Positions 1 through 39,585 of a stretch of 39,585 nt of DNA are shown here, piece after piece. The notes under the pieces are model-generated. The model made no database searches. It saw nothing but the letters and a program-made list of their open reading frames with translations, and was not told the DNA's origin. The position numbers and the translations under genes were made by a program. Origin of the DNA: Nitrospirota bacterium (GTDB lineage Bacteria; Nitrospirota; Thermodesulfovibrionia; UBA6902; DSMQ01); contig JACRGX010000095.1 in assembly GCA_016212185.1 (NCBI GenBank), forward strand, positions 1-39,585. The letters are read 5' to 3'. Numbering within the stretch: the stretch's first letter is position 1; each line of letters starts with the position of its first letter.

Positions 1-180
<180 letters not shown>

Positions 181-188
181 TAAAAATT

Positions 189-440
189 GTGCCGTTTACG
201 GTTTATATAATACAGAGTGAGTTTGATGGAACCCTGTACACAGGGCATACTAATAATGTTGTGAACAGGCTACAAAGGCATAATGACGGAAAGGCGCGCT
301 ATACTAAGCCAAAACGCCCATGGAAATTAGTATATACAGAAGAATTTCCAAGCAGGGCTGAAGCGATGCAAAGAGAAACAGAGTTAAAGTCATTTCATAG
401 AAAAGATCTTCTAATGCAAATAATTAATACCACCGGTTAG
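189..440 (+). CDS. GIY-YIG domain protein, UPF0213/YhbQ type
   Basis: This 83-residue protein is a stand-alone GIY-YIG nuclease-fold domain. The two signature strands are VYII (residues 5-8) and LYTGHT (16-21), followed by an NRLQRHN helix with the conserved Arg and His, and a catalytic-type Glu in the RETELKSF segment near residues 62-69. Its length matches the UPF0213 family, whose members have been linked to DNA nicking or repair, mostly without a defined role. The GTG start at 189 fits the usual MPxxVYI N-terminus. No Shine-Dalgarno is visible, and the start is only 8 nt after the tRNA-Asp CCA. The context gives no further clue to function. Confidence 0.85.
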   Translation: MPFTVYIIQSEFDGTLYTGHTNNVVNRLQRHNDGKARYTKPKRPWKLVYTEEFPSRAEAMQRETELKSFHRKDLLMQIINTTG

Positions 441-476
441 GATATTCAGCAGTCTATATGCGGAGGCAAAAAATTT

Positions 477-2342
477 TTATGCCCTGCGTCTTCTTTCCAG
501 CGCCACCATTAGCAGTGTGATTGCAGCGGGCGTGACGCCCGGAATCCTGCCCGCCTGCCCTAAACTGACGGGTCTTATCTCTTCAAGTTTTTCAACAATC
601 TCCCTTGAAAGTCCGGGTATGCCTTTGAATACAAAATCAGGAGGGATTCTTTTCTCTTCAAATTTCTTGGATTTCACGGCGGCATCTGCCTGACGCGCAA
701 TGTAGCCGTCATATTTTACCTGTATTTCAACCTGACCGGCTGCATCTTGAGAAAGCCCGTTATTTGACGGCGAAAGACTTGCGATATCTGCATACCTGAC
801 TTCAGGTCTTCTTAGCAATTGAAGCAGGCTTGCATCTTCTTTTATCGCGGCGCCTCCGCGTTCTGCCAGCACCGGATTAATGACTCCGGGTTTAATCCGC
901 GTGGACTTGAGCCGCTTGATTTCTTTTTCTATTGCAGACTTTTTTTGCAGAAACATTTCATAATTATCTTCGCTGATAAGCCCGAGGCTATAGCCTTTTC
1001 CCATGAGGCGGAGGTCTGCGTTATCCTGCCTTAAGAGCAGTCTGTATTCAGCCCTTGAGGTAAACATCCTGTATGGTTCTTTTGTCCCTTTGGTCACCAA
1101 GTCATCAATCAGTACCCCGATATAAGCCTCGTGCCTGCCGGGTATGAACGGCTCTTTGCCTTTAATCTTCAGCGCTGCATTTATCCCTGCGATAAGCCCC
1201 TGAGCGGCAGCCTCTTCATAGCCTGAAGTCCCGTTAATCTGGCCCGCAAGAAAAAGCCCGCGTACGAGTTTTGTCTCAAGGGTGGGGGCAAGCTGTGTCG
1301 GATACACAAAGTCATATTCAATCGCGTAGCCCGGTTTTTTAATCTCTGCCCTTTCAAGCCCCTTGATGCTTCTTACCAGCTTAAGCTGGACTTCGCGGGG
1401 CAGGCTTGTTGAAATTCCGTTTGCATAATATTCATCCGAGTCAATGCCTTCAGGCTCAAGGAATATCTGATGCCTGAGCTTATCCCTGAATTTTACAATC
1501 TTGTCTTCTATTGACGGGCAGTAGCGGGGACCGATGCCTTTTATTATGCCGCTGTAAAGGGGTGAATGTTTAAGGTTGTCAAGGATGATTTTGTGCGTAG
1601 TGTCATTTGTATAAGTTATGTAGCAGGGCATCTGCGGATTAGTTATCTCCTTTGTAAATAATGACATCGGAGGCGGCGGCACATCACCCTCCTGAATTCC
1701 CATCACGGAAAAATCAATGCTGTCTGCGGCAAGCCTCGGCGGGGTTCCGGTCTTAAGACGCCCTGTTTTAAAGCCGATATTTTTAAGGCTTTGAGGAAGC
1801 TCTATGGAAGGCGGCTCTCCCGCCCTTCCTGCGGGAAAGTTTTCCATGCCGATATGAATCAGCCCGTTTAAAAATGTGCCCGTGGCGACAACCACAGCCT
1901 TGGCCCTGTAAGTACTGCCTGATGTCTTAATTCCGCAGACCTGATTATTGGAGACGAGGATTTCCTCAATGCCTTCTTCTTTTATATCAAGTCCGTTCTG
2001 CGACTCAAGGGATTCACGCATGTGTTTTCTGTAAAGCGCCCTGTCTGCCTGAACCCTCGTGGCCCATACCGCAGGACCTTTGCTTTTATTCAGGACCTTG
2101 AATTGTATGCCTGCCTTGTCCGTGACCTTTGCCATCTCGCCGCCGAGCGCATCTATTTCCTTCACAATGTGGCTTTTGGCAAGCCCGCCGATTGCAGGAT
2201 TGCAGGACATCTGGCCTATGGCTTCAAGGTTTGCGGTAAAGATGCAGGTGCTTAACCCCATACGCGCAGATGCAAGCGCAGCTTCGCATCCCGCATGCCC
2301 GGCTCCTATAATAATAATGTCGTAGTCACAGTTTTTGTTCAT
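477..2342 (-). CDS. mnmG: tRNA uridine-5-carboxymethylaminomethyl enzyme MnmG (GidA)
   Basis: MnmG, with MnmE, installs the aminomethyl-type modification at C5 of wobble uridine 34 in a set of tRNAs, using FAD, NADH, methylene-THF and glycine or ammonium. The N-terminus has the FAD-binding GAGHAGCEAA motif (residues 13-22). The conserved CNPAIGGLAKSH segment follows near residue 46, GTFLNGLIHIG lies near 155, and the GRLKTGTPPRL motif near 194. The C-terminus carries the helical tRNA/MnmE-binding domain. At 621 residues it has the normal full length. The ATG start has no clear Shine-Dalgarno. The upstream reverse-strand genes are separated from it by a strong hairpin, and mnmE is not in this window. 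Confidence 0.97.
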   Translation of the reverse strand: MNKNCDYDIIIIGAGHAGCEAALASARMGLSTCIFTANLEAIGQMSCNPAIGGLAKSHIVKEIDALGGEMAKVTDKAGIQFKVLNKSKGPAVWATRVQADRALYRKHMRESLESQNGLDIKEEGIEEILVSNNQVCGIKTSGSTYRAKAVVVATGTFLNGLIHIGMENFPAGRAGEPPSIELPQSLKNIGFKTGRLKTGTPPRLAADSIDFSVMGIQEGDVPPPPMSLFTKEITNPQMPCYITYTNDTTHKIILDNLKHSPLYSGIIKGIGPRYCPSIEDKIVKFRDKLRHQIFLEPEGIDSDEYYANGISTSLPREVQLKLVRSIKGLERAEIKKPGYAIEYDFVYPTQLAPTLETKLVRGLFLAGQINGTSGYEEAAAQGLIAGINAALKIKGKEPFIPGRHEAYIGVLIDDLVTKGTKEPYRMFTSRAEYRLLLRQDNADLRLMGKGYSLGLISEDNYEMFLQKKSAIEKEIKRLKSTRIKPGVINPVLAERGGAAIKEDASLLQLLRRPEVRYADIASLSPSNNGLSQDAAGQVEIQVKYDGYIARQADAAVKSKKFEEKRIPPDFVFKGIPGLSREIVEKLEEIRPVSLGQAGRIPGVTPAAITLLMVALERRRRA

Positions 2343-2356
2343 GACGATATTATTTT

Positions 2357-2405
2357 ATAAACACGCCCCATAAAACGCCAGAGGCGTATTATGGGGCGTG
2401 TTTAT
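2357..2405 (-). terminator. Strong 23-bp hairpin between the sensor operon and mnmG
   Basis: The left arm 2357-2379 and right arm 2383-2405 are reverse complements at 22 of 23 positions, with a 3-nt loop. The hairpin begins immediately after the stop of the HD-GYP regulator gene and ends 14 bp before mnmG. The end of the stem is T/A-rich (GTGTTTAT), but there is no long T-run after it. It may terminate transcription or process the message between the two units. The sequence may also be a mobile palindrome. Confidence 0.6.
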
Positions 2406-3476
2406 TTATGGATGAAGGCTGAATATCTCATCAAAGGTGCCGGAGAGTTTAATGAATGCATTCAATACGATTGGGTCAAAATGCTCAGGCATTGTTTTTT
2501 CATCGCCTTCGGTGATTATTTTAAAAGTGTTCTCATGGCTGAAGGGCGGTTTGTACGGCCGTTCACTTCTCAGCGCATCGTACTGGTCGCAGATTATAAC
2601 TATTCTGCCCTCAAGAGGTATGGTTTCGCCCTTTAATCCATTCGGGTATCCTGAACCGTCCCATCTTTCATGATGGTTTAAAGAAATTGACGCAGACATC
2701 CGGATATCCGCATATGATGAATTTGCGAGTATTTTTTCGCCGATAACAGTATGGGTTTTCATGATTTCATATTCTTCTGTTGTAAGCGCTGCCGGCTTGA
2801 GGAGTATATAGTCAGGTATTCCGATTTTTCCTATGTCGTGCATCTGGCTTGCAAATGTTATTTTTTCAATAAAATCCATAGGCATATCCAAATTCTCGGC
2901 AATTTTGTTCGCATAAAGACCAATTCTTGAAATGTGAGCGCCTGTTGCAGTATCCCTGAACTCGGCGACTGATGTAAGACGCTGAATCAGCTCCCTGCTG
3001 ACATCCCTGACCATTGTCAGCGCATTTGCTAATTCCTGTGTCCTGTGCCTGACGGTATTTTCAAGCAATTGCCTGTAATTTTTTTCTGAATATACGAGGT
3101 TGCTGAACCTGACCGCTTTTTCAATTGAGTGCAGAAGATACTCCGGATTATACGGTTTCAGTATAAAATCAAATGCGCCGTGTTTTATACCGCTGATTGC
3201 CGTATCCAACTCTGCATATGCGGTCATGAGAATTATAGGTGTGTCCGCATTTATGATGTGAAGACGTCTGAGGAGTTCAATTCCTGAAATGCCGGGCATT
3301 TTAATATCCGTCAGCACGACATCAATTTTGCCTGCCTGAAATTTCTCTATTGCATCTGCGGCGTCGTTGGATGAAACGACTAAATAGGCGTATGCTTTTA
3401 ATAAGGCTGAAGTAGAATCAAGCACAAGGGCATCGTCATCAACAACAAGAACAGTTCCTTTGTTTTTATGCTCCAT
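2406..3476 (-). CDS. Response regulator with HD-GYP phosphodiesterase output
   Basis: An N-terminal receiver domain (about residues 6-120) has the acidic pocket DDD near 13-15, phospho-acceptor D57 in VLTDIKMPG, the Thr of ILMTAYA and the Lys of ILKP. A linker helix leads to an HD-GYP domain (about 155-350) with the HD pair in MHDIGKIG (H213, D214) and the HERWDGSGYP signature at 269-278. Such RpfG-like proteins hydrolyse cyclic di-GMP when phosphorylated. ATG at 3476 is chosen over a TTG two codons earlier because a GAGG lies 9 nt upstream of it. The 5' end overlaps the 3' end of the kinase gene by 11 bp, so the kinase is the likely phosphate source. No DNA-binding domain is present. Confidence 0.92.
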   Translation of the reverse strand: MEHKNKGTVLVVDDDALVLDSTSALLKAYAYLVVSSNDAADAIEKFQAGKIDVVLTDIKMPGISGIELLRRLHIINADTPIILMTAYAELDTAISGIKHGAFDFILKPYNPEYLLHSIEKAVRFSNLVYSEKNYRQLLENTVRHRTQELANALTMVRDVSRELIQRLTSVAEFRDTATGAHISRIGLYANKIAENLDMPMDFIEKITFASQMHDIGKIGIPDYILLKPAALTTEEYEIMKTHTVIGEKILANSSYADIRMSASISLNHHERWDGSGYPNGLKGETIPLEGRIVIICDQYDALRSERPYKPPFSHENTFKIITEGDEKTMPEHFDPIVLNAFIKLSGTFDEIFSLHP

Positions 3477-5964
3477 TGCCAAGCGCCTCTATAATTTTTT
3501 TTAGAAGCATTGTCGGCGAAACGGGTTTTGAGATAAAGTTTATCCCCTGTTCAAGCACCCCGTATTTGCCTATAAAGTCGGCAGGATAGCCGCTTATGAA
3601 CAGCACTTTTATGTCAGGATGTATTTTTCTGATTTTGTCATAAGCCTCGTTACCGCCCATTTTCGGCATTATTACATCAAAAAGAAGAAGGTCAATATCT
3701 TTATTCTCAATAAACTTATTTATTGCATCTGCCCCGTCAACTGCTTCTATGACCTTATATCCGGCATCTTCAAGAATCTGTCTTGTGAGTTTCCTTAACT
3801 CGTCTTCATCCTCTGCAAAGAGGATTGTTCCGGCTGCCCCTGCCAATTCAGGCGGCTTGCTTGGTTGTATTTCTTTAATCGCAGACTTGGTTACCGGCAG
3901 ATATATGTTGAAAGTTGTGCCTTTGCCGGGCTCACTTTGACATGTGATATAGCCTTTATGCTGTTTGATTATACCGTAGACTATGGAAAGACCGAGTCCT
4001 GTGCCCTTTCCAAACTCTTTGGTTGTAAAGAAAGGCTCAAATATCCTCTCTCTTGTATTTTCGTCCATGCCTGTACCTGTATCTGAAACTGAGATAAGCG
4101 CGTATCTGCCTTCTTCGCCGTAACCATGCGCCGTTATAAAATCTCTTGTAAGTTCCACCGCGCCTGTTCTGATGGTTAAAGTTCCTCTTCCGGGCATCGC
4201 ATCACGCGCATTTGTACAGAGGTTCATTATCACCTGCTCCATCTGGACAATGTCCGCAGTTACAATTAAATCTTCCGTTAATTCTATTTTCAGTTCAATA
4301 TCTTCGCCGACAGCCATTGATAAGAGCTTCTCAATGCTTTTGATAATCTCGTTGATTTTAACAGGCTCAGGATTGCTTATCTGCTTTCTGCTGAATGCAA
4401 GAAGGCTCTGTACAAGATTTGTCGCCTTTTCAGAAGAGGAAAGCACCTGGTCAATTAAAATCCTTAAGGGATCATCTGCTCCCACCTTCAGTTTCATTAT
4501 GCTTGCATAACCTATTATGGCGGTAATGATATTATTAAAATCGTGTGCAGTTCCTCCTGCAAGCTGGCCGATTGCCTCCATTTTTTGCGACTGGCGGAGC
4601 TGGTTTTCAAGTTTTCTCCGTTCTGTAATGTCCCTGACAACGTGTATTAACCCGGTTAAATTATTATTGCTGTCAAATCTCGGGATAGCCCGTATCTCAA
4701 TAAACTTGTTCAGGTGAGGTTCAAACATTTCGCTGACGGCCGGCACCCCCGTCACAAGGGTTTGACAACTTGGGCACCCCTCAGGCGGGCATCCTGTGCC
4801 GTGATAATATTCATAGCATTTTGCCTTTGCGGCATCTAAGAAAGGCAATCCGAGGAGTTTTTCAGCCGCCTTATTGGCGCGGATAATATTAAAATCCTTG
4901 TCATGTACTGTAATCATGTCAGTAATGAGATTAAAGGTATCCTCCCAGTCGTGCTGAATCTGGAAAATCTGCTCTTCCATTTTTTTGCGTTTGGAGATGT
5001 CGGCTATGATTCCCATAATGCCGGTTATCCTGCCTTCAACATCATGCACAGGCGCAGTCGTAAGACTGACATCAAAAAGCGTTCCGTCTTTCTTCTGACG
5101 TTTTAGCTCCATGTCTGTAAAAGACTCACCCTTAAGCAATCGTTCCATAAAGGACTTAAACTCTTCACGTTTATCTTCGGGAACAATGGGATTAGGAAGC
5201 CCGAGCACTTCTTCTGCCTTCCAGCCGAACATATGCTCGGCAGCCGGACTCCAGAATTTAATTTTCCCTTCAGGGTCCACCATTAAAATAGCCAGAGGCG
5301 ATGCCTGCATGAGAGACTGAAGTGTGCGGGTGGTTTCCTGCAGGGTTTCATGGGTCTTTCGGCGCTCTGTGATATCGCGGATTATGCTTAAAAATGCCTT
5401 CCTGCCTTCAAAATCTATTATCCCGGAGCTTATCTCCACAGGCATGACGGAGCCGTTTTTTCTTACGTGCGCGGATTCAAATACGGCTTTCCCGTGTTTT
5501 TTGATCGCTTCTATCCGTTCAGGAACACGGGCGGCAAATTCCAGCGAGTCTAACTGCGTTATATGCTTGGACAGCAATTCCTCCTTGGTATAGCCGAGAC
5601 GCTCATAGGCAGTTGAGTTTGCGTTTATGAAATTCCCTTCAGAATCCAGAATAAATATGGCATCGTTAGCTGATTCAAAAAGGTTCCAGAAATTTTTTTC
5701 GCTTCTCAGCAGTCTTTCCTCTGTCTTTTTGCGTTTATTCAGGAGTAATCCGGCATAAACCGCAAAAATAAGAAGAGCGCTAGTCAGCAGGTGATTATAG
5801 AGTTCCTGAGGAGATGCAGAATACAAAGTATCTTTGTAAACAAAGGTATCAAGCAAAATATCTGCAATCCAATAGAGTGCAATAATCCCAATACAAAACC
5901 AGACAGCATTTTTTTTGTTTCTGGTTATGTATTCCAGCGCCTTTAAGATATTTATTTCAGACAT
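3466..5964 (-). CDS. Membrane PAS hybrid histidine kinase with C-terminal receiver
   Basis: This 832-residue sensor has two membrane segments (about residues 20-38 and 58-75), then three PAS domains (about 90-200, 212-328 and 335-450). The third PAS holds a Cys-rich loop with C383, C392, C397 and C400. A HisKA domain has phospho-acceptor H474 in [11 protein letters not shown]. The ATPase domain has an N-box (581-590), DTGTGMD (628-634) and GKGTGLGLS (652-660). A terminal receiver has phospho-acceptor D763. This layout suggests a phosphorelay. The downstream HD-GYP regulator overlaps it by 11 bp, so the pair probably turns an intracellular or redox cue into lower cyclic di-GMP. The signal is not identifiable from sequence. 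Confidence 0.92.
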
Positions 5965-5971
5965 TAGTTAC

Positions 5972-6000
5972 ATTGTTTAACAAAATGGAATTATTGTCAA
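5972..6000 (-). promoter_or_regulatory. Predicted sigma70 promoter of the kinase operon
   Basis: On the reverse strand TTGACA (5995-6000) and AACAAT (5972-5977) are separated by exactly 17 bp. The -10 box ends 7 nt before the kinase ATG, and no Shine-Dalgarno lies between them. This predicts a leaderless or nearly leaderless message. Confidence 0.5.
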
Positions 6001-6045
6001 TCTGAAATTATGCAAGGAACTTTGTAATATATTGTTTAATGTTAT

Positions 6046-7242
6046 ATGAATAAGCTATTTTCTCAATTTGCATCTCTCTGCATGGTCGGGTTTTTTGCGA
6101 GGTTTTCCTATTCGCTTGCAAGAAGCCCGGTGCTTCCGCTCTTTGCCCTGTATCTCGGCGCAGGACTTGAGGCAATAGGGTTTATCGTAGGTATATCAAC
6201 AGTCACCGGAATCTTGTTTAAACTGCCTGCTGGAGCGCTGTCTGATGTAATCGGGCGAAAAAAGACAATGCTGATAGGCATCCTGGTTTTCGCCTTTGTG
6301 CCGTTTGCCTATCTTTTTGTGAAGGATTACTCCATGCTGGTTGCAGTAAGGTTTATACATGGACTTGCAACCGCAATATACGGGCCTGTGTCCATGGCGG
6401 TTGTCGCGGATACCGCAGGCGCAAAAAAGGGCGAGATGCTGTCGTGGTTTTCCTCTATTACAATCATCGGAAATCTCCTTGGCGCGCCCGCAGGCGGGTT
6501 CATTCTTCACAGCCTCCCCGGCGCAGTCGACCCGTCACTCGCTGATTTTCACAGGGCATATATTGTAAGCGGTTTTGCAGGCCTGATGTCATTAATCCTT
6601 GCCCTGAGATTATTAAAGGGCGAAGAGCCTGTCAGAAAAGGCAAAGGGCTTAAAGAATCTTTTAGCAATTTCATATCAGGTATAAAAGAGGTGATAAGCG
6701 ACAGGAGGATTGTAATCACATCAAACATGGAAGGCATTCAGAATATGACAGTCGGGGCATTGGAGGCTTTTCTTCCAATCTATGCAGTAACGGCTGCACA
6801 GCTTAATGAGTTTCAGGCAGGACTTCTCTGGGGTATACAGGTACTTACAACTATAATTTCCAAGCCTGTTATGGGGAAAATGTCTGACAGATACGGGAGA
6901 AAATCCATAATAACAGCGGGGATGATTTTATGTGCGGTGTCTTTTGGAGTGATACCGCTTTTAAAAGGTTTTTATCCGCTTATGATTGCGGCGGTATTCT
7001 TCGGCTTTGGCGAGGCGTTTGTGACCTCATCCTCTGCCGCGCTTGTTGCCGACATATGCAAGGAAAAACATTTCGGGGTTGCAATGGGAACATTTGGTAC
7101 AATATTTGACATCGGTCATGCCGCAGGTCCCATACTTGCGGGGTTTTTAATTGCAAGTCTTAATTATCTTTATGCCTTCTGGATTATGAGCGGGATACTG
7201 ATTTTTTCTCTTCCTGTTTTTATATTCGGCGTTAAGGAATAA
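6046..7242 (+). CDS. Major facilitator superfamily transporter
   Basis: This 398-residue protein has about 12 hydrophobic segments in two six-helix halves. Each half carries the MFS motif A loop: GALSDVIGRKK (about residues 63-73) and GKMSDRYGRKS (about 279-289). The central loop (about 190-225) is basic and hydrophilic. It resembles drug-efflux or YajR-like carriers, but the substrate cannot be assigned. The start ATG sits 5 nt after a TTTAAT sequence and lacks a Shine-Dalgarno. It is divergent from the sensor kinase and convergent with the next gene, with 13 bp between the stops and no terminator hairpin visible. Confidence 0.88.
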   Translation: MNKLFSQFASLCMVGFFARFSYSLARSPVLPLFALYLGAGLEAIGFIVGISTVTGILFKLPAGALSDVIGRKKTMLIGILVFAFVPFAYLFVKDYSMLVAVRFIHGLATAIYGPVSMAVVADTAGAKKGEMLSWFSSITIIGNLLGAPAGGFILHSLPGAVDPSLADFHRAYIVSGFAGLMSLILALRLLKGEEPVRKGKGLKESFSNFISGIKEVISDRRIVITSNMEGIQNMTVGALEAFLPIYAVTAAQLNEFQAGLLWGIQVLTTIISKPVMGKMSDRYGRKSIITAGMILCAVSFGVIPLLKGFYPLMIAAVFFGFGEAFVTSSSAALVADICKEKHFGVAMGTFGTIFDIGHAAGPILAGFLIASLNYLYAFWIMSGILIFSLPVFIFGVKE

Positions 7243-7255
7243 TTGCATTCAGCTT

Positions 7256-8170
7256 TTAACTCTTAACTTCCTTTGGTTTTCCCACCCGCAGGTATTCTAT
7301 TCCGCCGATCAGGCTTATTAAACACATGATTGCAAATAAAAGGAGTGAAAGGCTTAGCGCATCTTCCTTCGCAACCCCGATGCTTCCAAAGAGTATGATA
7401 AAGCCGGCCTCCCTCACGCCTGAGCCTCCAAAGACAGAGATCGGGATGGCTGCCGCAACATTTATAATAGGCACGAAAATGAAAAAATAAATAATCGGCA
7501 GGTTAAGATTAATTGAAAAAGAGAGTATATAAACGCTGGTGATTCCGATTATCTGAATGATAAATCCGTAAAGCAGTCCCATGTAAATTATCTTTTTCTC
7601 TTTCTTGTATTCCATGAGGGGGGTGTAAAATGTGTTCAGCGCCTTTATCTTTCCCCAGTTTATGGTCCACAGGGCAATGCTTCCCAATAAAAATGCGGCG
7701 GCAAATGACGGGATGGCCCACCAAACCATTCCTGCAGCCTTCATATAGGAATACCCTAAAATATATGCAAAAAAACCTATGCATATCATGGCGGTAAGAC
7801 CCATGTATCTGTCCATGAAAACCGATGCGAGTGATGTGCCCCCCGTCCCTTTGCCTGTATGCTTGTAAAGATAAAACGCCTTCAGGGCGTCTCCGCTGAC
7901 AATTCCCGGCAGGAGCGTGTTAAAAAAAGAGCCGATAAAATAAAGTGAGACCAGCTTTGAATATTTAAGCCCTCCAGGCAGAAATAGCGCCCACCTTTTT
8001 GTTGAGACAAGGAGGAGAGAAGCATAGACAAGGAAACTTAATATAAAAAAACGCAGGTCAGTGTGCTTTAAAATATTGCCGACTGATTTTATATCCACCT
8101 GCTTAAAGAATATATAAAGAAGGGCGCCGCTTATGAGGATTTTTACAATTATACTAAGAGCTTTTTTCAA
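7256..8170 (-). CDS. Lysylphosphatidylglycerol synthase TM-like / UPF0104 membrane protein
   Basis: This 304-residue integral membrane protein has about eight hydrophobic segments. It belongs to the flippase-like family of MprF N-terminal domains (PF03706), recognised by the KRWALFLPG region (about 57-65), the NTLLPGIVSGD motif (about 84-94) and FGGSGVREAGF (about 248-258). It lacks the cytosolic aminoacyl-transferase domain of true MprF. Such proteins commonly accompany glycosyltransferases and are thought to move or handle lipid-linked sugars. The TTG start overlaps the upstream glycosyltransferase by 17 bp and has a GAGGTGGAGA Shine-Dalgarno, so the two are translationally coupled. Confidence 0.85.
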   Translation of the reverse strand: MKKALSIIVKILISGALLYIFFKQVDIKSVGNILKHTDLRFFILSFLVYASLLLVSTKRWALFLPGGLKYSKLVSLYFIGSFFNTLLPGIVSGDALKAFYLYKHTGKGTGGTSLASVFMDRYMGLTAMICIGFFAYILGYSYMKAAGMVWWAIPSFAAAFLLGSIALWTINWGKIKALNTFYTPLMEYKKEKKIIYMGLLYGFIIQIIGITSVYILSFSINLNLPIIYFFIFVPIINVAAAIPISVFGGSGVREAGFIILFGSIGVAKEDALSLSLLLFAIMCLISLIGGIEYLRVGKPKEVKS

Positions 8171-9098
8171 TCTCCACCTCTTTCAAAACATATATCGGCT
8201 TGCGCTGGCTTTCATGATAAACCCTTACCATCATTTCACCCAGAAGCCCCATGCCTATAAGCTGAATCCCGACAATTATCAGCAGCACTCCTAAAAGAAG
8301 CAGGGGCCTTCCGCCTATTGCCTGCCCGGAGAGTTTCAGGATTGTCAGGTAAAGCGAGATGCCCATACCTGCGAGACCGCACAGAAGCCCTATGGGGCCA
8401 AACGCCTGAATCGGCTTTGTTGAGAAACTCTGAAGGAATTTCACTGTAATTAAATCCAGAATGACCTTCGGCGTTCTTGAAATCCCGTATTTTGATTTCC
8501 CTCGCTGCCTGCTGTGATGCGTTGTTTCAGCCTCTGCAATTTTCACCCCGTACCAGCTTGCAACCGCTGGGATAAATCTGTGCATTTCTCCATACAGATT
8601 TATATTTTTTACGACATCTGCCCTATACGCCTTAAGACTGCATCCGTAATCATGAAGTTTAACGCCTGTAACCATGCTTATAAGATAGTTGGCAATCATT
8701 GAGGGAAGCCTTCTTGTAAGGAACGGGTCTTTTCTCCTGCGCCGCCATCCGCTTACAATATCATATTCGCCTATCATTGAAAGGAGTTTCGGGATGTCCG
8801 CAGGATCATTCTGCATATCGCCGTCAATTGTGACAATTACATCGCCCTTTGCATGGTCAAAGCCTGCGGCAAAGGCGGCTGTCTGGCCGAAGTTGCGCCT
8901 GAAATACAGAGGTCTTACATTGACGTCGGTTTGCGCAATCTGCTTAAGCATTTGCGGGGTTTTGTCAGCGCTTCCGTCGTCAACAAAGAGTATTTCATAG
9001 GCCCTGCCTGATTTATCCATGGCGGATTTCAGGGCGTTATAAAGGGGCGCTATATTTTCCTCTTCGTTATAAAGCGGCACGACTATTGAGACAAACAA
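8154..9098 (-). CDS. Family 2 glycosyltransferase, polyprenyl-phosphate sugar synthase type
   Basis: The catalytic GT-A domain (about residues 1-230) has VVPLYNEEENI at the N-terminus, the VDDGSADKT motif near residue 40 and the metal-binding TIDGDMQND near 90. Two C-terminal membrane helices (about 238-260 and 270-295) follow. This is the layout of ArnC, GtrB and dolichol-phosphate mannose synthase-like enzymes, which load a sugar onto a polyprenyl phosphate at the inner membrane. The start is TTG at the reverse end, with GGAGGG five nt upstream. The next gene overlaps by 17 bp, so the pair probably acts in envelope glycolipid or polysaccharide assembly. The sugar is unknown. Confidence 0.9.
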   Translation of the reverse strand: MFVSIVVPLYNEEENIAPLYNALKSAMDKSGRAYEILFVDDGSADKTPQMLKQIAQTDVNVRPLYFRRNFGQTAAFAAGFDHAKGDVIVTIDGDMQNDPADIPKLLSMIGEYDIVSGWRRRRKDPFLTRRLPSMIANYLISMVTGVKLHDYGCSLKAYRADVVKNINLYGEMHRFIPAVASWYGVKIAEAETTHHSRQRGKSKYGISRTPKVILDLITVKFLQSFSTKPIQAFGPIGLLCGLAGMGISLYLTILKLSGQAIGGRPLLLLGVLLIIVGIQLIGMGLLGEMMVRVYHESQRKPIYVLKEVEIEKSS

Positions 9099-9261
9099 AA
9101 TTCCCTCCGATAGTTTTTAAAAATATGACTTAGATAATAATAACAAGTCTTTGCTGATACTACAAGGGGAGGGCGTAATATTTGTAGAATTTCTCAGGGA
9201 ATATTGGTAAACTTATTCAAATCAGGGCTCAAACAGGTGAGGATTCAGGTGAGATTTTTTC

Positions 9262-9293
9262 TTGAACCCTTGACCCCTTGAATCCTTGAACCC
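9262..9293. repeat. Four-unit octamer array (TTGAACCC)
   Basis: Four contiguous 8-bp units at 9262, 9270, 9278 and 9286 read TTGAACCC, TTGACCCC, TTGAATCC and TTGAACCC. The array lies in the 217-bp gap between the divergent glycosyltransferase and proA, 22 bp before the proA ATG. The rest of the gap shows a second small repeat (CAGGTGAGGATT-like, 9234-9252) and otherwise nothing I can assign. Confidence 0.8.
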
Positions 9294-9315
9294 ATAATGA
9301 ACAGGAGGCTTTTTT

Positions 9316-10572
9316 ATGGATATAAAATCATACGTTTTGAAAATGGCTAAAGAGGCTAAAGAAGGCGCAAGGGCTATTGCAAATGTCTCATCAGGGCAGA
9401 AGAGCAATGTTCTGATAAAGATGGCTGAGGCATTGGAGGCTGAGTCCGGAGCGCTGATTAAAGCCAACAAAAAAGATATTGAGGGAGCAAAGAAAAAGGG
9501 CTTGTCCAAAGCGCTTATTGACAGGCTTACGCTTAATGAGAAGAGGGTAAAGGAAATGGGGCAGGGACTGAGGGAAGTTTCTGCTTTGCCTGACCCTGTG
9601 GGTGAAATAGAAAAGATGAAGCAGAGACCGAACGGCATGATGGTAGGCAGGATGCGCGTGCCCATAGGAGTCATAGGGATAATTTATGAGTCAAGGCCTA
9701 ATGTCACGGCAGACGCCACAGGCTTGTGCCTGAAGGCAGGCAATGCCGTTATCTTAAGGGGCGGCTCTGAGGCAATTAATTCAAACAAGGCGATCGTAAA
9801 TATTTTACGGTCTGTTGCAAGAGTTCACGGCATTCATGAAGGCGTGATTACCTTTATTGACATTCCGGACAGGGAAGCAATAATGGAAATGCTTAAGCTT
9901 GAGGGGATTGTAGACCTGATAATTCCAAGAGGCGGCGAGGGGCTTATAAGGGCCGTGACTGAAAATTCAAGGATACCAGTGCTCAAGCACTACAAAGGTG
10001 TCTGCCATGTATTTGTTGACAGCGATGCTGACTTAAAAATGGCTGAGGACATATGCTTCAATGCAAAGGTGCAGAGGCCCGGCACCTGTAATGCGATGGA
10101 GACGATGCTTTTGGATAAAAAAATTGCAAAAGCCTTCCTCCCCGGGATTGTAAAGAGATTTAAAAAAGCAGGGGTAAAGCTTAAGGGCTGTCCTGAAAGC
10201 AGAAAGCTGGACGCATCACTCGCCTTTGCCAATGAAGAGGATTTTTACAGAGAATATCTTGATTTAATCCTGAACATAAAAATTGTAAAAGACATGGATG
10301 AGGCGATAAGGCATATTGCAAAATACAGCTCCGCGCACTCTGACGCAATAGTTACAACCAACCATGAAAAAGCCATGAGATTTTTAAGAGAGGTTGACTC
10401 GTCTGCGGTCTTTGTAAATGCCTCAACAAGGCTCAATGACGGCTATCAATTCGGTCTCGGCGCTGAGATAGGCATTGCAACCGACAAAATTCATGCGCGT
10501 GGACCAATGGGGCTTGAGGAATTGACCTGCATGAAATTCATTGTGCTCGGGAACGGGCAGATAAGGGAATAA
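9316..10572 (+). CDS. proA: Glutamate-5-semialdehyde dehydrogenase (gamma-glutamyl phosphate reductase)
   Basis: ProA reduces gamma-glutamyl phosphate to glutamate semialdehyde with NADPH, the second step of proline synthesis. The 418-residue sequence is full length and belongs to the aldehyde dehydrogenase fold. It has GVIGIIYESRPNVT (118-131), AVILRGGSEA (144-153) and the catalytic Cys C258 in VQRPGTCNAME. ATG at 9316 is preceded by AGGAGG. It stands alone: proB, which often neighbours it, is not in the window. The downstream region holds a three-unit heptad array and a small palindrome (ATAGCC-TTA-GGCTAT at 10640-10654). Confidence 0.97.
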   Translation: MDIKSYVLKMAKEAKEGARAIANVSSGQKSNVLIKMAEALEAESGALIKANKKDIEGAKKKGLSKALIDRLTLNEKRVKEMGQGLREVSALPDPVGEIEKMKQRPNGMMVGRMRVPIGVIGIIYESRPNVTADATGLCLKAGNAVILRGGSEAINSNKAIVNILRSVARVHGIHEGVITFIDIPDREAIMEMLKLEGIVDLIIPRGGEGLIRAVTENSRIPVLKHYKGVCHVFVDSDADLKMAEDICFNAKVQRPGTCNAMETMLLDKKIAKAFLPGIVKRFKKAGVKLKGCPESRKLDASLAFANEEDFYREYLDLILNIKIVKDMDEAIRHIAKYSSAHSDAIVTTNHEKAMRFLREVDSSAVFVNASTRLNDGYQFGLGAEIGIATDKIHARGPMGLEELTCMKFIVLGNGQIRE

Positions 10573-10581
10573 AAGACTGTG

Positions 10582-10602
10582 ATGCGTTATGCGTAATGGG
10601 TA
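10582..10602. repeat. Heptad array ATGCGTT/ATGCGTA/ATGGGTA
   Basis: Three contiguous 7-bp units start at 10582, 10589 and 10596, each beginning ATG and differing in the other four bases. They lie just after proA. The surrounding gap (10573-10738) shows no other gene. Confidence 0.6.
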
Positions 10603-10738
10603 AAAAATAAAATCACATCATGATGGGGCTGTGAGACTTGATAGCCTTAGGCTATTAATGATAAAGGTAAAATTACCCTGTTAATCTTGCTCTTTTTAGA
10701 AACTCAACAAACTCGTCTGACTCCGTATTCTAACACGA

Positions 10739-10900
10739 TTAATCCCATGGATTTGTAGCAGCGATTATTGTTACGAGGGCAGAAAAGACACTCAATCCAA
10801 CTCTGATTGATTGATAACTAAAATCGCCAACTGCTCTGGCAGCAGTCAGTCCTGAGATTAATGCTGTAAATAACGCAAGTTTGACATTTGTCCCTTTCAT
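10739..10900 (-). CDS. Small hydrophobic protein, unknown function
   Basis: A 53-residue reading frame begins at ATG (10898-10900, reverse) with a run of six G nine nt upstream, a strong Shine-Dalgarno of the kind used by other genes here. The product is hydrophobic with two possible short membrane segments (LALFTALISGLTA near residues 8-20 and VGLSVFSALVTIIAA near 33-47) and ends NPWD. An upstream in-frame ATG at 10960 would add 20 polar residues but has no ribosome site. I do not recognise a family. It is flanked by proA and a DUF4143 ATPase and has no obvious partner. Confidence 0.45.
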   Translation of the reverse strand: MKGTNVKLALFTALISGLTAARAVGDFSYQSIRVGLSVFSALVTIIAATNPWD

Positions 10901-11011
10901 TTTTTTATTCCCCCCATTCATTTTTTCTTGTAGATTATCACTAAAAGATAAAAGTTTCAAAAGAAATAGCGCATGCTACGCGTTGAAGAGTTAATCCGAT
11001 TAATTAATAAC

Positions 11012-11039
11012 TTGACTTTTATTTTTCTCGTGTTAAAAT
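11012..11039 (+). promoter_or_regulatory. Predicted promoter of the DUF4143 ATPase
   Basis: TTGACT (11012-11017), 16 bp, TAAAAT (11034-11039). The -10 box ends 5 nt before the ATG at 11045, and no Shine-Dalgarno is present, so transcription would start at or next to the start codon. Confidence 0.55.
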
Positions 11040-11044
11040 GAATT

Positions 11045-12286
11045 ATGCCTATTAAAAGGTTCATTTTTAACGAACTGGTCGCTCACCTTGCCAAAAAGGA
11101 AATGTCTTTGATTGTGGGGCCGAGGCAGGCAGGCAAGACCACTTTAATGCAGCAGCTTCAGGATTATCTGCAAAAAAAGGGTGAAAAGACTGTATTCCTG
11201 AGTCTTGATTTTGAAAGAGACCTGCCCCATTTCAATTCACAGACAGCTTTTTTGTCCAGGATAAAGCTTGAGTTAGGCAGCCGGAAGGGATATGTCTTCA
11301 TTGATGAAATACAGAGGAGAGAGAATGCGGGGATTTTTCTTAAAGGCATATATGATATGCAGACGCCCTATAAATTCATAATTTCCGGTTCAGGCAGTGT
11401 TGAATTGAAAGAGAAAGTGCATGAATCCCTCGCAGGCAGAAAAAGAATATTTGAACTTAATACAGTTTCGCTGAAGGAGTTTGTAGATTTTAAAACAGAA
11501 TATAAATATGAGGACAGGCTTAATAAAATTTTTCAGATAAATAAGACGGAAGGTTTGAGTCTCCTTATGGAGTATCTTAATTTCGGGGGTTATCCGAGGG
11601 TTATCCTTGAAGACACCTTTGAGGAGAAGCTGAAAATATTAGATGAGATTTATAGAAGCTATATTGAAAAGGATATTGCTTATCTTTTACGGGTAGAACG
11701 CATTGACGCATTCGGAAATTTAATAAGGCTTTTAGCGGGACAAGTCGGCAATATTATAAATCTTAATGAACTGTCCTCCACATTGGGCATATCTGTTCAA
11801 ACTGTAAAAAACTATCTTACTTATGCAGAGAAGACATTTATTGTTAAACGGCTTACGCCTTATTTCAGAAACCTGAGAAAAGAGATAAGCAAGTCGCCTA
11901 TAATATATTTTAATGATATTGGAATGAGGAACTTCAGTTTTGGCAGATTCGGCAAATACAGGACGTTATCTGAAATGGGATTTCTCTTTCAAAATCTTAT
12001 ATATCCTCTACTAACCGAAAGGATAAGACATGACGGCAGCACTATACACTTCTGGAGGACAAAGGATAAGGCAGAGGTTGATTTCATTATAAACAAGGGC
12101 GACAAAGTAATACCTGTTGAAGTAAAATGTAAGGAGTTGAAAGATAAAGTTGTCGCCCGCTCGCTAAGGGGATTCCTAAACAGGTATAATCCTGAAGAGG
12201 CGTGGGTTGTTAATCTTAGTTATCAGGAAGAAGAAAAAATAGGACAGACACGTGTTAGATTTATTCCCTTTTTTGAACTTTTGTAG
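11045..12286 (+). CDS. AAA_14 / DUF4143 ATPase
   Basis: This 413-residue protein has an N-terminal AAA+ domain with Walker A GPRQAGKTT (25-33) and Walker B YVFIDEIQ (83-90), plus the sensor-like FIISGSGS segment near 111-118. A winged-helix region follows (LNELSSTLGISVQTVKNYL, about 239-257). The C-terminal DUF4143 region has a D...ExK arrangement (AEVDFII then PVEVKCK, about 342-362), a nuclease-like core. The family is common and frequently spread by transfer, with no firm role; proposals include restriction-like or regulatory DNA functions. It stands alone between proA and nadD, with a near-leaderless promoter. Function remains unassigned. Confidence 0.85.
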   Translation: MPIKRFIFNELVAHLAKKEMSLIVGPRQAGKTTLMQQLQDYLQKKGEKTVFLSLDFERDLPHFNSQTAFLSRIKLELGSRKGYVFIDEIQRRENAGIFLKGIYDMQTPYKFIISGSGSVELKEKVHESLAGRKRIFELNTVSLKEFVDFKTEYKYEDRLNKIFQINKTEGLSLLMEYLNFGGYPRVILEDTFEEKLKILDEIYRSYIEKDIAYLLRVERIDAFGNLIRLLAGQVGNIINLNELSSTLGISVQTVKNYLTYAEKTFIVKRLTPYFRNLRKEISKSPIIYFNDIGMRNFSFGRFGKYRTLSEMGFLFQNLIYPLLTERIRHDGSTIHFWRTKDKAEVDFIINKGDKVIPVEVKCKELKDKVVARSLRGFLNRYNPEEAWVVNLSYQEEEKIGQTRVRFIPFFELL

Positions 12287-12307
12287 CTATTAAGAAAGTA
12301 GAATAAC

Positions 12308-12964
12308 ATGAGACTCGGCATTTTCGGCGGCACATTAAACCCCATACATTACGGACATCTGCGGGCTGCCGAGGAAGTGCGCGGGATGCTTAAGCTTGAC
12401 AAGATACTTTTTATCCCGTCAGGCAAACCACCTTTTAAAAAACCTGAACTTGCTTCCGGAGGCCGCCGTTATGAAATGACAAAGATTGCCGTGAGGGGAA
12501 ATCCTTTTTTTGATGTTTCAGACATTGAATTAAAAAGACGCGGTGTGTCATATACTGTGGATACATTAAGCAGTCTGACGGGTAAATTTAAAAACGCAGA
12601 GTTTTTTTTTATTCTCGGCATTGATGCCTTCCTTGACCTGCCTTTATGGAAAGAGTCTGACAAACTCCTCGGACTTGCAAACATAGTTGTAATCTCAAGA
12701 CCCGGTTTTTCGTTTGCTGATCTGGCATCCTCCCCGTATCTTAAGGGAGGCGCTGTGAAGACACTGCGGGGATTTGATAAGGGGGACAAAACTTCCCTGT
12801 CTTTTAAGGCAGGCTCAGGCAGTAAGATATTCCTTTGCAGGATTACAGGGCTTGACATCTCGGCATCCAGCGCCCGAAGGCTGATACGCTCAGGGAAAAG
12901 CATAAAATACCTCTTGCCTGATTCAGTGGAATCCTATATAATTTCAAATAAGATATATAGATAG
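12308..12964 (+). CDS. nadD: Nicotinate-nucleotide adenylyltransferase
   Basis: NadD transfers AMP from ATP to nicotinate mononucleotide, giving deamido-NAD in NAD synthesis. The 218-residue sequence has the nucleotidyltransferase signature GIFGGTLNPIHYGHL (4-18, HxGH type), the FIPSGKPPFKK substrate loop (about 36-46), FILGIDAFLDLP (about 101-112) and the C-terminal ISASSARRLIRSG motif (about 184-196). It is the first gene of a likely operon with rsfS, lapAB and the HARP gene; nadD-rsfS adjacency is common in bacteria. A heptad array fills the gap before rsfS. Confidence 0.95.
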   Translation: MRLGIFGGTLNPIHYGHLRAAEEVRGMLKLDKILFIPSGKPPFKKPELASGGRRYEMTKIAVRGNPFFDVSDIELKRRGVSYTVDTLSSLTGKFKNAEFFFILGIDAFLDLPLWKESDKLLGLANIVVISRPGFSFADLASSPYLKGGAVKTLRGFDKGDKTSLSFKAGSGSKIFLCRITGLDISASSARRLIRSGKSIKYLLPDSVESYIISNKIYR

Positions 12965-13041
12965 AGTGAATAGTGAACAGTATTTAGTGAATAGGTTTTT
13001 ATAGTTTTTTGTCTTAACTGTTCACTGTTTACTGTTAACTG
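12965..13041. repeat. Two heptad arrays, mirrored
   Basis: Units of 7 bp start at 12965, 12972, 12979 and 12986 (AGTGAAT, AGTGAAC, AGTATTT, AGTGAAT). A second set at 13018, 13025 and 13032 (CTGTTCA, CTGTTTA, CTGTTAA) is largely the reverse complement of the first. The two halves could pair as a long hairpin in the nadD-rsfS transcript. Confidence 0.8.
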
Positions 13042-13060
13042 AGAGAAAGGGGGGAGACCC

Positions 13061-13450
13061 TTAAACAGTAAAACAAAGGCTATAAGGGCTGCAAAAATAG
13101 CCTCAAATAAAAAAGCCCGGAATATAGCAGTCCTTGATTTAAGGAGCCTTACGACTATTGCGGATTATTTTGTAATCTGCTCCGGTGACAATCCGGCGCA
13201 TATAAAAGTATTGTCAGAAGCGATAAAGGAAAATTTTTCAAAGGACAAGATACGTTTTTTCGGCATTGAGGGAGTTGATTCCGCACGGTGGATTTTAATG
13301 GATTACGGCGATGTGATAATCCATATTTTTGATGATGATACGAGGATCTATTACGAACTTGAAAAACTGTGGCTTGACGCACCGAGGATACCAGTGAAAG
13401 CTGCGCTCCGTATAAGAAAAACAAAGGCAGAGATCCGAAAAGATGACTAA
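13061..13450 (+). CDS. rsfS: Ribosomal silencing factor RsfS, apparent TTA start
   Basis: RsfS binds ribosomal protein uL14 and blocks subunit joining during starvation. The frame shows the family core: LDLRSLTTIADYFVICSG, GVDSARWILMDYGDVIIHIF and YYELEKLW. The only canonical start in frame is TTG at 13211, which would delete the conserved N-terminal half. The frame is open from 13043. A strong Shine-Dalgarno (GGGGGGAG, 13049-13056) points to codon 13061, which is TTA. The next residues (NSKTKAIRAA) align with the N-terminus of Bacillus YqeL (MNSQSLAKLA, from memory). I therefore place the start at 13061 (129 residues). It could be a TTG-to-TTA change, a rare start or a sequence error. It overlaps lapAB by 8 bp. 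Confidence 0.85.
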   Translation, partial: LNSKTKAIRAAKIASNKKARNIAVLDLRSLTTIADYFVICSGDNPAHIKVLSEAIKENFSKDKIRFFGIEGVDSARWILMDYGDVIIHIFDDDTRIYYELEKLWLDAPRIPVKAALRIRKTKAEIRKDD

Positions 13451-14759
13451 ATTTGTAGTATTCCTTTTTATAGTATTCATAACCGCACTCGGCTATCTCG
13501 CAATCCTGAATAAAGAAACAATCACCCTTAATCTTGGCGCCGGGCATATTTACGAAGTCCCCAAGGTCGCCTTAATCCTCATCTCCAGCGCATTCGGCGC
13601 CCTTGCAATGCTTGTGATAACTGCCGTCAGGGATCTGAAGCAGTATATTGAAAACTGGCAGGGCATGCGTAGGCATAAAAAAGATCTTCAGATACAGGAA
13701 TTATATTCAAAGGCGCTGGATGCCTTTATTGCGTTGAGGTACGATGAGGCATCTGAAATTTTTAACGGTATTGTTGAGGAACAGCCCGAGCATCTGAATT
13801 CACTGCTAAGGCTCGGCGATATTGCATTTGTAACAGGCGATATGCTCAAGGCAAAGGACTTTTACTCAAAGGCAAAGGAAGTGCGTCCCAAAAGCATTGA
13901 GGTTCTGTTTTCCCTTGAAAAGGTCTTTGAGGCGGAGCAGAAATGGCAGGAGGCATTAAGATACCTTGACAATATCATTGAGATGGATGAGGAAAATCCC
14001 ATGGCGCTTTTCAGGAAGAGGGAGATTCATGAAAGAAACAAAAACTGGGAGGAGCTGCTTGATACCCAGTATAAAATCCTTAAAAGCGACATATCGCAGA
14101 AAGAAAAACAGACAGAGCACAAAAATCTTATCGGCTACAAGTATGAACTTGGACGGCATTATCTTGAAAAAGGCGACATAGAAAAGGCCAAAAAGACTTT
14201 AAGGGCAATTATAAAACTTGATAAAAATTTCGTAGCCGCCTATCTTGCGCTTGCCGAGTCATATTTAAGGGGCGGGGATATTGAGGAGGCCGAGGATATC
14301 CTGATGAAAGGACTTGAGACCACCTCTGCCATGGTCTTTCTTTTGAGGCTTGAGGACCTGTTAATTGATGCCGGCGAGCCGGGCAGGATTATAGACATTT
14401 ATCAGAATGTGATCCAGAACAATCCAAGGGATCCAAAGCTTCAGTTTTTCTTTTCAAAGCTGTATTACCGCCTTGAAATGATAGATTATGCTTTTGAGAG
14501 AATTACTGCCGTGCTGGATACCACGGCAGTGGATTATCCCGACCTGCACACGCTTCTTGGCAATATTTATGAAAAACACATGCAGTACGACAGGGCTGCT
14601 GCGGAATTTAAAAAGGCATTAAAGGTGCAAAAACTCTTCCTTGTGCCTTTCTGCTGCTCTGAATGCAGTTATATCACAAAAGACTGGGTAGGCAGATGCC
14701 CTGAATGCAAATCATGGAATACACTCACCATTGACCTTGATGGAACCTGTAAAGTTTAG
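13443..14759 (+). CDS. lapB: LapA-LapB fusion, LPS assembly TPR protein with rubredoxin-like domain
   Basis: The first about 68 residues form a LapA-type (DUF1049) module with two membrane helices (about 4-22 and 42-62). It is followed by a cytoplasmic coiled linker and about eight TPR repeats (about 88-400). The C-terminus is the LapB rubredoxin-like knuckle with C405, C408, C419 and C422. In Escherichia coli LapA and LapB are separate proteins; LapB (with FtsH) controls LpxC turnover and LPS assembly. Here both are one 438-residue chain. The start overlaps rsfS and the end overlaps the HARP gene, so it is the centre of a tightly packed operon. The presence of LapB supports an LPS-bearing outer membrane. 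Confidence 0.9.
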   Translation: MTKFVVFLFIVFITALGYLAILNKETITLNLGAGHIYEVPKVALILISSAFGALAMLVITAVRDLKQYIENWQGMRRHKKDLQIQELYSKALDAFIALRYDEASEIFNGIVEEQPEHLNSLLRLGDIAFVTGDMLKAKDFYSKAKEVRPKSIEVLFSLEKVFEAEQKWQEALRYLDNIIEMDEENPMALFRKREIHERNKNWEELLDTQYKILKSDISQKEKQTEHKNLIGYKYELGRHYLEKGDIEKAKKTLRAIIKLDKNFVAAYLALAESYLRGGDIEEAEDILMKGLETTSAMVFLLRLEDLLIDAGEPGRIIDIYQNVIQNNPRDPKLQFFFSKLYYRLEMIDYAFERITAVLDTTAVDYPDLHTLLGNIYEKHMQYDRAAAEFKKALKVQKLFLVPFCCSECSYITKDWVGRCPECKSWNTLTIDLDGTCKV

Positions 14760-15357
14760 CAGAGAAAAGGTAGTCCTTGATACAAGCCTGTTTGTAAACC
14801 CCGATGTGCGCAATGATTTCGGAGACACTCCGACAAAAGCGCTTGAGGGTTTTCTCTTTCTTGCGGCGCAGATTCCCACGCTTGATTTTTACATGCCGTC
14901 ATCCATATTCAAGGAGCTTCTGAATTTTATAGAGCCTGACAGGATTACAGGCGACCTGCTTACAATCCTTCATCAAAAGTCGCCTAACAAGCACGAGCTT
15001 TTTTTCCCCTCGGTTCTGCTTTATGAATTTATTGAGGAAACCAGAGAGAGGGTTAACAAAGGGCTCAGGGCCGCTGAAAAGGCAGTCAGAGGCGTGCAGA
15101 AAAAAGATGAAAAGGAAATTATTCAGGAATTGAGGAGGCAGTACAGAGAGGCTCTCAGGGAAGGGATAATTGACAGCAAAGAGGATGTTGATTTGATACT
15201 GCTTGCAAAAGAGCTGAATGCCCTGCTTGTTACAGCGGATCAGGGACTTATAAAATGGGCTGAAAAATTCGGCATCAGATGGCTCCTGCCCAATAAATTC
15301 AAAGACTATCTGCTGAGTACAATAAAAAAAACAAAGAGCGCTGAGGTTTTCTTGTAG
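14740..15357 (+). CDS. HARP-type RNA-free RNase P (PIN domain, former 'RNA ligase partner')
   Basis: This is a PIN-domain protein of the family annotated as UPF0278 or RNA ligase partner, now known as HARP, homologues of Aquifex RNase P. HARPs cleave 5' leaders from pre-tRNA without an RNA subunit. Numbered from the ATG at 14740 (205 residues), the acidic residues are D14 (VLDTSLF), D145, D149 and D151 (DSKEDVD) and D167 (TADQG). Their spacing matches, as I recall it, the catalytic D7, D138, D142 and D160 of Aquifex aq_880. The central helical insertion (about 95-140) is also typical. A TTG three codons earlier is an alternative start. The 5' end overlaps lapB by 20 bp. Whether the genome also encodes RNA-based RNase P cannot be seen here. 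Confidence 0.85.
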   Translation: MEPVKFSREKVVLDTSLFVNPDVRNDFGDTPTKALEGFLFLAAQIPTLDFYMPSSIFKELLNFIEPDRITGDLLTILHQKSPNKHELFFPSVLLYEFIEETRERVNKGLRAAEKAVRGVQKKDEKEIIQELRRQYREALREGIIDSKEDVDLILLAKELNALLVTADQGLIKWAEKFGIRWLLPNKFKDYLLSTIKKTKSAEVFL

Positions 15358-15386
15358 GCTTCGCAAAGAAGCAGGGGCAGGTTTTA

Positions 15387-15433
15387 ACTTTTAGAGTATA
15401 TAGCAAAATGGCATTATAAAAAACGCTAAAAGT
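15387..15433. repeat. Inverted repeat between convergent HARP and protease genes
   Basis: ACTTTTAG (15387-15394) and CTAAAAGT (15426-15433) are perfect reverse complements with a 31-nt spacer. A smaller GCTTC/GAAGC hairpin lies just after the HARP stop (15358-15372). They may form a weak bidirectional terminator. There is no clean T-run. Confidence 0.35.
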
Positions 15434-15458
15434 AAAGACTTGACCCCCATCACATTAA

Positions 15459-16484
15459 TTATTTCCAGCCTTGACTAACAATCCGAAATCCGACCTGTTC
15501 CTGCGGAACTTGTACCGGTCCCTGCGGTGTCTGTTGTACGACATTCACCTGCTGTTTTCGAAAGTCAGCAGAAATCTCATAATAATTTGACAATTGCTGA
15601 CTTTCAATGAAAGCGATTTTGTAATTTTTCTTATTTTGTACTGCATTTAGCCCAAGTTCATTCTCGGGATTCCATATTTTCCCGAATTCTAATTCTTTAT
15701 TATATTCCTCATACAGATTAGTCATCGCTTTCGAAAGGATGTCATTCGCGTTTACAATTGTTTTGATGCCTAAATCTTCATACGCCTCTTTCCTTCCAAT
15801 GAGATATTGGTGGGAATACAGCTTTTCCGTAAAATAATCAACAATCTTCTCAATTTCATCTTCTTTAAGTTGTATTTTGTGGCTTTTAAGGAGTCGCTTT
15901 GCAAGAATACGGATAAGGTTGTGGATACGATTCACGTTCCCAAGTGCTAATGGATGGATTTGTGGGTTCGATTCAATAAATTTTGTGAATATTCTTGAAA
16001 GCTCTTCATCTCCTTTAATTCCGAATTTAATTTTTGCTAAGTCGAAATATGCCATCACGTCCTCTACGCTTATTGGAATTCTGTTTTGAGGATTCGTCGG
16101 ATCAAGAGGATTAAACACATTTGCAGTTGAAGGATCAATAGGTGAAAGTTCAGAGAGGTTGCTCATCACAATTTCATCCGCACCGAGTGCAATCATTGTT
16201 GCCGAACTGTGTGCTTTATAAGGGACCAGCACAGAAAACTTATCGCAATATTCACGGACCATGGCGACCAGCCTCCACGGGACCATTGTGTCCCCTCCCG
16301 CGCTATAGAGAAACAAGTCAATATTTTGAATGTTACCGATAGTCTGAAGCTGCTTGCTTATAAACGGTATCACATCCATAGCAATCCGTGCGTTAAACGG
16401 CCCCTGTCGATCACTCGTCAAGTACGTGATTACCCGCGATTCCCGCAAGCCTTCTATTTGTTGAATAAGTTGTTTTCTATCCAT
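15459..16484 (-). CDS. SDH-family serine protease, ClpP/crotonase fold
   Basis: The 341-residue protein matches the serine dehydrogenase proteinase family (PF01972), a ClpP/SppA-like fold. Visible marks are LFLYSAGGDT (about 57-66, oxyanion strand) and YKAHSSATMIALGADEIVM (about 89-107) with the probable nucleophile S94 in SSAT, followed by the helix that positions it. The C-terminal third is helical, then a Gln/Pro-rich tail. No signal peptide or membrane anchor is obvious. The codons (CGA, CGC, TCG, ACG) differ from neighbouring genes, which favour AGG/AGA. It sits alone about 100 bp from tRNA-Leu, so it may have been acquired by transfer. Its substrate is unknown. Confidence 0.8.
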   Translation of the reverse strand: MDRKQLIQQIEGLRESRVITYLTSDRQGPFNARIAMDVIPFISKQLQTIGNIQNIDLFLYSAGGDTMVPWRLVAMVREYCDKFSVLVPYKAHSSATMIALGADEIVMSNLSELSPIDPSTANVFNPLDPTNPQNRIPISVEDVMAYFDLAKIKFGIKGDEELSRIFTKFIESNPQIHPLALGNVNRIHNLIRILAKRLLKSHKIQLKEDEIEKIVDYFTEKLYSHQYLIGRKEAYEDLGIKTIVNANDILSKAMTNLYEEYNKELEFGKIWNPENELGLNAVQNKKNYKIAFIESQQLSNYYEISADFRKQQVNVVQQTPQGPVQVPQEQVGFRIVSQGWK

Positions 16485-16499
16485 GATTTTAGCTCATCT

Positions 16500-16528
16500 A
16501 TTTTAGCATTATCCCTGGATTACTTCAA
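16500..16528 (-). promoter_or_regulatory. Predicted promoter of the SDH protease gene
   Basis: On the reverse strand TTGAAG (16523-16528), 17 bp, TAAAAT (16500-16505). The -10 box lies 15 nt before the start codon, leaving a leader of about 8 nt without a Shine-Dalgarno. Confidence 0.5.
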
Positions 16529-16587
16529 ATAAATATGAAGCACCTGTAGTATGACTGGAATGGTATAGAAAGGGAAATACAGGGACA

Positions 16588-16674
16588 TGGTGCCGAAGGC
16601 GGGATTTGAACCCGCACGGAATTGCTCCCACCAGACCCTGAACCTGGCGCGTCTGCCAGTTCCGCCACTTCGGC
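16588..16674 (-). tRNA. tRNA-Leu (CAG)
   Basis: Read on the reverse strand this is an 87-nt class II tRNA with acceptor GCCGAAG paired to CTTCGGC, a long variable arm, a T-arm of GGGTTCAAATCCC type and an encoded CCA (16588-16590). The anticodon stem CCAGG/TCTGG encloses the loop TTCAGGG, giving anticodon CAG, which reads CUG. Confidence 0.96.
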
Positions 16675-16718
16675 ATTTTCAAAAGACAGTTATAAGTGAA
16701 TAGCTAAAAAAATAGATA

Positions 16719-16828
16719 CAAGATTCATGATTCAAGATGCAAGTAAAAATTTAAGCTTTAAAACCTGAAGCTCAATATTATTCTTATGTCCGTCACTCTT
16801 AACTTTCAACTCTCAACTCTTAACTATT
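16719..16828. repeat. Two heptad arrays beside tRNA-Leu and a lipoprotein gene
   Basis: Units of 7 bp run from 16719 (CAAGATT, CATGATT, CAAGATG, then CAAG) and from 16801 (AACTTTC, AACTCTC, AACTCTT, AACTATT). The second array overlaps the last codons of the lipoprotein gene. A shorter AACTCTTAACTT tract overlaps the end of the flippase-like gene at 7257-7268. Confidence 0.7.
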
Positions 16829-17249
16829 CTTTCCCCGGGACTATAAACGGATTATCTCCGTCTATTGCCGCTAACTTCATTGTCATTACCTGATATATAA
16901 AGACGCTTGAGCCGAGATTTTTCACCGTCTTGCCCTTAATCTTCCAGTCCCCCTGCCAGTTAATAGTAACCATTACGGATGAATCGGTTATTCTTACCAT
17001 ACGGGAGGTGAAGTCCAAGCCGGCTTTTTCAAAGAAAAGTTCTTTTTTGATTTCATCCGCAAATTCAGGCAGAAGATATTCCCTGAGCGCACTTGTGTCC
17101 TTCTGCTCGTATGCTGATTTAATTGCATTTGTTATGCGGATGACTTCCTGCGCCGTCTGGGAATCGGCAGAGGGCTTTACCTTGTCTTTCCCGCCGCAGC
17201 CATAAGCCGTAAGGAAAATAATAATTAAAAGAAAATAGATTTTTTTCAT
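16824..17249 (-). CDS. Predicted lipoprotein, unknown function
   Basis: A 141-residue protein starts with a charged tip (MKK), a hydrophobic stretch (residues 4-15) and the lipobox TAYGC, with the lipidated Cys at 18. The mature part begins GGKDKVKPSADS. The rest, with an N-terminal helix (VIRITNAIKSAYEQKD) then strands, is reminiscent of small NTF2/SnoaL-like folds, though this is weak. A clear GGAGGT Shine-Dalgarno precedes the ATG by 8 nt. It lies between mutL and tRNA-Leu with no functional link visible. I do not recognise a named family. Confidence 0.75.
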   Translation of the reverse strand: MKKIYFLLIIIFLTAYGCGGKDKVKPSADSQTAQEVIRITNAIKSAYEQKDTSALREYLLPEFADEIKKELFFEKAGLDFTSRMVRITDSSVMVTINWQGDWKIKGKTVKNLGSSVFIYQVMTMKLAAIDGDNPFIVPGKE

Positions 17250-17358
17250 AAAAAGCGACCTCCAGCTTTATGATTTTACATTATTAGGGAGACTTTCTCA
17301 ATAGAGGGCTGATACCAGTTGATGTCATCGATGATTCGGGATGACTAAGCAATCTCAG

Positions 17359-19080
17359 CTACTTCCTTTTAAACATTTTCCTCAGCTCATCAAGCGGGAA
17401 AAAAATCCTTGTAGGCCTTCCGTGCGGGCATTTGTCAGGCGACTCTGTTTTATCAAGGTCTGAAAGAAGTTTTGATAATTCCATCTCATTCAGGGGTTCG
17501 CTTCCCCTTACGGACTTGTGGCAGGCAAGCCTTGCCGCTATGCCGTGTGTGAGCCTGTCTTTTTCAGGCGCGCCCTTTGCGCCGGTCCCTTCTTCTTCAA
17601 TTATGCCTGATGCAATATCTAAAAGCAGTCCTTTGAGGTCTGCTTTTCTAAGCTCCCGCGGGATTGTTTTGATAATCACATCATGCCCTCCGAATTCCTC
17701 AACAACAAGCCCGAAGTCATTCAGAAGGCCCTTATGATTCATGATGATATTAAATTCTCTTGGAGGCAGTTCCACCCTCACGGGAAGAAACAGGTTTTCT
17801 GTTTCTATTGCAGTCTTTTTTAAATATTTTTCATAAAGGACCCTTTCATGCGCCGCATGCTGGTCAATGACAATAAGCCTGTTGTCGGCAATAGCGGCAA
17901 TGAAACATTCTCCGATATGAAAATATTTGTGACGGGCAAAGGCTTCTTCGGCAAAAAAACCTGGCTGAAAATCTTTTGCATGCTGTTCCTGAACAACAGA
18001 TGGATTATAAAAGCCGCTTCCTGACGGTTTTGGGTATGTAAATCCCGGCATTGAGGCATTGCTTACCCCTTTGTCCTGCGTGCCGGACACTGCCCCGCCT
18101 CTGAGTGCGTCATATACTGCGGACTCCACTAATCTATGGATTTCCTCGGGCGTTTCAAATCTGACCTCGCGCTTTGCAGGGTGGACGTTTACATCCACTC
18201 TCTGAGGGTCTATGTCAAGAAACAGGAAGAACGCAGGATGCCTGTCTTTAGGAATCAGCCCGCTGTAAGCGGCATAGACAGCATGATTTACAGTAGGATT
18301 TTTTACCGCGCGCCTGTTGACAAATATGTACTGGTAGCTTTTGCCCGCCCTTGTAAAATCAAGTGATGACAGAAAGCCGTATAGTTTCATGTGTCCGGCG
18401 TCTTTTTTTACCTCAAGAAATTCGCCTGACAGCTCTTCGCCGTAAAGCTGGATGAATCTTTCCTTAAGGCCCTTAACGGCATGCACATTGATAATATCGC
18501 TGTTATTATGTTTAAGGGTAAATGCAGTTTCAAAACACGGGAATGCCTTTTGGATGACTGTGTCAATAATGTGTGAAAGCTCTGTGGGGATGGTCTTTAA
18601 AAATTTTCTCCTTGCCGGGATGTTGTAAAAGATATCCCTTACCTCAACGGCAGTTCCCGCATATGCAGGCGCATCCGTGATATTTTTTTCCTTTCCTCCA
18701 TTGATTTCTATCTTTGTGCCGGCGCTGGAATTTACTGCTGAGGTTATAAGCGTAAGTTTAGAAATAGAGGCGATGGAGGGCAGTGCCTCGCCCCTGAAAC
18801 CGAGCGTTGATATATTGAAAAGGTCGTCGTCGGATCTAATTTTGCTTGTGGCATGCCTTTCAAGGCACAGCAGAGCATCTTCCCTGCTCATGCCTGCGCC
18901 GTCATCAGATACCTTTATGAGTTTTTTGCCTCCGTGAAGGGCCTCTACAGTGATTTTCTCTGCGCCTGCGTCTATAGAGTTGTCAATCAGTTCTCTAACG
19001 ACAGAGGCAGGGCGCTCTATGATCTCGCCCGCGGCGATTTTGTTTATTAATAAATCAGGCAGAATGGCAATTTTAGGCAT
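17359..19080 (-). CDS. mutL: DNA mismatch repair endonuclease MutL
   Basis: The N-terminal GHKL ATPase (about 1-330) has ELIDNSIDAGA, DDGAGM and TLGFRGEALPSI. The C-terminal dimerisation domain (about 380-573) has the endonuclease motif DQHAAHERVLYE, followed by ACHKSVRGSE and CPHGRPT. The DQHA motif means this MutL is a latent endonuclease, as in bacteria lacking MutH. Length 573 is normal. The ATG is preceded at only 5 nt by TATAAT, so the message may be leaderless. mutS is not in the window. Confidence 0.96.
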   Translation of the reverse strand: MPKIAILPDLLINKIAAGEIIERPASVVRELIDNSIDAGAEKITVEALHGGKKLIKVSDDGAGMSREDALLCLERHATSKIRSDDDLFNISTLGFRGEALPSIASISKLTLITSAVNSSAGTKIEINGGKEKNITDAPAYAGTAVEVRDIFYNIPARRKFLKTIPTELSHIIDTVIQKAFPCFETAFTLKHNNSDIINVHAVKGLKERFIQLYGEELSGEFLEVKKDAGHMKLYGFLSSLDFTRAGKSYQYIFVNRRAVKNPTVNHAVYAAYSGLIPKDRHPAFFLFLDIDPQRVDVNVHPAKREVRFETPEEIHRLVESAVYDALRGGAVSGTQDKGVSNASMPGFTYPKPSGSGFYNPSVVQEQHAKDFQPGFFAEEAFARHKYFHIGECFIAAIADNRLIVIDQHAAHERVLYEKYLKKTAIETENLFLPVRVELPPREFNIIMNHKGLLNDFGLVVEEFGGHDVIIKTIPRELRKADLKGLLLDIASGIIEEEGTGAKGAPEKDRLTHGIAARLACHKSVRGSEPLNEMELSKLLSDLDKTESPDKCPHGRPTRIFFPLDELRKMFKRK

Positions 19081-19160
19081 GACTAATTATATTACAACAA
19101 AGCGGCAATGGGAAGCGCTGAAGGATTCCCGACTTGTGGAGCCTGTCTGAAAACTCAGTA

Positions 19161-19300
19161 TTCGTCATCCTCCGGTCGATGCGACTCCTTCGCGGAGATC
19201 CGCTTCGGACTTGACCGGGGGATCCAGACGTCGTCCTCCGATTTAATCGGGGGAACCAGGACCTTAAAAACCCTGGATTCCCGCCTACGCAGGAATGATA
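19161..19300. repeat. Chain of small palindromes (ATTCCC...GGGAAT family)
   Basis: The gap upstream of mutL (19081-19380) holds several nested palindromes: CCGGTC with GACCGG around 19172-19221, CTCC/GGAG inside it, CCTCCGAT/ATCGGGGG near 19233-19250, and ATTCC...GGAAT near 19277-19297. Inverted units of this TCATTCC...GGAATGA style also occur at 24174-24270. It looks like a decayed palindromic repeat cluster. No gene is visible here. Confidence 0.65.
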
Positions 19301-19342
19301 ACTATATGGAAATTGGGAATTTGATTTTTTAAAAAAATAACT

Positions 19343-19370
19343 TTGAAATATCAGATTTTTCTGATAAAAT
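19343..19370 (+). promoter_or_regulatory. Predicted promoter of the response-regulator remnant
   Basis: TTGAAA (19343-19348), 16 bp, TAAAAT (19365-19370), with the ATG 10 nt after the -10 box. The spacing equals that of the DUF4143 promoter. The spacer contains TATCAG/CTGATA dyad symmetry. Confidence 0.45.
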
Positions 19371-19380
19371 GTAAAAAATT

Positions 19381-19455
19381 ATGGATAAAAAGAAAATATT
19401 GCTGATTGACGATTCGGCAGTATCAAGAAAGAGATTTTTTGAGATTCTTGTCGGG
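19381..19455 (+). pseudogene. Truncated response regulator receiver domain
   Basis: The first about 24 residues (MDKKKILLIDDSAVSRKRFF...) are a typical receiver start with the acidic pair D10-D11. The similarity then stops. The reading frame continues to 19605 but runs antisense through the end of the radical SAM gene and encodes nothing receiver-like. A promoter is retained. The rest of the gene was probably lost in a rearrangement that brought in the reverse-strand radical SAM gene. Confidence 0.65.
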
Positions 19456-19485
19456 GCGCGGATAACCGGACTTTCCTCAGGTTTT

Positions 19486-20955
19486 TTACTTATTCTTAAA
19501 CGTCTTTTCCAGAAATATAAAAAACCTTCCGAGTCTTTTATAGGTCAGGTACAAATAAAGCTCAATAAAGAAATTATAATTCCTGTGCTTCCATCTCCAG
19601 AGTGACAGTTTGTGCAGAGGACCGAAAACAAGATTGCTCCAGAAGGATTTAAGGAACCTGTCATAACGGAACGCAAGGAAGGAGTTTATGTAAATGGCAT
19701 TCAGCAGCCTCGGATTTTTTACCCACGGGTTTCTTACCTCGTCATTTGTAAAGTTTTTCCATCCCTCAAGGTGCGTAGGCGGTTTAAACCCTGCCTTCAG
19801 CGCCTCTTGATACAGCAGAGTGCCGGGCAATGGCACATAGGGCTGAATAGGCACTTCTGCTCCGGGATGCCTCCTCCTTATTTCATCCGCAAAATCAAGA
19901 ACCCTCTGCAATTGTTCGTCTGTTTCATTGGGCAGTCCTATTATGAGGGAGTAAAGTGTTTTGATATTTCCCTGCGAAACCACCCTGATGCCCTCGTCAA
20001 TCATACGCCTGTTCTGCCCTTTCCTGATATATTTAAGCACCTCATCGTCAGGCGATTCTACGCCGAAAAACAGATATACGCATCCGCTGTCTGCAAATTT
20101 CTGAAGCAGTTCAGGGGTAAATGTATTTATCCTTACATTAGCTATCCACTTAAAATCCAGTACCCTCAGGAGGTCGCAGATATTATTCATGACTTCCTTC
20201 CTGCCGGCTAAAAAGGTGTCATCATAAAATGTCATCTTGCGGACGCCGAGTTCTTTCAGCTTGAGGAGTTCAGTCCTGATTTTCTCAAGGCTTTTTACCC
20301 TGCATACATTTTTATGGAAATAAACGTTATAGCAGAATCCGCATTTATGCGGGCAGCCCCTTGATGATTCATAGCCTATGTTCTCAAGGGTGTCCTCGGT
20401 TTTCCTGAGATATTCATTCAGGATTTCCCTGCCTTTGCCATCGTAGGGAAACGGCAGGGTCTCTATGTCCAGAAAGTCCCTGTCTTTGTTCTGAATGTTT
20501 TTTCCGCTCCCCTTCCATCCCAGCCCGTCAATACTGCTTAAATCAATTTTGCCTGTTTGCAAGGCCTGCACAAGTTCAAACAGGGTCTGCTCGCCTTCGC
20601 CCTTTACCACAAAATCCACGAATTCTGATTCCAGCGTCTGCTCAGCCATCATGGAAGGGTGGGTTCCACCCCAGACGAGCGGGATTTCAGGATTGATTTT
20701 ACGGGCAAGTTTGGCAAGCCTTAGTGTGTTTTTAATCTGAAAGCAGGTCATGGTTGAGAGACCGATAAGCAGGGGTTTCCTCCCAACCAGTTCCCTGAAC
20801 CGCTCTGTTTTATGAATCCTTTCGTCAAAATATTCAACCTCTATGCCGCGCTGTTCAAGGTACGCGCCGAGGGAAAGGATGGCAAGCGGAGTCCATGCGT
20901 GATAGGGAAACGGGCTTGCATTTGCATATGCTAAAACAACCAGATTTTTTTCCAT
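19486..20955 (-). CDS. B12-binding domain / radical SAM protein
   Basis: The 489-residue protein has an N-terminal cobalamin-binding-like Rossmann domain (about 1-135; GLSTMTCF, then VWGGTHPSMMAEQ) without the DxHxxG base-on motif. A radical SAM barrel follows, with the 4Fe-4S cluster motif C201-x3-C205-x2-C208 (RGCPHKCGFCY) and a GLPNETDEQ segment. The C-terminus is hydrophobic and basic. Proteins of this class perform B12-dependent methylations or ring chemistry on lipids, hopanoids and natural products. The substrate is not evident. The downstream end abuts the receiver remnant; upstream, a hairpin separates it from a glycosyltransferase on the same strand, so an envelope-linked role is possible. 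Confidence 0.88.
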   Translation of the reverse strand: MEKNLVVLAYANASPFPYHAWTPLAILSLGAYLEQRGIEVEYFDERIHKTERFRELVGRKPLLIGLSTMTCFQIKNTLRLAKLARKINPEIPLVWGGTHPSMMAEQTLESEFVDFVVKGEGEQTLFELVQALQTGKIDLSSIDGLGWKGSGKNIQNKDRDFLDIETLPFPYDGKGREILNEYLRKTEDTLENIGYESSRGCPHKCGFCYNVYFHKNVCRVKSLEKIRTELLKLKELGVRKMTFYDDTFLAGRKEVMNNICDLLRVLDFKWIANVRINTFTPELLQKFADSGCVYLFFGVESPDDEVLKYIRKGQNRRMIDEGIRVVSQGNIKTLYSLIIGLPNETDEQLQRVLDFADEIRRRHPGAEVPIQPYVPLPGTLLYQEALKAGFKPPTHLEGWKNFTNDEVRNPWVKNPRLLNAIYINSFLAFRYDRFLKSFWSNLVFGPLHKLSLWRWKHRNYNFFIELYLYLTYKRLGRFFIFLEKTFKNK

Positions 20956-20985
20956 TAGCTTTGTAATTTAGGAGTTAAACTTTGT

Positions 20986-21021
20986 GACTCGTAACGCATT
21001 AAGCGTAACGAGTTACGATCT
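20986..21021 (-). terminator. Hairpin at the glycosyltransferase end, built from heptads
   Basis: 20987-20997 and 21003-21013 pair at 10 of 11 positions around a 5-nt loop, overlapping the glycosyltransferase stop codon (21013-21015). The same stretch is a 7-bp periodic array: ACTCGTA, ACGCATT, AAGCGTA, ACGAGTT and ACGATCT from 20987. It may terminate or process the transcript. A T-run (21020-21025) is present only for forward-strand reading. Confidence 0.5.
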
Positions 21022-21999
21022 TTTTAAATCTTGACCCCTTTCGTAAAACGGATAGCTAACCGCGGCATACATTGCCGCAGTCATGATATTTAAGCCCATG
21101 AAATAGTTTAAAAAAAGCGCCCTTATTGCAAACGAAAGACCTGCCTCTTTCCGCATGAAATTCCACCATTTCAGGTTGGCAATCAGAAAAATAATCAGCA
21201 GGGTGATAAAGACATTTTTTGCCGCGCTGGCAAAGGGGATGAAGAACAAAGACAGAAAACTTAAAAAGGCGCAGAGCGCCGCTATGCCGTTGCTTGGCGC
21301 CGTAGGCCCTGCATTGTCAAGCTTTTTCTCCCTGAAAAATAAATGCACCCACATTACCGTGCGCTTAAAATAATTCCTTGCAGCCTGTTTAAAGGTGGCA
21401 AATTTATGTATCACCATCATCTTTGTATCAAGCGTGATGCTGTCGGTCTTATTGACCCGTCTGGCAAATTCAAAGTCCTCAACATCCGCGCCCTTGTAGG
21501 ATTCATTATATCCGCCGATTTTTTCAAAAAAATCCTTTTTTACGGCGCCGCACCTTGGGGCAAATACGCTCACTTTGCTGTCTTTGGTTCCAATTAAATG
21601 AATATATTCAAACATAGCCATATATTTCGGCACAAACCCCTTATTTAACGGCTTGGTGGAGCATATTCCTATGACGCAGTTTGCCGAGGGGTTTTTCTGG
21701 AAGTAATCATGCACCTCTTTAACAGTGCCGTTCAGCACAATTACATCAGAGTCAAGGAAGAATATTATATCCCCCTTTGCCGCCTTTACCCCGATGTTTC
21801 TTGCAACGGCAGGCCCTGAGTTTTTTTCTAATTGTAATACCATTACAGGGTAGTTTTTTACGGTTTTTACAGTGCTGTCAGTAGAGCAGTCATCTACGAT
21901 TATTACCTCAAAATCCCTAAATTCTGATTTAAATATCGAGCCCAGAAGGGCAGGCATGAACCGTTCGGAGTTATAAGTTGGGATGATGATTGAGATCAT
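21013..21999 (-). CDS. Family 2 glycosyltransferase with C-terminal membrane segments
   Basis: The GT-A domain begins MISIIIPTYNS, followed by VIIVDDCSTDST (about 33-44), GPAVARNIG (about 65-73) and the metal-binding FFLDSDV (about 84-90). A GAD(V)EDFEFARR segment near 171-180 supplies the acceptor-site acidic residues. Two or three hydrophobic segments lie after residue 235. ATG at 21999 is used because the family starts here; an earlier ATG at 22029 would add ten hydrophobic residues. It resembles SAM-neighbour glycosyltransferases of envelope glycan clusters. Donor and acceptor are unknown. Confidence 0.85.
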   Translation of the reverse strand: MISIIIPTYNSERFMPALLGSIFKSEFRDFEVIIVDDCSTDSTVKTVKNYPVMVLQLEKNSGPAVARNIGVKAAKGDIIFFLDSDVIVLNGTVKEVHDYFQKNPSANCVIGICSTKPLNKGFVPKYMAMFEYIHLIGTKDSKVSVFAPRCGAVKKDFFEKIGGYNESYKGADVEDFEFARRVNKTDSITLDTKMMVIHKFATFKQAARNYFKRTVMWVHLFFREKKLDNAGPTAPSNGIAALCAFLSFLSLFFIPFASAAKNVFITLLIIFLIANLKWWNFMRKEAGLSFAIRALFLNYFMGLNIMTAAMYAAVSYPFYERGQDLKRS

Positions 22000-22147
22000 G
22001 ATATACTGTATGAGTATAATAATTATCATGCCGTAAAATCAAATTACCCCGGCTGAGGTGATACAAACTTATGTATTTCCTTGTATTTTTCTGATAAAAT
22101 ATGATAATTTTCAAATCAATAAAATTAAAGAAAAGGGGGGATACCAT

Positions 22148-22375
22148 TTGAAGGACGGCGAAATTGAAGAAATTCTGCAAAAGGAAAATGAAGAATACAA
22201 AAAGCTTGAGGAAGAGCACAAAGTCCTTAAACAAAGGCTGGCTGAGATTGATAAGATTAAGTATCTTACGCCCGAAGATGAAATAGAGAGAAAAAAGATA
22301 CAGAAGAAAAAACTGGCGCAAAAAGACCGCATGGCGGAGATTATAAGGGAATATAAGAAGAAAGTGAACGGTTGA
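22148..22375 (+). CDS. DUF465 (YdcH-like) small coiled-coil protein
   Basis: This 75-residue, highly charged, all-helical protein has the DUF465 pattern: a first helix (EEYKKLEEEHKVLKQRLAEID), a turn KIKYLTPEDEIERK, and a second helix of Lys-rich heptads. A TTG start at 22148 is chosen because a run of six G ends 7 nt upstream; translation from an earlier start would read through that ribosome site. The family is widespread, small and without settled function. A promoter-like TAAAAT lies at 22095-22100. It precedes ilvD on the same strand, separated by a heptad array. Confidence 0.85.
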   Translation: MKDGEIEEILQKENEEYKKLEEEHKVLKQRLAEIDKIKYLTPEDEIERKKIQKKKLAQKDRMAEIIREYKKKVNG

Positions 22376-22376
22376 T

Positions 22377-22470
22377 AGTGAACAGTGAACAGTTTTTTAA
22401 CTATTCACTAAATACTAACGACTGTTCACTGCCTTTTCTGCTATTCACTAAATACTATTCACTAACGACT
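22377..22470. repeat. Heptad array with mirrored halves before ilvD
   Basis: AGTGAAC units at 22377 and 22384 are followed by a T6 loop and ACT-units at 22400 (ACTATTC, ACTAAAT, ACTAACG, ACTGTTC). After a break the period resumes at 22441 (CTATTCA, CTAAATA, CTATTCA, CTAACGA). The array ends 6 nt before the ilvD ATG and leaves no Shine-Dalgarno. The AGT and ACT halves can fold into a hairpin. Confidence 0.85.
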
Positions 22471-22474
22471 GATT

Positions 22475-24136
22475 ATGAAAAGCGATTTAATTAAAAAAGG
22501 ACTTGAGAGGCTTCCGCACAGGGCCTTATTGTATGCCACAGGGATACCGCGCTCTGAGATGTCCAAGCCGTTTATAGGCATTGCCACGAGCTTTACTGAC
22601 ATAATTCCCGGACATACAGGCATGCGCGACCTTGAAAGGTTCATTGAAAAAGGGGTTCACACGGCAGGCGGTTATCCGTTCTTTTTTGGCATTCCCGGCA
22701 TTTGCGACGGCATTGCAATGGGTCATAAAGGGATGCACTACAGCCTTCCTTCAAGGGAGCTTATTGCAGATATGGTTGAGACCATTGCAGGCGCTCATCA
22801 GCTTGACGGACTGGTGCTTCTTACGAATTGCGATAAGATTACCCCCGGCATGCTTATGGCAGCGGCAAGACTCAATGTGCCTTCAATCATAGTTACTGCC
22901 GGGCCAATGCTTGCAGGCCGCATGAAGGGGAGGAGGCTGTCCCTTGTCAATGACACATTTGAAGCAATAGGAAAATATAAAAAAGGACTTATCAGCGATT
23001 CCGAGATGCAGGAGCTTGAGATGTGCGCCTGTCCGGGCACCGGTTCGTGCCAGGGAATGTATACGGCCAATACAATGGCCTGCATTACAGAGGCATTGGG
23101 CATGAGCCTTCCGGGCTGTGCAACTGCGCTTGCAGTATCATCCAAAAAGCGCAGGATTGCATTTCAGAGCGGGCAGAGGATAGTTGAGCTTGTGAAGAAA
23201 AATATAACGCCCGGAAAGATATTGACGAGGAAGGCGTTTGAAAACGCCATAATGGTTGACATGGCTTTAGGCGGCTCTACGAATACGGTTCTGCATATAC
23301 CTGCGATTGCGCATGAAGCAGGTGTGGAACTGCCCCTTGAGGCATTTGATAAACTGAGCAGAAAAACGCCGCATATTGCAAATATGCTTCCCGGCGGTAC
23401 GCATTACCTTGAAGACCTTGAATATGCCGGAGGCATCCCGGCGGTGTTTAAAAGGCTTAAGCCTCTTCTGAATAATGTTATGACGCTTTCAGGGGAAAAG
23501 ATTTATGATATTGCAAACAGGGCTGAGATTGTGGACAGCGAGGTAATCAGGCACTTAAATAACGTGTATCACAAAGAAGGAGGCATTGCTATCCTAAGGG
23601 GAAATCTTGCGCCTCACGGTGCGGCTGTAAAGCAGAGCGCTGTGGCTGAGAAGATGCTCAGGCACAAAGGCAGGGCAAGGGTTTTTAATTCAGAGGAAGA
23701 CGCCATGAAGGCAGTGCTTGCAGGCAGGATCAGGGGAGGCGATGTTGTAGTCATCCGTTATGAAGGACCAAAAGGCGGTCCCGGGATGAGGGAAATGCTC
23801 AGCGTTACCGCTGCCATTGCCGGTATGGGCTTAAGCGAGTCCGTGGCGCTGATTACAGACGGCAGGTTCTCAGGCGGCACGAGGGGACCATGTATAGGGC
23901 ATGTTTCGCCTGAGGCAATGGAAGGCGGGCCGATAGCAGTTTTAAAAGACGGAGACCTGATTCATATTGATATACCTCAAAGAAAAATGGATGTCCTGCT
24001 TAGTGATAAGGAAATAAAAGACAGGCTTAAAAACCTTAAACCGGTTAAGCCGAAGATAAATAAAGGATGGCTTGCAAGATATGCCAGATTTGTCACATCT
24101 GCAAGCACAGGGGCGGTACTTAAAGACAGTGAATAG
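22475..24136 (+). CDS. ilvD: Dihydroxy-acid dehydratase
   Basis: IlvD dehydrates dihydroxy-isovalerate and dihydroxy-methylvalerate to the keto acids of valine and isoleucine, using an Fe-S cluster. The 553-residue sequence has IPGHTGMR (44-51), [13 protein letters not shown] (75-87), SNCDK-type NCDKITPGM (118-126) and the Cys-rich [18 protein letters not shown] (184-201). The C-terminal domain has the [10 protein letters not shown] loop near residue 462. All expected parts are present. It is the first gene of the ilvDBNC run. No ribosome site is visible before the ATG. Confidence 0.97.
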
Positions 24137-24297
24137 TGAACAGATTGAAGATGTGAAGTTATGCCAAAAGCGTGTCATTCCCGTGAAAACGGGAATCCAG
24201 AAAGATACTGGATTCCGCATCAAGTGCGGAACGACAAAACAGGGAGAGATTCCGGACAAGCCGGAATGACAGAACTATTCACTGACGACTATTCACT
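24129..24297. repeat. Heptads flanking three consecutive palindromes (ilvD-ilvB spacer)
   Basis: AGTGAATAGTGAAC at the left and ACTATTC-type heptads (24274, 24281, 24288) at the right are mirror images. Between them are three hairpins in a row: ATTCCCG/CGGGAAT (24177-24196), ATTCCGCA/TGCGGAA (24211-24231) and ATTCCGG/CCGGAAT (24249-24267). The outermost GTCATTCC and GGAATGAC close the whole unit (24174-24270). The element fills the spacer before the ilvB ribosome site. Confidence 0.8.
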
Positions 24298-24313
24298 TTA
24301 TGAAGGAGCTTAA

Positions 24314-26050
24314 ATGAAAAAGACAGGCGCTGAAATTTTAATTGATTGTCTGAAAAAAGAGGGCGTAAAACACGTCTTCGGCTATCCCGGGGGCGTGGTA
24401 CTCAATATCTTTGATGTGCTTTATGACGAAAAGGACGTAAAACTTATCCTCACAAGGCATGAGCAGGGCGCTATTCACGCGGCTGACGGCTATGCAAGGG
24501 CCAGCGGCAAGATAGGCGTTGCAATAGTGACGTCAGGTCCAGGCGCGACAAATACTGTTACAGGCATAGCCAATGCGTCAATGGATTCAATACCTATGGT
24601 TGTTTTTTCCGGACAGGTGCCGACAATGCTTATAGGCAACGACGCCTTTCAGGAGGCGGACATAGTCGGAATTACAAGACCCTGCACAAAATACAATTAT
24701 CTTGTTAAGGATGTGAAGGACCTTGCGCAGACGGTGAGGGAGGCGTTTCACATTGCATCAACCGGAAGGCCGGGTCCCGTGCTCATTGATTTGCCCAAGG
24801 ATGTTACTGCAGGCAAGGGTGATTTCATATGGCCCGAGCACATAAAAATCAGGAGCTACAATCCCACATATGAGGGCAATAAGTGGATGATAAAACAGGC
24901 GGCGCATGAGATAGCCAAGGCCAAAAAGCCTGTGATAATGGCAGGCGGCGGCGTAATACTTTCAGGCGCCTCAAAGGAATTAAGGGAGCTTGCGGAGATT
25001 ACGCAGGTGCCTGTAACGATGACGCTCATGGGGCTTGGAGGATTTCCCGGCACAAGCGAGCTTTCACTGGGAATGTTAGGAATGCATGGCACATATTATG
25101 CCAATATGGCTGTCCAGGAAGCGGATCTATTGATAGGCATAGGCGTAAGGTTTGACGACCGCGTTACAGGAAGGGTGGCATCGTTTGCGCCTCATGCAAA
25201 GATTATCCATATTGACATAGACCCGACCTCAATCAAGAAGAACCTAAGGGTGGACATCCCGATTGTAGGCGATGTCAGGCATGTGCTGAAGGATATGCTT
25301 AAGGTCATTAAAGAGGACGTTAAAGAGCCGTGGGATGCAATAAGAAAGTCGTGGCTGAAGCAGGTAAAGGCATGGAAGCAGGAAAGGCCTCTTCATTACA
25401 CTTATGATGAGGAAAAAATAAAGCCGCAGTTTGTCATAGAAAAACTGCATGAACTTACAAAGGGCGATGCAATAATCGCCACAGAGGTCGGACAGAACCA
25501 AATGTGGACTGCGCAGTTTTTTAAATTTGACAAGCCGAGGACGCTTCTTACCTCCGGCGGGCTCGGCACCATGGGTTATGGTTTTCCCGCGGCAATAGGA
25601 GCCCAGCTTGCCTGCCCTGACAAGCTGGTCATAGACGTGGCAGGCGACGGAAGCATTCAAATGAACATACAGGAATTGGCAACTGCGGTGATAAATAAAT
25701 TGCCGGTTAAGGTAGCGATCCTGAATAACGGCTATCTGGGAATGGTCAGACAGTGGCAGGAACTGTTTTTCAAAGAGCGTTATTCGCATACACATCTTGA
25801 ATCCGGTAATCCTGATTTCGTCAAGGTTGCGGAGGCGTACGGCGCAGTAGGGCTGAGGGCTTCAAAACCGGAGGAAGTTGTTCCTGTGATAAAAGAGGCG
25901 CTTAAGGTGAAGAACAGACCTGTGTTTATGGACTTTATTGTTGACTGGAAGGAAAAGGTCTATCCGATGGTTCCTGCCGGCGCTGCGATAAATGAGATGA
26001 TGTTTGATGAAGAGAAGAAGGAAGAGAAAAAACTAAAGGCGGTGAAATAA
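24314..26050 (+). CDS. ilvB: Acetolactate synthase large subunit
   Basis: IlvB condenses pyruvate with pyruvate or ketobutyrate, the first shared step of branched-chain amino acid synthesis, using ThDP, FAD and Mg. At 578 residues it is full length. It has the catalytic Glu E50 in TRHEQGA, VTSGPGATN (near 75), the FAD-domain GIGVRFDDRVTG (near 276), and the ThDP-binding GDGSIQMN...LNNGYLGMVRQWQ region (near 445-480). ATG follows GGAGC by 5 nt. The regulatory subunit ilvN follows after a 9-bp-period array. Confidence 0.97.
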   Translation: MKKTGAEILIDCLKKEGVKHVFGYPGGVVLNIFDVLYDEKDVKLILTRHEQGAIHAADGYARASGKIGVAIVTSGPGATNTVTGIANASMDSIPMVVFSGQVPTMLIGNDAFQEADIVGITRPCTKYNYLVKDVKDLAQTVREAFHIASTGRPGPVLIDLPKDVTAGKGDFIWPEHIKIRSYNPTYEGNKWMIKQAAHEIAKAKKPVIMAGGGVILSGASKELRELAEITQVPVTMTLMGLGGFPGTSELSLGMLGMHGTYYANMAVQEADLLIGIGVRFDDRVTGRVASFAPHAKIIHIDIDPTSIKKNLRVDIPIVGDVRHVLKDMLKVIKEDVKEPWDAIRKSWLKQVKAWKQERPLHYTYDEEKIKPQFVIEKLHELTKGDAIIATEVGQNQMWTAQFFKFDKPRTLLTSGGLGTMGYGFPAAIGAQLACPDKLVIDVAGDGSIQMNIQELATAVINKLPVKVAILNNGYLGMVRQWQELFFKERYSHTHLESGNPDFVKVAEAYGAVGLRASKPEEVVPVIKEALKVKNRPVFMDFIVDWKEKVYPMVPAGAAINEMMFDEEKKEEKKLKAVK

Positions 26051-26056
26051 AAAAAG

Positions 26057-26110
26057 TTCAAGCCGTTCAAACGGTTTAAACAGTTTAAACGGCTTAAACA
26101 ACTTGAACGA
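26057..26110. repeat. Six-unit nonamer array between ilvB and ilvN
   Basis: Six contiguous 9-bp units start at 26057: TTCAAGCCG, TTCAAACGG, TTTAAACAG, TTTAAACGG, CTTAAACAA and CTTGAACGA. The first and last units are mirrored (TTCAAG, CTTGAA), so the whole array is a rough palindrome. An AGGAG Shine-Dalgarno for ilvN follows. Confidence 0.85.
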
Positions 26111-26130
26111 TTTTTATTATAGGAGAATAA

Positions 26131-27646
<1,516 letters not shown>

Positions 27647-27657
27647 ATGCAGTTGAT

Positions 27658-27713
27658 AGTCGTTAGTGAATAGTATTCAGTAGCTGTTCACTGTTCACTG
27701 TTCACTGTTCACT
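27658..27713. repeat. Heptad array with strand switch before psd
   Basis: AGTCGTT, AGTGAAT, AGTATTC and AGTAGCT start at 27658, 27665, 27672 and 27679. From 27685 the unit TGTTCAC is repeated four times exactly. The orientation of the words flips at the AGCT near 27682 while the 7-bp phase is kept, so the two halves can pair. The array ends 7 nt before the psd ATG; no Shine-Dalgarno is left. Confidence 0.85.
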
Positions 27714-27719
27714 AAAATT

Positions 27720-28376
27720 ATGTTCAAATTCGCTCCTGAGGGTTATCCTTTCATCATTGGTTTCATCTTCATCACGCTTGTAGCCGCAGTTGTAAGGCTA
27801 CTGTGGCCGACTGCACTTTTCTTTGTCCTTACGCTGTTTATGTTCTATTTTTTCCGCGACCCTGAAAGGACAGTCCCACAAGGCAAGGGCTTATTCGTTT
27901 CTCCGGCAGACGGCAGAGTCATTTTAATTAAGGAAATTCATGGTGATATAATCCCCCCCGACCCCCCTTTGATAAAGGGGATCGAGGGGGATTATATCAA
28001 GATAAGCATTTTCATGTCGCCTTTTAATGTCCATGTAAACAGGGCGCCGTGCGACGGTGTTGTAAAGACAGTGAAGCACACGCCCGGCAGATTCTTTGCT
28101 GCGGACAAGGATGAGGCGTCCATGCTCAATGAAAATATTGCAATGGTCTTGGAAGGCAATGAAGGGAAGATACTTGTAAGGCAGGTGGCGGGTTTTATAG
28201 CAAGAAGGGCGGTGTGCAGGGTTAAGGCAGGCGATAGACTAAAAAGAGGCGAGAGATTTGGTATGATAAAATTCAGCTCAAGGCTTGATGTCTACTTGCC
28301 ATTAAATGCTAATATTAAGGTAAAATTGGGTGACAGGGTTAAGGCAGGGGAAAGCGTATTAGGCGTAATTGAATAA
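27720..28376 (+). CDS. psd: Phosphatidylserine decarboxylase proenzyme, short type
   Basis: Psd makes phosphatidylethanolamine from phosphatidylserine. The 218-residue proenzyme has two N-terminal membrane segments (about 8-27 and 29-45), RDPER (46-50), SPADGRV with the conserved Asp (61-67), and SIFMSPFNVHVNR with the catalytic His (96-108). The C-terminal site, usually FGSR in this family, reads F185-S186-S187-R188. S187 would become the pyruvoyl group, but the Gly before the cleaved bond is Ser (AGC). Residues 76-92 are encoded by a 54-bp palindrome in a variable loop. It precedes pssA, the enzyme supplying its substrate. Confidence 0.93.
   Translation: MFKFAPEGYPFIIGFIFITLVAAVVRLLWPTALFFVLTLFMFYFFRDPERTVPQGKGLFVSPADGRVILIKEIHGDIIPPDPPLIKGIEGDYIKISIFMSPFNVHVNRAPCDGVVKTVKHTPGRFFAADKDEASMLNENIAMVLEGNEGKILVRQVAGFIARRAVCRVKAGDRLKRGERFGMIKFSSRLDVYLPLNANIKVKLGDRVKAGESVLGVIE
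27945..27998. repeat. 54-bp palindromic element inside psd
   Basis: The arms 27945-27957 and 27986-27998 are perfectly complementary over 13 bp. Inside them CCCCTTT (27964-27970) pairs with AAAGGGG (27974-27980) around a GAT loop, and CGA/TCG add a third short stem. The element is 54 bp (18 codons), keeps the frame, and encodes the Pro/Ile/Gly-rich loop DIIPPDPPLIKGIEGD. C- and G-run hairpins of this look are usually intergenic repeats. Confidence 0.85.
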
Positions 28377-28390
28377 ATAATTTAAAAGAA

Positions 28391-28487
28391 AACCACAGAG
28401 GGCACAGAGTGTTTTATTGCAAAATTATCAATTATCATTTCAAAATGCAAATTTACAATGAATATTTTCTCTGAGTTCTCTGTGGTT
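28391..28487. repeat. Inverted repeat ACCACAGAG...CTCTGTGGT between psd and pssA
   Basis: 19-bp arms at 28391-28409 and 28469-28487 are complementary at 16 of 19 positions, with a 59-nt A/T-rich centre. The pattern is a common dispersed intergenic element in environmental bacterial genomes (from general knowledge). It fills the psd-pssA spacer. Confidence 0.75.
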
Positions 28488-28501
28488 AAAGGTATTTTCA
28501 G

Positions 28502-29227
28502 ATGAGAAAAGGCATTTACATACTTCCGAATGCATTGACGCTTTGCGGGATGTTTCTTGGTTTCTATGCGATACTCGCATCCTTTAAAGGCAGTTTCATA
28601 CATGCGGCATGGGCTATACTGATTGCCAATATCTTTGATGGGCTTGACGGATGGGTCGCAAGGCTGACTCACAGCACGACAAAATTCGGCATTGAGCTTG
28701 ATTCGCTTTCAGACCTTATCGCGTTCGGCGTTGCCCCTGCAGTTCTTCTCTACGGTTGGTCGCTTCATTACTTCGGCCGTTTTGGCTGGGGCGCTGCGTT
28801 TCTTTATGTCATGTGCGGCGCATTGAGGCTGGCGAGGTTTAATGTCCAGATGGGCTCTGCAGAAAGCAAGGCGTTTACAGGCATGCCGATACCGGGCGCC
28901 GCTACCATTGCAACATCATCGGTTTTATTTTATCATGAAATGTGGGGCAGTCTGGGGGGAAAAAATTACCTGATACTTGCACTGATTTTTGTGCTTGCGA
29001 TACTCATGGTAAGCACACTGCGTTATCATGGGCTGAAGGAGATTGACCCTAAAAGGAGAAAACCGTTCTGGATTTTAGTTGTTTTTGTGATTGTGCTTGT
29101 GCTTGTGGCCATGCATCCGGAAAACATGATTTTTATTTTTGCTATGTGCTATATGCTATGGGGAATTATTGAGAATGCAGTGATGTTTTATAAAAAGAGG
29201 AGACCCAATACAGCAAGTTCAACATAG
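28502..29227 (+). CDS. pssA: CDP-diacylglycerol-serine O-phosphatidyltransferase
   Basis: PssA transfers phosphatidyl from CDP-diacylglycerol to serine. The 241-residue membrane protein has the CDP-alcohol phosphotransferase signature DGLDGWVAR...GIELDSLSD (about 46-71) with the three essential Asp residues, and about seven hydrophobic segments. Together with psd it completes phosphatidylethanolamine synthesis. The ATG follows the inverted repeat with no strong Shine-Dalgarno. The psd-pssA-leuA order recurs in several Desulfobacterota and Nitrospirota genomes as I recall them. Confidence 0.95.
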   Translation: MRKGIYILPNALTLCGMFLGFYAILASFKGSFIHAAWAILIANIFDGLDGWVARLTHSTTKFGIELDSLSDLIAFGVAPAVLLYGWSLHYFGRFGWGAAFLYVMCGALRLARFNVQMGSAESKAFTGMPIPGAATIATSSVLFYHEMWGSLGGKNYLILALIFVLAILMVSTLRYHGLKEIDPKRRKPFWILVVFVIVLVLVAMHPENMIFIFAMCYMLWGIIENAVMFYKKRRPNTASST

Positions 29228-29353
29228 TTTGAATCGTTTAAACAAAAACAGGTTCAACGTTGTTTAAATTGTTTAAGCCGTTCAATCTTGAACAACGTTA
29301 AACGGCTTGAACCATATTGAACAATATTAAACAAATTTGAACTATCTTGAATA
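29224..29353. repeat. Long 9-10 bp periodic TTGAA/TTTAAAC array before leuA
   Basis: The 136-bp spacer between pssA and leuA is composed almost entirely of TTGAA, TTCAA and TTTAAAC words at 9-10 bp steps, for example TTTAAATTG, TTTAAGCCG and TTGAACCAT, in both orientations. It belongs to the same class as the ilvB-ilvN array but is longer and less regular. The mirrored words allow several alternative hairpins. Confidence 0.75.
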
Positions 29354-29363
29354 GGTAAGTTGA

Positions 29364-30872
29364 ATGAGAATAATTAAAATTTTTGATACAACGCTCAGGG
29401 ACGGCGAGCAGTCTCCCGGCGCGTCAATGAATGTGCAGGAAAAGGTACAGCTTGCAAAACAGCTTGCGCGCCTCGGCGTAGATATAATTGAGGCCGGATT
29501 CGCAATCAGCTCTCCGGGCGATTTTGAGGCGATTAAGACCATAGGCGCAGAGGTTGAAGGCCCTGTAATATGCAGTCTTGCGAGGGCCAAGGAAGAGGAC
29601 ATAAAAAGGGCGTGGGAGGCGCTTAAGGATACGCCTAAGAAAAGGATTCATACGTTTCATTCCACCTCTGACATTCATCTTAAGCATCAATTCAGGGTAA
29701 GCCGCGAAGAGGCGTTAAAGAGGTCGGTTGAGATGGTCCGGCTTGCAAGGAGTTTTGTTGAGGATGTTGAATTTTCACCGATGGATGCAACCAGAAGCGA
29801 TGTAAGTTATCTTTGCGAAGTGATTGAGGCCGTTATTGAAGCCGGCGCATCAACGGTTAACATACCGGACACGGTCGGGTACACCATTCCGAATGAATTC
29901 GGCGCATTGATAAAGGCTGTCTGCGATAAAGTGAAGAATATTGATAAGGCGGTAATCTCAGTGCACTGTCATAATGACCTCGGGCTTGCGGCGGCTAATT
30001 CACTTTCAGCAGTGCTGAACGGCGCAGGGCAGATTGAATGCACGCTTAACGGCATTGGAGAACGCGCAGGCAACTGCTCTATGGAAGAGGTTGTCATGGC
30101 ACTAAGGACAAGGCGCGACATCTTTAATGCGGATACAAAGATACATACAGAAGAGATAATGAGGAGCAGCAGGCTTGTGACTAAAATAACAGGCATATCG
30201 GTTCAGCCCAACAAGGCAATTGTGGGCGCAAATGCCTTTGCCCATGAATCAGGCATTCATCAGGACGGACTTTTGAAGGATAAATCCACATACGAAATTA
30301 TTACTCCTGAGACCATAGGGCTTCATAAGACAAAGCTCGTTCTCGGCAAACATTCGGGCAGGCATGCGTTTAAGACGAGGCTTAAGGAATTAGGCTACGA
30401 ATTAAGCGATGAAGAGCTGAACATTGCATTTGAACGGTTTAAAAAAATTGCCGACCAGAAAAAGGACATTTTTGACGAGGACATTGAGACGCTGGTCTCT
30501 GACGAGGTGACGAAGATACCCGAAACTTATAGCCTGATTGATTTATATATAACATCCGGAATGAGCCAGCAGCCTACTGCTGCCGTTAAATTAAAAATGG
30601 GAGATGAATTAATGGAAGTCACGGAACATGGCGACGGACCGATTGACGCGATATATAAAGCCATTGCCTCTGTGACAGATACAAAGAGCAGTCTGCTTAA
30701 ATTTGAGGTCAAAAGCATTACAGGCGGCACGGATGCGCTTGGCGAGGTGATTGTGTCGCTTGAAGAAGACGGCAAGGCTGTCAGAGGGCACGGCGCGGAT
30801 ACGGATATCATCATCGCCGCGGCCAAGGCTTATGTCAATGCGCTCAACAAATTGGCAGTGAGAAAGAAGTAG
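29364..30872 (+). CDS. leuA: 2-isopropylmalate synthase
   Basis: LeuA condenses acetyl-CoA with ketoisovalerate, the product of IlvC and IlvD, to begin leucine synthesis. The 502-residue enzyme has DTTLRDGEQSPGA (8-20), the metal-binding HCHNDLGLAAANS (about 199-211), the GIGERAGNCSMEE segment (about 226-238) and a C-terminal regulatory domain (about 375-500) for leucine feedback. It follows the ilv genes on the same strand and ends the metabolic block. leuB, leuC and leuD are not in the window. Confidence 0.97.
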   Translation: MRIIKIFDTTLRDGEQSPGASMNVQEKVQLAKQLARLGVDIIEAGFAISSPGDFEAIKTIGAEVEGPVICSLARAKEEDIKRAWEALKDTPKKRIHTFHSTSDIHLKHQFRVSREEALKRSVEMVRLARSFVEDVEFSPMDATRSDVSYLCEVIEAVIEAGASTVNIPDTVGYTIPNEFGALIKAVCDKVKNIDKAVISVHCHNDLGLAAANSLSAVLNGAGQIECTLNGIGERAGNCSMEEVVMALRTRRDIFNADTKIHTEEIMRSSRLVTKITGISVQPNKAIVGANAFAHESGIHQDGLLKDKSTYEIITPETIGLHKTKLVLGKHSGRHAFKTRLKELGYELSDEELNIAFERFKKIADQKKDIFDEDIETLVSDEVTKIPETYSLIDLYITSGMSQQPTAAVKLKMGDELMEVTEHGDGPIDAIYKAIASVTDTKSSLLKFEVKSITGGTDALGEVIVSLEEDGKAVRGHGADTDIIIAAAKAYVNALNKLAVRKK

Positions 30873-30896
30873 GGGATTTGCATTTATTTTCTAAAA

Positions 30897-31295
30897 TTAC
30901 TTCCAGTTTTCTATTTTTAGCCCATTGATTTTTCTAAAATGCGCGGTGTTATTTGTTACAAGGGTCGCATCATTCTGCAGGGCTATGCTCGCTATAAGTA
31001 AATCCGCATCATCCAGCGGCTCCCCTTTTGATTCTAATTCAGCCTTTATTTGCCCGTATGCCGCTGGAACACCGTTAACAGTATGCAGCGTGCTTATCTT
31101 GGTTTTTAAATCTTCAACTACCGCCAGGTTTTTATCTTTTTTCATGGATTTATACGCGCCGTAAAAAAGTTCACATTCAGTTATAACAGTAATAAAAACT
31201 TCTTCAAAACCATTCTTCACTATATTCTTTTCAATATTTTCATTGCCTTTTAACCAGTAGATGCACATGTCGGTATCAAGAATAAATTTACCCAC
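30897..31295 (-). CDS. vapC: VapC-type PIN domain toxin
   Basis: The 132-residue PIN RNase has the N-terminal acidic strand FILDTDMCIYWL (D7), the central Glu (ITECELFYGA, near residue 41), the DDADLLIASIAL segment (near 95-106) and the last strand TLVTNNTAHFRKI. These form the four-acid PIN site that typically cuts tRNA or rRNA. The GTG start follows directly on the antitoxin stop (TAA then GTG), so they are translationally coupled. Confidence 0.92.
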   Translation of the reverse strand: MGKFILDTDMCIYWLKGNENIEKNIVKNGFEEVFITVITECELFYGAYKSMKKDKNLAVVEDLKTKISTLHTVNGVPAAYGQIKAELESKGEPLDDADLLIASIALQNDATLVTNNTAHFRKINGLKIENWK

Positions 31296-31544
31296 TTAGT
31301 TTTTCCTTTTAATAAACCATTTTCTGTGAATTTTAATATCTTTTATGATTGCATCCGCAGACCGTTTGTCATCCCATCTGCCGCATAGACCTGTTTTCTG
31401 TATATGCTCTTGTTTGTCTTTTACATGCAGGTATTCACTGATTAACCCTGTAATGATAGCTTTTAACGTCTTGCGGTGAGAAGCAGCTTTCTTTTTAAGC
31501 TCTCCGTGTATTACATCCGGAAGTTCTACTATTAACTTTCCCAT
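31296..31544 (-). CDS. vapB: VapB-like antitoxin
   Basis: The 82-residue protein starts MGKLIVELPDVIHGELKKKA at the ATG with a GGAGG ribosome site 6 nt upstream. The N-terminal strand-helix-helix (about 1-45) resembles ribbon-helix-helix DNA-binding proteins. The C-terminal tail (GLCGRWDDKRSADAIIKDIK) matches the toxin-binding pattern of this antitoxin type. It would bind VapC and repress the operon. Confidence 0.88.
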   Translation of the reverse strand: MGKLIVELPDVIHGELKKKAASHRKTLKAIITGLISEYLHVKDKQEHIQKTGLCGRWDDKRSADAIIKDIKIHRKWFIKRKN

Positions 31545-31563
31545 AACCCACCTCCTTATGGGT

Positions 31564-31592
31564 AGATTAAGCAATATTTAAATATTTGTCAA
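31564..31592 (-). promoter_or_regulatory. vapBC promoter with palindromic operator in the spacer
   Basis: On the reverse strand TTGACA (31587-31592) is followed after 17 bp by TAATCT (31564-31569). The 14-bp perfect palindrome AATATTTAAATATT (31573-31586) lies between the two boxes. It is placed ideally for autorepression by the VapB-VapC complex. Confidence 0.6.
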
Positions 31593-31602
31593 ATACAAAA
31601 AG

Positions 31603-31619
31603 GTAGTTTCTGAAACTAC
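31603..31619. promoter_or_regulatory. Second palindrome upstream of vapBC
   Basis: GTAGTTTC (31603-31610), T, GAAACTAC (31612-31619) is a perfect 8-bp dyad located 11 bp upstream of the vapBC -35 box. It could be an operator. The remaining gap to 31867 (31620-31867) shows no other gene I can support. Confidence 0.4.
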
Positions 31620-31867
31620 ATGGAGATTTTTGTTGAAACTTAATTGGGTTAGGCATTGGTCATTATATGTTCACAGTGTTTCGGAGCTTTTGCTGCCTCT
31701 GTAAATATTTCCAATGACTTTTCAATGCTTTTTTGATAGACTTTTTCTTAGCAGAAAAGATAAGGGATGTTTTGGAAAAGATGGGAAAAGGCTCAAGGTA
31801 TTGCCAAGAGCTTGGCGGGATACTGGACGATATTCATAAAGGCAATTTCAAAAAGGCAGATGAGGAA

Positions 31868-32257
31868 ATGAATAAACAAAAAGCAATTGATTACTGGTTC
31901 AATGTGGCGAATTACGATTTAAAGACAGCCGGAGTAATGTTCAATGGCGGGCGGTATCTTTATGTAGGTTTTATGTGTCATCAGGTTGTTGAAAAGGCAT
32001 TAAAGGGGCTATTTGTAAAACAACACAATAAAATTCCGCCATATACGCATAACCTTCTGACTTTATGTGCTGAATTGGAAATTGAACTGACAGAAGAACA
32101 GAAGGATTTTTTTACTGAATTGAATCCGTTTAACATAAAAGCACGTTATCCGGAGATGAAAGAAAAAATGGGAAAGATTATAAATAAAAAGAAAGCGGAT
32201 GCTTTATTAAAAAAGACAAAGGATGTTTATAAATGGCTCAAATTAAAGAAAAAGTAA
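31868..32257 (+). CDS. HEPN domain protein (HEPN-MNT toxin-antitoxin partner)
   Basis: The 129-residue all-helical protein begins MNKQKAIDYWFNVANYDLKTA, the first HEPN helix. It contains GFMCHQVVEKALKGLFV (second helix), HNLLTLCAEL and the conserved NIKARYPE turn. HEPN proteins of this class are paired with MNT nucleotidyltransferases, where HEPN can be an RNase toxin. An in-frame TTG at 31733 would add 45 residues but lacks a ribosome site and homology, so the ATG is used. The last 25 bp overlap the MNT gene. Confidence 0.85.
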   Translation: MNKQKAIDYWFNVANYDLKTAGVMFNGGRYLYVGFMCHQVVEKALKGLFVKQHNKIPPYTHNLLTLCAELEIELTEEQKDFFTELNPFNIKARYPEMKEKMGKIINKKKADALLKKTKDVYKWLKLKKK

Positions 32258-32580
32258 AAAGGGTTTTAAGAGACTATCTCGTAAAAGTTCAAAGGGAAAT
32301 CCCTGTGGAATTTGCTGTTTTATACGGCTCACAGGCAAAAGGCAAGGCGCGGCCTGACAGCGATATAGATATAGCAATATTTTCCAGTAAATTTAAAAAC
32401 AAGTCTTATTATAAAGCACAGGTGATGCTGCAAAAATTCTTATGGGGTATAAAGGCTGACATCCAGCCGGTAGGCTATTCCTTGGAAGAATTTTCTTCAA
32501 AAGATAAATTGGATTTTGTTGGCGGTGTTATTAAAAAAGAAGGCCGCGTTGTCTGCAGGAAGAATAAGATTTTGATTTAA
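32233..32580 (+). CDS. MNT-type minimal nucleotidyltransferase (antitoxin)
   Basis: The 115-residue protein has the nucleotidyltransferase signature GSQAKGKARPDSDIDIAIF (about residues 32-50), with the Gly-Ser and the two metal-binding Asp of DSDID. MntA-like proteins adenylylate or otherwise inactivate the HEPN toxin. The ATG overlaps the HEPN frame by 25 bp, typical of this TA type. It converges on the antitoxin-like gene with an 8-bp gap. Confidence 0.88.
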   Translation: MAQIKEKVKRVLRDYLVKVQREIPVEFAVLYGSQAKGKARPDSDIDIAIFSSKFKNKSYYKAQVMLQKFLWGIKADIQPVGYSLEEFSSKDKLDFVGGVIKKEGRVVCRKNKILI

Positions 32581-32588
32581 CGACAAAA

Positions 32589-32858
32589 TCAGCGGGGCGG
32601 GTTACTGCCTGTCCATGTGGCATAAACAATCGTCCCTTCTTTCCTCATACTAATTTCTTTAAAAACCTTTTCCCCCGGAATTGCTTTTACTTTTCCTGTT
32701 TTAATGTCGGCAACTCTTTTTTCAGCCTCCTTAGCCCATAATTTATCAATTTCTTTTTTTGTTGGATTCAAAGTGTCTAATAACTTATTCACGAGCAGCG
32801 CTCTGATGTCTACGGGCAACGATATGGCTTCTGAAATAAGTTTATCTGTTTTTATCAT
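32589..32858 (-). CDS. Orphan antitoxin, addiction-module component family
   Basis: The 89-residue protein matches the PF09720/TIGR02574 antitoxin pattern: an N-terminal helix with LPVDIRALLVNKLLDTL, then LWAKEAEKRVADIKTGKVKAIPGEKVFKEI. After FKEI a 20-residue tail (SMRKEGTIV...) is unlike the family. GGAGAGG precedes the ATG. No RelE/ParE-like toxin lies next to it: downstream is the convergent MNT gene. It is either an orphan or has lost its toxin. Confidence 0.75.
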   Translation of the reverse strand: MIKTDKLISEAISLPVDIRALLVNKLLDTLNPTKKEIDKLWAKEAEKRVADIKTGKVKAIPGEKVFKEISMRKEGTIVYATWTGSNPPR

Positions 32859-32968
32859 AACCTCTCCTTTTTCATACTATTATACCATGTTGCCTATGAG
32901 TGATTAATGCAAAACATTTGTCTATGGACACAACGACTATTTATACCTTTTAAGTAATGCCTGCATTC

Positions 32969-33844
32969 TTACCCTCTCGGATGATGTTCTTTGTGAACTT
33001 TCCTGAGCCGTTCAGGCGTGACCTTGGTATAAATCTGTGTGGTTGAAATGTCTGAGTGCCCCAGCATTTTTTGCAAGGTCCTTAAATCCGCCCCGCCTTC
33101 AAGCAGGTGGCTTGCAAAGCAGTGCCTCAGCGTATGCGGGGATACGTTCTGTGAAAAACCCTTTGAATAAAGTTTAATAAGCTGCCACAATCTTTGTCTT
33201 GTCATGGGCTTTCCGCCCTTTGCAATAAAGAGCGCAGACGCTGTTTTTTTTCTGAGCAGTTTCGGTCTTAGCTCCTGAATGTATTTTTTTATTGTCTGCA
33301 TCGCGGCCTCATTGACCGGCACAACCCTTTCTTTTGAGCCTTTGCCCATCACTGTGATAAAACCCGCCTCAAAATTAATGTCATCCGTCTTTAAATTAAT
33401 TATCTCGCTGGCCCTCAAGCCTGAAGAATAAAGAAGCTCAAGCATGGCACTGTCCCTTAGTGAAAATTTTTCATTCTGAGGTTTTTCTATGAGGGAAAAG
33501 ACATCGTCCGCGCCGAGAATTTGGGGGATATGTTTCCAGCCCTTTGGCGTGCTTAGATTTTCCATGGGGTCTTCATCTATGATTTTTTCCAGAAGCATAA
33601 ATTTGCACAGCCCGCGTATGGCGGATATGTTTCTTGCAACCGTAGGCGTCTGATTGCCGAGGTCACGCAGGTGATTCAAATACAGAAGGAGGTCACTCTT
33701 GGAAAAACTCTTCAGGTCTTTGTCATTTTTCTTAATGTAATCCTGAAATTTTCCGATGTCGTTTCTGTATGATTCCAGCGTGTTTGAGGAAAGTCCCTTT
33801 TCAACTGCCAGATAATTAAAGAACCTCTCAGTCAGGTTAACCAT
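32969..33844 (-). CDS. xerD: Tyrosine recombinase XerD family
   Basis: The 291-residue protein has the N-terminal SAM-like DNA-binding domain (about 1-85) and the catalytic domain with R144 (SGLRASE), K168, H237 and R240 (PHTLRH), H263 (LGHSDIS) and nucleophile Y272 (TTQIYTK). All six catalytic residues are present and the length is that of XerC/XerD, not of phage integrases. Chromosome dimer resolution at dif is the likely role. No dif site was recognised in the window. XerC and XerD cannot be told apart with certainty. Confidence 0.9.
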   Translation of the reverse strand: MVNLTERFFNYLAVEKGLSSNTLESYRNDIGKFQDYIKKNDKDLKSFSKSDLLLYLNHLRDLGNQTPTVARNISAIRGLCKFMLLEKIIDEDPMENLSTPKGWKHIPQILGADDVFSLIEKPQNEKFSLRDSAMLELLYSSGLRASEIINLKTDDINFEAGFITVMGKGSKERVVPVNEAAMQTIKKYIQELRPKLLRKKTASALFIAKGGKPMTRQRLWQLIKLYSKGFSQNVSPHTLRHCFASHLLEGGADLRTLQKMLGHSDISTTQIYTKVTPERLRKVHKEHHPRG

Positions 33845-33997
33845 TAATTAAAAGATACAGGATGAGGATGAAAGATGCAAGGACTTGTCCCGAGTTATTC
33901 GGGATGCAAAGGAAAGAAAGTGAACAGTGAAAAAACAGGGGCAAGGGGTAAACAGCAGGCTTGGGTATCTGAGAAGGTTTAGTGCGACTCCTTAGAT

Positions 33998-34064
33998 GCC
34001 ATGTTGCCTTGTTCTCTCTAAAAGTTATTTTTGGATTGCAAAAATATGGCGGTTGCAACATGGC
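33998..34064. other. Inverted repeat in the 440-bp gap before mraZ
   Basis: The gap 33845-34284 holds a heptad-like tract (GATGAGGATGAAAGATG near 33857) and a CCCGA...TCGGG hairpin (33888-33902). It also holds a perfect 10-bp inverted repeat, GCCATGTTGC (33998-34007) and GCAACATGGC (34055-34064), separated by 47 nt. The centre has no reading frame of note. It may be a structured RNA, an operator or a small element remnant. The last 70 bp are the mraZ promoter. Confidence 0.5.
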
Positions 34065-34217
34065 ACTCTTGAATTTTGTCGCTTGCTAAAATTTTGAGGA
34101 TACTCAAGCCTGCTGTTTTGAAGATAAAGGCCCTGCATGAAAAATTTATTAATTTATACCAATAGATAGTAGTTGTATTATCTTAAACCACAAAATATAG
34201 AAGTATTATTTTTTCTC

Positions 34218-34246
34218 TTGACAACCTATTTACAGACCCCTATACT
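34218..34246 (+). promoter_or_regulatory. Promoter of the mraZ division cluster
   Basis: TTGACA (34218-34223), exactly 17 bp, TATACT (34241-34246). This near-consensus sigma70 promoter is the best in the window. The start site would fall near 34253, at the first MraZ repeat. Confidence 0.8.
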
Positions 34247-34253
34247 GTTAATT

Positions 34254-34283
34254 GTGGAGTAAAGTGGTAGAAAGTGGAGGATA
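34254..34283 (+). promoter_or_regulatory. MraZ operator: three 10-bp direct repeats
   Basis: GTGGA, GTGGT and GTGGA start at 34254, 34264 and 34274, a strict 10-bp period on one face of the helix. MraZ is known to bind direct TGGG/GTGG-type repeats spaced by 10 bp upstream of its own gene. Here the first repeat covers the predicted start site and the third contains the GGAGG ribosome site. Confidence 0.75.
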
Positions 34284-34284
34284 A

Positions 34285-34737
34285 ATGCCGGGATTTTTCG
34301 GGAAACATTATTACACCTTAGATCCAAAAGGCAGAATCATTATCCCTGCTCCTTTCCGTGAAATACTTTCATCAAATTATAGCCTAAAACTTATTTTTGT
34401 CAATGATATTTTTGACCGCTGCATCTGCGCCTATCCGATTGATGAATGGAACCAGCTCATGGAAAAAATGAAAGGAAAGCCGCAGACCATGGATGCAGTC
34501 AGATATTACATGCGCCGCGTTGTCGGCTCTGCCGTGGAATGCGAAATAGACAAACAGGGCAGAACGCTTGTTCCGGCGTCTCTCAGGGATGATGCGGAAT
34601 TGGGCGGCGAGGTAGTCATGATAGGGCAGGGAAACAGGATTGAAATTTGGAACAAAAAAGAATTTACAGATGTTGCTGATCCGTCAAAGGTGGACAGGAA
34701 GGCTTACATGGAACAACTGTCCGGACTTGGTTTGTAA
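34285..34737 (+). CDS. mraZ: Transcriptional regulator MraZ
   Basis: The 150-residue protein has two SpoVT/AbrB-like domains: residues 3-55, with HYYTLDPKGRIIIPAPFRE, and 75-130, with ECEIDKQGRTLVPASLRDDAEL. MraZ forms ring oligomers and regulates the division and cell-wall (dcw) cluster by binding the repeats just upstream. It is the first gene of the cluster and is followed closely by rsmH. Confidence 0.96.
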   Translation: MPGFFGKHYYTLDPKGRIIIPAPFREILSSNYSLKLIFVNDIFDRCICAYPIDEWNQLMEKMKGKPQTMDAVRYYMRRVVGSAVECEIDKQGRTLVPASLRDDAELGGEVVMIGQGNRIEIWNKKEFTDVADPSKVDRKAYMEQLSGLGL

Positions 34738-34745
34738 ATTTGGGA

Positions 34746-35642
34746 ATGGAATGTCCGGGGATCGTCCATGTCCCGGTTATGCTGACGGAGGTGCTTGAGG
34801 CATTGAAAGTAAAAGAGTCAGGGATATACATTGACGGCACAACAGGGCTCGGTGGGCATGCTGAGGGCATTTTGAAAAATGCACAGCAGTGCACGCTGAT
34901 TGCAATGGACAGCGACGAGCTTGCAATTCAGGCGGCAAGGGAGAGGCTGAAACCTCTTATGTCAGAAAGACGCAAGGTGCATTTTGTCAGGGACAATTTT
35001 TCAAATATGAAGACAGCGGTTAATGAACTTGGTTATGAAAAGGTTGACGGGATCCTGCTTGATTTAGGTGTTTCAACATTACAGCTCAATACTGAAGACA
35101 GGGGTTTTAGTTTTTTAAGGGATGAGCCCCTTGACATGCGGATGGACAAAAGACAGAGGCTTACGGCCGCTGAAATTGTAAACAGGTATCCTGAAAAAGA
35201 CCTGGCCCATATCATCTGGCAGTACGGAGACGAAGGATTCAGCAGGAAGATATCAAGGGCGATTGTTACGGTACGCAAAAAACAGCCGGTCAGCTCCTGC
35301 CTGGAGCTTGCGGAAATCATAGAGAGGGCTATTGGAAGGCGGGGCAGGATTCATCCTGCAACAAAGACCTTTCAGGCCTTAAGAATTGAGGTAAACAGGG
35401 AGCTTGCCGTGCTGACTGCCGCAATTGATGAAGGCGCGGGCATTCTCAATAAAGGCGGAAGATTCTGCGTGCTTTCATATCATTCGCTTGAAGACAGGAT
35501 TGTGAAAAATTCATTCAAAAAACTTTCAGCCGAAGGACGGCTTAGTATTATTACAAAAAAGCCTTTAGTGCCGGTCAGAGAGGAAATAAGGACGAATCCG
35601 TCTTCACGGAGCGCAAAATTCAGGACAGCGGAGGCGTTATGA
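34746..35642 (+). CDS. rsmH: 16S rRNA m4C1402 methyltransferase RsmH
   Basis: RsmH N4-methylates C1402 of 16S rRNA with SAM. The product (298 residues from ATG 34746; a TTG at 34740 is also possible) has HVPVMLTEVLEAL, the SAM-binding YIDGTTGLGGHAEGIL, LLDLGVSTLQL and the C-terminal VLSYHSLEDRIVK motif. It is complete. The gene overlaps ftsL by 4 bp (ATGA). Confidence 0.96.
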   Translation: MECPGIVHVPVMLTEVLEALKVKESGIYIDGTTGLGGHAEGILKNAQQCTLIAMDSDELAIQAARERLKPLMSERRKVHFVRDNFSNMKTAVNELGYEKVDGILLDLGVSTLQLNTEDRGFSFLRDEPLDMRMDKRQRLTAAEIVNRYPEKDLAHIIWQYGDEGFSRKISRAIVTVRKKQPVSSCLELAEIIERAIGRRGRIHPATKTFQALRIEVNRELAVLTAAIDEGAGILNKGGRFCVLSYHSLEDRIVKNSFKKLSAEGRLSIITKKPLVPVREEIRTNPSSRSAKFRTAEAL

Positions 35643-36043
35643 CTGCAAGACGTCTTAAAAAAGGGTGGAAAAGGGGTCTTATAAAACTCGGTCTTGTCCT
35701 GTATCTGGTTGCAGGAGTCTTCTGTCTTGTAGGACTAAGGTCTTCGGCAATAAGCATGGAATATGATATCGGTAAGCTTCAGAAGGAGAAGGGAAGTATT
35801 CTAAGGGAAAGAAAAATGCTCTTTGCACAGAAGGCCGGTTCATTTTCAATGAAGAGTGTGGAAGATGCGGCAATAAATGATCTCGGCATGAGCCTTCCGG
35901 AGAGAGAGAAGGTCATCTTTGTCAGAAGGATGCGGCCGGCAGGACCCCGCGAGGCATCTGTAAAAGCAGACGCGGGCAGTACACCATCATGGCATTCGCC
36001 TTTAAGGGCATTTAAAAATATGAGGAGGGCTGACGATCCATAA
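35639..36043 (+). CDS. ftsL: FtsL-like cell division protein
   Basis: The 134-residue protein has a short basic cytoplasmic tip, one membrane helix (about 16-35) and a coiled-coil extracytoplasmic segment (about 38-68, YDIGKLQKEKGSILRERK), then VEDAAINDLGMSLPEREKVIFV, the end typical of FtsL. The C-terminal 35 residues are Pro/Ala-rich and not conserved. FtsL bridges FtsB, FtsQ and FtsI at the septum. Its position between rsmH and ftsI supports the call, as sequence conservation is low in this family. Confidence 0.85.
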   Translation: MTARRLKKGWKRGLIKLGLVLYLVAGVFCLVGLRSSAISMEYDIGKLQKEKGSILRERKMLFAQKAGSFSMKSVEDAAINDLGMSLPEREKVIFVRRMRPAGPREASVKADAGSTPSWHSPLRAFKNMRRADDP

Positions 36044-36049
36044 ATGGAC

Positions 36050-36150
36050 AGCGAATGTATTCCCCGTGGTCTTGCCACTGGGTTAGCGAGCGAATGTAAT
36101 AAAAAGAAATTCCTTGCATTAGATTCCTTGCGGTTTCTGCCGCAGGGAAG
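36050..36150. repeat. Palindromic repeat cluster after ftsL
   Basis: GCGAATGTA occurs twice (near 36051 and 36091). Between and after the copies are GTGG...CCAC (36066-36078) and TTCCTTGCGG/CCGCAGGGAA (36130-36153) hairpins. A 42-codon frame at 36044-36172 runs through it but is explained by the repeat. Confidence 0.6.
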
Positions 36151-36240
36151 ATCAATGTGTATTAAAATTTAATATGAGGAGAGAATTGAGAATCATAACA
36201 TTGTGGGACGAGCATTAAATAATCGCTGACAGACATGGAA

Positions 36241-36296
36241 TCTGACGGCAGGCTGAGGCATAGGGAATGAACCTTAGCCTCAGGTCAGACTTTTTT
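36241..36296 (+). terminator. Intrinsic terminator directly before ftsI
   Basis: TCTGAC (36241-36246) pairs with GTCAGA (36284-36289), and CTGAGGC pairs with GCCTCAG inside it, extended by a few pairs. The hairpin is followed at once by CTTTTTTATTTT (36290-36301). This is a textbook rho-independent terminator, yet it ends only 10 nt before the ftsI ATG in the dcw operon, leaving no visible Shine-Dalgarno. Confidence 0.7.
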
Positions 36297-36306
36297 ATTT
36301 TGAACT

Positions 36307-38100
36307 ATGAAATACAGAAGAAGAAAAAAACCGGATGTTGCACTGCTCTGGGACAGGTTCCCTGACGCAGATTATTCTCACAGCAGAAAAAGGGCTGTTG
36401 TGCTTAAGACAATAGTGTTTTTTGCGTTCTTTGTTGTATTTTTTAAGCTTTTTTATCTCATGGTTATCCAGCATAAGGATCTCTCAGAGAAGGCGGCGCA
36501 GCAGTATTCAAGGGCGGTAACATTAATGCCTCAGAGGGGGACTATTTATGACAGGTCCATGAGGGAGCTTGCCGTTAATATAGAAACCAATTCTTTATAT
36601 GCCGTGCCCTTAAAGGTGGATAACATCAGTTATGTATCTTCACGGCTTTCTCCGGTAGCTAAGGTTTCTGCAAATATTCTGAGCAGCAGGCTTGCAGACG
36701 GCAAAGGCAGGAAATCAAGTTTTATGTGGATTACAAGAAAAATGGACGAGGATATGTCACGCGGAGCGGAGAAAGTAAAAGATGAATTGAAAAATACAGT
36801 TGGCATTGTCACTGAGACAAAGCGGTATTATCCCAAGGGACAGCTTGCGGCGCATATTCTCGGGTATACGGATATTGATAATAAGGGGCTTGAAGGCATT
36901 GAACGCCGTTATGACAAATATATGAAGGGCCAAGTGAAAAAAGTTCAACTCGGCAGGGATGCCCACGGTTTAAACCTTGCCAATAACACAGAAGAAGGCA
37001 TCCCGGGCAACAGCCTCCTGCTTACTATTGACGAAGGACTTCAGCATATAGTTGAAAGGGAGCTGGCCGGCGCTGTTGAAATATGGCAGGCCGAAGGCGC
37101 GGTGGGAATAATGATGGACCCGGTGACAGGCGAAATCCTTGCCCTTGCCAACATGCCAACATATGACCTCAACATGCCGGCTGACGCGGAGGCCTCTGAA
37201 AGGCGCAACAGGGCAATTACTGATTCGTACGAGCCGGGTTCAACATTTAAAATAATTGCGGCTTCAGGGGTTATTGAAGAGGGGCTTGTCACGCCTGAAA
37301 GAAAATTTGACTGTTCCAAGGGCTATATAAATGTCAGCGGCGGAAAACCTATCCGCGATGTTCATAAAAACGGCGTGCTTACATTTAAAGAGTGCGTTCA
37401 AAAATCATCAAATGTCTGTCTGATACAGGCCGGCGCAATACTCGGCGAGAAAAAATTTTATAAATATGTGAAAGAATTCGGTTTCGGCGATAAAACAAAG
37501 ATAGACCTCATAGGAGAAGTGGGCGGGCTTTTAAAATCGCCTGAATCATGGTCCGGAAGGACGCTTGCCACCATATCAATCGGGCAGGAAATTGGGGTGA
37601 CCCCCTTGCAGATTTTAAGGGCTTATTCGGCAATTGCCAACGGCGGCAGACTGATGAAGCCGTATATTGTCTCTGAAGTAATTTCGCCTGACAGAAGGAT
37701 TATTGAAAAATCTTCTCCTAAGATTGAACGGCAGGTTGTTTCAGAAGAAACGGCAAAGACCATGAGGGATATTTTAAAGACGGTTGTTGAAGAAGGCGGC
37801 ACCGCGCAGAGGGCGTCCATAAAGGGCAATCTTGTAGCAGGGAAGACAGGCACTGCACAGATGATTGACCCCAAGACAGGGCGGTATTCCGCTTCTGATT
37901 ATGTGAGTTCCTTTGTCGGTTTTGTCCCTGCAGATAATCCGAGGATTTCACTTATCATTGTTGTATTCAAGCCGAGGGGCGCAAGGTACGGAGGCACAGT
38001 AGCCGCCCCGGTGTTCAGAAACATCATAGAGCAGACGCTTACATATCTGGATGTTCCTATGGAAAGGGATGAGAATAATATTACACTTGTCAGTAGATGA
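36307..38100 (+). CDS. ftsI: Septal peptidoglycan transpeptidase FtsI (PBP3)
   Basis: FtsI crosslinks septal peptidoglycan. The 597-residue class B PBP has a cytoplasmic tip, one membrane helix (about 34-54), the N-terminal dimerisation domain with RGTIYDR (77-83), and a transpeptidase domain with S312-T-F-K315 (SxxK), S367-S-N (SxN) and K513-T-G-T. All active-site motifs are intact. No PASTA domains follow. It sits between ftsL and murE, with a terminator hairpin just upstream and a 4-bp overlap (ATGA) with murE. Confidence 0.97.
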   Translation: MKYRRRKKPDVALLWDRFPDADYSHSRKRAVVLKTIVFFAFFVVFFKLFYLMVIQHKDLSEKAAQQYSRAVTLMPQRGTIYDRSMRELAVNIETNSLYAVPLKVDNISYVSSRLSPVAKVSANILSSRLADGKGRKSSFMWITRKMDEDMSRGAEKVKDELKNTVGIVTETKRYYPKGQLAAHILGYTDIDNKGLEGIERRYDKYMKGQVKKVQLGRDAHGLNLANNTEEGIPGNSLLLTIDEGLQHIVERELAGAVEIWQAEGAVGIMMDPVTGEILALANMPTYDLNMPADAEASERRNRAITDSYEPGSTFKIIAASGVIEEGLVTPERKFDCSKGYINVSGGKPIRDVHKNGVLTFKECVQKSSNVCLIQAGAILGEKKFYKYVKEFGFGDKTKIDLIGEVGGLLKSPESWSGRTLATISIGQEIGVTPLQILRAYSAIANGGRLMKPYIVSEVISPDRRIIEKSSPKIERQVVSEETAKTMRDILKTVVEEGGTAQRASIKGNLVAGKTGTAQMIDPKTGRYSASDYVSSFVGFVPADNPRISLIIVVFKPRGARYGGTVAAPVFRNIIEQTLTYLDVPMERDENNITLVSR

Positions 38101-39585
38101 CACTTAAGAGTCTTATAAAGGGAATAAAGGTGGCAAAGGTTACCGGCGATGTGAACTGTGAAATAAAGGGGATTGCGTATGACTCAAGGAATGTAAAAGA
38201 AAGATTTCTTTTTGTGGCTGTCAGGGGGTTTTCCACTGACGGCCACAGATATATAAATGACGCATTAAGCAGGGGGGCTGCTGGTGTGATAGTAGAAAAG
38301 GAAGCGGATTTATCCGGCATATGTTTGTCATGTGACGGCGCGGCGTTTGCAACTGTTGAAGACAGCAGGGATGCATTGGCGGCCGTATCGTCTGCGTTTT
38401 ACAGAGAACCTTCAAAGGGCTTATCCCTCATCGGAATTACAGGGACGAACGGGAAAACAACAACCAGTTATATAACGAAGAGCATACTTGATACATGGGG
38501 CAGGAAGGTTGGTCTTTTAGGGACCATACGTTATATAATAGGTAATAGAGTTGCTGCGGCAATTCATACGACTCCCGAGTCTTTAGACCTCCAGGGATAC
38601 CTGCGGGAAATGCTGGACAATAATGTTGAGTATGCTGTGCTTGAAGTGTCCTCCCACGCATTGACTCTTAAAAGGGTTGAAGGCTGTTCTTTTAAAGCGG
38701 CGGCGTTTACAAATTTTACGCAGGACCATCTGGATTTTCACGGCACTATGGAAGAGTATTTCACTGCCAAGGCAAAAATTTTTGATTACGTTGAAAATGG
38801 CGGTTATGCCGTGTTGAACTGGGATGACCCGGCGGTTAGAACCCTCACAGAGAAATTAAAGTGCAATGTCATAACCTGCGGTCTTCAGGAAGGGGCAATG
38901 ATAAGGGGGATGAATATAGACAAGGCTGAAGGAAGAAGGAAGAAGGATGAAAAATCCTTTTTTCATAATTCAACCCTCATAATTCAACCTTCTGATTTTA
39001 TTATTCAGACGCCGGGAGGTGAATTGAACATAAGTTCTCCTCTTGCAGGACGGAATAATGTTTATAACATCCTGATGTCTGTCGGGATTGCCTATGCACT
39101 TGGCGTCGGTGATGAGGCAATAATTAAGGGCCTAGGGGAAGTAAGTCCGGTTGAAGGCAGGTTTGAAAAGATTGATGCCGGGCAGAAATTCCTCTGTATA
39201 CTGGATTATGCGCATACCGAAGATGCGCTGAAGAGGCTTATTGAGGAGGCAAGGCTGATAACAAAGGGTAAAGTCATAACGGTTTTTGGATGCGGAGGCA
39301 ACAGGGACCGGGATAAAAGGCATAAGATGGGCGCGGTTGCAGCGGAGTTAAGCGATTTTGTGATAATTACATCCGACAATCCGAGGACAGAAAATCCGAT
39401 GTGGATTATTAACGATATAATTGCAGGCATTAAGAAGAGCAACTACATGATTTTGCCGGACAGGGCAGAGGCGATAATCCGGGCGGTATCAATGACGGAA
39501 CAAGGCGACACCCTGCTTGTTGCGGGTAAAGGGCATGAGGATTATCAGGAAATAAACGGCATACGCCGCCCTTTCAGCGACAGGG
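38097..39585 (+). CDS. murE: UDP-MurNAc-tripeptide synthetase MurE, partial (3' end outside window)
   Basis: MurE adds the third residue to the UDP-MurNAc dipeptide. Visible are the N-terminal YDSRNVKE segment, the ATP P-loop GITGTNGKTTT (113-123), HTTPESLDLQ, LEVSSHAL, TQDHLDFHG and SDNPRTENP (426-434). The DNPR motif indicates meso-diaminopimelate as the added amino acid. Residues about 276-300 are an extra Lys/Ser-rich stretch encoded by a heptad array (38928-38991). The ATG overlaps the ftsI stop. The frame is open to the window end, about 496 codons in. Confidence 0.95.
   Translation, partial: MTLKSLIKGIKVAKVTGDVNCEIKGIAYDSRNVKERFLFVAVRGFSTDGHRYINDALSRGAAGVIVEKEADLSGICLSCDGAAFATVEDSRDALAAVSSAFYREPSKGLSLIGITGTNGKTTTSYITKSILDTWGRKVGLLGTIRYIIGNRVAAAIHTTPESLDLQGYLREMLDNNVEYAVLEVSSHALTLKRVEGCSFKAAAFTNFTQDHLDFHGTMEEYFTAKAKIFDYVENGGYAVLNWDDPAVRTLTEKLKCNVITCGLQEGAMIRGMNIDKAEGRRKKDEKSFFHNSTLIIQPSDFIIQTPGGELNISSPLAGRNNVYNILMSVGIAYALGVGDEAIIKGLGEVSPVEGRFEKIDAGQKFLCILDYAHTEDALKRLIEEARLITKGKVITVFGCGGNRDRDKRHKMGAVAAELSDFVIITSDNPRTENPMWIINDIIAGIKKSNYMILPDRAEAIIRAVSMTEQGDTLLVAGKGHEDYQEINGIRRPFSDR
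38928..38991 (+). repeat. Heptad array inside the murE coding region
   Basis: 7-bp units start at 38928, 38935, 38942 and 38949 (GAAGGAA, GAAGGAA, GAAGGAT, GAAAAAT). After an 8-nt T-rich linker come 38964, 38971, 38978 and 38985 (CATAATT, CAACCCT, CATAATT, CAACCTT). The second half is 14 bp repeated almost exactly. The murE frame stays open through it. Confidence 0.8.

Follow-up and report, generated by a model that had tools for sequence, protein, structure and literature searches.

Repeats of 7 bp have already been noted as over-represented in bacterial genomes, and the papers found offer no accepted mechanism for this. Among described systems, the closest are the TAACTGA heptameric repeats of Beggiatoaceae and Cyanobacteria, which are carried by 25 ORFs in BOGUAY (PMC4679880), and the GGGNATC heptameric repeats of Xanthomonas and Nostoc, 83% of which are kept at orthologous sites between Xcc and Xac (PMC4692102); the heptanucleotide repeats of Calothrix are considered here as they are cited in the latter paper. 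Small dispersed elements of other kinds include the Rickettsia palindromic elements (RPE) and other in-frame MITEs, reviewed in PMC2229807, and the REP/BIME palindromes (PMC3733652).

The arrays described here, from an order of Nitrospirota, resemble the Beggiatoaceae and Xanthomonas heptamers in having 7-bp units at many sites, mostly intergenic, with some inverted pairs and occasional ORFs. Whereas in those systems a single unit dominates each genome or genus and mostly persists at orthologous sites, the Nitrospirota heptads have many units per genome, change at orthologous sites and lie inside loops of essential enzymes. As with RPE, small inverted repeats are found in frame within conserved genes and are probably near-neutral, but RPE form families of defined sequence (105-146 bp), whereas the present arrays are period-7 tandems of variable unit with no defined ends. 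REP/BIME palindromes are likewise small, dispersed and palindromic; unlike the Nitrospirota arrays, they contain no tandem heptads, and REPs are mainly extragenic (PMC3733652). A literature search of openly licensed papers found none on heptads in Nitrospirae, and none that reports units being replaced at one site in a protein loop. Heptad repeats are already known, as are in-frame palindromic elements, each on their own; the rewriting of units at one site in essential-gene loops, with a polarity of the arms, appears to be undescribed in that literature.

The window (the whole stretch of DNA analysed, 39,585 nucleotides) belongs to a genome of 103 contigs and 2.33 Mb, hereafter G000, whose MurE has its named relatives in Nitrospirota; its sister species is G001. 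The window ends within murE, whose product matches the NCBIfam model NF001126 (549 bits) and has the nucleotide-binding motif and catalytic core of the family. The features of this gene are as follows.

38097..39585, + strand: murE (UDP-MurNAc-tripeptide synthetase), frame intact, running off the window end.
38921..38992, + strand: convergent heptad element of 72 bp, in frame, delimited by blastn against its own genome.
38922..38949, + strand: purine-rich left arm, AAGGCTG AAGGAAG AAGGAAG AAGGATG (AAGGnnG heptads).
38950..38961, + strand: A/T-rich spacer separating the arms, the hairpin loop and upper stem in the predicted fold.
38962..38992, + strand: pyrimidine-rich, inverted right arm, TTCATAA TTCAACC CTCATAA TTCAACC TTC.
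38922..38990, + strand: loop predicted as disordered by AlphaFold (codons 276-298, pLDDT <50).

An earlier note, made from the sequence alone, had described a heptad array in frame inside murE, and the array is real. Besides the intact frame, TRF finds arrays of 7 bp (38928-38951) and of 14 bp (2x7; 38963-38989), and lag 7 is the best of lags 3-12 in the 87-nt loop (41/80 matches, against 36/84 at lag 3 and 33/83 at lag 4). The period-7 p-value is 0.001, the floor of the 1000-shuffle test, under base shuffles and codon shuffles alike. Tandem units of exactly 7 bp are present above chance, as in heptameric repeats (STRR/SSR), and codon or amino-acid low complexity is ruled out as the source of the period by the codon-shuffle null. 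The peptide predicted from the frame is about KAEGRRKKDEKSFFHNSTLIIQPS. The two arms form an imperfect inverted repeat with a predicted RNA fold of -19.5 kcal/mol (z -2.6 versus shuffles); inverted repeats able to form a hairpin are also found in the other two in-gene copies of the same genome (z -5.1 and -4.0).

The MurE loop is 29 residues long here, against 11 in nearly all MurEs outside the order, so that the "roughly 20" added residues of the earlier note were right. This comparison used 73 MurE proteins from named genomes across many phyla, one of which (L083) looks to fall within the order; period 7 was found at a p of about 0.01 in only one of the 73. An expansion conserved in length and sequence across distant MurEs was looked for and not found, and a conserved MurE feature was rejected, the loop having 11 residues in nearly all of these proteins. 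The placement in a loop is borne out by the AlphaFold model (mean pLDDT 78), in which residues 276-298 fall between strands 269-272 and 300-305, and the natural reading is a disordered extension of a hairpin turn. The heptad-encoded segment is probably near-neutral.

The MurE loop was then compared among 47 genomes of the order, most of the genomes compared being drafts and metagenome assemblies; two of the 47 MurEs lack the loop region. At p<0.01, 18 loops show period 7; of the other periods from 4 to 12, period 12 is found in two loops, periods 4 and 6 in one each and the rest in none. These p-values are nominal and the loop tests are not independent of phylogeny. Under the codon-shuffle null, period 7 is found in 17 of the 36 testable loops. 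Loop length ranges from 10 to 52 residues, and most loops of relatives have a single arm only. The sister species, whose MurE is 89% identical, has AGTCAGG heptads at the very point where G000 has AAGGATG, and the other units in the order include CAGACAA (about 10 copies), GTCAGAA, GTCAGCA, AGAAGAC, CGGAACA, GGCAAGA, GGGGCAA and GTTACAA. One genus has arrays in the MurE of 9 of its 10 species, with at least 6 different units. Since a different 7-base repeat stands at the same spot in close relatives, some process keeps rewriting the repeat. The MurE loop is a recurrent heptad site, at which site, period and frame are kept and the unit is replaced across species. Unit identity and loop length do vary among relatives, in support of the earlier note; its framing as an insertion into a single gene is weaker than same-site unit replacement across species.

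When the MurE tree is computed with the loop left out, array presence takes nine parsimony changes for 18 array-bearing tips, which are clustered. Units are more alike in close than in distant relatives (5.67/7 versus 4.21/7, permutation p=0.0006), a difference driven largely by one genus, the rank correlation over all distances not being significant. Between G035 and G036, one base differs per unit and the loop differs by 7 residues (3 units), and in the closest pairs (G000/G001 and G010/G011) the units are only 4/7 alike. Only 2 of the 18 units in MurE sense contain a cyclic stop codon, versus about 44% of the orientations of units pooled genome-wide, which supports a frame and stop filter. 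An assembly artefact was rejected as a general explanation: dozens of independent genomes have such arrays, their units compatible with the frame, and in G060 a GTCAGGA array stands on a contig no shorter than 2.29 Mb. As a separate observation, the MurEs of G003 (L054) and G042 (L214) lack the loop and, with it, conserved sequence as far as NVYN (about 45-50 residues), in frame in G003 and with split frames in G042; an assembly error or a pseudogene is possible.

The same pattern of one site, one period and different units is repeated in UvrA and in an MqnA-family protein (PF02621). The UvrA of G000 contains an in-frame element related to that of murE, 29 residues being absent at its place from the UvrA of the sister species; relatives have CAAGATG...CACTCGT, ATTCAAG, AAAACTC or CGTCACT heptads there, and period 7 is found in 10 of 20 testable UvrA loops. 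The MqnA-family protein has heptads in all four genomes with the family (4/4), with differing units. In G000, the murE element matches the copy in the mqnA-like gene (L002) at 79% identity along its full 72 bp, and the murE, mqnA and uvrA copies share one reading frame. Like RPE, the element sits in frame within conserved genes (murE, uvrA, mqnA) that also have orthologues without it; one conserved element sequence across copies is true only of the three G000 copies, units differing in relatives. Short in-frame heptad stretches are also found in G000 in DapF, RsmA, a molybdopterin oxidoreductase-like protein and TPR membrane proteins. Many paralogues of a TPR-containing membrane protein family of G000 (L007-L021) have heptads of CAACCTT type at one and the same position in the protein, and four loci of four genomes (L194, L242, L248, L184) have a common short coding core with different heptad arrays on both sides. 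The second example proposed in the earlier note, psd, did not stand: its in-frame insert at 27942-27999 (PPDPPLIKGIEGD) is a GC-rich palindrome with no heptad array, and the sister species has a different insert there. UvrA and MqnA are better second and third examples. Palindromes like that of psd were observed inside the MurE loops of G035, G036, G038 and G040 and in the MqnA of G002 and G003.

The architecture was also said to be that seen between genes, and intergenic arrays are indeed found in the window:

12996..13044, no strand assigned: intergenic heptad array of TTAACTG type, compared with the sister species.
27664..27713, no strand assigned: heptads between ilvC and psd, CTGTTCA; at this position the sister species carries heptads of AACGCTG type.
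16713-16828, 22375-22460 and 10575-10620: further intergenic heptad arrays, two of the three with a purine-left/pyrimidine-right arrangement.

At the array at 13014, the sister species has exactly 7 bp more (one unit) in an otherwise near-identical stretch, a one-unit change between congeners. The array near 22375 is almost unchanged in G001, and after 10572 GTGATGC heptads in the window stand against AAGGATG heptads in G001. Stasis, unit gain or loss, and replacement thus all occur at intergenic sites. Copy number varying between relatives (at 13014 and in MurE loop lengths) is shared with heptameric repeats; a dominant single unit kept at orthologous sites is not seen, copies being many and units per genome many.

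Genome-wide, about 40 places in G000 are related to the murE element (blastn), including three 72-bp-like copies. In 1.47 Mb of sampled stretches from the 47 genomes, 120 strict arrays have period 7, versus 18 at periods 5, 6 and 8-12 combined. Heptad density elsewhere in the genome averages 19.6 per 100 kb in genomes with a MurE array versus 4.9 in those without (Mann-Whitney p=0.0017, ignoring phylogeny). No heptad arrays were found in the sampled stretches of the three single-contig genomes of the order that were covered (G014, G015, G018), a caveat to the rejection of an assembly artefact. Among array pairs within 100 bp, 24 are purine-left/pyrimidine-right and 1 is the reverse. The arms of 28 such pairs are alike at 5.1 of 7 positions versus 4.05 by chance (p=0.0005) and are identical in 0/28, and a simple inverted repeat from one copying event was rejected on the latter ground. 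In a scan of the phylum, repeated GTCAGNA arrays were found in 45 of 296 genomes, a reversed control pattern being nearly absent.

The greater likeness of units in close relatives leads us to prefer, as the probable though far from certain origin, slippage-driven turnover of units with dispersal of copies, filtered by reading frame. The murE segment would be a single member of a class of heptad arrays that occurs genome-wide in the order. Units of 7 bp would be gained and lost through replication slippage or unequal recombination, and point variants would sweep through an array, so that the unit sequence shifts while period and site persist. The likeness among close relatives points to such descent with change within arrays, a base change spreading and units being gained or lost. 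The closely similar copies in three genes of G000 suggest that arrays spread from one site to another as well; an array that is locally common (AAGGATG...CAACCTT in G000) may reach other sites by insertion or conversion. Inside genes, the survivors would be frame-keeping, stop-avoiding variants in tolerant loops such as MurE 276-298, giving a longer, probably disordered, near-neutral segment. Drift alone poorly explains the 4/7 likeness of units in the closest pairs. Simple slippage leaves two things unaccounted for: a period of 7 and almost never of 5, 6, 8 or 9, and the purine-to-pyrimidine polarity of the arms.

A mobile element like a MITE or RPE, with heptad arms, that re-inserts at the same tolerant loops, the units being element families, is a less probable origin, though one worth serious consideration. 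It is supported by the near-identical 72-bp copies that three G000 genes hold in one frame, by the residues missing from the sister UvrA, by the inverted arms capable of forming a hairpin and by the wholesale unit difference in the closest pair. Against this, the units of the densest clade are linked by descent, the two arms of an element are in no case the same, and an unsystematic look showed neither defined ends nor target duplications, which are hard to define without fixed ends, nor a transposase.

That the arrays owe their form to a dedicated nucleoprotein or enzyme, which would recognise or write 7-bp units by a loose sequence grammar, with site, period and polarity under selection and the exact unit free, is improbable. 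It would fit the near-exclusive period, the 24:1 polarity, the likeness beyond chance between arms of one element, and the fact that units across MurE are more alike than random 7-mers (4.33 versus 3.77), but no candidate enzyme was identified, and occurrence in loops of unrelated enzymes suggests tolerance and not use. Last, it is very improbable that the longer MurE loop serves a function in the protein (e.g. as a binding surface), the heptad DNA being only its source: the few parsimony changes and the several clades keeping long loops without arrays speak for it, but the peptide sequences of relatives are unrelated, the loop is predicted to be disordered, species without the expansion occur throughout, and UvrA and MqnA behave likewise.

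With slippage-driven turnover and dispersal as the preferred reading, the period of seven and the polarity are where an ordinary account by slippage could give way to something new. It is rather doubtful, on present evidence, that an active rewriting process, specific to period 7 and polarity and not to the unit, continually replaces arrays at fixed sites across Nitrospirota, loops of essential proteins among them. The rules of period and polarity are sharp enough for testing candidate mechanisms. Orthologous protein loops are frame-constrained, tree-placed records of array birth, unit change and loss, a history of which intergenic copies give no such record, and they represent a route by which repeat DNA becomes new peptide segments in essential enzymes.
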